From the NCBI RefSeq assembly GCF_029763755.1, contig NZ_JARUVM010000007.1, positions 1 to 64,000 of the forward strand: DNA of 64,000 bases, read 5' to 3'. The notes beneath the pieces are model-generated. The model did no database searches. It was not told the DNA's origin and worked only from the letters and a program-made list of their open reading frames with translations. The position numbers were made by a program, and so were the translations under genes. This DNA comes from Luteimonas sp. 8-5. Lineage in GTDB: Bacteria > Pseudomonadota > Gammaproteobacteria > Xanthomonadales > Xanthomonadaceae. Positions 1-64,000 of this stretch are shown piece after piece; within the stretch, counting starts at the first letter, position 1; each line of letters begins with the position of its first letter.

Positions 1-420
1 GCGCGGATCATCACGGTCGACGACCTCGCGCACGTTGGCTCGCGGCGTGCGCACCGCGATGGTGCGCTCGCGGCCGCTGCCTTCCACCCGCAGGGGCAGC
101 GATCCGGCGACGCCCTGCTGCACCAGCAATCCGTCGCGCGGAGTCGCCAGGCCGGCGTCGAGGACGGCGTGCGCGGTGCCGACGCTGGGATGGCCTGCGA
201 ACGGGACTTCCCTGCGCGGACTGAAGATGCGCAACCGGTAGCTCGCGCCGGCTTCGGTCGGCGGCAGGACGAAGGTGGTCTCGGGCAGGCGCGTCCAGCG
301 CGCGATCGCCTGCATGGTGTCGTCGTCCAGACCCTCCGCGTCGAGGACCACGGCGAGGGGATTGCCCGCGCCGGGGCGATCGGCGAAGACGTCGAGCTGG
401 ACGTAAGGGCGGCGGGCCAT
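1..420 (-). CDS. PhzF-family isomerase, N-terminal part (cut by window edge)
   Basis: The first 140 codons of a PhzF-like protein start at an ATG at 420 and run off the left edge. The N-terminus reads LDVFADRPGAGNPLAV, followed by PETTFV, which holds the glutamate that acts as general acid/base in PhzF, and then FAGHPSVGTAHA, a typical family loop. Family members are cytoplasmic isomerases or epimerases. Outside phenazine clusters their substrates are usually unknown, and no phenazine genes are visible here, so no pathway is assigned. It is divergent from lysA, with 79 bases between the starts. The family call is strong; the substrate is unknown. Confidence 0.85.
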   Translation of the reverse strand, partial: MARRPYVQLDVFADRPGAGNPLAVVLDAEGLDDDTMQAIARWTRLPETTFVLPPTEAGASYRLRIFSPRREVPFAGHPSVGTAHAVLDAGLATPRDGLLVQQGVAGSLPLRVEGSGRERTIAVRTPRANVREVVDRDDPR

Positions 421-499
421 GGGGTTGGTCGGCACGAGGTCGTCTAGAATGCAGGGCCCGCGATTCTACGGGGTCCACGATCAACAACCACTCACGCCG

Positions 500-3106
500 A
501 TGACCGCTCCCGACCGCTGGTTCGTGCTCAAGTTCGGCGGAACCTCGGTCTCGCGCCGCGAGCGCTGGGACACGATCGGCCGGCTGGCGCGCGAAACCGC
601 CGAACGCCGCGACGCACGGGTGCTCGTGGTGGTGTCGGCGCTGTCGGGCGCGACCAACGAACTGCAGGCGATCGCCACCGCCGCGGCAGGTGCTGACATC
701 GCGCCGCGGGTCGAGGCGCTGGCCGAACGCCATCGCGTGTTCGCCGCCGAGCTCGGGCTGGATGCCGGCGTCGTCCTCGGCCACCGCCTGGAAGCATTGC
801 GCGCGCTCGCCACCGATGCCCGCGCCTGCACCCGGGCGCTCGACTGGCAGGCCGAAGTGATGGCCCAGGGCGAGCTGCTCTCGTCCACGCTCGGCGCGGC
901 CTACCTGCAGGCGCAAGGCCTGGACTTCGGCTGGTGCGACGCGCGCGAATGGCTGCACGCGGTGGCGTTGCCGAACCAGAACGCCTGGTCGATGCGCCTG
1001 TCCGCGACCTGCGGCCACCAGGCCGCCGACGATTGGCGCCAGCGCTTCGCGCGGCAGCCGGCGCGCCTGCTGTTGACCCAGGGCTTCATCGCCCGCCACG
1101 AGGACGGTGGCACCGCGGTGCTGGGGCGCGGGGGCTCGGATACTTCGGCGGCGTGCTTCGGTGCGCTGCTCGGGGCACAGCAGGTCGAGATCTGGACCGA
1201 CGTGCCCGGCATGTTCAGCGCCAATCCGCGCGAAGTGCCGCAGGCGCGCCTGCTGGCCCGGCTGGACTATGCCGAAGCGCAGGAAATCGCCACCACCGGG
1301 GCCAAGGTGCTGCATCCGCGCTCCATCGGTCCATGCCGCGAGGCGCGCGTGCCGATGGCCATCCTCGATACCTCGCGTCCGGACCTTCCGGGCACGCGCA
1401 TCGACGCCAGCGCCGCGACCGTGCCGGGAGTCAAGGCCATCAGCCGCCGCAACGGCATCGTGCTGGTGTCGATGGAGTCGATCGGCATGTGGCAGCAGGT
1501 CGGCTTCCTGGCCGACATCTTCGAGCGCTTCAAGCGCCACGGCCTGTCGATCGACCTGATCGGCTCGTCGGAAACAAACGTCACCGTATCGCTGGATCCG
1601 AGCGAGAACCTGGTCAGCGGCAACGTGCTCGAGGCGCTGTCGGCCGACCTGGCCGAAGTGTGCCGGGTAAAGGTGATCGTCCCGTGCGCGGCGATCACCC
1701 TGGTCGGGCGCGGCATGCGCTCGATGCTGCACCGGCTGTCGGACATCTGGGCCACGTTCGGGCGCGAGCGCGTGCACCTGGTGTCGCAGTCGTCCAACGA
1801 CCTCAACCTGACCTTCGTCATCGACGAGGTCGACGCCGACGGGCTGCTGCCGGAACTGCACGCCGAGCTGGTGCGCAGCGGCGCGATGCCGATGCGCGAC
1901 GGCAGCGTGTTCGGGCCGAGCTGGCGCGAGATCACCCACGGCCGCCAGGCGCGCCAGGCGCCGTGGTGGGAGCGCAAGCGCGAGCAACTGCTGCGGCTGG
2001 CCGAAGCGGGCACGCCACGCTATGCCTACGACATGGATACGGTGCGCGAACGCGCGCGCGCTTTGCTGGCGGTGGACGCGGTCGACAGCCGCTACTACGC
2101 GGTCAAGGCCAATCCGCATCCGGGCATCCTGCGCACGCTGGCCACCGAAGGCTTCGGGTTCGAATGCGTCTCGCAGGCCGAACTCGAGCATGTGTTCGCG
2201 ACGCTGCCCGGCATCGACCCGGCACGCGTGCTGTTCACCCCGAGTTACGCGCCACGCTCCGAGTATGCCGCCGCGTTCGCCCGTGGCGCGACGGTCACCG
2301 TGGACAACGTCGAGGCGTTGCAGCGCTGGCCCGAACTGTTCCGCGGCCGCTCGCTGTGGCTGCGCCTGGACCTGGGTCGCGGCGAGGGCCACCACCACAA
2401 GGTCCGTACCGGTGGCACCGATGCCAAGTTCGGGCTGCCGGCTGCGCGCATCGACGAGTTCGTCGCCGCCGCGCGCGCGCTGGATGCGCGCATCACCGGC
2501 CTGCACGCGCACCTGGGCAGCGGTGTCGAGGTCGACAGCCACTGGCGCGAGGTGCATGCCGAACTGGCCGGGCTGGCCGAGCGCATCGGTACCGTGGCCA
2601 CGCTGGACATAGGCGGCGGCCTGCCGGTGCCCTACCTGCCCGACGCCGCGCCGTTCGACCTGGACGAGTGGGGGCGCGACCTGGCCACGGTCAAGGCCGC
2701 GTACCCGCAATACGCGCTGGCGATCGAGCCCGGTCGTTATCTTGTCGCCGAAGCCGGCGTGCTGCTGCTGTCGGCCACCCAGGTCGTGGAGAAGGACGGC
2801 GTGCTGCGCGTCGGTTGCGACGCCGGCATGAACGCACTGATGCGGCCGACGCTGTACGAGGCCTTCCACGACATCGCCAACCTGTCGCGCAACGGTGTGG
2901 ACGGCGCGGCGGCGGCCACGGCGAGTTTCGACGTGGTCGGGCCGATCTGCGAGTCGGGCGACGTACTCGGCCGCGCGCGCAAGCTGCCCGTCGACACAGC
3001 CGAAGGCGACATCCTGCTGGTGGCCGATGCCGGTGCCTACGGCATGGCCATGGCCAATACCTACAACCTGCGGGCACTGCCTGCAGAGGACACGATCGAT
3101 GACTGA
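500..3106 (+). CDS. lysA: Bifunctional aspartate kinase / diaminopimelate decarboxylase
   Basis: An 868-residue fusion joins the first and last steps of lysine synthesis. The kinase half opens with KFGGTSV near residue 11 and is followed by two ACT regulatory domains at about 315-460. The second half is a fold-III PLP decarboxylase with the lysine of YYAVKANPHPG near residue 536. The ATG at 500 was chosen because it lies shortly before the kinase core; an upstream in-frame start would add about 27 unlikely residues. Such fusions are known in xanthomonads. The stop overlaps the murL start by 8 bases, so lysine/meso-DAP supply and peptidoglycan-precursor synthesis are probably co-transcribed. 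ACT domains suggest feedback inhibition by lysine or threonine, which is an inference. Confidence 0.93.
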   Translation: MTAPDRWFVLKFGGTSVSRRERWDTIGRLARETAERRDARVLVVVSALSGATNELQAIATAAAGADIAPRVEALAERHRVFAAELGLDAGVVLGHRLEALRALATDARACTRALDWQAEVMAQGELLSSTLGAAYLQAQGLDFGWCDAREWLHAVALPNQNAWSMRLSATCGHQAADDWRQRFARQPARLLLTQGFIARHEDGGTAVLGRGGSDTSAACFGALLGAQQVEIWTDVPGMFSANPREVPQARLLARLDYAEAQEIATTGAKVLHPRSIGPCREARVPMAILDTSRPDLPGTRIDASAATVPGVKAISRRNGIVLVSMESIGMWQQVGFLADIFERFKRHGLSIDLIGSSETNVTVSLDPSENLVSGNVLEALSADLAEVCRVKVIVPCAAITLVGRGMRSMLHRLSDIWATFGRERVHLVSQSSNDLNLTFVIDEVDADGLLPELHAELVRSGAMPMRDGSVFGPSWREITHGRQARQAPWWERKREQLLRLAEAGTPRYAYDMDTVRERARALLAVDAVDSRYYAVKANPHPGILRTLATEGFGFECVSQAELEHVFATLPGIDPARVLFTPSYAPRSEYAAAFARGATVTVDNVEALQRWPELFRGRSLWLRLDLGRGEGHHHKVRTGGTDAKFGLPAARIDEFVAAARALDARITGLHAHLGSGVEVDSHWREVHAELAGLAERIGTVATLDIGGGLPVPYLPDAAPFDLDEWGRDLATVKAAYPQYALAIEPGRYLVAEAGVLLLSATQVVEKDGVLRVGCDAGMNALMRPTLYEAFHDIANLSRNGVDGAAAATASFDVVGPICESGDVLGRARKLPVDTAEGDILLVADAGAYGMAMANTYNLRALPAEDTIDD

Positions 3107-4505
3107 CTGGACCTTCGACCGCGACGCGATCCGCGCGTTCCGTTTCGTGCGCTGCGACTTCGACCCGGCCAGCGGCGTCGCCAGCCTGGCGTACGCCTTC
3201 GACGACGGCCCGGAGCTGGTCGAAACGGTTTCGATTCCCGGCGCGCCGTTCGTGCTGGACGCGGCGCGCGCCGCCGCGGTCGAGCGCGCGCTGCGCCTGC
3301 TGCACCTGATCGCCGGCGTGAGTTACTACAAGGCCGCGGTGCCGGCGGAGATCCGCATCGACGGTTACGCCATCGACGCCGACACCGCCGCGATGCTGCA
3401 ATCGCTCTACCGCAACGGCCTGGGCGAGTTCGCGTACCGCAACGGCTTGGAGTTGGACGATCGGATCCGGTTTCCGGGGGACCGGGGACCAGGGACCGGG
3501 GACCGGGAGAAGCAAGCGGCGACGCATCCGACCCTTCCAGGTCCCCGGTCCCCGGTCCCTGGTCCCCGGCACGCCCTCGTCGCCATCGGCGGCGGCAAGG
3601 ACTCCCTCGTCACCATCGAAGCCCTGCGCGCGCTCGGCGTCGAGCAGACGGTGTGCTGGATCGGCGGCTCCCAGCTGATCGCGGCCTGTGCGGCACGTAC
3701 CGGCCTGCCGACGATGAACATCGGCCGCCAGCTCGCGCCGCAGCTGTTCGATTTCAATCGCCAGGGCGCCTGGAACGGACACATCCCGGTGACCGCCGTG
3801 AACTCGGCGATCCTGGTGCTGGCGGCCGTGCTGCATGGCGCCGGCCGGGTGGTGTTCTCCAACGAACGTTCGGCCAGCTATGGATCCATCATCGAGGGGA
3901 CGGGCGAGGTCAACCACCAATGGTCGAAGGGCTGGGAGTTCGAGCGCATGTTCGGCGAGCACGTCGAGCGTGAGGTGGCCGCCGGCCTGCACTATTACTC
4001 GCTGCTGCGTCCGCTGTCGGAACTTGCAGTGGCGCGGCAGTTCGCCCGGACCGATCGCTACGACGCGCATTTCTCGAGCTGCAACCGCAACTTCCACATC
4101 CTCGGCGAACGCCCGGCCAATCGCTGGTGCGGTGTGTGCCCGAAGTGCCATTTCGTGTTCCTGGCGCTGGCGCCGTTCATGTCCAAGCCGCGGCTGGTGA
4201 ACATCTTCGGCCGCAACCTGCTCGACGATCCGGCGCAGGCCGCCGGCTACGACGCGCTGCTGGAGTTCCAGGACCACAAGCCGTTCGAATGCGTCGGCGA
4301 GGGTCGCGAGTCGCGCGCTGCCATGGCCGCGCTGGTGCAGCGTCCGGAATGGCGCGAGGACGCGCTGGTGCGCCGCTTCGAACGAGAGATCCTGCCGCAA
4401 CTCGATCCTGCGGAACTGGCCATCGAACCGCTCCTGGCGCTCGACGGGGAACACCGGATTCCGACGCCGTTGTGGGAGAAGCTGCGTGCGCATTTCGGAA
4501 CTTGA
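3099..4505 (+). CDS. murL: UDP-MurNAc-L-Ala-L-Glu epimerase MurL
   Basis: This 468-residue protein matches MurL, which uses ATP to convert the terminal L-Glu of UDP-MurNAc-L-Ala-L-Glu to D-Glu. With MurD2 it replaces the usual glutamate racemase plus MurD route. Visible features are [20 protein letters not shown] around residues 158-177, an ATP-pyrophosphatase-like loop, and [20 protein letters not shown] in the C-terminal half. Residues about 126-157 are encoded by an inverted pair of G-rich heptad repeats read in frame ([17 protein letters not shown]), a low-complexity insertion just before the nucleotide loop. The gene overlaps lysA by 8 bases and murD2 by 20 bases. The family call rests on remembered xanthomonad neighbourhoods and partner order. 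Confidence 0.88.
3476..3569. repeat. Inverted pair of GGGGACC heptad repeats inside murL
   Basis: The left arm (3477-3504) has four units of GGGGACC or AGGGACC. The right arm (3540-3567) has four units of GGTCCCC or GGTCCCT. The odd A/T unit occupies the complementary place in both arms, so the two arms pair over about 26 bases with a loop of roughly 31. Each arm alone has four runs of three or four G on one strand, enough for a G-quadruplex. The element sits in frame within murL. Confidence 0.9.
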
Positions 4506-5910
4506 CGGGCGCCGCGTTGCGCTCTGGGGGTGGGGGCGCGAGGGTAGGGCGGCGTGGCGTGCCTTGCGGGGACCGGGGACCGGGGACCGGGGACCGGACG
4601 GGATGGTTGGGTTGTTCTGCAGTGCTTCCGAAGCCGTTGAGGCGCGGGAGTTCGATCCGGGGTTGGTGATTGAAGCGGAGGCGACGGCGGAGCGGCTGGC
4701 GGCTTACGAGGTGGTGGTGAAGTCGCCGGGGATCAGTCCGTACAAGGCGGAAGCGGTCGCGGCGGCTGCGCGCGGGACGCGGTTCATCGGCGGGACCGCG
4801 TTGTGGTTCGGCGAGCGTGCGGGCGCCGACGGCGTCGTGCCGGGCGCTGCCTGCGTCACCGGAACCAAGGGCAAGAGCACGACTACCGCACTGCTCGCGC
4901 ACCTGCTGCGCGCCGGCGGGCATCGCACCGCGCTGGCCGGCAACATCGGGCTGCCGCTGCTGGAAGTGCTGCACGACCAGGCCGAGTACTGGGCGATCGA
5001 ACTGTCCAGCTACCAGACCGGCGACGTCGCCGACAGCGGCGCGCGCCCGCAGGTCGCGGTCGGGCTCAACATTTTTCCGGAACACCTGGACTGGCACGGC
5101 TCGCACGAACGCTATGTCGCCGACAAGCTGCGCCTGTTCACCGACGCGCGCCCTCGCATCGCCGTGCTCAACGCCGGCGACCCCATCCTGGCCTCGCTGC
5201 AACTGCCGGACAGCGAAGTTCGCTGGTTCAACCGCGAAGACGGGTGGCACCTGCGCGGCGATGCGCTGCACCGTGGCGAGGCCTTCATCATGGACACCGC
5301 GGCGCTGCCGCTGCCCGGCCGCCACAATCGCGGCAACCTGTGCGCCGTGCTCGCCGCGATCGAGGCGCTCGGGCTGGATGCGGCTTCGCTCGCACCGCGC
5401 GCTGCCGACTTCCGGCCATTGCCGCATCGCCTGCAGGTTTTGGGCACCCGCGACGGCCTCACCTGGGTGAACGACTCGATCAGTACCACGCCGCACGCCA
5501 GCCTCGCGGCGCTGGATGTCTACTGCCGCGAACGCGTGGCGCTGCTGGTGGGCGGCCACGACCGCGGCCTGCCGTGGGACGACTTCGCCGCGGCCATGCG
5601 CCAGCGATGCCCGGAGGCGATCGTCACGATGGGCCATGGCAGGCCGGGCCAGACCGGCGATCGCATCCACGCGCTGCTGGCGCCGCTCGTCGATGAATGC
5701 GGACTCGCCCTGCATGCCGCGGAAGACCTTGAGGCCGCGGTTTCGACGGCGCGCATGGCACTGGGCGGCCACGGCGTGGTGCTGCTGTCGCCCGGCGCCC
5801 CCAGTTTCGGCGCCTATCGCGACTACACCGAGCGCGGACGCCACTTCGCTGCGCTCGCAGGCTTCGATCCGGCGGCGATCAGCGCCATTCCCGGCCTGGG
5901 AATCGCCTAG
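4486..5910 (+). CDS. murD2: UDP-N-acetylmuramoyl-L-alanine--L-glutamate ligase MurD2
   Basis: This 474-residue Mur ligase adds L-Glu to UDP-MurNAc-L-Ala and makes the substrate of MurL. It shows GWGREGRAA at the N-terminus, the Mur ATP loop [12 protein letters not shown] near residue 126, a central segment with [12 protein letters not shown], and a C-terminal segment with [12 protein letters not shown] and [17 protein letters not shown]. The start is GTG at 4486, 20 bases inside murL, which implies translational coupling. Residues about 28-37 ([11 protein letters not shown]) come from four GGGGACC heptads. MurD2 rather than ordinary MurD is inferred from the adjacent murL; a canonical murD would be expected elsewhere with mraY/ftsW. 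Confidence 0.88.
4568..4595. repeat. Four tandem GGGGACC heptads inside murD2
   Basis: Four perfect GGGGACC units lie back to back within the murD2 reading frame. The four G4 runs separated by three bases fit an intramolecular G-quadruplex on the coding strand. The unit is the same as in murL about 1 kb upstream. Confidence 0.9.
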
Positions 5911-5949
5911 GAGCGGTACGCTACTTCCTCCTCAACGGAGAGCATCCCC

Positions 5950-6756
5950 ATGCAGACGAACGCAATGCGATTCCTCGCCGCCGCCATGCTCGCCGCATGC
6001 GCCACGCCGGCGCTGGCGGCAATGCAGGCCAGGCCTGTCGAGTGGAAGGTCGGAGACGATGTGTTCGCCGGTGTCCTGGTCTACGACGATGCGTCCGACG
6101 AACTGCGTCCGGGCCTGGTGATGGTGCCCGACTGGCTGGGCGTGCGTGACGACGCCGTCACCCAGGCAAAGCACATCGCCGGCGACGACTACGTCGTGCT
6201 GGTCGCCGACCTGTACGGCAAGGACGTGCGTCCCGATGGCCCGGAGCAGGCGCGGGAACAGACCGGCAAGCTGCGCGACGACCCGGCGGCGATGCGCGCG
6301 CGCATCAACAAGGCCCTGGAGACGCTGCGCGCGAATGCGGCCGGCGCACCGCTGGACGCCGACAGGATCGCCGCCTTCGGCTACTGCTTCGGCGGCACCG
6401 CGGTGCTGGAGCTGGCGCGCAGCGGCGCCGACGTTGCCGGCGTGGTAACCTTCCATGGCGGTCTGTCGACGGGATTGCCGGCGGAGAAGGGCGCGGTGAA
6501 GGCCAGCGTGCTGGTGCTCAACGGCGCCGACGACCGCGGCACCGCCGGCGACATCGCCGGCTTCCAGCAGGAAATGGACGCGGCCGGCGTCGACTGGCAG
6601 TTCGTCAACTTCAGCGACACGGTGCACTGCTTCGCACTGCCGCACGCCAAGAGCCCGCCGGGTTGCGTCTACAACCCGCTGTCGGCGCGGCGCGCGGAGA
6701 AGATGATGGACGACTTCCTCGAGGAGCGGTTCGAGGCGGTCAGCGGTCGCGACTGA
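5950..6756 (+). CDS. Secreted dienelactone hydrolase-family protein
   Basis: This 268-residue alpha/beta hydrolase has a signal peptide (hydrophobic stretch ending ATPALAA near residue 24), so it is probably periplasmic. The dienelactone-hydrolase nucleophile motif GYCFGG contains the catalytic cysteine near residue 146. NGADDR supplies the acid and TVHCFALP the histidine. GAGAGC lies just upstream of the ATG as a ribosome site. Substrates of the exported members are not established. The 3' end overlaps the convergent ispB gene by 17 bases. Confidence 0.85.
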   Translation: MQTNAMRFLAAAMLAACATPALAAMQARPVEWKVGDDVFAGVLVYDDASDELRPGLVMVPDWLGVRDDAVTQAKHIAGDDYVVLVADLYGKDVRPDGPEQAREQTGKLRDDPAAMRARINKALETLRANAAGAPLDADRIAAFGYCFGGTAVLELARSGADVAGVVTFHGGLSTGLPAEKGAVKASVLVLNGADDRGTAGDIAGFQQEMDAAGVDWQFVNFSDTVHCFALPHAKSPPGCVYNPLSARRAEKMMDDFLEERFEAVSGRD

Positions 6757-7771
6757 CGGTGTAGCGCGCCAGGCCGCGCAGCGCGGCCACATACGGGTTG
6801 TCGGCCAGGCCGTCGAGCGAACGCTCGGCGGCCTGCGCGTATCCAGTCGCGCGACGCAGGCTGTAGCCGAGGCTGTCGGCGGCGGCGATCGCCGACAGCA
6901 CCTCCGGCATCGCGCCGGTATCGCCATCGATGATGGCCTGGCGCAGTCGCTCGCGCGTCGCGTCGCCGGCGTGGGCGATGGCATGGATCAGCGGCAGCGT
7001 GGCCTTGCCTTCGGCCAAGTCGTCGCCCAGGTGCTTGCCCAACGCCGCCTCGTCGGCCGAGTAGTCGAGCACGTCGTCGGCGATCTGGAAGGCGTAACCC
7101 AGGTTCAGGCCGTAGTCATGCAGGGCGTCGCAGGTGGTTGCGTCTGCGCCGGCCAGCAGGGCGCCCAGGCGGGTCGCGGCTGCGAACAGGACCGCGGTCT
7201 TGCGTTCGATGACCTGCAGGTAGGCGGCCTCGTCGGTGTCCGGGTTGCGCACGTGCAGCAGTTGCAGCACTTCGCCCTCGGCAATGCGGTTGGTGGCATC
7301 GGCGAGCAGCCGCATCACTTCCATGCGGTCGAGTTCGACCATCATCTGGAAGCTGCGCGAATACAGGAAGTCGCCGACCAGCACGCTGGCGGCGTTGCCC
7401 CAGACCGCGTTGGCGGTGCTGCGGCCGCGGCGCAGGTCGGATTCGTCGACCACGTCGTCGTGGAGCAGGGTGGAGGTGTGGATGAATTCGATCACCGCCG
7501 CCAGCTGGTGTGCATCGGCGCCGACCCCGGCGCCGTCGGCACCGCGCTTGCCCAGGGCGGCCGCGGCCAGGAGCAGCAGCATCGGCCGCAGGCGCTTGCC
7601 GCCGGCACCGACGATGTACTCGGCGACCTGGTTGACCAGGACCACGTCCGAGGCCAGGCGACGACGGATCAGCGCGTCCACCGCGGCCATGTCGGCGGCG
7701 GCCAGGGCCTGGATCGCGGGCAGCGGGGGGGTGTCGTCGAGGGCGGCCCGGGGGGGCGAGGCGGTGTCCAT
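6740..7771 (-). CDS. ispB: Polyprenyl (octaprenyl) diphosphate synthase
   Basis: This 343-residue trans-prenyltransferase extends farnesyl diphosphate with isopentenyl diphosphate to make the ubiquinone side chain. It has GGKRLRP near the N-terminus, a first aspartate-rich motif LHDDVVDESDLRRG and a second motif QIADDVLDYSAD. A perfect TATAAT lies on the minus strand at 7798-7803, 26 bases before the ATG. The final chain length cannot be read reliably from sequence, so octaprenyl is the family default. It converges on the hydrolase gene with a 17-base overlap and is divergent from ssb. Confidence 0.92.
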   Translation of the reverse strand: MDTASPPRAALDDTPPLPAIQALAAADMAAVDALIRRRLASDVVLVNQVAEYIVGAGGKRLRPMLLLLAAAALGKRGADGAGVGADAHQLAAVIEFIHTSTLLHDDVVDESDLRRGRSTANAVWGNAASVLVGDFLYSRSFQMMVELDRMEVMRLLADATNRIAEGEVLQLLHVRNPDTDEAAYLQVIERKTAVLFAAATRLGALLAGADATTCDALHDYGLNLGYAFQIADDVLDYSADEAALGKHLGDDLAEGKATLPLIHAIAHAGDATRERLRQAIIDGDTGAMPEVLSAIAAADSLGYSLRRATGYAQAAERSLDGLADNPYVAALRGLARYTVSRDR

Positions 7772-7918
7772 GCGGGGTCCGTATCAGGGCAACGCGGATT
7801 ATAAGGCGGGGCGGATTTTTCCGACCCACGGGCGCGGCGGGCGCCGATGTCCGCGGGGCCGGGCGTTATACTCCACTGTCCCCATGCCCACTCCCGGGCG
7901 ATACCGGAAGGACAGTCC

Positions 7919-8392
7919 ATGGCCCGCGGCGTCAACAAAGTGATCCTGGTCGGAAACCTCGGCAACGACCCCGACATGAAGTACACCCAGGGCGGGATGG
8001 CGATCTGCACGCTTTCGCTCGCCACCACCTCGGTCCGCAAGGACCGCGACGGCAACCAGCAGGAAAAGACCGAGTGGCACCGGGTGAAACTGTTCGGCAA
8101 GCTCGGCGAGATCGCCGGCGAATACCTGCGCAAGGGCCGCCAGGTCTATATCGAGGGGCGCATCGAATACGGTTCCTACGAGAAGGACGGCATCAAGCAC
8201 TACACTACCGACATCGTGGCCGACGAGATGCAGATGCTCGGCGGCGGTGGCGAGGGCGGTGCCGGCGGCGGTGGCGGTGGCGGCGGACGCAGCGAGCGCC
8301 CGCAGCGCAGCACGCCGCAGCGCCGTGAAGTGCCCGCCGCCGCAAAGGCCGAGTTCTCCGAGGACTTCGCGGACGACGACATCCCGTTCTGA
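7919..8392 (+). CDS. ssb: Single-stranded DNA-binding protein
   Basis: This 157-residue SSB has an N-terminal OB fold starting [19 protein letters not shown] and containing [13 protein letters not shown] glycine-rich linker follows, then the acidic C-terminal tip DDDIPF that docks replication and repair partners. The ATG at 7919 follows GGAAGGACAGTCC, a good ribosome site. TATACT at 7867-7872 is a candidate -10. It is followed after 23 bases by rmlB on the same strand, so some read-through into the rhamnose operon is possible. Confidence 0.96.
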
Positions 8393-8415
8393 AACGAAGT
8401 GACTAGGAGTACTGC

Positions 8416-9474
8416 GTGCCGACTTGGCTCGTAACCGGCGGCGCCGGGTTCATTGGTGGCAATTTCGTGCTGGACGCCGTTCGCAACGGCGTCCGCATCG
8501 TCAATCTCGATGCGCTGACCTATGCGGGCAACCGCGACACGCTGGCTGCGCTCGATGGCAACCCGGACCACTTGTTCGTGCATGGCGACATCGGAGATGG
8601 CGCGCTGGTCGCGCGCCTGCTCGCGGAGCACCGCCCCGATGCGGTGATCAACTTCGCGGCCGAAAGCCATGTCGATCGCTCGATCGACGGTCCGGCGGCG
8701 TTCGTACAGACCAACGTGGTCGGCACGCTGGCGCTGCTGGAGGCGGCCCGCGACTACTGGAAGTCGCTCGACGATGCCGGCAGGCAGGCGTTCCGTTTCC
8801 TGCACGTCTCCACCGACGAGGTCTACGGTTCGCTGGGCGACACCGGCAGGTTCACCGAGACTACGCCGTATGCGCCGAACTCCCCGTATTCGGCGTCCAA
8901 GGCTGCTTCCGACCACCTGGTGCGCGCCTTCCACCACACCTACGGCCTGCCGGTACTGACTACCAACTGCTCGAACAACTACGGGCCGTACCAGTTCCCG
9001 GAGAAACTCATTCCGCTGGTCATCGCCCGCGCGCTGGCCGGTGAACCGCTTCCCGTCTACGGCGACGGCAAGAACGTGCGCGACTGGCTCTACGTGGGCG
9101 ACCACTGCAGCGCGATCCGCATAGTGCTGGAGCGCGGCCGCGTCGGCGAAACCTACAACGTGGGTGGGGACGCGGAGAAGCAGAACATCGAAGTGGTCGA
9201 GACCATCTGCGCGCTGCTGGACCAGCGCCGCCCGCGGCCGGATGGCAAGGCGCGCCGCGAGCAGATCACCTACGTCGCCGACCGCCCGGGACACGACCGC
9301 CGCTACGCGATCGATGCGGGCAAGATCAGGTCGGAACTCGGCTGGACGCCGACGCACAGCTTCGAGCAAGGCATCGCCGACACCGTTGACTGGTACCTGG
9401 CGCACCAGGACTGGGTGCAACGCGTGCTGGACGGCAGCTACCGGCTCGAACGCATTGGCGGGGTGCCGGCATGA
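8416..9474 (+). CDS. rmlB: dTDP-glucose 4,6-dehydratase
   Basis: This 352-residue extended SDR catalyses the second step of dTDP-L-rhamnose synthesis. It shows the NAD loop [21 protein letters not shown], and the catalytic YSASKAASD. The start is GTG at 8416 preceded by TAGGAG. It is the first of four tightly packed genes (B-A-C-D) and its stop overlaps the rmlA start as ATGA. The product feeds O-antigen or other rhamnose-containing surface glycans; no glycosyltransferases are in this window. Confidence 0.95.
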
Positions 9475-10358
9475 CGGCGCGCAAGGGCATCATCCTGGCC
9501 GGCGGCTCGGGCACGCGCCTTTATCCGATCACCCAGGCGATCAGCAAGCAGCTGCTGCCGGTATTCGACAAGCCGATGGTGTATTACCCGCTGAGCGTGC
9601 TGATGCTGGCGGGCATCCGCGAAGTGCTGGTCATCAACACCCCGCACGAACAGGCCCTGTTCAAGCAATTGCTAGGCGACGGCTCGCAGTGGGGCATGAA
9701 GATCGAATACGCCGCACAACCCAGCCCGGACGGCCTGGCGCAGGCGTTCCTGATCGGCCGCGATTTCCTCGACGGCGCGCCGAGCTGCCTGGTGCTGGGC
9801 GACAACATCTTCTATGGCCATGGCCTGACCGGGCTGCTGCGCCATGCCAGCGAGCGCGAGGACGGCGCGACGGTGTTCGGCTACTGGGTGCGCGACCCGG
9901 AGCGCTACGGCGTGGCCGAGTTCGATGCCGACGGCAAGGTGGTCGGGCTCGAGGAGAAGCCAGCCAAACCTCGCTCCAACTACGCGGTGACCGGGCTGTA
10001 TTTCTACGATGGCCAGGCCAGCGAACTGGCTGCGACGCTCAAGCCGTCGGCGCGCGGGGAACTGGAGATCACCGACCTCAACCGCCTTTACCTGGAACAG
10101 GGCAATCTCCACCTGGAGCGCCTGGGTCGCGGTTATGCATGGCTGGACACCGGCACCCACGAGTCGCTGGTCGAAGCCTCCAGCTACATCGAGACGATCG
10201 AGAAGCGCCAGGGCCTGCGCGTGTGCTGCCCGGAGGAGATCGCCTGGAACAACGGCTGGATCGACGACGCGCAGCTGCGCGCGCTGGCGCAACCCCTGGC
10301 GAAAAACGGCTATGGCCAGTACCTGCTCGGGCTGCTCGAGCACGGGCCGGTCGTCTGA
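9471..10358 (+). CDS. rmlA: Glucose-1-phosphate thymidylyltransferase
   Basis: This 295-residue nucleotidyltransferase makes dTDP-glucose from glucose-1-phosphate and dTTP. The signature [11 protein letters not shown] is at the N-terminus, with [10 protein letters not shown] and [10 protein letters not shown] further in. It has full family length. It overlaps rmlB by 4 bases and precedes rmlC by 14 bases. The enzyme is usually feedback-inhibited by dTDP-rhamnose, which is family knowledge rather than something seen here. Confidence 0.95.
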
Positions 10359-10372
10359 GCCGGGGCGCATAA

Positions 10373-10930
10373 ATGAAAGTCGTCGAGACCGACCTGCCGG
10401 GTTGCCTCGTGCTGGAGCCGCAAGTGTTCGGCGACGAACGTGGCTTCTTCTACGAATCGTTCAACCGCGACAAGCTCATGGCCATCGGCCTGCCGCCGCA
10501 TTTCGTCCAGGGCAACGTGTCGCGCTCCGCGCGCGGCGTGCTGCGCGGCCTGCACTACCAGCAGCCGAAAGCGCAGGGCAAGCTGGTCAGCGTGCTCGAT
10601 GGCGAGGTCTGGGACGTGGCGGTCGACGTGCGCCGTGGTTCGCCGACGTTCGGCCAGTGGACGGCGGTGGTGCTGAGCGCCGACAACAAGCGCCACTTCT
10701 GGATCCCGGAGGGCTTCGCCCATGGTTTCGTCACCCTGAGCGAAACGGCGCTGTTCAACTACGTTTGCACGGACACCTACGACCGCGATGCCGATGCCGG
10801 CATCCGCTGGAACGACGCGACGCTGGCGATCGACTGGCCGGTGTCGGCGCCGTCGTTGTCGGCCAAGGACGCCGCGCTGCCGTTCCTGGAAGACGTGGAC
10901 GAAGCGCGCCTGCCGGTGTTCCAGGGATGA
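10373..10930 (+). CDS. rmlC: dTDP-4-dehydrorhamnose 3,5-epimerase
   Basis: This 185-residue cupin epimerase is the third enzyme of the pathway. Diagnostic segments are GFFYESFNRDK, VLRGLHYQQPKAQGKLV with the catalytic histidine, and IPEGFAHGFVTLSE. Its stop overlaps the rmlD start as ATGA. Confidence 0.95.
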   Translation: MKVVETDLPGCLVLEPQVFGDERGFFYESFNRDKLMAIGLPPHFVQGNVSRSARGVLRGLHYQQPKAQGKLVSVLDGEVWDVAVDVRRGSPTFGQWTAVVLSADNKRHFWIPEGFAHGFVTLSETALFNYVCTDTYDRDADAGIRWNDATLAIDWPVSAPSLSAKDAALPFLEDVDEARLPVFQG

Positions 10931-11826
10931 CGCGGATACTGCTGCTCGGCGCCGACGGCCAGCTCGGCACCGAGCTGCGCCGCAGCCTGTCGCCGCTGGG
11001 CGACATCGTGGCGGCGACGCTGTCTGGCCGCCTGGGCGAGGACGCATGCGAGGCCGCCGATTTCTCCGAACCAGGATCGCTGCAGCCGCTGGTCGAACGG
11101 GTCGCACCGGACATCGTGGTCAACGCCGCCGCGCACACCGCCGTGGATCGTGCTGAAACCGAACGCGGCCTGGCCTTCGCGATCAATGCCGAAGCCCCGG
11201 CGGTGCTGGCCACCGCCTGCGCGGCGCGCGGCGCGCGGCTGGTGCATTACTCGACCGACTACGTCTTCGACGGCAGCGGCACGCGTCCGTATCGCGAGGA
11301 CGACGCCACGTCGCCGCTGGGCGTGTACGGGCACAGCAAACGCGCCGGCGAACTTGCCGTCCTCGGCAGCGGTGCGCGTCACCTGCTGTTCCGCACCGCG
11401 TGGGTGTATGCGGCGCACAGCCACAATTTCCTGCGCACCATGCTGCGCGTCGGCGCCGAGCGCGACGAACTGCGCGTGGTCGCCGACCAGGTCGGCACGC
11501 CGACGCCTGCGGCGTTGATCGCCGACGTGACGGCGCGGGCCCTCGAGCGTGCGGACGCGACACGTTCCGGCCTGTGGCACCTGACGCCCACCGGGCAGAC
11601 CAGCTGGCACGGGTTCGCCGAGGCAATCTTCGAGGGCGCGGTGGCGCGGGGCTTGCTGGCGCGCAGGCCGAAGGTCGAGGCGATCACGACCGCCGACTAT
11701 CCAACGCCCGCCGCGCGCCCGGCCTGGTCGGTGCTCGACTGCACCGCCCTGCAGCGCGACTTCGCCATCCACCTCCCCGACTGGCGCGAAGGCCTCGCCG
11801 ACACCCTCGACCAGCTCCGCGCGTAA
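10927..11826 (+). CDS. rmlD: dTDP-4-dehydrorhamnose reductase
   Basis: This 299-residue SDR performs the final reduction to dTDP-L-rhamnose. It has LLLGADGQLGTEL at the N-terminus, HYSTDYVFDGSG, the catalytic YGHSKRAGE, and the C-terminal segment RPAWSVLDC. It is the last gene of the rml operon. The convergent POT transporter ends 10 bases beyond, with no obvious long terminator hairpin between them. Confidence 0.94.
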   Translation: MTRILLLGADGQLGTELRRSLSPLGDIVAATLSGRLGEDACEAADFSEPGSLQPLVERVAPDIVVNAAAHTAVDRAETERGLAFAINAEAPAVLATACAARGARLVHYSTDYVFDGSGTRPYREDDATSPLGVYGHSKRAGELAVLGSGARHLLFRTAWVYAAHSHNFLRTMLRVGAERDELRVVADQVGTPTPAALIADVTARALERADATRSGLWHLTPTGQTSWHGFAEAIFEGAVARGLLARRPKVEAITTADYPTPAARPAWSVLDCTALQRDFAIHLPDWREGLADTLDQLRA

Positions 11827-11835
11827 CAGCGGCGA

Positions 11836-13563
11836 TCAGCGGACGCCGTGCATCCAGCGGCGGAGGAGCGGAGAGAGGACGAGGAACAGCAGTGCCGCGC
11901 CCAAGCCCACCCACAGCAGCAACTGGAACAGATCGCCGTACTTCGACGCGGCAACGGCCATGTCGATCGCGCCGTCCTCGGGAATTTCCAGCGAAGCGAG
12001 CTTTCCGAACTGCGCGGCGAGCATTTCCGAATAGGCGGTCGCCAGCCAGAACGCGCCCATCATCAGGCCGACCACGCGCGCCACGGAGAGTTGCGTCACC
12101 GCCGACAGTCCGATCGGCGACAGGCACATTTCGCCCAGTTCGAGGACGAAATAGGCCAGCACCAGCCACCACACGCTGGCCATCGCGCCGGTCGCGGCGA
12201 TTTCCGCCGCGGCGATCAGCGGCAGGAACGACAGTGCGGCGAACAACAGGCCGATCGCGCTTTTCATCGGCTTGGACGGGTTGCGCCCGCGCTTCTCGAG
12301 CCAGGGCCACAGCCAGGCGAAGACCGGCGACAGGACCACGATGAAGAACGAGCCGAGGAAGGTCAGCGAACCGGCCGTCTGCGGTACCAGCACCACGTCG
12401 CGGAAGCAGGCCACCGCCATTACCGCCGCCAGCGCCAGCACCAGGTTGCGGGCCAGGCCGCGGGCGCCGCGATCGCTTGCACGCAGGGCCAGCACCATCA
12501 GCACCGGGCTGGCCGCCATCACGTACAGCGACCAGGGCAGGGTGCCGCTGGCATCGCTGACCAGCGACGGGAACATGTCCTTGGTCAGCAGGCGGTCGGT
12601 GAAGGTCAGCCACGAGCCGTAGGTCTGCTCGTACAGGGTGAAGAACACCAGCACGCCCAGGATCATCGCCACCAGCGACAGCATCTGCTGGCGCTGCACG
12701 CGGTTGCAGTGGCGTACCAGGAACCAGGCGAACCACAGCAGGAAGGCGAGCAGCACCAGGTGCATCGCGCCCTGCACGGTCCAGGTGCGCTGGATCAGCT
12801 GCCACACCACCGCCACGCCACCGAACGACGCCAGGTAGATCCACCACTCGCGCGCCAGCGGGCCGACGCGTTCGCGCAGCCGGGCCGGATCGCGCGGCTC
12901 GGCGTGCCCGTGCAGGTATCGCTGGCCCCACAGGAACATGCCCAGGCCGGCGATCATGCCGATGCCGGCGGCGCCGAAGCCGTACTTCCAGCCGTAGGTC
13001 TCGCCGAGGAAGGCGCAGATCAGGCCGGCGAACAGGCCGCCGACGTTGATGCCGGCATAGAAGAGGGTGAACCCGGAGTCGCGGCGCGGGTCGTTGTCCG
13101 CATACAGCTTGCCGACGATGGTGGAGATGTTCGGCTTGAGGAAGCCCACGCCCATGATGATCAGCGCCAGCGACAGGTAGAACACCTGCAGCGCGCCCTC
13201 GTCGCGCACCATCACCCCGTCCACGGGGCGCGCGTCGACGCCCTCGACGGTCATGCCCAGGTGGCCCAGGCACAGCAGCACCCCGCCGAGCACGACCGCC
13301 TTGCGCATGCCCAGCCAGCGGTCGGCCACCAGGCCGCCGATCACCGGCACCGCGTACACCAAGCCGCCGTAGGCGCCGATCAGGTCGTAGCCCATGTCGT
13401 CGCCGAAGCCGTGGTGCTTGAGCAGGTAGAGCAGCAGCAGTGCCTTCATCCCGTAGAAGGAGAAGCGCTCCCACATCTCGGTGAAGAAACAGACGAAGAC
13501 GCCCTTGGGGTGGCCGAGGAAATCGCTGCTGGCGGCCGGGGCCGGATGGGCTGCGGTGGGCAA
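11836..13563 (-). CDS. POT-family proton-dependent di/tripeptide transporter
   Basis: This inner-membrane major-facilitator protein of 575 residues has about 14 hydrophobic segments. The POT signature EMWERFSFYGMKALLLLYL lies near the N-terminus and includes the ExxERF proton-coupling motif. A second family block is LKPNISTIVGKLY. The start is TTG at 13563, placed 8 bases after AAGGA; the longer frame reaching 13617 would add charged residues with no ribosome site. It is divergent from the OPT transporter. Both import peptides, and a secreted S9 peptidase lies beyond, suggesting a peptide-use locus. Confidence 0.9.
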   Translation of the reverse strand: MPTAAHPAPAASSDFLGHPKGVFVCFFTEMWERFSFYGMKALLLLYLLKHHGFGDDMGYDLIGAYGGLVYAVPVIGGLVADRWLGMRKAVVLGGVLLCLGHLGMTVEGVDARPVDGVMVRDEGALQVFYLSLALIIMGVGFLKPNISTIVGKLYADNDPRRDSGFTLFYAGINVGGLFAGLICAFLGETYGWKYGFGAAGIGMIAGLGMFLWGQRYLHGHAEPRDPARLRERVGPLAREWWIYLASFGGVAVVWQLIQRTWTVQGAMHLVLLAFLLWFAWFLVRHCNRVQRQQMLSLVAMILGVLVFFTLYEQTYGSWLTFTDRLLTKDMFPSLVSDASGTLPWSLYVMAASPVLMVLALRASDRGARGLARNLVLALAAVMAVACFRDVVLVPQTAGSLTFLGSFFIVVLSPVFAWLWPWLEKRGRNPSKPMKSAIGLLFAALSFLPLIAAAEIAATGAMASVWWLVLAYFVLELGEMCLSPIGLSAVTQLSVARVVGLMMGAFWLATAYSEMLAAQFGKLASLEIPEDGAIDMAVAASKYGDLFQLLLWVGLGAALLFLVLSPLLRRWMHGVR

Positions 13564-13687
13564 GTGCGGGTCCTTTTCGGGCTGCCGCCGAGTATAGCGA
13601 GGCCGGGTGCGACCCATGCCCGGGGGTTTTGCGCCTGCCGCTGGCGAATGCCATCATCGGCCGAATCGCCATGGGGAACCCGGACTT

Positions 13688-15649
13688 ATGAGTACGCCCG
13701 CACCACGCGTCCCGCAACTGACCGCCCGCGCCATCATCCTTTCAGTGATCCTCGCGGTGATCCTGGCCGCCGCCAATGCCTACCTGGGCCTGTTCGCCGG
13801 CCTCACCATCGCCACCGCGATCCCCGCGGCCGTGGTCTCGATGGGCGTGCTGCGCCTGCTGGGCGGCGGCACGATCCTGGAGAACAACATCGTCCAGACC
13901 GGCGCCTCGGCCGGCAGCTCGATCGCAGCCGGCGTCATCTTCACCATCCCGGCCCTGATCATCCTCGGCTACTGGGACGACTTCCGCTATTCATGGGTGC
14001 TGGCCATCGCCGGCCTCGGCGGCCTGCTCGGCGTGCTGTTCTCGGTGCCGCTGCGCCGGACCATGATCGTCGAGGATCCGCTGCCCTTCCCGGAAGGCAA
14101 GGCCGCCGCCGAAGTGCTCAAGGCGGGCGAGAATCCCGGCCCGGGCCTCAAGCTGCTCGGTTTCTCCGCGGTGATCGGCGCGCTGTTCAAGGCCGGTGCG
14201 GCCAGCGGCATGCGCCTGCTGCCCGACACCGCCGCGGGCGCCGGCTTCTTCGGCAAGTACCTGGGTTACATGGGCACCAACCTGTCGCCGGCGCTGCTGG
14301 GCGTGGGCTACATCGTCGGCCTGAACATCGGCATCGTGGTGTTGTCGGGCGCGGTGCTGTCCTGGCAGTTCGCGATCCCGATCTACCACGCGTACTTCCT
14401 GGGCAGCGATCCGGCGCTGGCGGCATCGATCGCGGGGGCTTCGGCCGAGGACGCGGCGTTCGCGATCTGGAGCGCCAAGGTCCGCTACCTGGGCGTCGGC
14501 ACGATGCTCGTGGGTGGCATCTGGACCCTGTTTTCGCTGCGCAAGTCCCTGCTGTCGGGCATCCGCAGCGGAATCGCGGCCGCGCGCAAGGGCACCGGCG
14601 CGGTCATCGCCGAAACCGAGCGCGATCTTCCGATGAAGTGGATGCTGGTGGCGCTGGTGGCCTTCGTCGTACCGCTGGCCTTCCTGTACCAGGCGATCGT
14701 CGACCAGTGGACGGTCAGCATCCCGATGACCGTCATCATGATCGTCGCCGGTTTCCTGTTCGTTTCGGTGTCGGCGTACCTGGCGGGCCTTGTGGGTTCG
14801 TCCAACAATCCGGTCTCGGGCATCACCATCGCCACCATCCTGTTTGCCGCCCTGGTGCTGATGCTCCTGCTCGGCCGCGAGTCGCCGATCGGTGCGGTGG
14901 CGGCGATCATGATCGGCGCGGTGGTGTGCTGCGCCGCGGCCGTCGGTGGCGACAATCTCCAGGATCTCAAGGCCGGCTACATCGTCGGGGCGACGCCGTG
15001 GAAGCAGCAGTTGATGCTGATGATCGGCGCGTTCTCCTGTGCGTTGATCATGGCCCCCGTGCTGAACCTGCTGGCCCAGGCCTATGGCATCGGCGCACCG
15101 ACGGCCGAGCATCCCAATCCGCTGGCGGCGCCGCAGGCCACGCTGATGGCCTCGGTGGCCAAGGGCATGTTCGGGGGCCAGCTGCCGTGGAACATGATCG
15201 CGATCGGCGGCGTCATCGGCTTCGCGATCATCGGCTTCGATTCCTGGCTCAAGTCGCGCAACTCCAGCTTCCGCGTGCCGGTGCTGGCCGCGGCCATCGG
15301 CATCTACCTCCCGCTGGAACTGATGGTGCCGATCTTCCTCGGCGGCGTCCTGGCATACCTCGTCGAGCGCCGCCACGGTGCCGTCGGCACCGCGGACGAA
15401 TCGCTGCGCGACCGCATCCATCGCCCCGGCACCCTGTTCGCCGCCGGCCTGATCACCGGCGAGGCGCTGATGGGCATCCTGATCGCGATCCCGATCGTCG
15501 TCACCGAGCGCGCCGACGTGCTGGCCCTGCCGGAGCAATGGCAGTTCGGCAAGTGGGTCGGGCTTGCGGTGCTGGCCGTGGTCGCCTGGCTGCTGTACCG
15601 CAGCGGTGCGAAGCGCGCGCTCGGCGACGTCGAACCCGGTCCCATGTAA
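13688..15649 (+). CDS. OPT-family oligopeptide transporter
   Basis: This 653-residue polytopic protein of the oligopeptide transporter family has around 15 membrane segments. It begins MSTPAPRVPQLTARAIILSV and contains NAYLGLFAGLTIATAIPAAV and NNPVSGITIATILF, blocks seen in bacterial OPT proteins. The ATG at 13688 was chosen over the longer frame because the upstream part is non-hydrophobic and lies over the divergent promoter region. The S9 peptidase follows 20 bases later on the same strand, so they are probably co-transcribed and may handle peptide uptake and breakdown together. Confidence 0.9.
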   Translation: MSTPAPRVPQLTARAIILSVILAVILAAANAYLGLFAGLTIATAIPAAVVSMGVLRLLGGGTILENNIVQTGASAGSSIAAGVIFTIPALIILGYWDDFRYSWVLAIAGLGGLLGVLFSVPLRRTMIVEDPLPFPEGKAAAEVLKAGENPGPGLKLLGFSAVIGALFKAGAASGMRLLPDTAAGAGFFGKYLGYMGTNLSPALLGVGYIVGLNIGIVVLSGAVLSWQFAIPIYHAYFLGSDPALAASIAGASAEDAAFAIWSAKVRYLGVGTMLVGGIWTLFSLRKSLLSGIRSGIAAARKGTGAVIAETERDLPMKWMLVALVAFVVPLAFLYQAIVDQWTVSIPMTVIMIVAGFLFVSVSAYLAGLVGSSNNPVSGITIATILFAALVLMLLLGRESPIGAVAAIMIGAVVCCAAAVGGDNLQDLKAGYIVGATPWKQQLMLMIGAFSCALIMAPVLNLLAQAYGIGAPTAEHPNPLAAPQATLMASVAKGMFGGQLPWNMIAIGGVIGFAIIGFDSWLKSRNSSFRVPVLAAAIGIYLPLELMVPIFLGGVLAYLVERRHGAVGTADESLRDRIHRPGTLFAAGLITGEALMGILIAIPIVVTERADVLALPEQWQFGKWVGLAVLAVVAWLLYRSGAKRALGDVEPGPM

Positions 15650-15669
15650 TTGCAAGGAAAACCATCGAA

Positions 15670-17746
<2,077 letters not shown>

Positions 17747-17763
<17 letters not shown>

Positions 17764-18871
17764 CGCAAAGGCGGTACGCGGCCCCGGGCGGCGATGGGGC
17801 CGCCATTGGCTGCGCGACATGGATCCCGAGGATCGCGCGCGCCTGACGGCGGTGCAGGTGTCGGCCACGCGTCCGGCCTTCACCGCCGTGTTGTCGGGTG
17901 GCGCGGCCATGCTGGTGGTCACCGCGATCCTGGAATGGACGGGCGCCGCGCCGGGCATCGGCTATCCGTGGTGGCTGGTGTTGCTGGCCGGCCTCGCGGT
18001 GGGTGCGATGGCCTGGGCCAACTGGCGGCTGCGCGACTGGCGCCTGCGCCTGCTGGTGATGCTGGGCGCCACGGCGACGATCGGCGTCTTCCTTTCGGTA
18101 CCGGTGCCGCAAGCGGCCGGCGCGGCGGACCAGTTTCCGATCCGCACCGGCCTGTTCCACCTGATTCCGATCGCGCTGCTGGCCCTGACCGTGCGCCGGT
18201 GGTCGGTGGTGCTGCTGGTGGGCACGGTGGTGGCGTTGGCTGCCGTGCGCTTGTCGCTGTTCAATGCTCCGGCGTCCGGCCTTGCCATCTATTGGCTTTA
18301 CACCGCGACCACGATCGCGTTCGGCCTGATGCTGTCCGCATACCGCACGGATTTCGCGGTGGAGGCCTTCCGCGCCCGCCAGGTGCTGTGGAAGCAGGCG
18401 GCCACCGATGCCTTGACCGGACTTCCCAACCGCGCCGGCTGGGAGCGCGACGCGGCGCGCGTGTACGAGGATGCCGGGCATCGTGGCGCGCCGCGCAGCC
18501 TGGTGTTCTTCGACGTGGATAGGTTCAAGGACGTCAACGACCGCTGGGGCCATGCCGAAGGCGACGAGGTGCTGCGCAGCCTCGGCGCGGCGCTGGCCTC
18601 GCGCCTGGGGCCGGACTGCTACGCGGCGCGGATGGGCGGCGAGGAGTTCATCGCCCTGCACATCGATGCCGTGCCCGCCGCGGTGGAACGCTTCGCGCAG
18701 CGCGTGCGCGCCGATTTCGCCACGCTCAATGCCCGGCATGGGTGCACCCTGAGCGCGGGGATCGCCTTCGCCCACCCGGGCGAATCGCTGGCCGAGTGCA
18801 TGCGCCGCGCCGACGAGGCGCTCTACGCGGCCAAGGAAGGCGGTCGCGACCGGATCGTCCTCGCCAGCTGA
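17747..18871 (+). CDS. Membrane GGDEF diguanylate cyclase
   Basis: This 374-residue protein has about six membrane helices (residues ~45-205) of the 7TM/MASE-like kind without a recognised ligand motif, followed by a C-terminal GGDEF domain. The active-site loop reads GGEEF near residue 297, a functional variant, and DALTGLPNRAGWERD marks the domain start. It probably makes cyclic di-GMP, relevant to the type IV pilus genes in this window. The start is uncertain: GTG at 17747, 17 bases inside the peptidase gene, or ATG at 17819. I see no clear inhibitory-site RxxD just before the loop. Confidence 0.88.
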
Positions 18872-18878
18872 CGCGCGG

Positions 18879-19871
18879 CTACAGCCAGCGCACCTTGCGC
18901 AGGTAGCGGTAGAGGACGGCGACCACCACCACGACCCCGCCGATCAGGACGTAGTAGCTGTAGCGGCCCTGGAGCTCCGGGATGTGGCGGAAGTTCATTC
19001 CGTACCAACTGGCTATCAAGGTCGGCGCGGCCAGCAGCGCGGCCCAGCCGGCGAGCTTCTTGACGATCTCGCCCTGGGCGATGGTCACCATCGACAGGTT
19101 GACGCCCATCGCCGCGGTCAGCATCTCGCGCATCGTGTCGGTGGACTCGTTGATGCGCAGCGCATGGTCGAGCACGTCGCGGAAGTAGGGGCGCACGTCC
19201 TCGTTGACCAGTTCGGCGTGCACGCGGGTGAGCTGGGTCAGGATGTCCTGCATCGGCGCGGCCGCCAGGCGCAGGCGCACCAGTTCGCGCTTGAGTTCGT
19301 ACAGCGAGATGATCGTCCGCCGCTTGAACTCGCCGGCGAAGATGTCCTTCTCCAGCGCCACCAGCGCGTCGCGGAACGATTCGACCACGGGCAGGTAGTT
19401 GTCGACGATGGAATCGAGCACCGCGTACAAGCCGTAGCTCGGGCCCAGCGCCAGCAGGGCCGGTTCGCGTTCTGCCCGGGCGCGTACCTCGGCGTAGGAC
19501 GCCGATGCACCGTGGCGGATGGTCACCAGGTAACGCTTGCCGAGGAAGGCGTGGGTCTCGCCGAACGCGATGGTGCCGCCGGCCTGGGCCTCCGCGGTAT
19601 AGGCGACCACGAACAGCGAGTCGCCATAGGCCTCGATCTTCGGACGCTGGTGCGCATGCTTGGCGTCCTCGATGGCGAGGTCGTGCAGGCAGAACTCCTC
19701 CTGCAGTTTCTCCAGCAGCGCGTCCTCGGGTTCGACCAGGCCCAGCCAGACGAAGCTGCCGTCGTCGACGTCGAGCACGTCGCTGATGGCGTCGAGCGTG
19801 ATGCCGCGGCCGCGGCCTTCGCGATCGTAGGCCACGCAGTTGACCACGCACCGGGGCTGGGCCTGCTCCAT
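18879..19871 (-). CDS. corA: CorA-type magnesium/cobalt channel
   Basis: This 330-residue divalent-cation channel has a large cytoplasmic N-terminal domain and two C-terminal membrane helices. The invariant pore motif GMN occurs in ASWYGMNFRHIPEL, followed by the second helix and a basic tail ending RKVRWL. Length is close to the usual 316. It converges on the GGDEF gene with 7 bases between, and is monocistronic here. Confidence 0.94.
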   Translation of the reverse strand: MEQAQPRCVVNCVAYDREGRGRGITLDAISDVLDVDDGSFVWLGLVEPEDALLEKLQEEFCLHDLAIEDAKHAHQRPKIEAYGDSLFVVAYTAEAQAGGTIAFGETHAFLGKRYLVTIRHGASASYAEVRARAEREPALLALGPSYGLYAVLDSIVDNYLPVVESFRDALVALEKDIFAGEFKRRTIISLYELKRELVRLRLAAAPMQDILTQLTRVHAELVNEDVRPYFRDVLDHALRINESTDTMREMLTAAMGVNLSMVTIAQGEIVKKLAGWAALLAAPTLIASWYGMNFRHIPELQGRYSYYVLIGGVVVVVAVLYRYLRKVRWL

Positions 19872-19972
19872 GCGCGCATGCTAGCGCAGCCGGCCACCAT
19901 GTTCATGGCCTTCATGGCCGCGGAGGGTGCTGCGAGCATGGCCCCGCCGATCCGCAACCATGAGGAACGATC

Positions 19973-21145
19973 ATGCGCATCCACCCACGCAAGCCGCTTC
20001 GGCGGACCCTCCCGGCGCTCGCCTTGCTGGCCGCCGCCCTGGCCCCGGCCATGGCCTCCGCCGACGAGACCTGCCCGATCCCGATCGACGACGTGAAGGC
20101 GGCGATCGAAGCGTTCGCCAGCAAGGCCAGCAGCGAGGATTCCGGTGCCAAGGGCGATTTCAAGTCCACCACGGGCTCGGACTACGCCAACTTCTACTGG
20201 GACCACTTCACCAACGTCAACGGCAGCGGCGACGACACCACCAAGTTCATCACCAAGGCCTACGACCTGACCAAGTTCGCCGGCGCGTTGCCGGAGGGCC
20301 AGGTGCAGAAGTCCATGCCGCCGTCGGTTTCCATTTCCATGGGCAACGCCATGGAACTGGCCGAGGCCGCCGCCGACGACGCCAATACCAAGCTCGACCT
20401 GGCCGAGCTGCGCTGCGACCAGAACACCGAGGACGCGGCCCTGGCCGCAGCGCTCGACCAGCTCGACAGCGGCACCGTGGACAAGTTCAGGAAGGCCAAG
20501 AAGACCGCCTGCAAGCTGGTCCACTTCGCCGCCGACCTGCAGGACAAGAAGGCGCAGCTCGACAAGATCCGCACCGAGGGCTACCCGCTGTTCCACCTCA
20601 AGGCCAAGGACAAGAAGAACTTCGCCGGCAAGGAACGCACCATCCAGATCCGCGCGGACCTGCGCCTGTACCCGGAATATCCCGGCGACGCCGAGGACCA
20701 GAAGTTCCTGTTCGGCGACATCAAGGGCCTGAACCTGTCGTACAACTCCTACTTCAAGTGGAGCGACAACAACTGGGAGCCGCTCAACATCTACCAGTAC
20801 CTGATCAGCGAGAGCGACGAGAAGGACGAGGTCTGCTTCCCCAAGATCAAGCTCTCCAGCAGCGTCAAGGTGGCGACCTGCGTGCGCGTGTCCAACATCA
20901 GTTCCAGTTCTGTCACCCTCAAGGTCCGCGGCAAGTACTGGTACAACGACGACTCAGGCGCCGTCAGCCTCGGCGAGCAGACGATTCCGGCGCCGTTCGG
21001 CTACCTGCAGGACGTGTCCAACATGAAGGACAAGAAGATGGCGGACCTGCAGAAGAAGCTGGTCAACCGGATTTCGTCGGCGATGGGCCAGTACGGCGGG
21101 ATGATCGAGCAGGCGCAGGAGTGGAAGGAAGCCTGCGGCGGCTGA
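19973..21145 (+). CDS. Secreted protein of unknown family, six cysteines
   Basis: I do not recognise this 390-residue protein. A clear signal peptide (twin-positive start, hydrophobic core, cut near ASADE at about residue 31) exports it. The mature part has six cysteines, enough for three disulfides, and is unusually rich in Lys, Asp and Glu (for example KLVHFAADLQDKKAQLDK). It has no membrane helix after the signal. GAGGAACGATC precedes the ATG. A textbook terminator follows 118 bases after the stop, inside the opposing gene. Its last 83 bases overlap the 3' end of the DUF4105 gene on the other strand. It is probably a periplasmic or surface protein; function is open. Confidence 0.75.
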   Translation: MRIHPRKPLRRTLPALALLAAALAPAMASADETCPIPIDDVKAAIEAFASKASSEDSGAKGDFKSTTGSDYANFYWDHFTNVNGSGDDTTKFITKAYDLTKFAGALPEGQVQKSMPPSVSISMGNAMELAEAAADDANTKLDLAELRCDQNTEDAALAAALDQLDSGTVDKFRKAKKTACKLVHFAADLQDKKAQLDKIRTEGYPLFHLKAKDKKNFAGKERTIQIRADLRLYPEYPGDAEDQKFLFGDIKGLNLSYNSYFKWSDNNWEPLNIYQYLISESDEKDEVCFPKIKLSSSVKVATCVRVSNISSSSVTLKVRGKYWYNDDSGAVSLGEQTIPAPFGYLQDVSNMKDKKMADLQKKLVNRISSAMGQYGGMIEQAQEWKEACGG

Positions 21146-22298
21146 AGCCCGACCACAGCGCCAGGTGCAGCGGCAGCAGCAGGGCGATCCACGGCTCGTT
21201 GACCTGCGATTGCAGCAGCACCCACTTGAGCACGAAGGCCGCGGCCGCCGCGGCCGCCACCAGCGCCAGGACGATCCGGAAGGATCGTCCTGGCGTCTTT
21301 CCACCCGCGATCGCCCAGGCGCCCGGCAACAGCAGCAGGCACAACGGGTCGAACAGCAACAGATTCTCGTTCGCCCAGGCGAAGCGGTGCTCGGTGCCCA
21401 GCCACAGGTAGAGCATCAGCGTGCCGAGGATGCCGCAGGCCAGCCATGCGACGGCGGCGACCGCAGCGGCGACGCGCGGGCGGGTCCGGGCAAGGGTCCA
21501 GAGCACGGCGGACAGGCCCAGCCCCGCCAGCAGCCATGGCCACCACGGGCGCGGCGTTTCCGCCGGCTCCGGGGCCACCAGGTGCGGCAGCAGTTCCTGT
21601 TCGGCATGGACCAGCGGACGGCCGTCGTCCAGGCGCACCTCGCGCAGGCTGTCGGCCAGGCGCATCGGCACGAACGCCTCCTCCCAGCGCGACAGCTGCT
21701 GGTCGGCCGCGCCCGCCAGGCCGATATCGAATCCCAGCCACATCCACGTGGCCGGTGAGGCCAGCCGCACCGCCTCGCTGCGGTAGGTGTTGCCGCGCGA
21801 ACGTCCGGCGATGCGGTTGTGCAACAAGCCGCCGAGCGCATCGTCGATCGCGTCGCGGACGCGGGTGGCGCAGTTGTTGGTGAAATAGTCGTAGCGGTAG
21901 CGTGCGTTCTCGGGGCGCGCCTCTTCCTGCAGGTACGCGGCCAGTCGGTTCGCCTGCCCGGGCGTGAGGTCGAGCCACTGGATCGAGACGCCGCGTCCTT
22001 CGTAGCGGTACAGCGCCAGGTCCTGCTCCAGCGGCTGCGCGACGAGCATGTACTCCATGCGCCCCTGCACGAAGCGGCGGACGAAACCGGTCTCACCGGG
22101 ATCGAAGGAGCCGAAGTTGTAGGAGATCGCCGCGCCCGTTTCCGGGTCCATGACGACGATGGCGTCGTGGCCGAAGCGCTCGAAGAAGAGCTCGCCCGGC
22201 TGCATCGTCATCACGCCGATGCGCGGTGCCGGGGCGGCATGCAGCACGCCCGCGACCAGCCACAGCACCAGCAGGAGCAGCCAGCGCCTAGTCGCCAT
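21063..22298 (-). CDS. DUF4105 (Lnb-like periplasmic) membrane protein
   Basis: This 411-residue protein has a signal peptide (WLLLLVLWLVAGVLHAAPAP), a DUF4105 domain with FERFGHDAIVV, ISYNFGSFD and YDYFTNNCATRVRDAI (a conserved Cys/Asn patch), and three to four C-terminal membrane helices. The ATG at 22298 gives the signal peptide and overlaps the corC stop by 11 bases, so it is translationally coupled to corC. Its 3' end extends 83 bases into the convergent secreted-protein gene. The domain is thought to be a periplasmic papain-like fold; its role is not established. Confidence 0.83.
   Translation of the reverse strand: MATRRWLLLLVLWLVAGVLHAAPAPRIGVMTMQPGELFFERFGHDAIVVMDPETGAAISYNFGSFDPGETGFVRRFVQGRMEYMLVAQPLEQDLALYRYEGRGVSIQWLDLTPGQANRLAAYLQEEARPENARYRYDYFTNNCATRVRDAIDDALGGLLHNRIAGRSRGNTYRSEAVRLASPATWMWLGFDIGLAGAADQQLSRWEEAFVPMRLADSLREVRLDDGRPLVHAEQELLPHLVAPEPAETPRPWWPWLLAGLGLSAVLWTLARTRPRVAAAVAAVAWLACGILGTLMLYLWLGTEHRFAWANENLLLFDPLCLLLLPGAWAIAGGKTPGRSFRIVLALVAAAAAAAFVLKWVLLQSQVNEPWIALLLPLHLALWSGFSRRRLPSTPAPARSSRRTGPSPTKSG
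21264..21300 (+). terminator. Perfect 14-bp stem terminator within the DUF4105 coding region
   Basis: CGCCAGGACGATCC, a GGAA tetraloop and the exact complement are followed by TCTTT on the plus strand. It lies 118 bases after the stop of the secreted-protein gene, and so probably ends its transcript. The same bases encode part of a DUF4105 segment (TPGRSFRIVLAL) on the minus strand. Confidence 0.75.
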
Positions 22299-23145
22299 GC
22301 ACGCTGACGTGCAGGGCATGCAGGCGGCGCGCGTCGGCCCGCGCGACGCGGAAGCCGAAGCGGCCCAGGGTCAGCTCCTCGCCGGCCTCGGGCAGGTGGC
22401 CGATGGCCGCGGTGACCAGGCCACCGATGGTGTCGTACTCGTCGTCGTCGAAGTCGGCGCCGAAGCGTTCGTTGAAATCGTCGATCGGGGTCAGCGCGTC
22501 GACCACGTACTGGCCGTCGGCCTGGGCCGCGATCAGGGTGGTCACGTCCTCGGCCTCGTCGTGCTCGTCGTCGATCTCGCCGACGATCTGCTCCAGCACG
22601 TCCTCGATGGTGACCAGGCCGGCGACGCCGCCGTACTCGTCGATGACGATGGCCATGTGGTTGCGCGACTGGCGGAACTCGCGCAGCAGCACGTTGAGCT
22701 TCTTCGACTCCGGGATCAGCACCGCCGGGCGCAGCAGCTCGCGGATGGTGGCCGGGCCGTTGTCGGCGACCACGCCGCGCAGCAGGTCCTTGGCCAGCAG
22801 GATGCCGAGGATCTCGTCGCGGTCCTCGCCGTGCACCGGGAAGCGCGAGTGGCCGGATTCGACCACCTGGCGCATCAGTTCCATGTAGGGCAGGCCGGCG
22901 GCCAGGGCCACCATCTGCGAGCGCGGGATCATCACGTCGCCCACGCTCAGGTCGGAGACCGCGATGGCGCCCTCCATCATCCGCAGGGTGTCGGCCGCGA
23001 TCAGGCCGTCGGCCTGGGTGTCGCGCAGCAGCTCGACCAGATCCTCGCGGGTGGTCGGCTCGCCGGACAGCATCGCGCCGATGCGGTCCAGCCAGGAGCG
23101 TCGCTCCGTGCGTTCCGGGGGGGTACTACTGTCGTCCTCTGGCAT
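22288..23145 (-). CDS. corC: CBS-domain protein CorC/YbeX
   Basis: This 285-residue cytoplasmic protein has two CBS domains (residues ~65-190, with VMIPRSQMVAL and FPVHGEDRDEILGILLAKDLL) and a CorC/HlyC C-terminal domain (YDTIGGLVTAAIGHLPEAGE). It belongs to the ybeZ-ybeY-ybeX(corC) cluster linked to ribosome and RNA metabolism and, historically, magnesium efflux. The start is ATG at 23145; the longer frame adds a proline-rich region with no ribosome site. The restriction-modification island separates it from ybeY, so it must now use its own promoter somewhere in 23146-23350. Confidence 0.92.
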   Translation of the reverse strand: MPEDDSSTPPERTERRSWLDRIGAMLSGEPTTREDLVELLRDTQADGLIAADTLRMMEGAIAVSDLSVGDVMIPRSQMVALAAGLPYMELMRQVVESGHSRFPVHGEDRDEILGILLAKDLLRGVVADNGPATIRELLRPAVLIPESKKLNVLLREFRQSRNHMAIVIDEYGGVAGLVTIEDVLEQIVGEIDDEHDEAEDVTTLIAAQADGQYVVDALTPIDDFNERFGADFDDDEYDTIGGLVTAAIGHLPEAGEELTLGRFGFRVARADARRLHALHVSVHGD

Positions 23146-23351
23146 GGCTTGCGTTGGTTCCGGGTCCGGCCGGGAGGGGCCGCGGGGGCAGTTTAGCGGG
23201 AAAATGGAGACTAGGCGGCCTTGGCCCATCCAACCCGCGAGCAGCGGTAGCTGGTTTGAACTAGGAGGAGCTTGGCGTCACTCTAGGCCCTCAAATGTCC
23301 GCCCGCTGTCTACAGTGAGAGTGGTGTGGTGTCACAAATTGGGGGTTTGAA

Positions 23352-23504
23352 ATGTCGGATCTGGATGACCTGACGCGGGATGAAGTCCTAGAGATCGCGT
23401 ATCAACTTGCGCTCAATCACAATGACTTGAACACCCTACGGGCTCTCTTCACTTTGGGCTTCACCCCCGTAGCTTTGCGTTCTGGTCGATGGACTTTGCA
23501 TTAG
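23352..23504 (+). CDS. Possible 50-residue small protein upstream of the methyltransferase
   Basis: An ATG-started frame of 50 codons (MSDLDDLTRDEVLEIAYQLA at the start, TAG at 23502-23504) fills the island between corC and the M promoter. It is acidic at the N-terminus and has an amphipathic, helix-like middle. GGGGG lies 7-11 bases before the ATG as a weak ribosome site. I recognise no family. It ends before the predicted M promoter, so it would be a separate gene or a remnant. Chance is a real alternative. Confidence 0.35.
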   Translation: MSDLDDLTRDEVLEIAYQLALNHNDLNTLRALFTLGFTPVALRSGRWTLH

Positions 23505-23555
23505 AGAGTCCTACGGGACCCACCGTCTCATCTTCGCCGCAGTTGCGTGATCGCA

Positions 23556-23594
23556 TTGCGTTGGGACGCAGAACCCATTATGATGACTATAAGT
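23556..23594 (+). promoter_or_regulatory. Promoter and candidate C-protein operator of the methyltransferase
   Basis: TTGCGT (23556-23561), a 17-base spacer and TATGAT (23579-23584) form a good sigma70 promoter. Directly after the -10, GACTATAAGT (23585-23594) matches the C-box dyad GACT-N3-AGTC at 7 of 8 positions. It covers the expected transcription start, where a bound C protein would repress M. Confidence 0.5.
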
Positions 23595-23614
23595 ACCAGC
23601 GAGCTTGCCCTTCT

Positions 23615-24484
23615 ATGTTGAACGCTTTTGAACTAAACAGGGTTTATCGAGGTGACTGCCTTCAGTTGATCAGTGAGCTCCCTGACGATTCGATAGACGT
23701 CATTGTGACGAGTCCTCCATATTGGGGGCAGCGTCATTCCCAGGGCACAGGAGTGGAGAATGATCCCCGGGACTACCTGAATTTTCTAACTAGAGTGTTT
23801 GCGTCTGCGCTGCCAAAGTTAAAGCAATGTGGCATCGCGTATATAAACCTAGGGGATGCATACAACACGCCAGTAAATTGGCGATTCGATGATCTCCAAT
23901 ACAGTTCGCTAGGCGCCGATAGAAATGGGCTGCCAGAACACAACTCCGCTTATACAAAGCCTCGAGTGAAGCGGAAAGCTTTCACAGACAAGAGCGTGAA
24001 CTGGCTTCAGTACGGGAATCTTCTCGGTCTGCCTTATCGGCTCATTCTGGACTTGTGTGATGCAGGATTTTTATTTCGGGGTGAGATCATTTGGCGAAAA
24101 AAGAATCCGATGCCTGAAGGTCGCTGTCGCAGGCCGCACCGCTATCATGAACCGATCTATCTGCTAGCAAAGCACGAACGCCATCAGTTCAGAGTGGCGC
24201 CCCCTGTCAAAAGTGTTTGGGAGTTTGCTAACGAAAAGATAGATGGCGAGAAACACTACTCAAGATTCCCCGAGGAGCTTCCCTATCGATGTATTGATGC
24301 ATACGGAAAGTTTGGCAACGACATCGTCGTCCTGGACCCATTCTCAGGCTCGGGAACGACTGGCTTGGCTGCCCTATCGCTGGGATGCTCATACATCGGT
24401 TTCGAAATTGACGAAGATCAGGTTGTTGCCTCAAACCAGCGCCTGCAGGAGCGGGTAGCTTCTAAAGCCCGAGATCTTCTTTGA
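23615..24484 (+). CDS. Type II DNA methyltransferase, beta class (probably N4-cytosine)
   Basis: This 289-residue DNA methyltransferase has motif IV near residue 33 as TSPPYWGQR and the AdoMet-binding motif I late in the protein as LDPFSGSGTTGLAA. That order defines the beta class, and TSPPYW favours N4-methylcytosine. The ATG at 23615 was chosen over one at 23489 because the promoter and operator lie between them. The segment NPMPEGRCRRPHRYHEPIYLL is typical of the class. The gene faces the endonuclease and their 3' ends overlap by 23 bases. It protects host sites against the adjacent nuclease; the recognition sequence cannot be read from here. Confidence 0.9.
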   Translation: MLNAFELNRVYRGDCLQLISELPDDSIDVIVTSPPYWGQRHSQGTGVENDPRDYLNFLTRVFASALPKLKQCGIAYINLGDAYNTPVNWRFDDLQYSSLGADRNGLPEHNSAYTKPRVKRKAFTDKSVNWLQYGNLLGLPYRLILDLCDAGFLFRGEIIWRKKNPMPEGRCRRPHRYHEPIYLLAKHERHQFRVAPPVKSVWEFANEKIDGEKHYSRFPEELPYRCIDAYGKFGNDIVVLDPFSGSGTTGLAALSLGCSYIGFEIDEDQVVASNQRLQERVASKARDLL

Positions 24485-25661
24485 CCTTGAGGCGCGCGGC
24501 GATGATCGCCCGAGAGAACAGGTCGTCTGGATCCTTAAAATCACAAACTACGACCTTCGCTTTGGACTCCAATCCGTCTGGCGTTGGTAGGGTGTTGGAG
24601 TTATAGGAAAAGCAGGCCGAAAAATAGCCATCGCTTTCAATATCTATGCGCTTGGCGCTTCGGTTATCGTTCCCTTCCCCAGAGAACGTCTTGCCCAGCT
24701 CTCCTCGATTGACTGGTGATTCATTCGGACTGCTCTTGCAATCCATAGTCCAAAGTGGAGAGATGTAGCCCGCCGCGACGAGCGCTGCGCTCATGGGCAC
24801 GTCGTCAGTACGCCTCTCGGCGAAACTGGCTTTAACGTGTACTACGCCTATGAGCTTCTCGTCATCGTCTTTGCCCACAGTTAGCAAGACATCCATTTTG
24901 TCCGCTTCCAGCCTGTGGCCAACGTCAACCTTTAGCAGGAGTCGAGTCTTTCGCTCGCCATCTGCAATTACCAGGTTGATTCCATTCTCGCGAAGCAGCT
25001 TGCCATAGTGACGCTCTAGAATGCGTTCGAGTGCCCATCCGCCTGTGCGCTTCCAGCTCTGCACAAAATCTAGGCGGGCATGGCTCGATGGATGGTTATA
25101 TGGATCGCAATAAGCGCGATAGATTACAAACCACCAAATATCGGAGGGATTGACGTCTGGCCACAGTTTAACGGCGAGAAGAAAGGCATCAGCAACGCTA
25201 TCGGTCTTTATGGACTTTGCATGCTCTCCTTCCGTATCACCTTCTTCCGTTTCGTCCTCTTCAAGTGTGCGGAGACGAGCGAGCCCATCGCGAAGAGTAA
25301 GAATGACTTGGTCGAACTCCTCGACGGTGGCTCCGGCCAAGAAGTACGTGGCGTCATGCTGTGCATAGTCAAAGTGGACGGTTACCCCACCCTCGGCGCT
25401 AACCGCGTACATCGAGCGCTCGATGTGAGGAACGGCGCCGTCAACGCCATCGGCCAAATTCGCAAGCGACTTCCCGTACACGCCCAAAAGGGATGCAACT
25501 ACATCGAGGCTGGGAATCACCTCGCCTGTCTCGAAGGATCGTACCCATCCAGGTCCAAGGATTAGTTGCCGTTCCACTTCAGAGCGCTCTAGCCCTGCCT
25601 CATTCCTGAACTGCTCCAATTTGCTGAGCAGCCGACCGAGGTAGTCAGCGTTAGACGTCAT
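24462..25661 (-). CDS. Putative type II restriction endonuclease with N-terminal HTH
   Basis: This 399-residue protein lies in the position of the R gene. Residues ~6-73 look like an XRE-type helix-turn-helix (NEAGLERSEVERQLILGPGW, then SLDVVASLLGVYGKSL). The C-terminal part has Asp257 in DKMDVLL followed by VVHVKAS with Lys277 and then FAERRTDDVP, a plausible PD-(D/E)xK nuclease core similar to BsaWI-type enzymes. I judge this by eye, not by alignment. The ATG at 25661 follows AAGGAT; an in-frame TTG at 25667 is weaker. It overlaps the C gene by 11 bases, so C and R form one operon. A role other than restriction is possible but less likely given the facing methyltransferase. Confidence 0.72.
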   Translation of the reverse strand: MTSNADYLGRLLSKLEQFRNEAGLERSEVERQLILGPGWVRSFETGEVIPSLDVVASLLGVYGKSLANLADGVDGAVPHIERSMYAVSAEGGVTVHFDYAQHDATYFLAGATVEEFDQVILTLRDGLARLRTLEEDETEEGDTEGEHAKSIKTDSVADAFLLAVKLWPDVNPSDIWWFVIYRAYCDPYNHPSSHARLDFVQSWKRTGGWALERILERHYGKLLRENGINLVIADGERKTRLLLKVDVGHRLEADKMDVLLTVGKDDDEKLIGVVHVKASFAERRTDDVPMSAALVAAGYISPLWTMDCKSSPNESPVNRGELGKTFSGEGNDNRSAKRIDIESDGYFSACFSYNSNTLPTPDGLESKAKVVVCDFKDPDDLFSRAIIAARLKVKEDLGL

Positions 25662-25878
25662 AGTCAAAAAGATCCTTAGGAGAAGTACCCAAGGCGTCAG
25701 CCAGTCGCTTAACGTTCTTTAGGCTCAGGTTTCGCTCACCCCTCTCGATCCCCCCGAGGTAGGTTCGGTCCACGCCGGCAAGGTGAGCAAGCTCTTCCTG
25801 CGAAAGGTTTTGCTTGAGGCGGAGCGCTCGGACGTGCTCACCGAATAGCAGCAGAAATTCATCGCGACGCTTGGGCAT
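25651..25878 (-). CDS. Restriction-modification controller (C) protein
   Basis: This 75-residue XRE-family DNA-binding protein has NLSQEELAHLAGVDRTYLGG followed by IERGERNLSLKNVKRLADAL, the classic controller-protein pattern. C proteins dimerise on GACT/AGTC operators, first activate and then repress their own C-R operon, and delay endonuclease appearance until methylation is established. No ribosome site precedes the ATG, and TGTAAT occupies -12 to -7 relative to it, so the mRNA is probably leaderless, as for several known C genes. The endonuclease gene overlaps its stop. Confidence 0.85.
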   Translation of the reverse strand: MPKRRDEFLLLFGEHVRALRLKQNLSQEELAHLAGVDRTYLGGIERGERNLSLKNVKRLADALGTSPKDLFDYDV

Positions 25879-25884
25879 CTATCG

Positions 25885-25925
25885 ATTACATGTCTATGAT
25901 GACAATGGATCCACGGACTATCAGT
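25885..25925 (-). promoter_or_regulatory. C-R operon promoter and C-box
   Basis: On the minus strand, TACTGATAGTC then CGTG lies upstream of the C gene and matches the GACT-N3-AGTC dyad at 7 of 8 positions. A second, poorer half (GATCCATTGTC) follows directly. The candidate -10 TGTAAT (25885-25890) is 7 bases before the ATG. The -35 is poor (TGGATC) and lies within the operator, as expected for an activator-dependent promoter. Confidence 0.5.
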
Positions 25926-25981
25926 ACCATTAGGCCGCCGCTGACGGTCCTGATGTGGGCTAACGCCGTGTATCGCGCTGT

Positions 25982-26467
25982 CTATAGGCGGTAAGGGTCC
26001 GAGATACCGAGTCCCGCCAATATCTCCCGCTCTAGCTTCTCCATGCACTCGGCTTCGCGCTCGTCCTCGTGGTCCCAGCCGAGCAGGTGCAGCGCGCCGT
26101 GTACGGTCAGGTGCGCATAGTGGTCGTTCAGGGCCTTGCCCTGTTCCTTCGCTTCCTTCGCCACAACAGGCGCGCAGATCACCAGGTCGCCCAGCAGCGG
26201 CATCTTCACGCCCTTGGGCAGCTTGACGCCTTCGGCCATGTCGGCCGGGAAGCTGAGCACGTTGGTGGCGTAGTCCCTGCCGCGGTAGTGGCGGTTGAGG
26301 GCGCGGCCTTCCTTCGCGTCGACGATGCGGATGGCCAGGTCGGCCTCGCGGATGCGGCCGGCCAGCGCGGCGGCCACCCACTTGCGGAAGCTCACCGCGG
26401 AGGGCAGCCCGGCGCGGGGCAGGGCGTAGCCGACGGCGACGTCCAGGCGCTGCGGGCCGCGGGTCAC
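25982..26467 (-). CDS. ybeY: Endoribonuclease YbeY
   Basis: This 161-residue metal-dependent RNase takes part in 16S rRNA 3' maturation and ribosome quality control. The zinc-binding motif HGALHLLGWDH is present, as is NVLSFPAD. The start is GTG at 26467 and overlaps the phoH stop (GTGA), so translation is coupled to phoH. Normally corC follows directly; here the restriction-modification island lies downstream. Confidence 0.95.
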   Translation of the reverse strand: MTRGPQRLDVAVGYALPRAGLPSAVSFRKWVAAALAGRIREADLAIRIVDAKEGRALNRHYRGRDYATNVLSFPADMAEGVKLPKGVKMPLLGDLVICAPVVAKEAKEQGKALNDHYAHLTVHGALHLLGWDHEDEREAECMEKLEREILAGLGISDPYRL

Positions 26468-27438
26468 GGGCTGTCCCCGATGTTGTCGCGGCGGTCGTAG
26501 GCGTTGACGATGCGGGCCACCAGCGGGTGGCGCACGACGTCCTTGGACTCGAAGAAGGTGAAGCCGATGCCCTCGACGCCGCGCAGCACCTCGAGCGCGT
26601 CCTTGAGGCCGGACTTCTGGTGCTTGGGCAGGTCGACCTGGGTGAGGTCGCCGGTGACCACCGCGGTGGAACCGAAGCCGATGCGGGTCAGGAACATCTT
26701 CATCTGTTCGATGGAGGTGTTCTGCGCCTCGTCCAGGATCACGAAAGCGTCGTTGAGCGTACGTCCGCGCATGTAGGCCAGCGGCGCGATCTCGATGACG
26801 CTCTTCTCCAGCAGCTTGACCACCTTCTCCACGCCCAGCATTTCGTACAGGGCGTCGTAGAGCGGACGCAGGTAGGGGTCAACCTTCTGGGTCAGGTCGC
26901 CGGGCAGGAAGCCGAGCTTCTCGCCGGCCTCCACCGCCGGGCGCACCAGCACCAGCCGTTGCACGCGCGATTCGTTCAGCGCTTCGACCGCCATCGCTAC
27001 GGCCAGGAAGGTCTTGCCGGTACCGGCCGGGCCGATGCCGAAGTTGATGTCGTGGGTGGCGATGGCGTGCAGGTATTTCGCCTGGTTGCGGCCACGGCCG
27101 CGGATGGTGCCCTTCTTGACGCGTACCGCCACTTCCTGCGGTTCGATGTCCTCTTCCACGGTGCGGTCGATGGCGGCCTCGCCCAGGCGCACGTGGATGC
27201 CCGGTTCGGTCAGCACTTCCTCGCTGGTGTCGCGCCACAGTTCGCGCAGCACGCGCTCGGCGGTGGACACGGAAGCCAGCGGGCCGGCGATGCGGAACAC
27301 GTTGCCGCGGTTGCCGATCTCCACGCCCAGGCGCAGTTCGAGCAGGCGCAGGTGGGCGTCGAACGGCCCTGCCAGGTTGGCCAGGCGCTCGGTGTCGGCG
27401 GGATCGAGGGCGAATTCGGAGACGGTTTGTTGCTGCAT
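26464..27438 (-). CDS. ybeZ: PhoH-like ATPase YbeZ
   Basis: This 324-residue PhoH-family P-loop ATPase acts with YbeY. Walker A is GPAGTGKTFLA, and ILDEAQNTS gives Walker B. The segment GNRGNVFRIAGPLASV lies in the N-terminal KH-like region. The ATG at 27438 (MQQQTVSEF) was chosen because the longer frame is Cys/Ala-rich nonsense covering the divergent promoter region. It is divergent from the amidohydrolase, with 97 bases between the starts. Confidence 0.95.
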   Translation of the reverse strand: MQQQTVSEFALDPADTERLANLAGPFDAHLRLLELRLGVEIGNRGNVFRIAGPLASVSTAERVLRELWRDTSEEVLTEPGIHVRLGEAAIDRTVEEDIEPQEVAVRVKKGTIRGRGRNQAKYLHAIATHDINFGIGPAGTGKTFLAVAMAVEALNESRVQRLVLVRPAVEAGEKLGFLPGDLTQKVDPYLRPLYDALYEMLGVEKVVKLLEKSVIEIAPLAYMRGRTLNDAFVILDEAQNTSIEQMKMFLTRIGFGSTAVVTGDLTQVDLPKHQKSGLKDALEVLRGVEGIGFTFFESKDVVRHPLVARIVNAYDRRDNIGDSP

Positions 27439-27535
27439 CGGGTCTGGCGGGGCAGGGCGCGGGGCAGGCAAGCTTGCGCCCGCCCGGTGTTTTTCGCAAA
27501 GTGGCCGGCACTTGCAACGACCACGGGGACAGGCA

Positions 27536-29242
27536 ATGCGCGGAGTGCGGAGTGTGGCGGGTGCGGTAGTGACGGCGCTGTGTGCGGTTGCGGCAATGCC
27601 TGTCCTGGCGCAACCGGCAACCGGTGCGCAGGTGACGGTGCTCACCGCATCGCGGATCGACACCATGGACGCGGCGGTGCCACGCGCGCAGGCCATGGCC
27701 TACGATGCCGAAGGCAGGATCCTGGCGCTGGGTTCCGCGGAGGAAATGCTGCAACGGTACCCGCGCGCCAAGCGCCTGGACGTGGGCGGCGCCACCGTAA
27801 TTCCCGGCCTGATCGACGCCCACGGGCACATGCTAGGGCTGGGCATGGCCCACCTCACCGCGAACCTGGTCGGCACGTCGAGCAAGCAGGAAATCGTGCA
27901 GCGCCTGCAGGCGTTCGCGGCCACGCTGCCTTCGGACGCGTGGCTGATCGGTCGCGGCTGGGACCAGAACGACTGGGCGGAAAAGCAGTTCCCGACCGCG
28001 GCCGACCTGGACGCGGCGTTCCCGGATCGTCCGGTGTGGCTGTCGCGCATCGACGGGCATGCCGGCTGGGCCAACAGCGCGGCCATGCGCGCGATCGAGC
28101 GCGACCTGTCCGGCGCCTCGGCCACCGAGGGCTGGCAGCCCGACGGCGGCCGCATCGTCCGCGACGACAAGGGCCAGGCTACCGGCGTCTTCGTCGACGA
28201 GGCCATGGGCCTGGTCTACGCGGTGGTGCCCGAGCCCACGGGCGAAACCCTCGAGCGCGCGCTGAAGCTGGCGATGGACGACGCGGTTGCGCATGGCCTG
28301 ACCGGCGTGCACGACGCGGGCGTGTCGCTGGGCGAGCTGCGGATCATGCAGCGCCTGGCCGACGACGGCGAAATGCCGATGCGCATCACGGCGATGGCCG
28401 ACGGCAACGGCAAGGCGCTGGAGTGGCTGTGCCAGGAAGGCCTTTACCAGCATCCCTCGCACCGGCTGCAGATGCGCTCGGTCAAGCTCTATATCGACGG
28501 CGCGCTCGGCAGCCGCGGCGCGGCGATGCTCGAGGACTACAGCGACGACCACGGCAACAAGGGGCTGCTGGTGATGACGCCTGCGCAATTGCGCGAAGCG
28601 GTGTCCAAGGCGCAGCGTTGCGGCGTGCAGGTGGCCACGCACGCCATCGGCGACCGCGGCAACCACGAGGTGCTCGAGGCCTATGCGGCCGCGCTCGGCG
28701 CCAATGCAACCGCCAGCGACCATCGCTGGCGCATCGAGCACGCGCAGATCCTGTCGCCGGCGGACCTGCCGCGGCTGGCGAAGATGCACGTGATCGCGTC
28801 GATGCAGCCGACGCATGCCACCAGCGACATGCCCTGGGCCGAGGATCGCGTCGGCCCGCAGCGCATCAATGGCGCCTACGCCTGGCGCAAGTTGCGCGAC
28901 AGCGGCGCGCGCCTGGCCCTGGGTTCGGACTTCCCGGTCGAGTCGGTGGATCCGCGCCTGGGCCTGTATGCGGCGGCGACCCGCACCGACGCCGAAGGCA
29001 TGCCCGCCGGCGGCTGGCATCCCGAGGACAAGCTGACGGCCTGGGAGGCGCTGCGCGGCTTCACCCTGGACGCGGCCTACGCCGGCTTCGCCGAAGCCGA
29101 GGTGGGCAGCCTTGCCCCGGGCAAGCGCGCCGACTTCGTGGTCCTGGCCGAGGATCCGCTGGCGATTGCGCCGGAAGGCCTGGCCGACCTCACCGTGCGT
29201 GCCACCTACGTCGACGGCAAACCGGTGTTCGAGGCGAAGTAG
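27536..29242 (+). CDS. Secreted YtcJ-type amidohydrolase
   Basis: This 568-residue metal-dependent hydrolase of the amidohydrolase superfamily (YtcJ/LAF3 branch) has a signal peptide ending PVLAQPATG near residue 22. The metal site shows GLIDAHGHMLGLG; further conserved pieces are ATHAIGDRGNHEVL, RIEHAQILSP and LGSDFPVESVDPRLG. Substrates of this branch are mostly unknown. It lies on the plus strand between miaB and phoH, which in many gammaproteobacteria are adjacent on one strand, so it is probably an insertion into that operon. Confidence 0.9.
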   Translation: MRGVRSVAGAVVTALCAVAAMPVLAQPATGAQVTVLTASRIDTMDAAVPRAQAMAYDAEGRILALGSAEEMLQRYPRAKRLDVGGATVIPGLIDAHGHMLGLGMAHLTANLVGTSSKQEIVQRLQAFAATLPSDAWLIGRGWDQNDWAEKQFPTAADLDAAFPDRPVWLSRIDGHAGWANSAAMRAIERDLSGASATEGWQPDGGRIVRDDKGQATGVFVDEAMGLVYAVVPEPTGETLERALKLAMDDAVAHGLTGVHDAGVSLGELRIMQRLADDGEMPMRITAMADGNGKALEWLCQEGLYQHPSHRLQMRSVKLYIDGALGSRGAAMLEDYSDDHGNKGLLVMTPAQLREAVSKAQRCGVQVATHAIGDRGNHEVLEAYAAALGANATASDHRWRIEHAQILSPADLPRLAKMHVIASMQPTHATSDMPWAEDRVGPQRINGAYAWRKLRDSGARLALGSDFPVESVDPRLGLYAAATRTDAEGMPAGGWHPEDKLTAWEALRGFTLDAAYAGFAEAEVGSLAPGKRADFVVLAEDPLAIAPEGLADLTVRATYVDGKPVFEAK

Positions 29243-29277
29243 GGCGCGTCTTGCAGGAGCCGCGCCACGCGCGCGAT

Positions 29278-29308
29278 GCCAGCGATCGGCGTACTCAGCG
29301 TCGCTGGC
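29278..29308. terminator. Stem-loop between convergent genes
   Basis: GCCAGCGA and its exact complement TCGCTGGC flank a 15-base loop, with further CGCG pairing outside. It lies 35 bases after the amidohydrolase stop and overlaps the last codons of the small membrane ORF. There is no T-run, so termination would be weak or Rho-assisted. Confidence 0.35.
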
Positions 29309-29510
29309 GCGCGTGCTTGCCGTAGGACCATAGCGCGCCGACCAGGAACACGGCGGCCAGCGTCGGCCACAGCCAATCGGGCAGCAGTTCCCAGGCCGGA
29401 TTGTCGAGGGCGATGGCGCCGCGATGCGCAGCCATTGCGCCGACCGCGAGGATCAGGTCGAGCAGGGCGGCGTGGAGGTGGCGATTTGGGTGCTTGCCGG
29501 TAGAGAGCAT
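29295..29510 (-). CDS. Possible small membrane protein downstream of miaB
   Basis: A 71-residue frame starts with ATG at 29510, 58 bases inside the miaB 3' end, and runs on the same strand. It contains two hydrophobic stretches ([14 protein letters not shown] and [15 protein letters not shown]) and a basic tail KHARQRR, the pattern of a small two-helix inner-membrane protein. No family is recognised. Translational coupling to miaB is possible. It could instead be chance, since out-of-frame reading of G+C-rich DNA often yields hydrophobic stretches. Confidence 0.45.
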
Positions 29511-30835
29511 GGGGAGGCGATCCGCCCGCGCAGCGAGTTGGACAGGGCCCCAGTAATTACCACATCGACGAACTGGCCGATCAGCTGTTTCGGCCCGGAA
29601 AAGTTGACCGATTTCATGTTTTCGGTCTTTCCCGTCAATTCAGCTTCGTCCTTGCGCGACGTGCCCGTGACCAGCACCCGCTGCACGCTGCCGACCATGC
29701 CTGCGGCGATCGCCGCGGCCTGCGCGTTGATGCGCGCCTGCAGCCGTTCCAGGCGGGCATGCTTGACCGCATCCGGCGTGTCGTCCTCGAGGTCGGCGGC
29801 GGGCGTGCCGGGGCGGCGAGAGTAGATGAAGGAAAACGACTGGTCGAAGCCGACATCCTCGATCAGCTTCATGGTCTTCTCGAAGTCCGCGTCGGTCTCG
29901 CCGGGGAAACCGACGATGAAATCCGAACTGATCGAGATGCCAGGGCGCACCGCGCGCAACTTGCGGATCTTCTGCTTGAACTCCAGCGCGGTGTAGCCGC
30001 GCTTCATCGCCGACAGGATGCGGTCGCTGCCCGACTGCACCGGCAGGTGCAGGTAGTTGGCCAGCTTGGGCACGTCGCGATAGGCCTCTACCAGCGAGTC
30101 GGAGAACTCCAGGGGATGCGAGGTGGTGAAGCGGATGCGGTCGATGCCTTCGATCTCCGCGATCGCGCGGATCAGCAGCGCGAGGTCGGCGAACTCGCCT
30201 TCCCCATAAGGTCCACGGTAGGCGTTGACGTTCTGCCCGAGGAGGTTGACCTCGCGCACGCCCTGGGCGGCGAGCTGGGCCACTTCCACCAGCACGTCCT
30301 CGAACGGGCGGCTGACCTCCTCGCCGCGGGTGTAGGGCACCACGCAGAACGAGCAGTACTTGGAGCAGCCCTCCATGATCGAGACGAAAGCGGCAGGGCC
30401 CTCGGCACGCGGCTCGGGCAGGCGGTCGAACTTCTCGATCTCGGGGAAGCTGATGTCGACCTGCGGCTGGCCGCTGCTGCGGCGCTCGCGGATCAGCTCC
30501 GGCAGGCGGTGCAGGGTCTGCGGGCCGAACACCAGGTCCACGAAGGGCGCGCGCTTCACGATCGCCGCGCCTTCCTGGCTGGCGACGCAACCGCCCACCC
30601 CGATCAGGACCGGCTTGCCATCCTCCTTCAGCGCCCGCCAGCGGCCGAGCTGGCTGAAGACCTTCTCCTGGGCCTTCTCCCGGATCGAGCAGGTGTTGAC
30701 CAGGATGACGTCGGCCTCTTCGGCCCGGTCGGTGAGCTCCAGGCCGTCGGAGGCAGCGAGGACGTCGGCCATCCGGGCCGAGTCGTACTCGTTCATCTGG
30801 CAACCGTGGGTCTGGATATAGAGCTTGCCTTTCAT
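29453..30835 (-). CDS. miaB: tRNA-2-methylthio-N6-dimethylallyladenosine synthase MiaB
   Basis: This 460-residue radical-SAM methylthiotransferase modifies A37 of tRNAs reading UNN codons. The N-terminal UPF0004 domain carries the auxiliary-cluster cysteines in [21 protein letters not shown] and [11 protein letters not shown]. The radical-SAM core has [18 protein letters not shown], and a TRAM domain ends the protein ([14 protein letters not shown] then [10 protein letters not shown]). I use the ATG at 30835 ([11 protein letters not shown]); an in-frame GTG lies two codons upstream. The tail after SLRGRI is about 20 residues longer than usual and overlaps the small membrane ORF. Confidence 0.96.
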
Positions 30836-30990
30836 CGGCACGGATTCTAAAGGATCGCCTTTGCGGCCGACTGCGGCCGGTTGTTTCGGCCGGGTATTGC
30901 GGAGGCGGTCACGGAATACCTTGAATCCCGGCCTTGTTCAGCAAAATCAAGCACTTGTCATGGGCGCGTGATGGGAGGACACTGCGCCCC

Positions 30991-31785
30991 ATGATCAAGG
31001 GGGTCCGGGGCATTTTCGTGATTGCGTGCATGTTGCTGGCGGCGCCTGCCGCCGCCGGCACCGTGTACCGCTGCGCCAGCGCCGACGGCACCAGCAGTTT
31101 TTCCAGCGAGCGCGTCGCCGGCGCCGACTGCACCGTGGTGAGCAGCTTCAAGCCGTCCACCACCGTGGCCGCCAACGACACCACCGGCAGTGCGAGCAGC
31201 AATACGCCCAGGCGGGTGACCGGCCAGGTCTATTCCTACGTCAAGGACGGCGTGCGCCACTACACCAGCAACCGCCCGCGCGGGCAGGTCGATACGCTGC
31301 GCACCATCAGCTACAGCTACATCGAGACCTGCTACGCCTGTGGCAAGCGCTCCAGCGTCAACTTCGGCACGGTCCGCCTCAACACCAGCGCCTACGGCGA
31401 GGAGATCGCCGCGGCCTCGAAGAAGTACGGGGTCGACGAAGCCGTGGTCCGCGCCATCATCCACGCCGAGTCCGCGTTCAATCCCAAGGCGCTGTCCCGG
31501 GCCGGGGCGCAGGGGCTGATGCAGCTCATGCCCGCCACCGCCAGCCGGTTCGGCGTCGGCGATGCCTTCGACGCCAGGCAGAACATCAGCGGCGGCGTGC
31601 AGTACCTGGCCTGGCTGCTGAAGCGTTTCGACGGCAACCTGACCCTGGCCGCCGCCGGCTACAACGCCGGCGAAGGCGCCGTGGACAAGTACAAGGGCGT
31701 TCCCCCGTACGCGGAGACCAAGCGCTACGTGGAGCGGGTAGGCGTACTCGCAGCGCGCTATCGCGGCACCCTGGCCTCGCGCTGA
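30991..31785 (+). CDS. Lytic transglycosylase with DUF4124 N-terminus
   Basis: This 264-residue exported protein has a signal peptide (IFVIACMLLAAPAAAG), a short DUF4124-like N-terminal domain (VYRCASADGTSSFSSERVAG) and an SLT family-1 catalytic domain from about residue 130. The catalytic glutamate is in IIHAESAFNPKALS; GLMQLMPATASRFGV and AGYNAGEGAVDKY are the other SLT signatures. It cleaves peptidoglycan in the periplasm. The ATG at 30991 has GGGAGG at 13-18 bases upstream. It is monocistronic, with petA following after 168 bases. Confidence 0.92.
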   Translation: MIKGVRGIFVIACMLLAAPAAAGTVYRCASADGTSSFSSERVAGADCTVVSSFKPSTTVAANDTTGSASSNTPRRVTGQVYSYVKDGVRHYTSNRPRGQVDTLRTISYSYIETCYACGKRSSVNFGTVRLNTSAYGEEIAAASKKYGVDEAVVRAIIHAESAFNPKALSRAGAQGLMQLMPATASRFGVGDAFDARQNISGGVQYLAWLLKRFDGNLTLAAAGYNAGEGAVDKYKGVPPYAETKRYVERVGVLAARYRGTLASR

Positions 31786-31953
31786 GCCTGTCGGCCGGGC
31801 GCCGGCAAGTCATTGTTTCCAGCGGTTTTATGCGCGGAACATTGTCGGCCCGATTCACGTTCCGTTACACTTTCATCTTTGCGGCTGGCCGCACCGTGCA
31901 ACGGTGGCGGAGCGGGACGGCCGATCTGTCATCGAGTCTTTGCGGAGTGCCTG

Positions 31954-32568
31954 ATGGGCAATGAAGGCGAGCGTCCTGAGAACCTGGGCCGGCGCCGGTT
32001 CCTGACCGCGACCACGGCCGTGGTCGGAGCGGTGGGGGCCGGGTTCGTGGCGGTACCGTTCATCAAATCCTGGAATCCGAGCGAACGCGCCAAGCTGGCC
32101 GGTGCGCCGGTGGTGCAGGACATCAGCGCGCTGGCCGAGGGCCAGCAGCTGGTGCTGAAGTGGCGTGGCCAGCCGGTCTACGTCGCCCGCCGTTCCAAGG
32201 CGATGCTGGACCTCCTGCCGACCATGGACAGCCTGCTGGCGGACCCGGCGTCGGACAACACCGGGCAGCAGCCCGAGTACGCCAGGAACGAATGGCGCTC
32301 GATCAAGCCGGAAATCCTGGTGCTGGTCGCCGTGTGCACCCACCTGGGCTGCGCACCCGAGTTCATTCCGGAGCTGAAGCCGCAGCCGTTCGACGCGAAC
32401 TGGAAGGGCGGCTACTTCTGCCCCTGCCACAAGTCGCGCTACGACCTGGCCGGTCGCGTGTATTCGAGCCAGCCGGCCCCGGCGAACCTGCCGGTGCCGC
32501 CGTACCACTTCGCCGACGACAACACGCTGGTCATCGGCGTGGATCCTTCTGCCGGGGGAGCTGCGTAA
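31954..32568 (+). CDS. petA: Ubiquinol-cytochrome c reductase iron-sulfur (Rieske) subunit
   Basis: This 204-residue Rieske protein of the bc1 complex has an N-terminal twin-arginine-type signal anchor (NLGRRRFLTATTAVVGAVGA), followed by the cluster-binding motifs CTHLGCAPEF and CPCHKSRYD that hold the 2Fe-2S centre. The insertion between motifs is typical of proteobacterial enzymes. It is the first gene of petABC, with 3 bases before petB. It transfers electrons from ubiquinol to cytochrome c1. Confidence 0.95.
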   Translation: MGNEGERPENLGRRRFLTATTAVVGAVGAGFVAVPFIKSWNPSERAKLAGAPVVQDISALAEGQQLVLKWRGQPVYVARRSKAMLDLLPTMDSLLADPASDNTGQQPEYARNEWRSIKPEILVLVAVCTHLGCAPEFIPELKPQPFDANWKGGYFCPCHKSRYDLAGRVYSSQPAPANLPVPPYHFADDNTLVIGVDPSAGGAA

Positions 32569-32571
32569 GCC

Positions 32572-33843
32572 ATGGCCAACTTCATCACCCGTACCTCCGA
32601 CGCCGTCATGGATTGGGTCAATGCGCGCGCGCCCGGCATGATGCCGATGTACCGCAAGCACATGACCGAGTACTACGCGCCGAAGAACTTCAACTTCTGG
32701 TACTACTTCGGCTCGCTCGCGCTGCTGGTCCTGGTCAACCAGATCGTGACCGGCATCTTCCTGACGATGCACTTCAAGCCCAGCGCGGCCGAAGCGTTCT
32801 CGTCGGTCGAATACATCATGCGCGACGTGGAGTGGGGCTGGCTGATCCGCTACATGCACAGCACCGGCGCGTCGCTGTTCTTCATCGTGGTCTACCTGCA
32901 CATGTTCCGCGGGTTGCTGTACGGCTCGTACCAGAAGCCGCGCGAGCTGGTGTGGTTGCTGGGCATGACGATCTACCTGGTGCTGATGGCCGAGGCCTTC
33001 ATGGGCTACGTGCTGCCGTGGGGCCAGATGTCGTTCTGGGGCGCCAAGGTGATCATCAACCTGTTCGGCGCGATCCCGGTCATCGGTACCGGGCTGACCG
33101 AATGGATCATGGGCGACTTCATCCCGGGTGACGCCACCCTCAACCGCTTCTTCGCGCTGCACGTGATCGCGCTGCCGCTGGTGCTGCTGCTGCTGGTCGT
33201 GCTGCACCTGGGCGCGCTGCACGAGGTGGGGTCCAACAACCCCGACGGCGTCGAGATCAAGAAGGGCCCGAAGGGCAACCGCTGGTCGACGACCGCGCCG
33301 GCCGACGGCATCCCGTTCCACCCGTACTACACGGTGAAGGACATGGTCGGCGTCGGCTTCTTCCTGATGCTGGCGGCCTTCATCATCTTCTTCGCGCCGA
33401 CGTTCGGCGGCTGGTTCCTCGAGCACGACAACTTCACCGAGGCCAACCCGCTGGTGACGCCGGAGCACATCAAGCCGGTGTGGTACTTCACTCCGTACTA
33501 CGCGATGCTGCGCGTCGTGCCGTCCTTCCTGGGCAGCCAGATCTGGGGCGTGCTGGTGATGTTCGGCGCCATCGTGCTGCTGTTCCTGGTGCCGTGGCTC
33601 GACAAGTCCAGGGCCAAGTCCTACCGCTACCGCGGCTGGCTCTCGTGGACCATGCTGGGCGTGTTCGTGGTGTCGTTCCTGTGGCTGATGAAGATCGGCG
33701 CCGGTCCGGGCACGGACCCGGTGGAAACGATCATCGGCCGCATCCTGACCTTCCTCTACTACGCCTTCTTCATCACCATGCCGGTGTGGACTGCCATCGA
33801 CAGGACCAAGCCGGTGCCGGATCGGGTGACGACGCATGACTAA
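32572..33843 (+). CDS. petB: Cytochrome b subunit of bc1 complex
   Basis: This 423-residue polytopic protein has eight expected helices, haem-ligand histidines in helices II and IV (RYMHSTGASLFFIVVYLHMF and LNRFFALHVIALPLVLLLL), and the quinol-site motif PEW replaced by the EHIKPVWYF form. GYVLPWGQMSFWGA is the Qo-site loop. It is full length. It overlaps petC by 8 bases. Confidence 0.95.
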   Translation: MANFITRTSDAVMDWVNARAPGMMPMYRKHMTEYYAPKNFNFWYYFGSLALLVLVNQIVTGIFLTMHFKPSAAEAFSSVEYIMRDVEWGWLIRYMHSTGASLFFIVVYLHMFRGLLYGSYQKPRELVWLLGMTIYLVLMAEAFMGYVLPWGQMSFWGAKVIINLFGAIPVIGTGLTEWIMGDFIPGDATLNRFFALHVIALPLVLLLLVVLHLGALHEVGSNNPDGVEIKKGPKGNRWSTTAPADGIPFHPYYTVKDMVGVGFFLMLAAFIIFFAPTFGGWFLEHDNFTEANPLVTPEHIKPVWYFTPYYAMLRVVPSFLGSQIWGVLVMFGAIVLLFLVPWLDKSRAKSYRYRGWLSWTMLGVFVVSFLWLMKIGAGPGTDPVETIIGRILTFLYYAFFITMPVWTAIDRTKPVPDRVTTHD

Positions 33844-34576
33844 GTTCCTTGCCACGATTTTCGCCGCTGCCCTCTCGCTGGGCATTGCCGGCGCCGCCGT
33901 CGCGTCGGAAACCGGCGGACTGCACCCGGCCGGCACGGACCTGGACGACCAGGCCTCGCTGCAGCGCGGCGCCAAGCTGTACATGAACTACTGCGCGGGC
34001 TGCCACTCGCTCAAGTACCTGCGCTACTCGCGCATCGCCTCCGACCTGGGGCTCACCGAGGAGCAGGTGCAGGCCAACCTGAACTTCACCGGCGCCGCCG
34101 CCGGCGAGCAGGTGCAGGTGGCGATGAGGCACGACGACGGCACCGCCTTCTTCGGCAAGATGCCGCCGGACCTGAGCGTGATCGCGCGCGTGCGCGGCAG
34201 CGACTGGATCTTCAATTACCTGAAGTCGTTCTATCTCGACGAGACCCGCCCGGTGGGCTGGAACAACACCGTGTTCCCGAACGCCTCCATGCCGAACCCC
34301 TTGTGGGAGATGCAGGGCTTGCAGCACGCAGAGTTCGGTGCAGCGGACGCCAGCGGCGAGCGCCCGATCGAGAAGCTGGTCCTCGCGCAGCCGGGCACGC
34401 AGACGCCCGAGCAGTTCGACCAGACCGTGCGCGACATCACCGCTTTCCTCGAGTACGCCGGCGAGCCAGCCGTGCTCAAGCGCCACTCCCTCGGCGTCTG
34501 GGTCGTGCTGTTCCTGGCGTTCCTCACGTTCCTCGCCTGGTTGCTCAAGAAGGAATACTGGCGCGACGTGAAATAG
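33836..34576 (+). CDS. petC: Cytochrome c1 of bc1 complex
   Basis: This 246-residue membrane-anchored c-type cytochrome has a signal peptide (FAAALSLGIAGAAVAS). The haem site CAGCH lies in NYCAGCHSLKYLRYSR, and the axial methionine region is GKMPPDLSVIARVRG. A C-terminal anchor helix (WVVLFLAFLTFLAWLLKKEYW) completes the family pattern. It is the last gene of petABC, followed by a stem-loop. Confidence 0.95.
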   Translation: MTKFLATIFAAALSLGIAGAAVASETGGLHPAGTDLDDQASLQRGAKLYMNYCAGCHSLKYLRYSRIASDLGLTEEQVQANLNFTGAAAGEQVQVAMRHDDGTAFFGKMPPDLSVIARVRGSDWIFNYLKSFYLDETRPVGWNNTVFPNASMPNPLWEMQGLQHAEFGAADASGERPIEKLVLAQPGTQTPEQFDQTVRDITAFLEYAGEPAVLKRHSLGVWVVLFLAFLTFLAWLLKKEYWRDVK

Positions 34577-34596
34577 TGCGAATCCCTCGCAAGAGC

Positions 34597-34620
34597 CCGC
34601 ACATCCATGTGCGGACTTTC
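34597..34620 (+). terminator. Stem-loop after petC
   Basis: CCGCACA, a TCCA loop and TGTGCGG are followed by ACTTTC, 20 bases after the petC stop. It is probably the operon terminator. I recall similar CCGCACA/TGTGCGG palindromes being common between genes in Lysobacter relatives, so it may instead belong to a dispersed repeat family. Confidence 0.5.
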
Positions 34621-34706
34621 AAAAGGGGCGAGGAGACCGTGGCGACCGCCCGCACGGGGTGGGCGGCGCCAGTGCGGCCGGCGGTACCGGTCGTCGGAGA
34701 TTGCCA

Positions 34707-35345
34707 ATGATGGCGACGAGTTTGCGCATGCGTAACGCACTGACCCTGTTTTCCTCCGTCGACGATGTCTTGTGCCACCGCGTGCGCCTCGTCCTGGCCG
34801 CGAAGGGCGTCACCTACGACTTCATCCCGGTCGACCCGCAGAACCCGCCGGAAGACCTGATCGACCTCAACCCCTACCATTCGGTGCCGACCCTGGTCGA
34901 GCGCGAACTGGTGCTGTACGCGGCCAGCGTGGTCAGCGAGTACCTCGACGAGCGCTATCCGCATCCTCCGCTGATGCCGGTCGATCCGCTTTCCCGCGCG
35001 CGCCTGCGCCTGGCGATGCTGCGGATCGAGCACGACTGGGTGCCGCAGGTGCAGGCGATCCAGCTCGGCAACAAGCAGCAGGCCGAAGCCGGCCGCAAGC
35101 GCCTGAAGGAACTGCTGACTGCGTCGGTGCCGCTGTTCAAGGCCAGCAAGTTCTTCCTCAACCCGGAAATGAGCCTGGCCGACTGCGCCATGGCGCCGAT
35201 CATCTGGCGCCTGGATGCGCTCGACGTGGGCCTGCCCAAGGACGGCAAGGCGATCGAGGACTACGGCAACCGCATCTTCCGCAACCCCGGTTTCGCCCGC
35301 AGCCTGACGCCGCAGGAACGCAACCTGCGCGCGCTGCCGGAATGA
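34707..35345 (+). CDS. sspA: Stringent starvation protein A
   Basis: This 212-residue glutathione-S-transferase-like protein binds RNA polymerase and changes transcription under starvation or acid stress. It has an N-terminal thioredoxin-fold (LFSSVDDVLCHRVRLVLAAKG, then NPYHSVPTLVEREL) and an all-helical C-terminal domain. Of the adjacent ATG codons at 34707 and 34710, the first has GGAG about 9 bases upstream. sspB follows after 7 bases in the usual sspAB order. Confidence 0.94.
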   Translation: MMATSLRMRNALTLFSSVDDVLCHRVRLVLAAKGVTYDFIPVDPQNPPEDLIDLNPYHSVPTLVERELVLYAASVVSEYLDERYPHPPLMPVDPLSRARLRLAMLRIEHDWVPQVQAIQLGNKQQAEAGRKRLKELLTASVPLFKASKFFLNPEMSLADCAMAPIIWRLDALDVGLPKDGKAIEDYGNRIFRNPGFARSLTPQERNLRALPE

Positions 35346-35352
35346 GGCAGGG

Positions 35353-35808
35353 ATGGCAGAGGCCGGTGTGCAGATGACCAGCCACCGCCCGTACCTGTTG
35401 CGGGCGCTGTACGAATGGATTTCGGACAACGGGATGACGCCGCACCTGCTGGTCGACGCCACGCGGCCGGGCGTGCGCGTGCCTGCGCACACGATCAATG
35501 ACGGCAAGGTGGTGCTCAACATCGCCGGGCGGGCGGTCGCGCACCTGTCGATGGACAACGACGCCGTCGCCTTCACCGCGCGCTTTGCCGGCGTCAGCCA
35601 CGCGGTGATCGTGCCGGTGTCGGCGGTGCTGGCGATCTACGCGCGCGAGAACGGGCAAGGCATGGCGCTGCCCGACGACAATGTTGCGTCGGAGCCGGAA
35701 AACGAGACCGATACCGGAGCGGCCGGCGACCAGACCCGGCCCGACGATGGCGGCGACGAGCCGCCTCCCGCGCCAAAGCGCGGCCCCCACCTTCGTATCG
35801 TGAAGTAG
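35353..35808 (+). CDS. sspB: ClpXP protease specificity factor SspB
   Basis: This 151-residue adaptor delivers ssrA-tagged proteins to ClpXP. The folded part begins RPYLLRALYEWISDNGMTPH. A flexible acidic linker (EPENETDTG...) leads to the C-terminal ClpX-docking peptide LRIVK. An internal ATG at 35374 is an alternative start giving a more typical N-terminus. The stop TAG lies within the GTAG head of a palindromic repeat, so the docking peptide ends right at the repeat edge. Confidence 0.93.
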   Translation: MAEAGVQMTSHRPYLLRALYEWISDNGMTPHLLVDATRPGVRVPAHTINDGKVVLNIAGRAVAHLSMDNDAVAFTARFAGVSHAVIVPVSAVLAIYARENGQGMALPDDNVASEPENETDTGAAGDQTRPDDGGDEPPPAPKRGPHLRIVK

Positions 35809-35869
35809 GAGCGGCGGAAGCCGCGAAAAGCCCGGTCGCGAGCCCGGTCGCGGCTTCCGCCGCTCTTAC
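35805..35869. repeat. GTAG-headed palindromic repeat pair between sspB and DUF3301 gene
   Basis: GTAGGAGCGGCGGAAGCCGC at the left is mirrored by GCGGCTTCCGCCGCTCTTAC at the right, with about 25 bases between, partly repeated as GCCCGGTCGCG/AGCCCGGTCGCG. The left head contains the TAG stop of sspB. The right head, read on the minus strand, contains the TAA stop of the DUF3301 gene. It resembles REP-type elements of Stenotrophomonas and relatives. Confidence 0.88.
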
Positions 35870-36174
35870 CGTGCCTGCATCGGCCCGACGAAACCCACCA
35901 GTCGATCGCCTCGCAGCACCAGCTTGCCCACGTGCCTGTCGTCGCCCGCTTCGGAGTACTCGAAGCGGAAGCTGCGCTCGAAACCCAGGCGACCATCCTC
36001 GCCGCGGCGCAGGCGCAGGCCGCTGGCGTGCACGGTCTGGTCCAGCAACTGCACGCCGGCCGCATGGCAGGCCTGGCGGCCGAGCTCCTCGGCCCGCTCC
36101 GCGGCGGCGCGGGCCGAGCTCCACCACGCCCAGCCCACGGTCATCACGATCATCAGGATCAGCAGGCCTGGCAT
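35866..36174 (-). CDS. DUF3301 single-helix membrane protein
   Basis: This 102-residue protein has an N-terminal helix (LLILMIVMTVGWAWW) and a small soluble domain with CHAAGVQLLDQTVHASGLRL and FRFEYSEAGDDRHVGKLVL, the DUF3301 pattern. Function is unknown. It overlaps the end of nadC by 16 bases on the same strand, so it is translated with it. Its TAA stop lies within the repeat pair facing sspB. Confidence 0.82.
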   Translation of the reverse strand: MPGLLILMIVMTVGWAWWSSARAAAERAEELGRQACHAAGVQLLDQTVHASGLRLRRGEDGRLGFERSFRFEYSEAGDDRHVGKLVLRGDRLVGFVGPMQAR

Positions 36175-37037
36175 GGCGGTGGTCCGAGCTTCATGGAGAG
36201 GTCGATGGCGCGCACGTGCTTGGTCAGCGCGCCGATGGAGATGCAGTCGACGCCGTCTTCAGCGATCGCGCGCAGGGTGGAGAGGTCCACGCCCCCGGAA
36301 GCCTCCAGCGGGATGCGGCCCTGGTACGGTGCGCCATGCGCGATGCGCACCGCCTCGCGCCGGGTCGCCGCGTCGAAATCGTCGACCAGGATCCGGTCGC
36401 AACCTGCGTCCAGGGCCTCGCGCAACTGGTCCAGGCTCTCCACCTCGACCACCAGCGGCAGGCCCGGATGCAGCCTGCGTGCCGAAGCGATCGCCGCCGC
36501 GATCGAGCCGGCGGCACGCACGTGGTTCTCCTTCAGCATCACCGTGTCGTACAGCCCCATGCGGTGGTTGTCGCCACCGCCTATCCGCACGGCGTACTTC
36601 TGCGCGACGCGCAGCCCGGGAATGGTCTTGCGCGTGTCGAGGATGCGCGCGCGCGTGCCGCGCACGGCGTCGACGTGCGCCGCGGTCGTCGTGGCCGTGC
36701 CGCTGAGCGTCTGCATGAAATTGAGCGCGGTGCGCTCGGCGGTCACCAGCGCGCGGCTGCGCCCGGCGAGCGTGGCCAGCACGGTGCCGGCCTCGACCCG
36801 GTCGCCTTCGGCCACGCGCCATTCGATGCGCACCCCGGTGTCCAGCGCGCGGTGGCAGGCATCGAACCACGGCCGCCCGCAGACAACCGCCGCTTCCTTG
36901 CACAGCAGGTAGGCGATGTCGTCGGTGTCGGGCAGCAGCGAGGCGGTGACGTCGCCGCCGCCGATGTCCTCGGCCAGGGCACGGGCGACGTCGGCCTCGA
37001 CCTGGACAGCGGGCGGGGCCGGGATGCGCATGGCCAT
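36159..37037 (-). CDS. nadC: Nicotinate-nucleotide pyrophosphorylase (carboxylating)
   Basis: This 292-residue enzyme converts quinolinate and PRPP to nicotinate mononucleotide in NAD synthesis. Markers are AEDIGGGDVTASLLP, LNFMQTLSGTATTTA, ILDTRKTIPGLRVAQKYAVRIGG (split here: the DTRKTIPG block with catalytic Lys/Arg) and ISIGALTKHVRAIDLSM. ATG at 37037 and at 37031 are both possible. It lies in a minus-strand group: Trm112-like, nadC, DUF3301. Confidence 0.95.
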   Translation of the reverse strand: MAMRIPAPPAVQVEADVARALAEDIGGGDVTASLLPDTDDIAYLLCKEAAVVCGRPWFDACHRALDTGVRIEWRVAEGDRVEAGTVLATLAGRSRALVTAERTALNFMQTLSGTATTTAAHVDAVRGTRARILDTRKTIPGLRVAQKYAVRIGGGDNHRMGLYDTVMLKENHVRAAGSIAAAIASARRLHPGLPLVVEVESLDQLREALDAGCDRILVDDFDAATRREAVRIAHGAPYQGRIPLEASGGVDLSTLRAIAEDGVDCISIGALTKHVRAIDLSMKLGPPPCQAC

Positions 37038-37042
37038 GCCGG

Positions 37043-37312
37043 TCACTGCTTCGGGAAATCGGCGACCTGCGCGGTGGCGATCGCCTCGTCGGCCAGCAGT
37101 ACCGGAATGCCGTCGTCGACCCGGTAGACCAGCTTGTGGTCGCGGGTGACCAGGGCTTCGCGCAACGGCGTGGCCTGCGCGGCATCGTCCATGCGGCGCA
37201 CGCCGCCGGTCTCGATCGCGCGGTTGAGGGCGTCCAGGCCCGGCCTGGCGAGCACGGCCAGCGGCTGGCGGGTGGCGGGGCAGGCGAGGATGTCGAGGAG
37301 CTTGCGGTCCAT
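37043..37312 (-). CDS. Trm112-like small protein
   Basis: This 89-residue protein starts [18 protein letters not shown] and ends with [14 protein letters not shown], the Trm112/YcaR layout. In many homologues CP..KG..L cysteines bind zinc; here only one cysteine pair position (ACP) is present, so metal binding is doubtful. Eukaryotic Trm112 is a methyltransferase activator; the bacterial role is not settled. Five bases separate it from nadC. Confidence 0.8.
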
Positions 37313-37377
37313 GGCGGATGCCCGTGTGGGGTTGGACGGCTAGAATACCGTTTTGCAGGCCAGCCACCGGAGCCGCC

Positions 37378-37881
37378 ATGGGTGCCACAGGGCAAACCCC
37401 GCTCGTTGGAATCGTCATGGGCTCGCGCTCGGACTGGGAGACGATGCAGCACGCCGCCGCACGGCTGGAACAGCTGGGCGTCGCCCACGAAGTCCGGGTG
37501 GTGTCGGCGCATCGCACGCCGGACGTGCTGTTCGAATACGCGGCCGCCGCAGCTTCGCGCGGCCTGCGCGCGATCATCGCCGGTGCCGGTGGAGCGGCGC
37601 ACCTGCCGGGCATGCTCGCGGCCAAGACCAGCGTGCCCGTGCTTGGCGTTCCCGTGCAGAGCAAGGCGCTCAATGGCATGGATTCGCTGCTGTCGATCGT
37701 GCAGATGCCGGCGGGGATTCCGGTGGCCACCTTCGCCATCGGCAATGCGGGCGCGGCCAACGCGGCACTGTTCGCAGCCGCGATGCTGGCCCCGGGCGAT
37801 GCCGCCATCGCTTCGGCCCTGGCCGCGTTCCGCGAGCGCCAGACCGCCGAGGTGATCGCCGCGGACGATCCGCGCAAGTGA
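37378..37881 (+). CDS. purE: N5-carboxyaminoimidazole ribonucleotide mutase
   Basis: This 167-residue class-I PurE works in de novo purine synthesis. [31 protein letters not shown] and [16 protein letters not shown] line the active site. The ATG at 37378 gives a short N-terminus before the core. purK follows after 10 bases as the usual partner. TAGAAT at 37341-37346 is a candidate -10 upstream. Confidence 0.95.
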
Positions 37882-37891
37882 CCTGCCGCCA

Positions 37892-39046
37892 GTGACCACC
37901 GTCGGCATCCTCGGTGGCGGGCAGCTGGCCCGCATGATCGCGCTTTCCGGCGCGCCGCTGGGCCTGCGCTTCCTGGTGATGGACAGCGCCGCCGATGCCT
38001 GCGCCGCGCAGTTCGCGCCGATGGTGCTGGGCGACTACCGCGACCAGGGCGCGCTGCAGGAGTTCGCGTCGCGCATCGACGTGGCCACCTTCGACTTCGA
38101 GAACGTTCCGGCCGAAGCCGCGCGCTGGCTGGCCGGGCGCGTGCCGGTGTTCCCGAACCCGGGCGCATTGGCGACCGCGCAGGACCGGCTCGCGGAAAAG
38201 ACGCTGTTCCGCGAACACGGCATCCCCGTGCCCGAATTCGCGCCGATCGCCAGCCGCGCCGACCTGGATGCCGCAGTGGAACGCATCGGCGCGCCGTGCG
38301 TGCTGAAGACGCGGCGGTTGGGGTATGACGGGAAGGGGCAGTTTCGCATACGGGACTCGGAAAGCAGTGTCGAAGTGGCTTGGAAGTCGCTCGGGGGGCA
38401 GGCCGAAACGGTCGGGTTGATTCTCGAAGCGTTCGTGCCGTTCGAGCGGGAGCTATCCGTCGTCGCGGTGCGTGGGCGCGACGGGGAATTCCGCGCCTGG
38501 CCGGTGACCGAGAACTGGCACGTCGACGGCGTGCTCTCGGCGAGCCTGGCACCGGCACGCGTCGATGAAGGCCTGGCGGCGACCGCGGTCGGGTACGCAC
38601 GCAAGCTCGCCGAGGCGATGGACTACGTCGGCGTCTTCGCGCTGGAACTGTTCTGCAAGGACGGCCGGCTGCTGGCCAACGAACTCGCCCCGCGGGTGCA
38701 CAACTCGGGGCACTGGACCATCGAAGGCAGCGAGACCAGCCAGTTCGAGAACCACCTGCGGGCCGTGCTCGGCCTGCCGCTGGGCTCGACCCGCATGGTC
38801 GGCCAGGCCTGCATGCTCAACTGGATCGGGGCGATGCCCGATGCCGCGGCGGTGCTGGCCGAAGCCGGCGGGCACTGGCACGACTACGGCAAGGCGCCGC
38901 GCGAAGGCCGCAAGGTCGGGCACGCCACGTTGCGCGCCGACACGCCGCAGGAACTTGCAGCCGCGTTGAGTCGCGTCGGTGAGGCGCTGGGGCGCGATGG
39001 GCAGGTGGCGCCTGTTGTAGCCGCCCTTGGAGGAGCAGGGAAATAG
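37892..39046 (+). CDS. purK: N5-carboxyaminoimidazole ribonucleotide synthase
   Basis: This 384-residue ATP-grasp enzyme carboxylates AIR for PurE. It starts TTVGILGGGQLARMIA and has VLKTRRLGYDGKGQF in the ATP-grasp fold and NELAPRVHNSGHWTIEG late. The start is GTG at 37892. The TAG stop lies in GGGAAATAGGGAG, the first unit of the heptad-repeat region that follows. Confidence 0.95.
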   Translation: MTTVGILGGGQLARMIALSGAPLGLRFLVMDSAADACAAQFAPMVLGDYRDQGALQEFASRIDVATFDFENVPAEAARWLAGRVPVFPNPGALATAQDRLAEKTLFREHGIPVPEFAPIASRADLDAAVERIGAPCVLKTRRLGYDGKGQFRIRDSESSVEVAWKSLGGQAETVGLILEAFVPFERELSVVAVRGRDGEFRAWPVTENWHVDGVLSASLAPARVDEGLAATAVGYARKLAEAMDYVGVFALELFCKDGRLLANELAPRVHNSGHWTIEGSETSQFENHLRAVLGLPLGSTRMVGQACMLNWIGAMPDAAAVLAEAGGHWHDYGKAPREGRKVGHATLRADTPQELAAALSRVGEALGRDGQVAPVVAALGGAGK

Positions 39047-39134
39047 GGAGTGAGGGGAATGAAGGGAATGGAGGGAACCAAGCGCATCACGCCTCTTGAA
39101 CCCCACCATTCCCTATTCCCTATTCCCCATTCCC
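39038..39134. repeat. GGGAATx heptad repeats in imperfect inverted order
   Basis: The left side has GGGAAAT, GGGAGTG, GGGAATG, GGGAATG and GGGAACC units. The right side is the complement of GGGAATG, GGGAATA, GGGAATA, GGGAATG. The arms can pair imperfectly and each has at least four G3 runs on one strand. It lies between convergent purK and sodB and supplies the purK stop codon. I recall GGGNATC-like repeats being reported as abundant in Xanthomonas. Confidence 0.85.
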
Positions 39135-39144
39135 GCTCCTCGCC

Positions 39145-39723
<579 letters not shown>

Positions 39724-39829
39724 GTCTGGCTCCTGGAAGGGGGACGGGGGCTTACAATATGGGGATTCTACCCCCCAGCCCCGTTCCGGTCCGTGAGCCG
39801 GTGGCGGGCGCGTCGCAGGAGAGAGAGCC

Positions 39830-40165
39830 ATGCAGGTTTCCGAGCGCATCCAGGCCGAGATCGAGGGCCATCCCGTCGTGCTTTTCATGAAGGGCACGCC
39901 GCAGTTCCCGATGTGCGGGTTTTCCAGCCGCACCGTGCAGGCGATGAAGGCCGCGGGCGCCACCAGCTTCCACACCGTCAACGTGCTGGAGGAACCGGAG
40001 ATTCGCGCCAACCTGCCGCGCTACTCCAACTGGCCGACCTTCCCGCAGCTGTTCATCAACGGCGAACTGATCGGCGGTTGCGACATCACCCTGGAACTGT
40101 ACGAGTCCGGCGAGCTGGCGCAGATGCTGGCGGACGCGCAGTCGGCCGAAGCGCGCAAGGCGTGA
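39830..40165 (+). CDS. grxD: Monothiol glutaredoxin (Grx4 type)
   Basis: This 111-residue protein carries the CGFS active site in MKGTPQFPMCGFSSRTVQAM, with WPTFPQLFINGELIGGCDI for glutathione binding. It carries and delivers 2Fe-2S clusters. GAGAGAGCC precedes the ATG. The stop overlaps the SDR start as GTGA. Confidence 0.95.
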   Translation: MQVSERIQAEIEGHPVVLFMKGTPQFPMCGFSSRTVQAMKAAGATSFHTVNVLEEPEIRANLPRYSNWPTFPQLFINGELIGGCDITLELYESGELAQMLADAQSAEARKA

Positions 40166-40920
40166 GCGAGGCGGTGCTCGCCGGCCGCGTGGTGCTGGTC
40201 GCAGGCGCGCACGGCGGCCTGGGCAGCGCCGCTTCCCTGGCCTGTGCACGCGCCGGCGCCAGCGTGGTGTTGCTGGGCCGGCGCATGCCGAAGTTGAACC
40301 GGCTGTACGACAGCATCGCCGCCGAGGGCGTCGAACCGCTGCTGTATCCGCTCGATTTGGAAGGCGCTTCGCCCGACGACTATGCGGAAATGGCGGCGCG
40401 CATCGAAGCAGGGCCCGGCCGCCTCGACGGCGTGCTGCATTGCGCGGCCGAGTTCCGCGGCCTGACGCCGCTGGTGCATACCGATCCGGCCGACTTCGCG
40501 CGCGCGCTGCACGTGGGCCTGACGGCCAAGTGGTGGCTGACCCAGGCCTGCCTGCCGCTGCTGTCGGCGGCCGAGCAGCCGGCGGTGGTGTTCGCGCTCG
40601 ACGACCTGGCGCTCACCGGCAAGGCGTTCTGGGGCGGCTACGGCATTGCGCAGCACGGGCTGGCGGCGCTGGTCGCCATGCTCCAGGCCGAACTGGGCGA
40701 GGGCGGGGTGCGCATCAGCGGCTTCCAGCCCGGCCCGATGCGTACCGGCCTGCGCGGTCGCGCCTACGTCGCCGACAGCGACACCGATGCCCGCGACCCG
40801 TCGGTGTATGCCCAGGCCTGCGTGGACCTGCTTTCCCCTGCCGGTGCCCACTACCGCGGCAGGATCCTCGCGGCCGATCCCGGCTCCCGGCTCCCGGCTC
40901 CCGGCTCCCGACCCCAGTGA
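40162..40920 (+). CDS. YciK-like SDR with degenerate active site
   Basis: This 252-residue Rossmann protein starts at GTG 40162 and has the cofactor loop VAGAHGGLGSAASLA and LHCAAEFRGLTPL. The catalytic Tyr is kept in GGYGIAQHGLA, but the Lys of YxxxK is Gln, and the usual active-site Ser is absent from VVFALDDLALTGK. It may bind NAD(P) without oxidoreductase activity. The last 13 or so residues (GSRLPAPGSRLPAPGSR) come from four GGCTCCC heptads. It overlaps grxD and marC by 4 bases each, so the three form one operon. Confidence 0.82.
   Translation: MSEAVLAGRVVLVAGAHGGLGSAASLACARAGASVVLLGRRMPKLNRLYDSIAAEGVEPLLYPLDLEGASPDDYAEMAARIEAGPGRLDGVLHCAAEFRGLTPLVHTDPADFARALHVGLTAKWWLTQACLPLLSAAEQPAVVFALDDLALTGKAFWGGYGIAQHGLAALVAMLQAELGEGGVRISGFQPGPMRTGLRGRAYVADSDTDARDPSVYAQACVDLLSPAGAHYRGRILAADPGSRLPAPGSRPQ
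40882..40909. repeat. Four tandem GGCTCCC heptads at the SDR 3' end
   Basis: Four perfect units lie in the last codons of the SDR gene, coding a repeating proline/serine/arginine tail. On the minus strand the units read GGGAGCC, giving four G3 runs. Same unit length as the repeats in murL, murD2 and after purK. Confidence 0.9.
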
Positions 40921-41513
40921 CCATCGCCTCCGCCGCCATCCTCCTGTTCCTGATCCTGGACCCGCTCGGGAACATTCCGGTATTCCTGAGCCTGCTGCGC
41001 GGCATGCCCGCGCACCGGCAGCGGGTGGTGCTGGTGCGCGAGATGCTCATCGCGCTGGGCGTGCTGATGGCATTCCTGTGGGGCGGCAAGTACGCCCTGG
41101 AAATGATGCACCTGCGCCAGGAATCGGTGTCGATCGCCGGCGGCATCGTGCTGTTCCTGATCGGCATCCGCATGATCTTTCCGCCGCCCGAGGGGCTGAT
41201 GGGCGAACTGCCCGGCGGCGAGCCCTTCATCGTGCCCATGGCCATCCCGCTGGTCGCCGGACCGTCCGGCATGGCCGCGGTGATGCTGATGGGCAGCCAG
41301 GAGCCGGACCGCATGGGCGCCTGGAGCCTGGCCCTGCTCATCGCCTGGGCGGCGACCGCCGCGATCCTGTTTTCGGCCACCTACCTGTACAGGTGGCTGG
41401 GCGCGCGGGTGCTAACCGCGATCGAGCGGCTGATGGGCATGGTGATCGTCGCGATTTCGGTGCAGATGTTCCTGGACGGGCTCTCGGCCTACCTGCAATT
41501 GGCCGGTTCCTGA
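40917..41513 (+). CDS. MarC/UPF0056 family membrane protein
   Basis: This 198-residue protein has six hydrophobic segments, including ILLFLILDPLGNIPVFLSLL near the start (the MarC signature with DPxGNIPVF) and FIVPMAIPLVAGPSG in the second half. The family is of unknown function despite its name. The start is GTG at 40917, overlapping the SDR stop as GTGA, so it is translationally coupled. Confidence 0.88.
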   Translation: MTIASAAILLFLILDPLGNIPVFLSLLRGMPAHRQRVVLVREMLIALGVLMAFLWGGKYALEMMHLRQESVSIAGGIVLFLIGIRMIFPPPEGLMGELPGGEPFIVPMAIPLVAGPSGMAAVMLMGSQEPDRMGAWSLALLIAWAATAAILFSATYLYRWLGARVLTAIERLMGMVIVAISVQMFLDGLSAYLQLAGS

Positions 41514-41597
41514 GGGCGGAAAACGTTTCCACGGGAAGCGGATCCGGAGCCGTCTTTTTCCTGTACTCGATGCCCGCTAGCGTGTTAAACTGGCGTT

Positions 41598-41621
41598 AAC
41601 CCCAGCGGGACCGCCGGGGTT
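41598..41621. promoter_or_regulatory. Hairpin in the leader of the TonB-dependent receptor gene
   Basis: AACCCC-A-GCGG, a two-base GA turn, CCGC-C-GGGGTT is a near-perfect inverted repeat within the 217-base gap upstream of the receptor. There is no T-run, so it is not an intrinsic terminator. It may be a leader structure or an operator; nothing else in this gap is assigned. Confidence 0.4.
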
Positions 41622-41730
41622 GGGGAAAATGACCCTGGAAGCCGCCACCGCAGCCACTCGCGGATGTCGGCCAGCGCCGATATCCGCCCAATAGCTATCC
41701 ATCTTCCTAGCCTTCCTTGAGGTGTTCGAA

Positions 41731-44700
41731 ATGACCCATCGCAATCGTGCACGGCTGTCCAAGCTGTCGCTCGCCCTGATCGTCGCGCTTGCCGCGTCGC
41801 CCGCATTCGCGCAGAGCACCTCGGCCGGTGTCGGTGGCCAGGTCGTCGGTGCCGACGGCGCGCCGGTGGCGGGCGCCGAAGTCGTGATCACGCACACGGA
41901 ATCGGGCACGGTCAGCCGTGCGGTCACCGACGAGAGCGGCCGTTACAACGCGCGCGGCCTGCGCGTGGGCGGTCCGTACACGATCACGGTCACCAAGGCC
42001 GGCACCGGCACCGACACCGAAGAGAACGTCTACCTGTCGCTGAACCAGGTCGCGCAGATCAACGCGCAGCTCGGCGAAGCCGACGCGACCACCTTCGCCA
42101 GCGTCACCGTGACCGGTTCGGCGCTGTCCGACGTGTTCTCCAGCGCCAACAAGGGCGTGGGCACCTCGGTCGACGGCCGCAAGATGGAAATCATGCCGCA
42201 GAGCAACCGCTCGGTGGACGACGTCGCCCGCCTCGATCCGCGCATCACCGTGATCGACCAGGCCAGCGGCGCGATCTCGGTGGCCGGCATCAACAACCGC
42301 TTCAACGACATCTCCGTCGACGGCATGTCCCAGGGCGATCCCTTCGGCCTGAACTCCAACGGCATGCCGTACACGGGCAGCCCGATCTCGGTCGACGCCA
42401 TCGCCGCGTACGACATCAAGGTCTCCGACTTCGACGTGTCCTCCGACACCGTCGGCGCCACCGTCAACGCCGTCACCAAGTCGGGCACCAACGAGTTCCA
42501 CGGCTCGCTGTACTACGTGCTGAAGGACAGCGACTGGGTCGGCAAGCGCGACGGCGAGGAATACGGCCTGTTCGGCCAGGACGAGACCAAGGGCTTCAGC
42601 GTCGGCGGCCCGATCGTCAAGGACAAGCTGTTCTTCTACGCCCTGTACGAAGAGCAGGAAGTCTCCGACTTCGGCGGCGCCACGCCGGCCGACGGCGTGG
42701 CCAGCGGCGTCATCTCGCTCGACGAGGTGAACGAGGCGATCCGCATCGCCAACCAGATGGGCATGCAGGAGAACGAGTACGGCGCGCTGGATTCGGTGCT
42801 GACCAACAAGCGTTACCTCGGCAAGATCGACTGGAACATCAGCGACAACCATCGCGCCAGCCTGACCTACCAGCAGACCGAGGAAGCGCGCCCGCAGCCG
42901 TACGACCTGCGTTCGGATTCGGTGATCCTGACCAACCACTGGTACTTCACCGACAACGTCACCAAGAACACCAGCGTGCAGCTGTTCAGCGACTGGACCA
43001 CCAACTTCTCCACCGAGGTGAAGGTCAGCAAGCAGACCTTCGACCAGGTCAACGGTGCGTTCGTCAAGAACACCGAGGTCCAGGTGCGCGTGCCGGGCGG
43101 CTCGATCTTCATCGGCGAGGACGACAACCGCCACGAGAACCAGATCAACACCGACCGCATCACGGCGACGGTCTCGGGCACGTACTACGCCGGCGACCAC
43201 ACCATCAAGGGCGGCTTCGACTACCTGCGCCACGATGTGTTCAACCTCTACGGCAAGACGCTGCACGGCGAGTACATCTTCGACAGCCTGGCGGACTTCG
43301 AGGCGGGCAACTACGACCGCTACGTGATCCGTCGCCCGGCCGCCGGATACACCGAGGCCGACACCGCCGCGGCGCTGGTGTACGAGCAGGTCAGCCCGTT
43401 CCTGCAGGACACCTGGCAGGTCAACGACAACCTGTCCGTGGTCTACGGCGTGCGCGTCAACATCCCGAAGGCCAAGGACGCGCCTGAGGTCGCCCCGGGC
43501 TACGAGGAGGCCTTCGGCTTCACCAACGCATACAAGCTGGGCTCCAGCAACAAGCTGGTCCTGCCGCGCGTTGCGTTCAACTACACCTTCGACACCGAGC
43601 GCTACTCGCAGTTGCGCGGCGGCATCGGCTCGTTCCAGAGCGTCCCGCCGTTCGTCTGGCTGGCCAACCCCTACCAGAACAACGGCGTGACCGCGGTGCG
43701 CTACCAGGTCACCGATCCGTCGCTGGCGCCGTTCAGCCCGGATCCGTACAACCAGCCGCTGCCTGCCGGCGTCACCCCGGGCAACCTGGTCTGCGGCGAA
43801 GCCGGCGTCACCTGCCAGGTCGATGCCCTCGACCCCGACTTCAAGCTGCCGTCGGTGTGGAAGATCAGCCTTGGCTACGACGCCGAGCTGCCGTGGATGG
43901 GCCTGATCGGTACCGTCGAGCTGCAGTCGATCAAGTCGCGCGACGCGGTGTTCTACCAGGCCAACAACCTGGGCGAGGTGCAGGGCCAGCTGGCCGATGG
44001 CCGCGATTACTACTACTGCACCCTGGGTTCGCTCTCCACCGGCAACAAGAACTGCGATCGCCACCCGGCCTTCGCCTTCAACTCGACGTTGCTGGGCAAC
44101 ACGGACAAGGGCGCGTCGAACTCCCTGACCGTGGCGCTGGACAAGCCGATGTCCAACGGCTGGTACGCCAACCTGAGCTACACCTACACCGACGCCGACG
44201 AAGTGGCCTCGGACGGCAGCTCGCAGGCGTTCTCCAGCTACCAGTTCGTGTCGCGCGTCAATCCGAACCAGGAAATCGCCACCAACGCCGGCCGCCTGAT
44301 CCGCAACTCGGTCAAGCTGTCGCTGGGTTGGGAGCATGCGTTCTTCGGCGACTACAAGACCAGCGTGACCGCGTTCTACAACGGTCATGACGGCCTGCCG
44401 TACACCTGGACCTACAACGGCGACCCGAACGGCGACGGCATCTTCCAGGATCCGGCGTACATCCCGATGGTCAACGACCCGATCGTCAGCTACGGTTCGG
44501 CCACGCAGGCGCAGATCGACGCGTTCCACGCGTTCATCGAGAGCGACAAGTACCTGCGCCTGCGCCGTGGCCAGATCGCCGAGCGCAACCAGGGCTTCTA
44601 CCCCTGGGTGAACCAGCTCGACGTCGGCATCCAGCAGGAACTGCCGGGCTTCTTCAACGACAACAAGACCATTGTCCGCCTGGACATCTACAACTTCCTC

Positions 44701-44931
44701 AACCTGCTCAACAAGGACTGGGGCCATACCAAGGGCGATACCTTCTCCGACAACACCCGCCAGCTGGCGCGGTTGGGCGGCATCAACCCGGACGGCACCT
44801 ACGTCTACGACCTGGGCAGCGTGAACAACCCGAGCTACCAGGACCTGGAGATCTACGATTCCTACTCCGGGTTCCCGTCGCGCCTCGTCTCGCGCTGGTC
44901 GGCCATGCTGACCGTGCGTTACGAGTTCTGA
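41731..44931 (+). CDS. Oar-like TonB-dependent outer-membrane receptor
   Basis: This 1066-residue outer-membrane protein has a signal peptide ending SPAFAQS near residue 28. A carboxypeptidase-regulatory-like domain follows (VGGQVVGADGAPVAGAEVVI to YTITVTKAG, residues ~33-95), then a plug (RSVDDVARLDPRITV, INNRFNDISVDGMSQGD) and a long beta-barrel ending with aromatic VRYEF, as expected for BAM-inserted proteins. Such Oar/TBDT proteins are numerous in xanthomonads; ligand unknown. ATG at 41731 follows TTGAGG; the frame also contains a GTG 9 bases upstream. A strong terminator follows 21 bases after the stop. Confidence 0.9.
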   Translation: MTHRNRARLSKLSLALIVALAASPAFAQSTSAGVGGQVVGADGAPVAGAEVVITHTESGTVSRAVTDESGRYNARGLRVGGPYTITVTKAGTGTDTEENVYLSLNQVAQINAQLGEADATTFASVTVTGSALSDVFSSANKGVGTSVDGRKMEIMPQSNRSVDDVARLDPRITVIDQASGAISVAGINNRFNDISVDGMSQGDPFGLNSNGMPYTGSPISVDAIAAYDIKVSDFDVSSDTVGATVNAVTKSGTNEFHGSLYYVLKDSDWVGKRDGEEYGLFGQDETKGFSVGGPIVKDKLFFYALYEEQEVSDFGGATPADGVASGVISLDEVNEAIRIANQMGMQENEYGALDSVLTNKRYLGKIDWNISDNHRASLTYQQTEEARPQPYDLRSDSVILTNHWYFTDNVTKNTSVQLFSDWTTNFSTEVKVSKQTFDQVNGAFVKNTEVQVRVPGGSIFIGEDDNRHENQINTDRITATVSGTYYAGDHTIKGGFDYLRHDVFNLYGKTLHGEYIFDSLADFEAGNYDRYVIRRPAAGYTEADTAAALVYEQVSPFLQDTWQVNDNLSVVYGVRVNIPKAKDAPEVAPGYEEAFGFTNAYKLGSSNKLVLPRVAFNYTFDTERYSQLRGGIGSFQSVPPFVWLANPYQNNGVTAVRYQVTDPSLAPFSPDPYNQPLPAGVTPGNLVCGEAGVTCQVDALDPDFKLPSVWKISLGYDAELPWMGLIGTVELQSIKSRDAVFYQANNLGEVQGQLADGRDYYYCTLGSLSTGNKNCDRHPAFAFNSTLLGNTDKGASNSLTVALDKPMSNGWYANLSYTYTDADEVASDGSSQAFSSYQFVSRVNPNQEIATNAGRLIRNSVKLSLGWEHAFFGDYKTSVTAFYNGHDGLPYTWTYNGDPNGDGIFQDPAYIPMVNDPIVSYGSATQAQIDAFHAFIESDKYLRLRRGQIAERNQGFYPWVNQLDVGIQQELPGFFNDNKTIVRLDIYNFLNLLNKDWGHTKGDTFSDNTRQLARLGGINPDGTYVYDLGSVNNPSYQDLEIYDSYSGFPSRLVSRWSAMLTVRYEF

Positions 44932-44952
44932 TCCGGGGTCCAACGCGTCATC

Positions 44953-44987
44953 GGAACGGCCGGGGAAACCCGGCCGTTCCTGTTTGG
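44953..44987 (+). terminator. Perfect 12-bp stem terminator with GAAA loop
   Basis: GGAACGGCCGGG, GAAA and the exact complement are followed by TGTTTGG, 21 bases after the receptor stop. It should end the receptor transcript just before the ppnN promoter. Confidence 0.75.
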
Positions 44988-45004
44988 GGCCGCCCCGCAG
45001 GCCA

Positions 45005-45010
45005 TATACT
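45005..45010 (+). promoter_or_regulatory. -10 element of ppnN implying a leaderless mRNA
   Basis: TATACT lies 6 bases before the ATG at 45017. Transcription would start at or next to the A of the start codon, and no Shine-Dalgarno sequence is present. The -35 is weak (TTGGGG with a 15-base spacer), partly within the T-tail of the preceding terminator. Confidence 0.45.
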
Positions 45011-45016
45011 GGACCC

Positions 45017-46426
45017 ATGGAAGACACCACCACTGCAGCGGCCGCCAGAGCCTCCACCCCCAAGCTCCCCACCGTCGACGCCCGGATCTTCCCGGGCGGC
45101 GGCCTGGACGTGCTGTCGCGCGAGGAAGTCGCCCGCCTGCGCGACGCGTCCACCGGCGGCATGCACGAACTGCTGCGCCGCTGCGCGCTGGCCGTGCTGA
45201 CCACCGGCAGCACCAGCGACGATCCGCGCGCGGCGCGCGAGCTGTATCCCGACTTCGACATCCAGGTGCACCAGCTCGACCGCGGGCTGCGCCTGGACCT
45301 GTTCAACGCGCCGGCGATCGCGTTCGTCGACGGCCGCATCATCCAGGGCGTCGCGGAATTGCTGGCCGCGGTCGTGCGCGACCTCGTTTACACCGCAATC
45401 GACCTCGGGTCCGGGCACTCGGGTGAACCGGAATCGTCGGCGGAGATCAGCGACGCCGTGTTCCGGCTGCTGCGCAATGCGCACGTGCTGCACCCGGGGG
45501 GCGATCCCAACCTGGTGGTGTGCTGGGGCGGCCACTCGATCAACCGCGACGAGTACATGTACACCAAGGAGGTCGGCTACCAGCTGGGATTGCGCGGCCT
45601 GGACATCTGCACCGGTTGCGGCCCGGGCGCCATGAAGGGCCCGATGAAGGGGGCGACCATCGCCCATGCCAAGCAGCGCCGGACCGACACCCGCTACATC
45701 GGCATCACCGAGCCGGGCATCATCGCCGCCGAGTCGCCGAACCCGATCGTCAACCACCTGGTGATCATGCCGGACATCGAGAAGCGCCTCGAGTCGTTCG
45801 TGCGCCTGGGCCACGGCATCATCGTGTTCGCCGGTGGCGTCGGCACCGCCGAGGAAATCCTGTACCTGCTCGGCATCCTGCTGCGCGAGGAGAATTCGCA
45901 CATCCCGTTCCCGCTGGTGCTGACCGGACCGACGGCGGCCGCGCCGTACTTCGAGCAGATCGACCAGTTCCTGCGCCTGACCCTGGGCGACGCGGCGACG
46001 GTGCGTTACCGCATCATCATCGACGACCCGGCCGAGGTTGCGCGCGAGATGGCACGGGGCATCGACCGCGTGCGCAAGTTCCGGATCGAGCAGAAGGACT
46101 CGTTCTTCTTCAACTGGTCGCTGGACGTGCCGCTGGGCTTCCAGCAGCCGTTCGTGCCCAGCCACGAGGCGATGGCCGCGCTCGACCTGCACCGCAACCG
46201 CCCCCCGCACGAACTGGCCGCCGACCTGCGCCGCGCTTTCTCCGGCATCGTCGCCGGCAACGTCAAGGAAGACGGCATGCGCCGGGTCGAGGAGTTCGGC
46301 CCGTACCAGATCCACGGCGACAAGGACCTGATGCAGGCCCTGGACGGGTTGCTGCGCGCCTTCGTCGAGCAGCGGCGCATGAAGATCGCGGGCGAGTACA
46401 AGCCCTGCTACCAGATCGTCGCCTGA
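45017..46426 (+). CDS. ppnN: Nucleotide 5'-monophosphate nucleosidase PpnN (LOG family)
   Basis: This 469-residue protein matches PpnN/YgdH, which hydrolyses purine and pyrimidine monophosphates and is regulated by (p)ppGpp in E. coli. The LOG core shows GLDICTGCGPGAMKGPMKGA and the PGGxGTxxE-like VFAGGVGTAEEILYLLG; GGHSINRDEYMYTKEVGYQLG is diagnostic of the long PpnN form. N- and C-terminal extensions beyond the LOG core fit its length. It is monocistronic, between a terminator and a repeat. Confidence 0.92.
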   Translation: MEDTTTAAAARASTPKLPTVDARIFPGGGLDVLSREEVARLRDASTGGMHELLRRCALAVLTTGSTSDDPRAARELYPDFDIQVHQLDRGLRLDLFNAPAIAFVDGRIIQGVAELLAAVVRDLVYTAIDLGSGHSGEPESSAEISDAVFRLLRNAHVLHPGGDPNLVVCWGGHSINRDEYMYTKEVGYQLGLRGLDICTGCGPGAMKGPMKGATIAHAKQRRTDTRYIGITEPGIIAAESPNPIVNHLVIMPDIEKRLESFVRLGHGIIVFAGGVGTAEEILYLLGILLREENSHIPFPLVLTGPTAAAPYFEQIDQFLRLTLGDAATVRYRIIIDDPAEVAREMARGIDRVRKFRIEQKDSFFFNWSLDVPLGFQQPFVPSHEAMAALDLHRNRPPHELAADLRRAFSGIVAGNVKEDGMRRVEEFGPYQIHGDKDLMQALDGLLRAFVEQRRMKIAGEYKPCYQIVA

Positions 46427-46437
46427 CCCCCGGACCG

Positions 46438-46459
46438 GTGGGAGCGGCGGAAGCCGCGA
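46438..46459. repeat. Single GTGGGAGCGG repeat copy after ppnN
   Basis: The copy is a variant of the GTAG repeat found at 35805 (GTGG head instead of GTAG), 12 bases after the ppnN stop. The self-complementary core GCGGCGGAAGCCGC is intact. No mirrored partner is seen nearby. Confidence 0.8.
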
Positions 46460-46583
46460 TGTGACGCTCCGCACGTTCCGGTCGCGCCCGTCCCCCGGAT
46501 AGCGCCGTTCGTCCGCCAGCCCCTTGCCCGGGCGCCACATCCGGCCGAGAGTAGCCGCGGGGACTTCCCGGGAAGGGGAGCGC

Positions 46584-47180
46584 ATGCGCAAGGCAGTGCC
46601 AGGCTTCACGATGATCGAGCTGATGGTCACCCTGGCGGTGGCCGCCATCGTGGTGACGATGGCGGTTCCCAGCTTCCAGTCGATGATCAACGGCAACCGC
46701 CTCACCAGCGCGGCCAACGAGATGATCGGCAGCCTGCAGCTGGCCCGGTCCGAGGCCATCCGCCGCAACGGGCGCGCCGGCGTGTGCATGAGCACGAACA
46801 CCAACAGCGGCGAGGACGCGACCTGCGCCACCGCCAACGTCGACGGCTGGATCACCTTCGTCGACGCCAACGACGACGGCGACTTCGACAAGGCGGGGGA
46901 CACGCTGTTGCGGGTGTTCCGGCTGGATCCACCTGTCGTGCACGGCCTCAGCGCGGGGATCGGCGCGAACACCGTGATCTTCCGTCCCGATGGCCTGGCC
47001 CGCGACGAGGACGGTGGCGGCGGTCCGGGCACCGGGCTGCTCGACGCCACGATCCGCTTCTGCATCCCGACCAACCAGCCGCGCGAGAACGCCCGCGACG
47101 TGGAAATCGCGTCCGGCAGCCGCATCGCGTCGATCCGCGCCAACGAAGCCGGCCTTTGCCCGGCGCCCGACGATCCGTGA
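46584..47180 (+). CDS. fimT: Minor pseudopilin FimT/GspH
   Basis: This 198-residue type IV prepilin has the leader MRKAVPG cut before FTMIELMVTLAVAAIVVTMA, with Glu5 present. The C-terminal domain contains SEAIRRNGRAGVCMS and a Gly/Asp-rich loop, as in GspH/FimT DNA-uptake minor pilins. GGAAGGGGAGCGC is an excellent ribosome site. It is the first gene of the minor-pilin operon; pilV starts 11 bases after its stop. Confidence 0.9.
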   Translation: MRKAVPGFTMIELMVTLAVAAIVVTMAVPSFQSMINGNRLTSAANEMIGSLQLARSEAIRRNGRAGVCMSTNTNSGEDATCATANVDGWITFVDANDDGDFDKAGDTLLRVFRLDPPVVHGLSAGIGANTVIFRPDGLARDEDGGGGPGTGLLDATIRFCIPTNQPRENARDVEIASGSRIASIRANEAGLCPAPDDP

Positions 47181-47191
47181 GCCAGCCATCC

Positions 47192-47671
47192 ATGAACAAG
47201 CACCCGCACACCCAGCGCGGCGTCGGCCTCATCGAGGTGATGGTCGCCGTGGCCATCCTCGCCTTCGGCATGCTCGGCATCGCCGCGCTGCAGGCCACCG
47301 CGCTGCGCAGCAGCCAGAGTTCGCTGGAGCGCAGCGAGGCGGTCATGCACATCTACGCGATCCTCGACGCCATGCGGGCCAATCGCGACGTGGCGATGAT
47401 CGGCGGTTACAACATGGGCAACATCACTGCCAACTACGTCGTAACGGCGTGGGCCTGCGGTCGCCCCGACGCGGGCGACCTCGCCGCCAACGACCGCCGC
47501 CTGTGGATGGGCACGACCGCGGAGCCGGGCTCGCTCAAGGCCACACTCGGCGGAGACGCATGCGCGGCCATCCGCTGCAGCGACACCGAATGCATCGTCG
47601 CCCTGCGCTGGGACGACTCGCGCGCCGGCGGCGACGACGAGCAGGAACTGATGACGAGGACGCGCCTGTGA
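47192..47671 (+). CDS. pilV: Minor pilin PilV
   Basis: This 159-residue prepilin has leader MNKHPHTQRG cut before VGLIEVMVAVAILAFGMLGI. The PilV signature LGIAALQATALRSSQSS follows. An in-frame GTG at 47177, overlapping the fimT stop as GTGA, would add five residues and is an alternative start. It forms part of the pilus-initiation tip complex. The pilW start overlaps its stop by 4 bases. Confidence 0.9.
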   Translation: MNKHPHTQRGVGLIEVMVAVAILAFGMLGIAALQATALRSSQSSLERSEAVMHIYAILDAMRANRDVAMIGGYNMGNITANYVVTAWACGRPDAGDLAANDRRLWMGTTAEPGSLKATLGGDACAAIRCSDTECIVALRWDDSRAGGDDEQELMTRTRL

Positions 47672-48753
47672 GCCGCAGGATCCCGAATGCGGGCCGCGCC
47701 AGGGGCGTCAGCCTGATCGAACTGATGGTGGCGCTGGTGCTGGGACTGATCGTCACCGGCAGCGCGCTGACGCTGGTGATGACCCATCGCCAGACCTTCG
47801 CCGCGACCGAGGACATGGGCCGGGTGCAGGAAGGCGTGCGCCTGGCGTTCGAGTTGCTCAACCGGGAACTGCGCGGCGCGGGTGGCAATCCGTGCGACGC
47901 CAGCCTCCCCGTGTCGTCCGGGCTGAACAATCCCGAGGCGAATTGGTGGACAGACTGGGCCGACAACGTCAACGGCGTGGGTACCACCACCGCGCCCCCG
48001 TTGCGGGGATACGGCGGCGCTACCGCTTTCCCGGATGCCGCTTTCGGCGCGGCACTTGGCGACCGGGTCGCCGGAACCGACGCGATCGAGGTCAAGGCCG
48101 CCGTTCCCGCGTCGGCCGACGTGGCCCTGCTGACCGATGCCCTGGTCGATCCATGGGAGGACGACATCGAGGTCAATTCCACTGACGGTGTCGCAGTGGG
48201 TGACCTGATGATGATCTGCAACTTCAACAACGTGACTATCTTCCGTGTCACCGCGTTCGACGCCGGCGCCAGCATCGAGCACTCCGAAGGCGCCGACCCG
48301 GACGACAACGCCGACGACGTGCTGTTCCGGGCCGACACCGCGGTCGATGCGAACTACGACGCAGGTTCGGTCATCGCCAAGGTCCATGCGGCGCGCTGGT
48401 ACATCGGCAACGCCGACCTCGACGGAGACGGGGTCGTGGATGGCCGCTCGCTGTACCGCGCGACGATGACCAACACCGGCGGCAACCTGGCCGTGGCGGT
48501 CGACGAGATCGCGCAGGGCGTCACCGACATGCAGATCGGTTATCTCGTCCGCGGCGCGCTCGCCTACGTGGGCGACGAGCCCGCCGAGGATCCGGTCAAC
48601 GGTGTCGGGATCGATTTCGACCTGCTCCAGAATCCGATCGTCGGCGTGCGGCTGACCCTGGTGTTCTCCGGCGACGACCGCATCGGCCCCAACGGCGAGC
48701 GCCTCGAGCGCCGCATGACCCATACCATCGCAATACGTGGAGACGCGGAATGA
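47668..48753 (+). CDS. pilW: Minor pilin PilW
   Basis: This 361-residue large minor pilin has GRARG before VSLIELMVALVLGLIVTGSA. Family marks are RQTFAATEDMGRVQEGVRLA and a long Asp-rich C-terminal domain. The start is GTG at 47668 overlapping pilV. It acts with PilV, PilX and PilY1 to prime pilus assembly. The pilX ATG overlaps its stop (ATGA). Confidence 0.9.
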   Translation: MSRRIPNAGRARGVSLIELMVALVLGLIVTGSALTLVMTHRQTFAATEDMGRVQEGVRLAFELLNRELRGAGGNPCDASLPVSSGLNNPEANWWTDWADNVNGVGTTTAPPLRGYGGATAFPDAAFGAALGDRVAGTDAIEVKAAVPASADVALLTDALVDPWEDDIEVNSTDGVAVGDLMMICNFNNVTIFRVTAFDAGASIEHSEGADPDDNADDVLFRADTAVDANYDAGSVIAKVHAARWYIGNADLDGDGVVDGRSLYRATMTNTGGNLAVAVDEIAQGVTDMQIGYLVRGALAYVGDEPAEDPVNGVGIDFDLLQNPIVGVRLTLVFSGDDRIGPNGERLERRMTHTIAIRGDAE

Positions 48754-49319
48754 AGCCCGCTCGAATTCCCGGCCGTCACCGGCAGCATGGCGTCGTGCTG
48801 GCGGTGGTGCTGATCCTCTTGCTGGTCATGACCCTGCTGGCCGTCGCAAGCCTCAGCGGCACCGTGCTCGAGGAGCGCATGGGCACAGCCCAGGTAGACC
48901 GCAACCTGTCGCTGCAGGCGGCCGAGGCGACGTGGCGCGAAGCCGAGGCGCGGGTGCGCACCCTGATCGACTCGGCCATTCCGGCCGTTGGTGACGACTG
49001 CAAGGAGGGCATCTGCCCGATACCCCAGCCGGGCGAAGCGGACGAACAGCAGCGCTGGCTCAACGACGGGTTCTGGGACGACGATTCCGGCTTCTGGGCC
49101 GAGTTCCAGACCGACCTCGACGACGTGACCGCGCAACCGCGCTACATCATCGAGCTCGTCGACGAAGCCGTGGCCGACCGCCAGACCTGCACCACCGGCG
49201 GCGACGTGTCGCTGGAAGCCAATTGCACCCAGACCAGCCAGCGATTCCGGATCACCGTGCGTTCGGCACAGGAAGGTCGTGCCGTGGTCATGCTGCAATC
49301 CATCTACGCAAAGCCCTGA
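48750..49319 (+). CDS. pilX: Minor pilin PilX
   Basis: This 189-residue prepilin has RQHG before VVLAVVLILLLVMTLLAVAS. As usual in PilX, there is no Glu5. The motif GTVLEERMGTAQVDRNLSLQ is typical of the family. It overlaps pilW by 4 bases and is followed after 16 bases by pilY1. Confidence 0.9.
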   Translation: MKPARIPGRHRQHGVVLAVVLILLLVMTLLAVASLSGTVLEERMGTAQVDRNLSLQAAEATWREAEARVRTLIDSAIPAVGDDCKEGICPIPQPGEADEQQRWLNDGFWDDDSGFWAEFQTDLDDVTAQPRYIIELVDEAVADRQTCTTGGDVSLEANCTQTSQRFRITVRSAQEGRAVVMLQSIYAKP

Positions 49320-49335
49320 TTCGAGGAGCCTGGAA

Positions 49336-52300
49336 ATGGCCAACAGGAAGATGAAGCGACACTCGCGTCACCCGGCATGGGCCAAGCATGCCCTGGTCGT
49401 CGCCTGTGCCTGCCTGTCCACGCTCCTGGGCGCTCCGGTGTCGGCAGCGACCAGCGACGTAGCGTTCCCCGCCGTCCCCTTGCAGTCGGGTACCCCTTAT
49501 CCGGCGCCCAACATCATGTTCATCCTCGACGACTCCGGGTCGATGACCTACGCGGCGATGCCGAAGGACATCAGCTCGTTCAGCGGCCTGGACGACGACA
49601 TCTGGGACAAGTCCTACGTCCACAACACGCTGTACTACAACCCGTACACGGAGTACCAGCCCTGGAAGAAGGCGGACAACAGTCGTTATACCGGCGGCAC
49701 CGACTACTCCAATGCCTACTCCGATTCGGACCTGGTCGGCGGCAGCACCACCAACCTGGGATCCTCGACCCAGACATTCTTCGTGCCGAAGGCCAATGCG
49801 ACGGACCTGGACGACGAGGACCAGTACGACAAGTACCAGATAAGATACGAGGACGGCAGCTTGCGCGTGGTCATGACGGGCGCGGAAGTCCGCGAGTCCT
49901 GGGACAACCGCGACATCGACGACCGGGAGTGGTGGTACGGAAGCATCGAGGTGCCTGCGGGGGCGACATCCCTGATCGTCCAGATGAGCGGTACCGACGA
50001 GGACAGCTGCGGTCGGCGATGCACCCGTCCCAACGGCGATGCCGACCTCTACCTGAGGAACGGGAGCAAGCCGACGACGTCGAGCTACGACCATGCCGAT
50101 ACCGATAGCGGCAACAACGACACCATCACCGTCGACAATCCTGCATCCGGCACCTGGTGGATCGGCGTCTACAACTCGAACAGGGATTACACGGCGGACA
50201 ACATCGACATCGACGCCGTTGCGACCGACCGGCAGTTCAAGACGCCGACCGGCCGCAGCGAAGCGGACGAAATGACCAACTTCGCCACTTGGTACTCCTA
50301 CCACCGTACCCGCATGAAGGTCGCCAAGTTCGCGGCCAGCGAAGCCTTCAGCCAGCTCGGAGACAATTACCGGGTCGGTTACGACTCGATCTGGAACCGC
50401 AAGCAGGGCGTCAGCAGCAACGACTCCTCGGCGCCCACCTCGGGCCCCGCGTATCCGATCCCGACGGGCGTCGACGAAGGCCTGTTCAAGGGAGCGAACC
50501 GAACCAAGTGGTTCGAGTTCCTGCACAAGGCCGAGGGCAACAACGGCACGCCGCTGCATGACGCCCTCTGGCGCGCGGGCGAATACTACGAATCCTCCGC
50601 GCCCTGGAAGTCGGGTACGGCCGCTGCAGACATCAGTTGCCGCCTGAGCTTCTCCATCCTGACGACGGACGGCTACTGGAACTCCCGCAGCCAAACCGAC
50701 TGGCGCGGCAACTATGACTCCAGCAAATACGGTGCCAACGCCGACGGTTCCGACGGTTCACGCATCGATCGTCCCGCCGGCGCCGTCGGCGGTTCCTATA
50801 CCTACAAGGCCAAGCGCCCGTACAAGGACGACCGCGCCGGTACGCTGGGCGACGTCGCCATGCACTTCTGGAAGCGCGACCTGCGCTCCACCCTCGACAA
50901 CAACGTGCCGACGTCCTCGGCCGACGAAGCGTTCTGGCAGCACATGGTGACCTTCGGCGTGGCGATCGGCCTCGCGGGCGAGCTCGATCCGGAAGACGAC
51001 CTTGTCGACCTCACCAGTGGCGCCAAGGAGTGGCCGGATCCGCGGCTCAGCGAGATGAGTGGCAGTGCGTCCTATGCCTCGCGCATCGACGATCTGTACC
51101 ACGCTACCGTGAACTCGCGTGGCGCCTTCGTTTCCGCGAGCGATCCGGCCAGGTTCGTCAACGGCCTGCTCAGCGCACTGACGACCATTTCCGAGCGTCC
51201 GGGCTCCGCCTCGAACGTGACCGCCAACAGCACCTCGTTCACGAGCGATACCCGCGTCTACCAGGCGAGCTATACCTCGGGGACATGGACCGGCGAACTG
51301 ACCGCTTACGTCGCCACCAGCGCCGGTATCCAGGGCGCACCGGCATGGAAGGCGTCGCAGGGCATTCCCACCGACTACACCAAGCGCAAGATCTGGACCT
51401 GGGACAAGGGCGGCGGCGAGGGTGCGGCGTTCCCGACCGCAGCACAGAAGACGGCACTCGATGTTTCCAGCCGTTCCGGTTCGGCAGCGACTGCCGACGA
51501 GAACGCGGCCTACATCAAGGGCGACAGGAGCAACGAACCGTCGAAGGATGGCAAGCTCCGGGCGCGCTCCAGCCTGCTGGGCGACATCGTGAACTCGTCG
51601 CCAATCTACGTGACCGACAGCGGCGCCCTGTTCGTCGGCGCCAACGACGGCATGCTGCACGCTTTCGATGGCAGCACCGGCAAGGAACTGTTCGCGTATG
51701 TGCCGGGCGGCATCAACCTCACCAACCTGGCTTCGTTGAGCGATCCACAGTACGGACAGACCGTTACCCACAAGTACTTCGTCGACGGACCGATCACGGT
51801 GTCCGCCAAGTCCCAGACCCCGGGCAAGAATTACCTCGTGGGCGCCCTCGGCCGCGGTGGCCGGGGCGTGTTCGCGCTGGACGTCACTACGCCTTCGAGC
51901 TTCGACGAGGACGACGTGCTCTGGGAATCCAGCTCCGATTCCGACATGGGCATGGTGTTGGGCGACCCGCTGGTGGTCACCCTCAATGACGCCGACCGGA
52001 CCAAGGCGGTCGTGGTCAGCAACGGCGTCAATAGCCCCGACGGCAGCGCCACGCTCTTCGTCCTGAAGCTTTCCGATGGCAGCGTGATCAAGGAGATCGA
52101 GGCCGGCACGGGCGGCGGCAACGGCCTGTTCGCTCCGCGCGGCTGGGACGACAATGGCGACGGCGCCGTCGACTACATCTATGCCGGCGACCTGCAGGGC
52201 AACCTGTGGAAGTTCGACCTTTCGGCCGACAAGTCGTCCGACTGGGAGGTGGCCAATTCCGGCGATCCGATGTACAAGGCGCGGGATGCGGACGGCAATG

Positions 52301-53010
52301 TGCAGCCGATCACCGCCGGCCTGGCGCTTGCCCGCAATCCCGACAACAGCGACCTGTGGGTGTTCTTCGGCACTGGCCGTTTCATGTCGGTCGACGACCT
52401 GACCAGCACCAGCGTACAGACGCTGTACGGCATCAAGGACGGTGGGAGTGCAGTGAAGGGCCGGACTTCCGACACCGAGTTCGGCGACCTGGTCAAGCGC
52501 GAGATCGTTGCGGTCAGCGACGACAAGCGCGTACGTGCCTTCGACGAGTGGAAGCGCACCCTGGAAGACGGAAAGAAGGGCTGGTTCCTCGACCTGGACG
52601 ATCCCTACAAGGGTGAGCGGGTCGTGAGCGGCCTGCGCGTCCTGGGCACCACCCTGATCGCGTCCAGCATCGTGCCGGGCACGGGTTCGTCCGCGTGCGA
52701 CGCCGGTGGCACGGGCTACATCAACGCGCTGGATGCGTTCACCGGCACCAGTCCGTCCCAGGCGTTCTTCGACGTAAACAAGGATGGCGTGGTCAACGAC
52801 GCGGACAAGATCAAGACGACGATCGACGGCAAGGAAGTGTACCTGCCGGCCGGTTCGCTCGACCTGGGCATCGGCATGCCGACCCGTGCGACCATCATCG
52901 ACAAGCTGCTGGTAGTCGGTGGCTCCGGTGGCGGCCTTGGCACGGTCACCATCGATCCACCGACGTTGGGCGCTCGCCGCGTCTCCTGGCGCGAAATCCT
53001 GAGGGATTGA
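49336..53010 (+). CDS. pilY1: Type IV pilus tip adhesin PilY1 with inserted PPC-like domain
   Basis: This 1224-residue exported protein has a signal peptide ending APVSAATS near residue 38. A von Willebrand A-like N-terminal half has a MIDAS start (LDDSGSMT, residues ~65-70) and is split by a segment at ~195-295 that looks like a bacterial pre-peptidase C-terminal domain (GDADLYLRNGS, then NPASGTWWIGVYN). The C-terminal beta-propeller has two calcium-loop-like motifs: DDNGDGAVDYIYAGDLQGNL near 938, and DVNKDGVVNDAD at 1146-1157. PilY1 promotes pilus extension, adhesion and surface sensing. ATG at 49336 follows GAGGAGCC. Confidence 0.9.
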   Translation: MANRKMKRHSRHPAWAKHALVVACACLSTLLGAPVSAATSDVAFPAVPLQSGTPYPAPNIMFILDDSGSMTYAAMPKDISSFSGLDDDIWDKSYVHNTLYYNPYTEYQPWKKADNSRYTGGTDYSNAYSDSDLVGGSTTNLGSSTQTFFVPKANATDLDDEDQYDKYQIRYEDGSLRVVMTGAEVRESWDNRDIDDREWWYGSIEVPAGATSLIVQMSGTDEDSCGRRCTRPNGDADLYLRNGSKPTTSSYDHADTDSGNNDTITVDNPASGTWWIGVYNSNRDYTADNIDIDAVATDRQFKTPTGRSEADEMTNFATWYSYHRTRMKVAKFAASEAFSQLGDNYRVGYDSIWNRKQGVSSNDSSAPTSGPAYPIPTGVDEGLFKGANRTKWFEFLHKAEGNNGTPLHDALWRAGEYYESSAPWKSGTAAADISCRLSFSILTTDGYWNSRSQTDWRGNYDSSKYGANADGSDGSRIDRPAGAVGGSYTYKAKRPYKDDRAGTLGDVAMHFWKRDLRSTLDNNVPTSSADEAFWQHMVTFGVAIGLAGELDPEDDLVDLTSGAKEWPDPRLSEMSGSASYASRIDDLYHATVNSRGAFVSASDPARFVNGLLSALTTISERPGSASNVTANSTSFTSDTRVYQASYTSGTWTGELTAYVATSAGIQGAPAWKASQGIPTDYTKRKIWTWDKGGGEGAAFPTAAQKTALDVSSRSGSAATADENAAYIKGDRSNEPSKDGKLRARSSLLGDIVNSSPIYVTDSGALFVGANDGMLHAFDGSTGKELFAYVPGGINLTNLASLSDPQYGQTVTHKYFVDGPITVSAKSQTPGKNYLVGALGRGGRGVFALDVTTPSSFDEDDVLWESSSDSDMGMVLGDPLVVTLNDADRTKAVVVSNGVNSPDGSATLFVLKLSDGSVIKEIEAGTGGGNGLFAPRGWDDNGDGAVDYIYAGDLQGNLWKFDLSADKSSDWEVANSGDPMYKARDADGNVQPITAGLALARNPDNSDLWVFFGTGRFMSVDDLTSTSVQTLYGIKDGGSAVKGRTSDTEFGDLVKREIVAVSDDKRVRAFDEWKRTLEDGKKGWFLDLDDPYKGERVVSGLRVLGTTLIASSIVPGTGSSACDAGGTGYINALDAFTGTSPSQAFFDVNKDGVVNDADKIKTTIDGKEVYLPAGSLDLGIGMPTRATIIDKLLVVGGSGGGLGTVTIDPPTLGARRVSWREILRD

Positions 53011-53012
53011 CG

Positions 53013-53429
53013 ATGAATCGCAAGATGCATGCACGATCGATGGGCGGCAGCAGGGGTTTCTCGCTGCTGGAACTGATGATCGCGGTGACGGTGCTCGGCA
53101 TCGTCACCGCCGCCGCGGTGGCCACGTACGGCAATTCGATGATCAAGACCCGGCGTGGCACCGCCGAGGCCTGCCTGATGGAGGCGGCGCAGTTCATGGA
53201 GCGAAACTACACGCTCAACATGACCTACGACGTGGACTTCCCGGAGCTGGCTTGCGCCGATGAACTCGACGGCTTCTACGAGTTCGATTTCATCGGCGTT
53301 CCCGACGCCACGACCTACGTGGTGGCCGCCACGCCGGAAGGCGACCAGGCCAAGGACACCCAGTGCGGGACGCTCTCGATCGACCAGGCCGGGGCGAAGA
53401 ACGCCAACAACATCGATGCCTGCTGGTAA
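53013..53429 (+). CDS. pilE: Type IV pilin PilE
   Basis: This 138-residue prepilin has a 15-residue leader ending GGSRG and mature start FSLLELMIAVTVLGIVTAAA with Glu5. The C-terminal domain has four cysteines, including the last-but-one residue (DACW), consistent with a D-region disulfide. It starts 2 bases after pilY1 and is the last gene of the operon. In this position PilE is usually a minor, not the major, pilin. Confidence 0.9.
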   Translation: MNRKMHARSMGGSRGFSLLELMIAVTVLGIVTAAAVATYGNSMIKTRRGTAEACLMEAAQFMERNYTLNMTYDVDFPELACADELDGFYEFDFIGVPDATTYVVAATPEGDQAKDTQCGTLSIDQAGAKNANNIDACW

Positions 53430-53475
53430 TCCGAAATCCGCAAACGGTTCCAGCGTTTTTGTCGGCCTTTTCCGA

Positions 53476-53505
53476 TTGACAGCGCAAATCGCGCGCCGCT
53501 AATGT
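53476..53505 (+). promoter_or_regulatory. Strong sigma70-type promoter of the non-coding RNA
   Basis: TTGACA (53476-53481), an 18-base spacer and TAATGT (53500-53505) form the best promoter seen in the window. It is placed about 50 bases after the pilE stop and drives no open reading frame. Confidence 0.75.
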
Positions 53506-53511
53506 GACCGC

Positions 53512-53783
53512 CGTCGCATCGATCCGCCCTCTCGGACGTTTGCGGGAGTAGCCGGTCGGCCCGTGGGAAAGGTTGCCGGATTACAGGCGTCCGGAGAGAG
53601 CGCCGATACACAAGGCAGGATGCCCGGCCGCGTTCCAGCCAAGGCTGGCGCGACCAGATCGGGGTACAACTCCATAAGCGGAAGCAGGGCAGGACGCCCA
53701 TGGGCAGGATGCCACCGGCAGGGAAGCCACGAGACTTTCCGGTGTTCGGAATTACCCGGTCCTCGAGAGAGGGCCGGGTTTTT
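53512..53783 (+). ncRNA. Structured sRNA, candidate CsrA/RsmA-sequestering RNA
   Basis: A transcript of about 270 bases is bounded by a consensus promoter and an intrinsic terminator, with no convincing reading frame inside. Three short hairpins present an AGGAY pentaloop on a GGC/GCC stem (53614-53624, 53687-53699, 53703-53713), each containing CAGGATG or CAGGACG, the repeat known from E. coli CsrB. In all I count eleven GGA triplets, roughly twice the chance number for this composition. Other structure includes CCAGCC-AA-GGCTGG at 53636-53649 and a long-range GGACG/CGTCC pairing near the 5' end. It does not look like RNase P RNA, tmRNA, 6S or SRP RNA. Titration of RsmA is inferred. Confidence 0.65.
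53754..53783 (+). terminator. Intrinsic terminator of the sRNA
   Basis: ACCCGG-T-CCTC, a GAGA tetraloop and GAGG-G-CCGGGT form an 11-bp stem with one wobble pair, followed by TTTTT. Confidence 0.85.
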
Positions 53784-53785
53784 CT

Positions 53786-53807
53786 TCGCGGCTTCCGCCG
53801 CTCCTAC
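53786..53807. repeat. GTAG repeat copy at the ExoD-gene stop
   Basis: On the minus strand this reads GTAGGAGCGGCGGAAGCCGC, identical to the left arm at 35805. Its TAG is the stop codon of the ExoD-like gene. It directly follows the sRNA terminator. Confidence 0.85.
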
Positions 53808-54409
53808 AGCAGCAGGTCGAGGGCGGGTGCCACGGCGGCGGCCAGCTTGCCCGAGGCCAGGCCGAAGCTCGCCACGGTGGCACTTCCGCCGACCCAGGCC
53901 ACCAGCATCAGCGCGCCGTCGCGTTCCAGCATCGCCAGCGCGAACAGCAGCAGGATGGCGCCGAACAGGTAGTTGGTGAGCGGGATCGGCAGCGCAAGCA
54001 GCAGGCCAAGCAACACCAGCAGCAGGCCGGTGAACAGGCGCGACGCCCGGTAGTGCAGCACCTCCGGCAGGCGCGGGCGCACCAGGCGCTCCAGGCGGGC
54101 AAGCCACGGCGACACCATGCGATCGAAACGGACCAGCGTATGCCGTTGCGGGCCGCGCGAGGCGATCGAGCGCGGCAGCCAGGGCCGGCGCCGGCCCCAC
54201 AGCAGTTGCAGGCCGATCAGCACCACGAGAGGCCCGCTGATCGCGCCGCCGATCGGCACCGGGATGAAGGCCGGCAGCGTGGCGATGAACAGCAACATGC
54301 CGTAAGCGCGCCGGCCCATGCCGGCCAGCAGCAACCGCAAGGGCAGGGTTTCGCCGGGGTCGCCAGCGGTGAAGCCGTCGAGCAGCGACCTGAGGCCGCG
54401 CTCAGGCAT
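53804..54409 (-). CDS. ExoD-family membrane protein
   Basis: This 201-residue protein has four or so hydrophobic segments and the ExoD pattern (LIGLQLLWGRRRPWLP, then FDRMVSPWLARLERLVRPRL). ExoD was first described as affecting exopolysaccharide and alkali tolerance in Sinorhizobium; its mechanism is unknown. The start overlaps the stop of the CBS-domain gene by 8 bases, so it is translated with it. It ends within a GTAG repeat. Confidence 0.85.
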   Translation of the reverse strand: MPERGLRSLLDGFTAGDPGETLPLRLLLAGMGRRAYGMLLFIATLPAFIPVPIGGAISGPLVVLIGLQLLWGRRRPWLPRSIASRGPQRHTLVRFDRMVSPWLARLERLVRPRLPEVLHYRASRLFTGLLLVLLGLLLALPIPLTNYLFGAILLLFALAMLERDGALMLVAWVGGSATVASFGLASGKLAAAVAPALDLLL

Positions 54410-55712
54410 CGTCGTCGCGGTCCTCGACTGCGACGCGCTGCAGCAGCAGCTTGTCGATCCGCGGGCCGTCCAGGTCGACCACCTCGATGCGCCAGCCCTC
54501 GAATTCGAAGTGCTCGCCGGCGTTGGGGATGCGGCCGAAGTTGGCGATCACCATGCCGGCCGCGGTGTGGTAGTCGTATTCGTCCTGGCCGGGCAGGGCG
54601 CCGCCGCCGAGCAGCTCGCGCAGGTCGTCGACCGGAAGCGAGCCGTCCACCAGCAACGAGCCGTCGTCGCGCGTCACCACCAGCGCTTCGGCGTCGGACG
54701 ATTCGCCGGACTGCACCCGGCCCAGGACCGCGCCCATCAGGTCGTTGACCGTGACCATGCCGGTGACGTCGCCGTACTCGTCGACCACCAGGGCCAGCGA
54801 CTGCTGCTCCTCGCGGAAGATCTCCAGCAGCTTCAGCGCATGCGTGGACTCGGACACGAATACCGCCGGGCGCAGGGTGGCGAACAGGTCCGGCAGGCCC
54901 TGGGCGAGGTCGTCGATGAGCGACTTGACCTCGAGCACGCCGAGCACGTCCGAGTCGCTGTCGCGATAGACCGGATAGCGGGAATAGGGCGTCTCGCGCA
55001 TGGCCTCGAGGTTCTCCTCGATGCTGGCGCCGGCGTCGAGCCAGGTGATCCGGACCCGCGGGGTCATCAGGCTGTCGGCGGTGCGGTCGCCCAGGCGCAT
55101 GACCCGCTGCATCATGTTGCGTTCGTCGGCGTCGATCACGCCCTGTTCGTGGCTTTCGCTCACCAGGGAGCGGATCTCCTCCTCGGTGATGGCATTGCGG
55201 GCGTCGTCGCGGATGCCCAGCAGGCGCAGCACGCCGCGGTTGATCGCACCCAGGACGTACACGATCGGGCGCGCCACGGTGGCCAGGCCGTGCAGCGGTA
55301 TCGCGACCTTGCAGGCGATGCCCTCGGCATTGGTCAGCGCCAGGCGCTTGGGGATCAGCTCGCCGAAGATCACCTGGCCGGCAGTGATCAGGCCCACCGC
55401 GGTGCCGATGCCGATGCCGGTCACGTACTCGCTGGCCCCGGGCCAGATGTCGCCGAGCCAGCCGGCGATGTTGGCGCCGATCGCCTCGCCGCCGAGGACG
55501 CCGGTGAGGATGCCGATCAGGGTGATGCCCACCTGGACCGTGGACAGCAGGTTGTCGGGGTGCTCGGCCAGCGCCAGTGCGGTGCGCGCGCCGCGGCTGT
55601 GCTCGGCCATCTGCCGCAACCGGGACTTGCGGGAGGTCATCAGCGCCATTTCCGACAGGGCGAAAAAGGCATTGAGGACGATCAGGGCAGCGACGATCAG
55701 CAGTTCCAGCAC
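54402..55712 (-). CDS. CNNM/HlyC-CorC family membrane protein
   Basis: This 436-residue protein has a DUF21/CNNM membrane domain (residues ~1-190, with LNAFFALSEMALMTSRKSRL), a CBS pair (VRITWLDAGASIEENLEAM to DVTGMVTVNDLMGAVLG) and a CorC/HlyC C-terminal domain (EYDYHTAAGMVIANFGRIP). It is thought to export or sense magnesium. The start is GTG at 55712, placing the first helix at the N-terminus (VLELLIVAALIVLNAFF). The longer frame upstream is antisense to the phosphate genes and is not used. Confidence 0.88.
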   Translation of the reverse strand: MLELLIVAALIVLNAFFALSEMALMTSRKSRLRQMAEHSRGARTALALAEHPDNLLSTVQVGITLIGILTGVLGGEAIGANIAGWLGDIWPGASEYVTGIGIGTAVGLITAGQVIFGELIPKRLALTNAEGIACKVAIPLHGLATVARPIVYVLGAINRGVLRLLGIRDDARNAITEEEIRSLVSESHEQGVIDADERNMMQRVMRLGDRTADSLMTPRVRITWLDAGASIEENLEAMRETPYSRYPVYRDSDSDVLGVLEVKSLIDDLAQGLPDLFATLRPAVFVSESTHALKLLEIFREEQQSLALVVDEYGDVTGMVTVNDLMGAVLGRVQSGESSDAEALVVTRDDGSLLVDGSLPVDDLRELLGGGALPGQDEYDYHTAAGMVIANFGRIPNAGEHFEFEGWRIEVVDLDGPRIDKLLLQRVAVEDRDDDA

Positions 55713-55871
55713 GCAGGGTTCCAGGGCCACGGAAGAGGGCACGAAGCTCGCGCCCGGATCATAACAGCCGCCCCGCAAAGCCCAGCGACGCGGCAAGACT
55801 ACGCGGAAGGGGCCTTGAACCGTCATAATTGACCCCTTCGCCAGGATTCGCGCCAAGGGGCCAGCTCGCTC

Positions 55872-56498
55872 ATGTTCTCCCTCCAGACCATTTTCGGGCA
55901 GGGCAAGCAGTTCTATGCCCTGCTGGACGAGGCGGCCGACGCCGCCTACGACAGCACCAAGGCCCTCCACGCCATGCTCCGCGAGCCGGGCAGGGTCCAC
56001 GCCCTGGACGCCTTCAAGCTGGCCCGCCAGCGCGAGCGCGACGCCTCCGAGAAGATCAGCCAGGCCCTGGTCGACAGCTTCATCACCCCGATCGAGCGCG
56101 AGGACATCGAGGCCCTGGCCTCGGCCCTGTACAAGATCCCCAAACAGGTCGAGCGCTTCGCCGACCGCTATGCCCTGGCCCGCCAGCGCCTGGAGGGCAT
56201 CGACTTCGCCCCGCGCGCGGCGATGCTGGAAAAGGCCGCCGCGGTGGTCGTGGAGATGGTGAAGGAGCTGCCGCGCCTGCGCCTGGAGCCGATGAAGCAG
56301 CTCAGCGACAAGCTGCGCGTGCTGGAGAACGAGGCCGACCGGCTGATCCTGGAGCTGTACCGGGACATCTATTCCGGGCGCCTGGAGGCCGCGGAGATGT
56401 TCCTGCTCAAGGAGTTCTTCGAGATCCTCGAGAAGGCGATCGACCGCTGCCGCGAGGCCGGCGTGGTTGCCTACGAAATCGCGCTGAAGAACAGCTAG
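55872..56498 (+). CDS. DUF47/PhoU-like phosphate transport accessory protein
   Basis: This 208-residue all-helical cytoplasmic protein of the TIGR00153/DUF47 family has SFITPIEREDIEALASALYK and NEADRLILELYRDIYSG. It almost always precedes a PiT transporter, as here with 10 bases between, and is thought to regulate it. CATAAT at 55824-55829 is a candidate -10. Confidence 0.9.
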   Translation: MFSLQTIFGQGKQFYALLDEAADAAYDSTKALHAMLREPGRVHALDAFKLARQRERDASEKISQALVDSFITPIEREDIEALASALYKIPKQVERFADRYALARQRLEGIDFAPRAAMLEKAAAVVVEMVKELPRLRLEPMKQLSDKLRVLENEADRLILELYRDIYSGRLEAAEMFLLKEFFEILEKAIDRCREAGVVAYEIALKNS

Positions 56499-56508
56499 GC
56501 CCGACCGC

Positions 56509-57639
56509 ATGGATTCGATGCTGGCCCTGGTCCTGGTCGTGGTGCTCGCGGCCCTCGTGTTCGAGTTCATCAACGGCTTCCACGACACCGCCAACTCCAT
56601 CGCCACGGTCGTGGCCACCAAGGTGCTGTCGCCAGGCCAGGCGGTGATCCTGGCGGCGACCATGAACCTGATCGGCGCGTTCATGGGAACGGCGGTGGCC
56701 AAGACCATCTCCTCCGGACTGGTCGACACCGAGGTAGTGAACGTCACTTCGCAGGTGCTGCTGTGCGCGCTGGGCGGCGGCATCACCTGGAACCTGATCA
56801 CCTGGTGGCTGGGCCTGCCGTCCTCGTCCTCGCACGCGCTGATCGGCGGCCTGTGCGGCGCCGCCCTGGCCGCGGCGCACAACGACTGGAACGCGCTGAT
56901 CTGGTCGCAGGAAGTGGGCAGCTGGACCAAGAACGGCGGACTGCTGTGGAAGGTGCTCGTGCCGATGATCAGCTCGCCGATCGCCGGTTTCACCCTCGGC
57001 GTGCTGATCATGGTCCTGCTGTATTCGCTGATCGCCGGATTGCGGCGCTTCGGCGGCCGCCTGCTGTCGCCGCTGTCGCGGCCGCGCTGGGTCAATGCCT
57101 TCTTCGGCAAGGCGCAACTGGTCTCGGCGGGGTACATGGGCTATGCCCACGGCACCAACGACGCGCAGAAGACCATGGGCATCATCGCCCTGACCGTGTT
57201 CGCCGCGCAGAGCAACGGCGTCCTCGACGACCTGCCGGGCTGGCTGTCGTTCCTGCATCCGAACGGCGACGAGAACGGCATCGATCCGTGGATCATCACC
57301 ACCTGTGCGCTGGTGATGGCGGCGGGCACCGCCGCCGGCGGCTGGCGCATCATCAAGACGCTGGGCCACAAGATGGTCAAGCTGCACCCGATCGACGGTT
57401 TCGCGGCCGAGTCGGCGTCTGCCACGATCCTGGTGACGGCCGCGCACTTCGGCATGCCGGTCTCGACCACGCACAGCATCTCCACCGCGATCATGGGCGT
57501 GGGTTTCGCCAAGAACCCGCGCGCGCTGAAGATCACCGTGATCGAGCGGATCATCTGGGCCTGGATCCTGACGATCCCGGCGGCGGGCGGCATCGCCTAT
57601 CTCCTGCTGCGCCTGTTCGAGCTCCTCGGCTGGGCGTGA
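56509..57639 (+). CDS. pitA: Low-affinity inorganic phosphate transporter PiT
   Basis: This 376-residue inner-membrane transporter has the duplicated PiT signature: NGFHDTANSIATVVATK near the N-terminus and YAHGTNDAQKTMGIIAL in the middle. About ten membrane segments are seen. It imports metal-phosphate complexes with protons. It forms an operon with the DUF47 gene. Confidence 0.93.
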   Translation: MDSMLALVLVVVLAALVFEFINGFHDTANSIATVVATKVLSPGQAVILAATMNLIGAFMGTAVAKTISSGLVDTEVVNVTSQVLLCALGGGITWNLITWWLGLPSSSSHALIGGLCGAALAAAHNDWNALIWSQEVGSWTKNGGLLWKVLVPMISSPIAGFTLGVLIMVLLYSLIAGLRRFGGRLLSPLSRPRWVNAFFGKAQLVSAGYMGYAHGTNDAQKTMGIIALTVFAAQSNGVLDDLPGWLSFLHPNGDENGIDPWIITTCALVMAAGTAAGGWRIIKTLGHKMVKLHPIDGFAAESASATILVTAAHFGMPVSTTHSISTAIMGVGFAKNPRALKITVIERIIWAWILTIPAAGGIAYLLLRLFELLGWA

Positions 57640-57640
57640 T

Positions 57641-57985
57641 GTGGGCGGCGGCGCGGACAAGCCGGCCTCGCACGAACGCATCCTCGCCGCGGTCCGCGCC
57701 ATCCCGCGCGGGCAGGTGGCCGGCTACGGCGAAGTCGCCCGTCGCGCCGGACTCCCCGGCCGGGCGCGCCTCGCGGCCAGGGTATTGAGCGGCAATACCG
57801 ATCCCACCCTGCCCTGGCACCGGGTGCTGCGTTCCGATGGGCGCATTGCCTTTGCGGAAGGGTCCAGCGGTTACCGCGAGCAATCGCAGCGGCTGCGTGC
57901 CGAGGGGGTCAAGGTGGAGCGGGGCAGGGTGCGCATGCCCCGGGTGGAGGCCGACCTGGACGCGGAGATCTGGGGCCGGCGCTGA
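57641..57985 (+). CDS. Alkyltransferase-like (ATL) protein
   Basis: This 114-residue protein of the O6-alkylguanine-DNA alkyltransferase fold has PWHRVLRSDG in place of the catalytic PCHR, so it cannot accept alkyl groups. ATL proteins bind alkylated guanine and hand it to nucleotide-excision repair. RIPRGQVAGYGEVAR-like IPRGQVAGYGEVARRAG is the DNA-binding helix region. The start is GTG at 57641, 1 base after the pitA stop. uvrB itself lies about 6 kb downstream. Confidence 0.9.
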   Translation: MGGGADKPASHERILAAVRAIPRGQVAGYGEVARRAGLPGRARLAARVLSGNTDPTLPWHRVLRSDGRIAFAEGSSGYREQSQRLRAEGVKVERGRVRMPRVEADLDAEIWGRR

Positions 57986-58020
57986 ACACGGCGCCCACGC
58001 CTGCCCGGTATCATGGCCGC

Positions 58021-58683
58021 ATGTTCTCCAACATCCCCCCGATCACCAAGGCGCTGCTGATCGCCAACGGCGTGGCGTTCCTGTTGCAGCAGCTGCTGGG
58101 CGATGCGTTCTTCGCCGCATTCATGTTGTGGCCGCTGGGTGCCGGCAGCGCCGATCCGTTCGCGATGTCGACCACATTCCTGCCGTGGCAGTTGCTGACC
58201 TACGGCTTCCTGCACGGCAGTTTTGCCCATGTCGCGTTCAACATGCTGGCGCTGCTGATGTTCGGCGCGCCGCTGGAATACACCTGGGGCAACAAGCGAT
58301 TCCTGACCTACTTCCTGGTGTGCATTGCCGGCGCCGGACTGTGCCAGCTTGCCGTGGGCGCCTGGAGCATGGCCCAGGGTGGCGGGGCGTATCCGACACT
58401 CGGCGCCTCAGGCGGCGTGTTCGGCCTGCTGCTCGCCTACGGGATGCTGTTCCCGCACCACCGGGTGATGCTGCTGATCCCGCCGATCCCGATGAAGGCG
58501 CGCACGCTGGTGATCGTCTACGGCGCGATCGAGCTGTTCCTCGGCGCTACCGGCCTGCAGCCGGGCGTTGCCCACTTCGCGCACCTGGGCGGCATGCTCT
58601 TCGGCTGGCTGTTGATCCGCTACTGGCGCGGGCAACCGCCGTTCGGCCGGCGCGGTCCGCCGCGCCCACGCATCGTCAGGTAG
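58021..58683 (+). CDS. Rhomboid-family intramembrane serine protease
   Basis: This 220-residue protein has six membrane segments. The catalytic serine is in GASGGVFGLLLAYG (residue ~138) and the histidine in GVAHFAHLGGMLFG. HGSFAHVAFNMLAL is the family HxxxxHxxxN block. It cleaves membrane proteins within the bilayer; substrates are unknown. It converges on the first M13 gene with 4 bases between. Confidence 0.92.
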   Translation: MFSNIPPITKALLIANGVAFLLQQLLGDAFFAAFMLWPLGAGSADPFAMSTTFLPWQLLTYGFLHGSFAHVAFNMLALLMFGAPLEYTWGNKRFLTYFLVCIAGAGLCQLAVGAWSMAQGGGAYPTLGASGGVFGLLLAYGMLFPHHRVMLLIPPIPMKARTLVIVYGAIELFLGATGLQPGVAHFAHLGGMLFGWLLIRYWRGQPPFGRRGPPRPRIVR

Positions 58684-58687
58684 GAGG

Positions 58688-60664
58688 CTAACGCCAGATC
58701 TTCACCTGCTCGGCGGCTGGGCGTTGCATCGGCGCCCCGGGCTTGCACGAGAACGCCTCCGCGAAGCCCGGGTCGTTCATCAGCGGGCCATTGCTGCGCC
58801 AGCGGCCCGGTGCGTGCAGCCCCGTCGCCGACACCCGCGCGGCCACGTCGGGCGACATCTGCTTCGGCCACAGCCCCGCCCAGCCGGCGTAGAAATCCTG
58901 GCGGCTGGCGAGATCCAGTTCCGGCTTCGCGGCCAGCAATGCATCGAGGGCGAGTTCCACGCCAGCCAGGTCGGCGGCGTCCTCGCCGCGCGGTTCGCCG
59001 CTGTACTGCGACGCCAGCGATGCGAGCCGCGCGCCCCAGGCGGTGGCGTCGGCGGGAGTCCACCAGTCGCGCAGTGCGCCGGTGGCATCGATGTAGCGGC
59101 CGATATCGTCGAAACCGTGGGTCAGCTCATGTCCGACGAGGGCGCCGAAAGCGCCGTAGTTGGCCGCGTCCGCGCGGGCCATCTGCAACACCGGCGGCTG
59201 GAGCACCGCCGCGGTGACGATCAGCCGGTTCTGCGCCGGGTCGTAGGCGAGCGCCGGCTGCTGCGGCAGCACGTTCCAGCGCCGGTCGGCATTGCCGCGC
59301 CCGATCCGCTTCATTTCCTCGCGGTGGCGCCAGGTCGAGGCGATCAGCATGTTGCCGCCGAAGCTGCCGCGGCCCATCGGCTGCACGGTGAAGTCCAGGT
59401 CGCGCACCGGCGCGCCGACCTCGATCTTGAGCGCAGCGAGCTTGGCCCTGGCCTCGGCCTTCGCCTCGGTCCCCATCCAGGTGTTGCGCTCGATGCCACG
59501 GCCAAGCGCATCGCGCACCTCCACGGCGATCTCCGTCGCGCGTGCGCGGGCGGCCGGTGGCAGGTAGCGGCCGACGTACTCGCGGCCCAGCATCGGCCCG
59601 GCGGCATGGTTCATCGCGTCCAGCACCTGTTGCCGGCGCGGGGGCGGCGCGGTTTCGCCACGCAGGACCACGCCGCGGAATTCGAAGTCGGCGTCGCGCC
59701 AGGTCTTGGACAGGTAGGGCGCCATCGACGCGCCGACCTGGTAGCGCAGGTAGGTCTTCCACTGCGCGGGCTTGAGCTGGGCGACAAGCGCGTCGAGCTG
59801 CGCGAACAGCTGCGGGTTGGCCAGCGACACGCTCTCGTCGGACACGCCCTGGGCCTGCAGGAACGACTGCAGCTGCAGGTGGCGGAACTGCTTGTCGAGG
59901 CCGGCCACGGCGACCAGGGCGTAGTTGTCGCGCGGGTCGCGCATCAGGCTTAGCGGCTTCGACGCCCTGGCGATGCGGGTCTCGAGGTCCAGCACTGCAT
60001 TGATGTCCGCCTCGAGCTGGGGCGGCTTGCTGCCGGTGAGGACCAGGATCTTGCCGACGTAGTCGCGATAGCGCTCCATCAGCGCCCGGGTGTCGGCGTC
60101 CTCGCGGGTGTAGTACGCCGCACCGGGCAGCCCCAGCCCGCCCTGGCTGAAATACCCGATATGGCGCCCGAGGTCGGCCAGGTCGACGTCGGCACCGAAG
60201 TTGAACAGCACCGGGATGCCGACCTGGTGCAGCGCCGCGACCGCGGCCGGGATGTCCTTGCTGCGCCGGATGGAATCGATGCGTGAGAGCAGCGGCGCCA
60301 CCGGGTTAGCACCGTCGCGCTCGATCGCCGCCTCGTCCAGGCCGCTGGCCCAGAAGTCGCCGAGCAACTTGGCGACACCACCCTGGGCGTTCTGCATGTA
60401 TTCGTCCAGCAGCGCGACCTGCTGCCTGTGCGCGTTGTCGGCCAGCTGTCCGAGGGCCGACTCGGCGCCACTGCCGGCGACGATCATGTTCGCGTCCAGC
60501 CAGGCCGCGTTTGCGTGGGCGTGGAAATCCGTGCACTGCGGGGTGAAGGCAGGCGGTTTCGCCTTTGCCTTCCTGCGCTGCGCGGCTGCATCGCCGCTGG
60601 TCGACAACAGCGTCGTCGTGGCGACCAGGCCAAGGGTAAGCGCCAGCACTCGCAGCTTCGGCAT
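58688..60664 (-). CDS. Secreted M13 (neprilysin-type) metallopeptidase
   Basis: This 658-residue zinc peptidase has a signal peptide ending SGDAAAQ near residue 28. The zinc motif is GHELTHGFDDIG and the third ligand region GEDAADLAGVELAL, which departs from the usual ENIADLGG yet keeps Glu and Asp. It ends RPAAEQVKIW like its neighbour. It is a diverged tandem paralogue of the next gene, separated by a terminator. ATG at 60664 gives the signal peptide. Confidence 0.92.
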   Translation of the reverse strand: MPKLRVLALTLGLVATTTLLSTSGDAAAQRRKAKAKPPAFTPQCTDFHAHANAAWLDANMIVAGSGAESALGQLADNAHRQQVALLDEYMQNAQGGVAKLLGDFWASGLDEAAIERDGANPVAPLLSRIDSIRRSKDIPAAVAALHQVGIPVLFNFGADVDLADLGRHIGYFSQGGLGLPGAAYYTREDADTRALMERYRDYVGKILVLTGSKPPQLEADINAVLDLETRIARASKPLSLMRDPRDNYALVAVAGLDKQFRHLQLQSFLQAQGVSDESVSLANPQLFAQLDALVAQLKPAQWKTYLRYQVGASMAPYLSKTWRDADFEFRGVVLRGETAPPPRRQQVLDAMNHAAGPMLGREYVGRYLPPAARARATEIAVEVRDALGRGIERNTWMGTEAKAEARAKLAALKIEVGAPVRDLDFTVQPMGRGSFGGNMLIASTWRHREEMKRIGRGNADRRWNVLPQQPALAYDPAQNRLIVTAAVLQPPVLQMARADAANYGAFGALVGHELTHGFDDIGRYIDATGALRDWWTPADATAWGARLASLASQYSGEPRGEDAADLAGVELALDALLAAKPELDLASRQDFYAGWAGLWPKQMSPDVAARVSATGLHAPGRWRSNGPLMNDPGFAEAFSCKPGAPMQRPAAEQVKIWR

Positions 60665-60754
60665 CGCGGACTCCGGTTCGGACGCCGGGAGTCTAGCAAC
60701 GGGCCGCGCAGCTTCCGTGAACACGCATCACGATTCCAGTGCCGGAAACAGAAA

Positions 60755-60775
60755 GGGCCCGGCGATGCCGGGCCC
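60755..60775 (-). terminator. Terminator between the two M13 genes
   Basis: GGGCCCGGC, a three-base loop and GCCGGGCCC form a perfect 9-bp stem. On the minus strand it is followed by TTTCTG, 26 bases after the stop of the upstream M13 gene. The two peptidases are therefore probably transcribed separately. Confidence 0.7.
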
Positions 60776-60801
60776 CTTGGGCAGTGCCGCGGTAGCGGCG
60801 G

Positions 60802-62892
60802 TTACCAGATGACCACGCGCTTGTCGCCGTCGCGCACCATCGCGTCGCCGGGCTCGCACTGGAACGCCTGGGCGAACGCCGGCATGTTCGACGGCGCGCC
60901 GATCGCGCGGAACTTCGCCGGCGCATGCGGATCGGTGTTCAGGCGCACCTTCATCTCGTCGGGGGTGTAGTTGCGGCGCCACACCGTGGCCCAGTTGATG
61001 AAGAAGCGCTGGTCCTGGGTATACCCGTCGATCTCCTGCGCCGGATCGGTGCCCGCGTCGGCCAGGGCCTTCATCATCGCGTCGTGGGCGACGGTCAGGC
61101 CGCCCAGGTCGGCGATGTTCTCGCCCAGGGTCAGCTGGCCCTTGACGTGCAGCCCGTCGATGGACTCGTAGTCGTCGAACTGCTGCACCAGCCGGGCGGT
61201 GCGCGCCTCGAAGCCCTTGCGGTCGGAGTCCTGCCACCAGTTGGCGAAGTTGCCCTTGGCGTCGAACTGGCTGCCCTGGTCGTCGTAGCCGTGCAGCATC
61301 TCGTGGCCGATGACCGCGCCGATGCCGCCGTAGTTGAGCGCCGGGTCGGCCTTCGGATCGAAGAACGGCGGCTGCAGGATGGCGGCCGGGAACACGATCT
61401 CGTTCTGCGACGGGTTGTAGTACGCGTTGACCGTCTGCGGGCTCATGCCCCACTCGGTGCGGTCCACCGGCTTGCCGATCTTGCCGATCTCGAAGTCGCG
61501 GTTGAACTTGGCCGCGGCCAGGATGTTCTGCGCGTAGCCCTCGCGGCTCGTCGCCAGGCCGTCCCAGCTGCGCCACTTGTCCGGGTAGCCGATCTTGGGC
61601 ATGAAGCTGTCCCACTTCTCGACGGCGCGCGCCTTGGTCTCGTCGCTCATCCAGTCGAGCTGTTCCAGGCGGCTCTTGAGCGAGGCACGCAGGTTGTCGA
61701 CGAGCTTCTCCATCGCCGCCTTGGATTCGGCCGGGAAGTACTGCTTGACGTAGATCTGGCCCAGCGCCTCGCCGACGTTGCCTTCGGTAGCGTCGAGCAC
61801 GCGCTTCCAGCGCGGCTTCTGTTCCTTCTGCCCGCGCAGTTCCTTGCTGAAGAAGTCGAAACGCTCGTTGGCGAAGGTGTCGGCCAGGTACGGCGCCATG
61901 CCGTCGATCGCCTGGATGCGCAGGTAGGCCTTCCACTGCTCCACCGGCACGTCGGCGAGCATCTTGTCGAACTCGGCGAAGAACTTCGGCTGCGACAGCG
62001 AGAAGCCGTCGAGCGTCACGCCCTGCGAGGCGAAGAACTCCGACCACTTGAAGTTCTTCGCGCCCTTGTCGGCGTCGGCGAGGGAGACGAAGTGGTACTG
62101 GTTGTTCGGGTCGCGCATGTCCACGCGCGAGATCGAGGCCTCGGCCAGGCGGGTCTCGAACGCGAGCACGTCGGCAGCCTGCCTGTCGGCGTCTTCCTTC
62201 GCGACGCCGGCGTTCTGCAGCTGGCGGCTGACGTGGGCGACGTAGGCTTCGCGGATCTTCTTGTAGGCGCCGTCCTTGCCGTCTTCGGTGTAGTACCCCT
62301 TCTCCGGCAGCGAGAGCCCGCCCTGGTAGGCGTAGGCGATCACGGTCGAGGAATCCTTGAAGTCCGCATCGCCGAAGAAGTGGAACACCTCGCCGCGGCC
62401 CGCGGCGAACTCGTCGCGCAGGTACTGGGCGACGTCGGCGGGCGAAGCGATGGCGTCGATGCGGTCCAGGATCGGCTGGATCGGAGCGAGCCCGGCGGCG
62501 TTGATCGCGGCCTCGTCCATGCCGGTGGCATAGAAGTCGCCGACCAGCTTGGCCACGCCCGAGGCATTGGCATCGGCGGCAGCGGCTTCGGCGATGTTGC
62601 GGCTGGCCACTTCGGAGCGCTCGTCGAGCATCTCGAAACTGCCCCAGGTGGTGCGGTCGGAAGGCACCGGGTTGGCGGCGAGCCACTTGCCGTTCACGAA
62701 GGCGTCGAGGTCGGCGCAGGCATCGACGCTGGTGTCGAGGTCGGCGATGGCGAACGCGGACGTGGGCGGCAACTCCATCGCGGTCGGGGCGGCGGAGTGG
62801 CCGGCGTCGGCAGCGGGCGCCGGGGCGTCCTTCTGGCAGGCCGTGAGGGCGGCCGTGACGGCCAGGGACAGCAGCAGGACTTTGGGTTTCAT
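60802..62892 (-). CDS. M13 (neprilysin-type) metallopeptidase lipoprotein
   Basis: This 696-residue zinc peptidase has a lipoprotein signal (LAVTAALTAC, lipid on Cys19), so it is membrane-anchored rather than soluble. It shows the complete family signatures: VNAYYNPSQNEIVFPAAILQ, GHEMLHGYDDQG, GENIADLGGLTVAH and the C-terminal VIW. It degrades small peptides in the periplasm. It lies upstream of its paralogue on the same strand. Confidence 0.94.
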   Translation of the reverse strand: MKPKVLLLSLAVTAALTACQKDAPAPAADAGHSAAPTAMELPPTSAFAIADLDTSVDACADLDAFVNGKWLAANPVPSDRTTWGSFEMLDERSEVASRNIAEAAAADANASGVAKLVGDFYATGMDEAAINAAGLAPIQPILDRIDAIASPADVAQYLRDEFAAGRGEVFHFFGDADFKDSSTVIAYAYQGGLSLPEKGYYTEDGKDGAYKKIREAYVAHVSRQLQNAGVAKEDADRQAADVLAFETRLAEASISRVDMRDPNNQYHFVSLADADKGAKNFKWSEFFASQGVTLDGFSLSQPKFFAEFDKMLADVPVEQWKAYLRIQAIDGMAPYLADTFANERFDFFSKELRGQKEQKPRWKRVLDATEGNVGEALGQIYVKQYFPAESKAAMEKLVDNLRASLKSRLEQLDWMSDETKARAVEKWDSFMPKIGYPDKWRSWDGLATSREGYAQNILAAAKFNRDFEIGKIGKPVDRTEWGMSPQTVNAYYNPSQNEIVFPAAILQPPFFDPKADPALNYGGIGAVIGHEMLHGYDDQGSQFDAKGNFANWWQDSDRKGFEARTARLVQQFDDYESIDGLHVKGQLTLGENIADLGGLTVAHDAMMKALADAGTDPAQEIDGYTQDQRFFINWATVWRRNYTPDEMKVRLNTDPHAPAKFRAIGAPSNMPAFAQAFQCEPGDAMVRDGDKRVVIW

Positions 62893-63028
62893 GCTCACGA
62901 GGGACTCCGAGGGATAGGGGCCCGCGCCGGGGTCGGCGCGGCAGCCCCTGGGTGGGGCATCGCCCGACAATAGCGCCGCGCCGGGCGCAGGGGCGGGTGT
63001 CAGAGGTCACGCTGCCGGGCCGGCGTGG

Positions 63029-63057
63029 TTGCGCCGCTGTGGCGCCATCGGCACAAT
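63029..63057 (+). promoter_or_regulatory. Promoter of tRNA-Asn
   Basis: TTGCGC (63029-63034), 17 bases and CACAAT (63052-63057) precede the tRNA by 10 bases. Confidence 0.45.
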
Positions 63058-63067
63058 ATGCGGCCCC

Positions 63068-63144
63068 GCCCGAATAGCTCAGCTGGTTAGAGCACTTGAC
63101 TGTTAATCAGGGGGTCGCTGGTTCGAGTCCAGCTTCGGGCGCCA
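63068..63144 (+). tRNA. tRNA-Asn (anticodon GTT)
   Basis: A full cloverleaf can be drawn. Acceptor stem GCCCGAA pairs with TTCGGGC; the D arm is AGCTCAGCTGGTTAGAGC; the anticodon loop is CTGTTAA with GTT; the T arm has GGTTCGAGTCC; and CCA is encoded. It has standard length and no intron. No integrase or repeated 3' end is seen, so there is no sign of element integration. Confidence 0.97.
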
Positions 63145-63190
63145 GATCCAGGCAGTGCAAGAGGCTCGCAGCGATGCGGGCCTTTTTCGT

Positions 63191-63739
63191 TCAGAGCGGC
63201 TCCATGCATGCGCGGGCTACGGCGGGTGCAGGCCGCACCGAACGCAGTCGCCCGCTGCTGGCCAGCGCCAGGGCAACGGCCTTGGCGGTTCCGCGGCCAT
63301 CGCACAAGGTGAAGGTGGCGTTGGTTCCGGCCGCCGCGCCACCGTGCGGGTGCAGCACGAGGCGACGGCGGCCTGGCGTGGTGCGCAGGTGGACTTCGCC
63401 GGCCAGGGCGGGCTCCTCGCGGAGCAGGGCTTCGGACGGATCCACGCGGCGGTCGCCGTCGAGGTCGGCCCAGGCCAGCCAGCCACCGCTCCAGTCGTAG
63501 GTATCCCGGCAGCCATCGCCGTCCCCGGGGCATACCACCACTTCGCTGCCGGTCACCGTGGCATGGCGCATGGCCACGTCCAGCGTCGACTGCAGCAGGC
63601 TGCGTGCCTCGGCGGCCCGCGCCGCCTCGCTGGCCGCACTCCAGGCCGGGATCGCGGTGCCCAGCAACAGCGCGGCAATCAGCATGGCCAGCAGGGCCTC
63701 GATGACGGTGAATCCGGGCAGCGTGGGCAGGATGCGCAT
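63191..63739 (-). CDS. Orphan GspH/FimT-type pseudopilin
   Basis: This 182-residue prepilin has leader MRILPTLPG cut before FTVIEALLAMLIAALLLGTA with Glu5. The C-terminal domain includes SGGWLAWADLDGDRRVDPSE, typical of GspH/FimT proteins, and two cysteine pairs. It stands alone, away from the main pilin operon, between tRNA-Asn and uvrB. It may work in natural transformation or pilus assembly as a second FimT. ATG at 63739 was chosen because it gives the right leader length. Confidence 0.87.
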   Translation of the reverse strand: MRILPTLPGFTVIEALLAMLIAALLLGTAIPAWSAASEAARAAEARSLLQSTLDVAMRHATVTGSEVVVCPGDGDGCRDTYDWSGGWLAWADLDGDRRVDPSEALLREEPALAGEVHLRTTPGRRRLVLHPHGGAAAGTNATFTLCDGRGTAKAVALALASSGRLRSVRPAPAVARACMEPL

Positions 63740-63850
63740 GGGGATGGGTCCGATGGGCCGGCGTCCAGCGTCGCGCGGGCGCATCCACGCGTGGATCGGC
63801 GGACAGCCGGGATTGGGGTAGGGAATTGCCGCGCGCGATAGACTGGCGGG

Positions 63851-64000
63851 ATGTCCGACGACAGCAGCAGGTTCGAACTGGTCGCGCCGTATGAACCGGC
63901 GGGCGACCAACCCCAGGCGATCGCGAAACTCGTCTCGGGTTTCGAGGCCGGGCTCGCCCGCCAGACCCTGCTGGGCGTCACCGGCTCGGGCAAGACCTAC
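63851..64000 (+). CDS. uvrB: Excinuclease ABC subunit B, N-terminal part (cut by window edge)
   Basis: The first 50 codons match Uvr[21 protein letters not shown] and the Walker A loop [11 protein letters not shown] at the right edge. UvrB is the DNA-loading helicase-like subunit of nucleotide-excision repair. The gene continues beyond the window. Confidence 0.95.

Follow-up and report, generated by a model that had tools for sequence, protein, structure and literature searches.

A candidate CsrA/RsmA-sequestering small RNA at a type IV pilin locus of Luteimonas sp. 8-5 and its reciprocal occurrence with comEA 3' hairpin arrays

The pilin-exoD interval

The window considered here is the first 64,000 nt (64 kb) of contig NZ_JARUVM010000007.1 of Luteimonas sp. 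8-5, forward strand (genome G000 below, G001 to G008 being the other eight genomes of its genus). Late in it a gene for a PilY1 protein precedes one for a type IV minor pilin (Pfam), and between the latter and exoD lies a predicted small RNA (sRNA) gene. Its features are as follows, with orthologue counts that include the window RNA itself.

53013..53429, plus strand: neighbouring gene for a type IV minor pilin (ComP_DUS and N_methyl, Pfam)
53440..53451, plus strand: palindrome-like element GCAAACGGTTCC, pattern AAnCGnTTnC, a putative regulator site
53476..53481, plus strand: -35 hexamer TTGACA, identical in four of four orthologues
53500..53505, plus strand: -10 hexamer TAATGT, the same in three of four orthologues (TAAGGT in G001)
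53513..53783, plus strand: predicted sRNA, about 271 nt, its start inferred to lie 7 nt past the -10 hexamer
53523..53536, plus strand: 5' hairpin TCCG-CCCTCT-CGGA with a C-rich loop, its pairs kept with two-sided changes in the four-sequence alignment
53586..53604, plus strand: well-conserved hairpin GGCG/CGCC around CCGGAGAG
53614..53624, plus strand: CsrA-type hairpin 1, GGCAGGATGCC
53687..53699, plus strand: CsrA-type hairpin 2, GGGCAGGACGCCC
53703..53713, plus strand: CsrA-type hairpin 3, GGCAGGATGCC
53717..53728, plus strand: CsrA-type hairpin 4, GGCAGGGAAGCC, weaker
53754..53783, plus strand: intrinsic terminator, kept in four of four orthologues
53804..54409, minus strand: neighbouring gene for ExoD (Pfam), convergent with the sRNA

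The first-pass annotation had read a promoter TTGACA-18-TAATGT, a non-coding transcript of about 270 nt and a terminator with an 11-bp stem. The promoter is present at 53476-53505 with its 18-nt spacer, and its hexamers recur in the orthologues, as does the terminator (11 pairs and a 4-nt loop at 53754-53779, then a T run). A generic sigma-70 promoter scan listed nothing in 53000-54500 because TAATGT agrees with TATAAT at just three of six positions, and terminator-like sites in the region are in no excess (one, with 1.2 expected in shuffles). Since both hexamers and the terminator are kept in the alignment, TTGACA and the terminator in all four sequences, the borders of the gene are likely right. 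The predicted transcript has no reading frame common to the orthologues; a coding gene was rejected, with one frame of 34 codons in G000, three nested ones of 44, 43 and 19 codons in G001 and, in G004 and G005, nothing that reaches 15 codons. A leader or riboswitch was rejected too, given the terminator at the end of the RNA and the convergent orientation of the gene that follows.

What might control the promoter? The GacA box consensus is TGTAAGN6CTTACA, and the 60 nt upstream of the four orthologues hold no exact copy of it. The top GacA-like candidate among the regulators of G000 reaches 202 bits, short of the 280-bit cut-off, and tblastn gave no uvrC within about 1.5 kb of the GacA-like gene in nine loci, three of them incomplete. 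The AAnCGnTTnC element, a motif defined post hoc after inspection of the sequences, lies 36, 26, 36 and 36 nt ahead of TTGACA in G000, G001, G004 and G005, respectively, and hints at another regulator; the 10-nt displacement of the element in G001 roughly equals a turn of the helix.

CsrA-type hairpins and chance expectation

CAGGAYG is the repeat of CsrB. Three near-identical hairpins with AGGAT or AGGAC had been pointed out, together with three CAGGA(T/C)G heptamers and eight further GGA triplets, and the letters bear this out: GGCAGGAYGCC stands at 53614, 53688 and 53703, three copies inside 100 nt, and 277 nt hold 11 GGA. A fourth hairpin, at 53717-53728, had been overlooked. Genome-wide (2.5-Mb assembly, both strands) there are 14 copies of GGCAGGAYGCC, three of them in the sRNA, and ten of a reversed control pattern; a genome-wide repeat was rejected, the other 11 copies being scattered and blastn finding the gene in single copy.

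Against 5000 dinucleotide shuffles of the 277 nt, the four CAn?GGAnG sites of G000 compare with a mean of 0.39 (p 0.0004), and any GGCAGGAYGCC at all is met at p 0.0012. The GGA total is not unusual, since 11 against 8.2 gives p 0.12 and A(N)GGA gives p 0.47; other 277-nt stretches of the window reach 13 GGA on the plus and 15 on the minus strand. Per 277 nt, CAn?GGAnG attains its window-wide maximum of four at the sRNA locus, with two the most on the minus strand.

The 277 nt have a predicted fold of -124.3 kcal/mol (z -2.29) in which five of the 11 GGA are unpaired with a probability above 0.8, where shuffles average 0.5 and none of 200 reaches five. Taken singly, G001, G004 and G005 show no significant exposure, 13%, 7.5% and 13% of shuffles, respectively, equalling theirs. 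Not every site lies in a hairpin loop in the predicted full-length ensemble: that at 53692 does, those at 53618 and 53707 are open in other loops, and that at 53722, in the fourth hairpin, is mostly paired. In isolation, CAGGATG is predicted to fold into a GGA triloop on a GGCA/TGCC stem and CAGGACG into a pentaloop.

A candidate partner is at hand. A single CsrA was found in the genome, and it shares 47 of 52 aligned residues with that of E. coli (PF02599 at 92 bits, NF002469 and TIGR00202 above cut-off), and its gene follows an alaS-like gene. In the accessible text of PMC7366521, CsrA dimers recognise short hairpins with an exposed GGA, and RNAs bearing several of these titrate the protein. 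Because multi-hairpin RNAs act in this way, and the CsrA here is so close to that of E. coli, titration is the most likely action of the window RNA: CsrA dimers would bind its hairpins and be kept off mRNAs until the RNA decays.

Orthologues within the genus

The search set was 395 genomes of the family, drawn from a larger group, nine of them from the genus of the window. Convincing orthologues, the window RNA included, are present in four of the nine and in none of the other 386. Blastn with the RNA picked up G005 and G004, and inspection of the pilin-exoD gap added G001, to which a Luteimonas lumbrici locus (L002) is identical across the whole pilin-RNA-exoD stretch; taxonomy places lumbrici in Cognatiluteimonas, Lysobacteraceae, and the species belongs to the genus of the window. 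Seven of the 395 genomes had blastn matches, those outside the genus being mere pieces of 35-46 nt, and plasmid records had none. In the five remaining genus genomes exoD has different neighbours, with no orthologue seen there. A covariance search across Xanthomonadaceae downstream of pilE had been suggested. A model based on the four orthologues, covering the first 152 positions and run with Infernal's stricter filters, scores 122-139 bits in its source genomes, by construction. With E values of 1 or less it matches 91 of the 395 genomes, none beyond the four above 22 bits. Among 30 matches taken as loci, the 26 besides the four have no leading TTGACA and at most two sites per 350 nt. The expected family-wide occurrence is thus replaced by four convincing genomes in one genus.

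Site content divides the orthologues into three rich in CAn?GGAnG (G000 with four, G004 and G005 with six each, the latter two despite 69-78% identity of their blastn-aligned pieces) and one poor (G001, four GGA and one site). GGA columns are not clearly better conserved than others, four of 11 against 54 of 245 other triplets, with CGG at seven of 12.

From G001, with its gene and few sites, it follows that the RNA may originally have served a different purpose. Could it be that the RNA acts by base pairing, its 5' half (the C-rich loop and the CCGGAGAG hairpin) pairing with mRNAs and the CAGGAYG hairpins being secondary or, as in G001, absent? Conservation is highest in the 5' half (mean column identity 71%, 66% for the whole RNA), 11 of 55 predicted pairs have changed on both sides, a small sample from four sequences that includes the 5' hairpin, and Xanthomonas sX13 is characterised by C-rich loops. 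Such a role, though, leaves aside the clusters of sites in three of four orthologues, the exposed GGA of G000 and the reciprocity with comEA arrays described below, and we regard it as unlikely.

The position of the gene bears on two further readings. That the RNA directly follows the pilus operon is true of G000, G001 and G005, where the gene comes after the pilin gene; in G004 it lies ahead of exoD with a divergent minor pilin gene upstream. Might the stretch be simply the last, terminator-bearing part of the pilus operon, with motifs due to chance and no separate function? The interval from the pilin stop (53429) to the sRNA promoter has no listed terminator-like site, and transcripts of the pilin gene may therefore run on to 53783. 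With a promoter conserved in four of four, a G004 gene that is not downstream of a pilin gene and a site enrichment at p 0.0004, this is extremely improbable. A CsrA-bound element acting in cis, for instance to stabilise or time the pilin mRNA, rather than a sponge acting in trans, would also suit the three genomes in which the gene follows the pilin gene, and has a parallel in X. campestris, where the accessible part of PMC7694677 describes an RsmA-bound mRNA, with the comEA 3'UTR, that is less stable without rsmA. The RNA's own promoter and the G004 arrangement weigh against such an element, which we judge very unlikely.

Beyond exoD the next gene is CNNM/CBS-like (named by eye; 54402-57137 of the window, and in loci L043-L051). 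It comes in two types within the genus, about 79-89% identical within a type and 68-74% between types, and conflicts with other genes in its grouping.

comEA arrays and a possible turnover of sponges

A search of the 395 genomes for clustered CAGGAYG, three in tight series, led to comEA. At least 145 of the 395 have the pattern, though a reversed control pattern is also in many, and it misses G000 because the copies there are too far apart. Of 22 such loci inspected, eight lie directly after comEA, in three other genera, and the others for the most part appear coding or were left out. In these eight (L117, L120, L123, L124, L125, L129, L130 and L131) hairpin arrays of CAGGAYG/CAGGGAnG stand directly 3' of comEA.

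Within the genus of the window, six of nine genomes carry an array in the gap between comEA and hutD, which is then 159-266 nt long (four sites in G001, two in G002, four in G003, four in G006, three in G007 and five in G008). In G000, G004 and G005 the gap is 18-75 nt with no array, the lone site counted in G004 overlapping the hutD start. These three are exactly the genomes with the site-rich window RNA, and site-poor G001 retains its comEA array. Two sets of three among nine would coincide by chance once in 84 times if the genomes were independent. They are not, for a comEA plus hutD tree has a split, supported at 98, with all four RNA-bearing genomes to one side of it, and the reciprocal pattern in the nine genomes probably rests on one or two events. 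Other trees are of less help: that of exoD lacks resolution, that of the CNNM gene conflicts and a four-gene tree sets G005 apart. The last is not taken for a species tree, given the two diverged types of the CNNM gene.

How widespread is the array? One genome was taken per genus for 51 of 53 other genera, two having given no comEA match. At least two sites within 300 nt past the comEA stop were present in 29 of 42 genera and in three of nine more, 32 of 51 in all, and on the opposite strand of the same 300 nt in none of 51. The sites of G046, G057 and G058 are far out and probably belong to the gene downstream, so that 29 of 51 remain (for G037 only 194 nt downstream of comEA were readable). 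Predicted RsmU-like arrays after comEA therefore occur beyond Xanthomonas, to which they had been published as limited, and, being widespread in the family yet missing in many genera, were probably lost several times.

Two further loci deserve mention. On the reverse complement of L107 (G043), at about 1376-1592, is a candidate stand-alone sRNA with TTGCAT-17-TATGAT, three CAGGACG and a terminator, which carries GGGCAGGACGCCC twice; G043 has just one hairpin after comEA, and L107 is a possible second sponge replacement. On that of L099 (G313), at about 1490-1570, GGGCAGGACGCCC, GGCAGGATGCC and CCGGGCAGGATGCCGG follow in series right after a terminator-like hairpin, possibly as a CsrA-bound leader.

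To which known RNAs does the window RNA compare? An Rfam scan of the window gave just a tRNA elsewhere, with rsmX below threshold (12.3 bits where 56 are needed, E 7.5), and orthologue loci L044, L046 and L047 gave none; a known RNA was accordingly rejected, and a match to another class, which would have told against the first reading, did not appear beyond weak sub-threshold ones. CsrB/CsrC and RsmX/RsmY/RsmZ are likewise stand-alone genes with repeated GGA hairpins, whereas the window RNA has neither an Rfam match nor a GacA box that could be found, and four sites where the accessible text of PMC7366521 gives CsrB and CsrC 18 and 11.

The nearest neighbour in kind is RsmU (sRX061) of Xanthomonas campestris, 117 and 77 nt, which according to the accessible portions of PMC7694677 is processed from the comEA mRNA 3'UTR, vanished upon deletion of the comEA promoter and was reported only in Xanthomonas, a genus in which no CsrB-type homologue was found. 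The two share a bacterial family, GGA hairpins, an intrinsic terminator and presumed RsmA titration. RsmU, as that text has it, is a comEA mRNA product, while the window RNA of about 271 nt has its own promoter at a pilin/exoD locus and is rich in sites only in genomes without a comEA array; comEA of G000 is on another contig and has no array. In the same portions of PMC7694677, RsmU with all four predicted GGA changed still binds RsmA and still gives its overexpression phenotype, and its loss left the traits tested unchanged; counting GGA is thus an imperfect guide, and cells may be able to do without a sponge. Predicted 3'UTR-derived RsmA-type sRNAs of Vibrio fischeri, as described in the accessible text of PMC5568370, resemble the window RNA in repeats with exposed GGA and predicted RsmA binding; they are from another organism and 3'UTRs, known by prediction only, and are likened by description. 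Neither the window RNA nor, outside Xanthomonas, a comEA-linked sponge came up in searches of the open-licence literature. With no Rfam match and a place outside the comEA 3'UTR, the window RNA is probably best filed by function, as a CsrA/RsmA-sequestering sRNA, and kept out of CsrB, RsmX/Y/Z and RsmU.

The sponge reading offered at the outset is the best supported, by enriched and exposed CAn?GGAnG, promoter and terminator, the presence of CsrA and the reciprocity with comEA arrays, though shorn of family-wide occurrence and constant pilus adjacency. Judged from sequence, it is probable, with good but not full confidence, that the window RNA is a stand-alone sRNA titrating CsrA/RsmA that replaced an RsmU-type sponge of the comEA 3'UTR in G000, G004 and G005. 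That the site-rich RNA is confined to relatives lacking the other sponge suggests that one may have replaced another; going by this distribution, the window RNA would have taken over from the lost comEA 3'UTR sponge, and G001, with a comEA array and a site-poor RNA, is a possible intermediate. Both types adjoin genes for type IV pili and DNA uptake, here a ComP_DUS pilin and elsewhere comEA, a location that may tie CsrA titration to competence.

Whether CsrA sponges of the family turn over by replacement we hold to be evenly balanced: a comEA 3'UTR sponge, common and probably ancestral, would have been deleted in one Cognatiluteimonas clade as a stand-alone sRNA unrelated to it, at another pilus/DNA-uptake locus, acquired CsrA hairpins and took over, with G001 as the intermediate. 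In Xanthomonas there is one described RsmA sponge, RsmU, thought by its authors to be limited to the genus (as stated in the accessible part of PMC7694677). Thanks to the reciprocal pattern, a comparison of close relatives can put sponge replacement to the test. If the replacement is true, the Csr/Rsm system of a large family that includes plant pathogens would be run by interchangeable sponge RNAs, of which the comEA-linked one is common.
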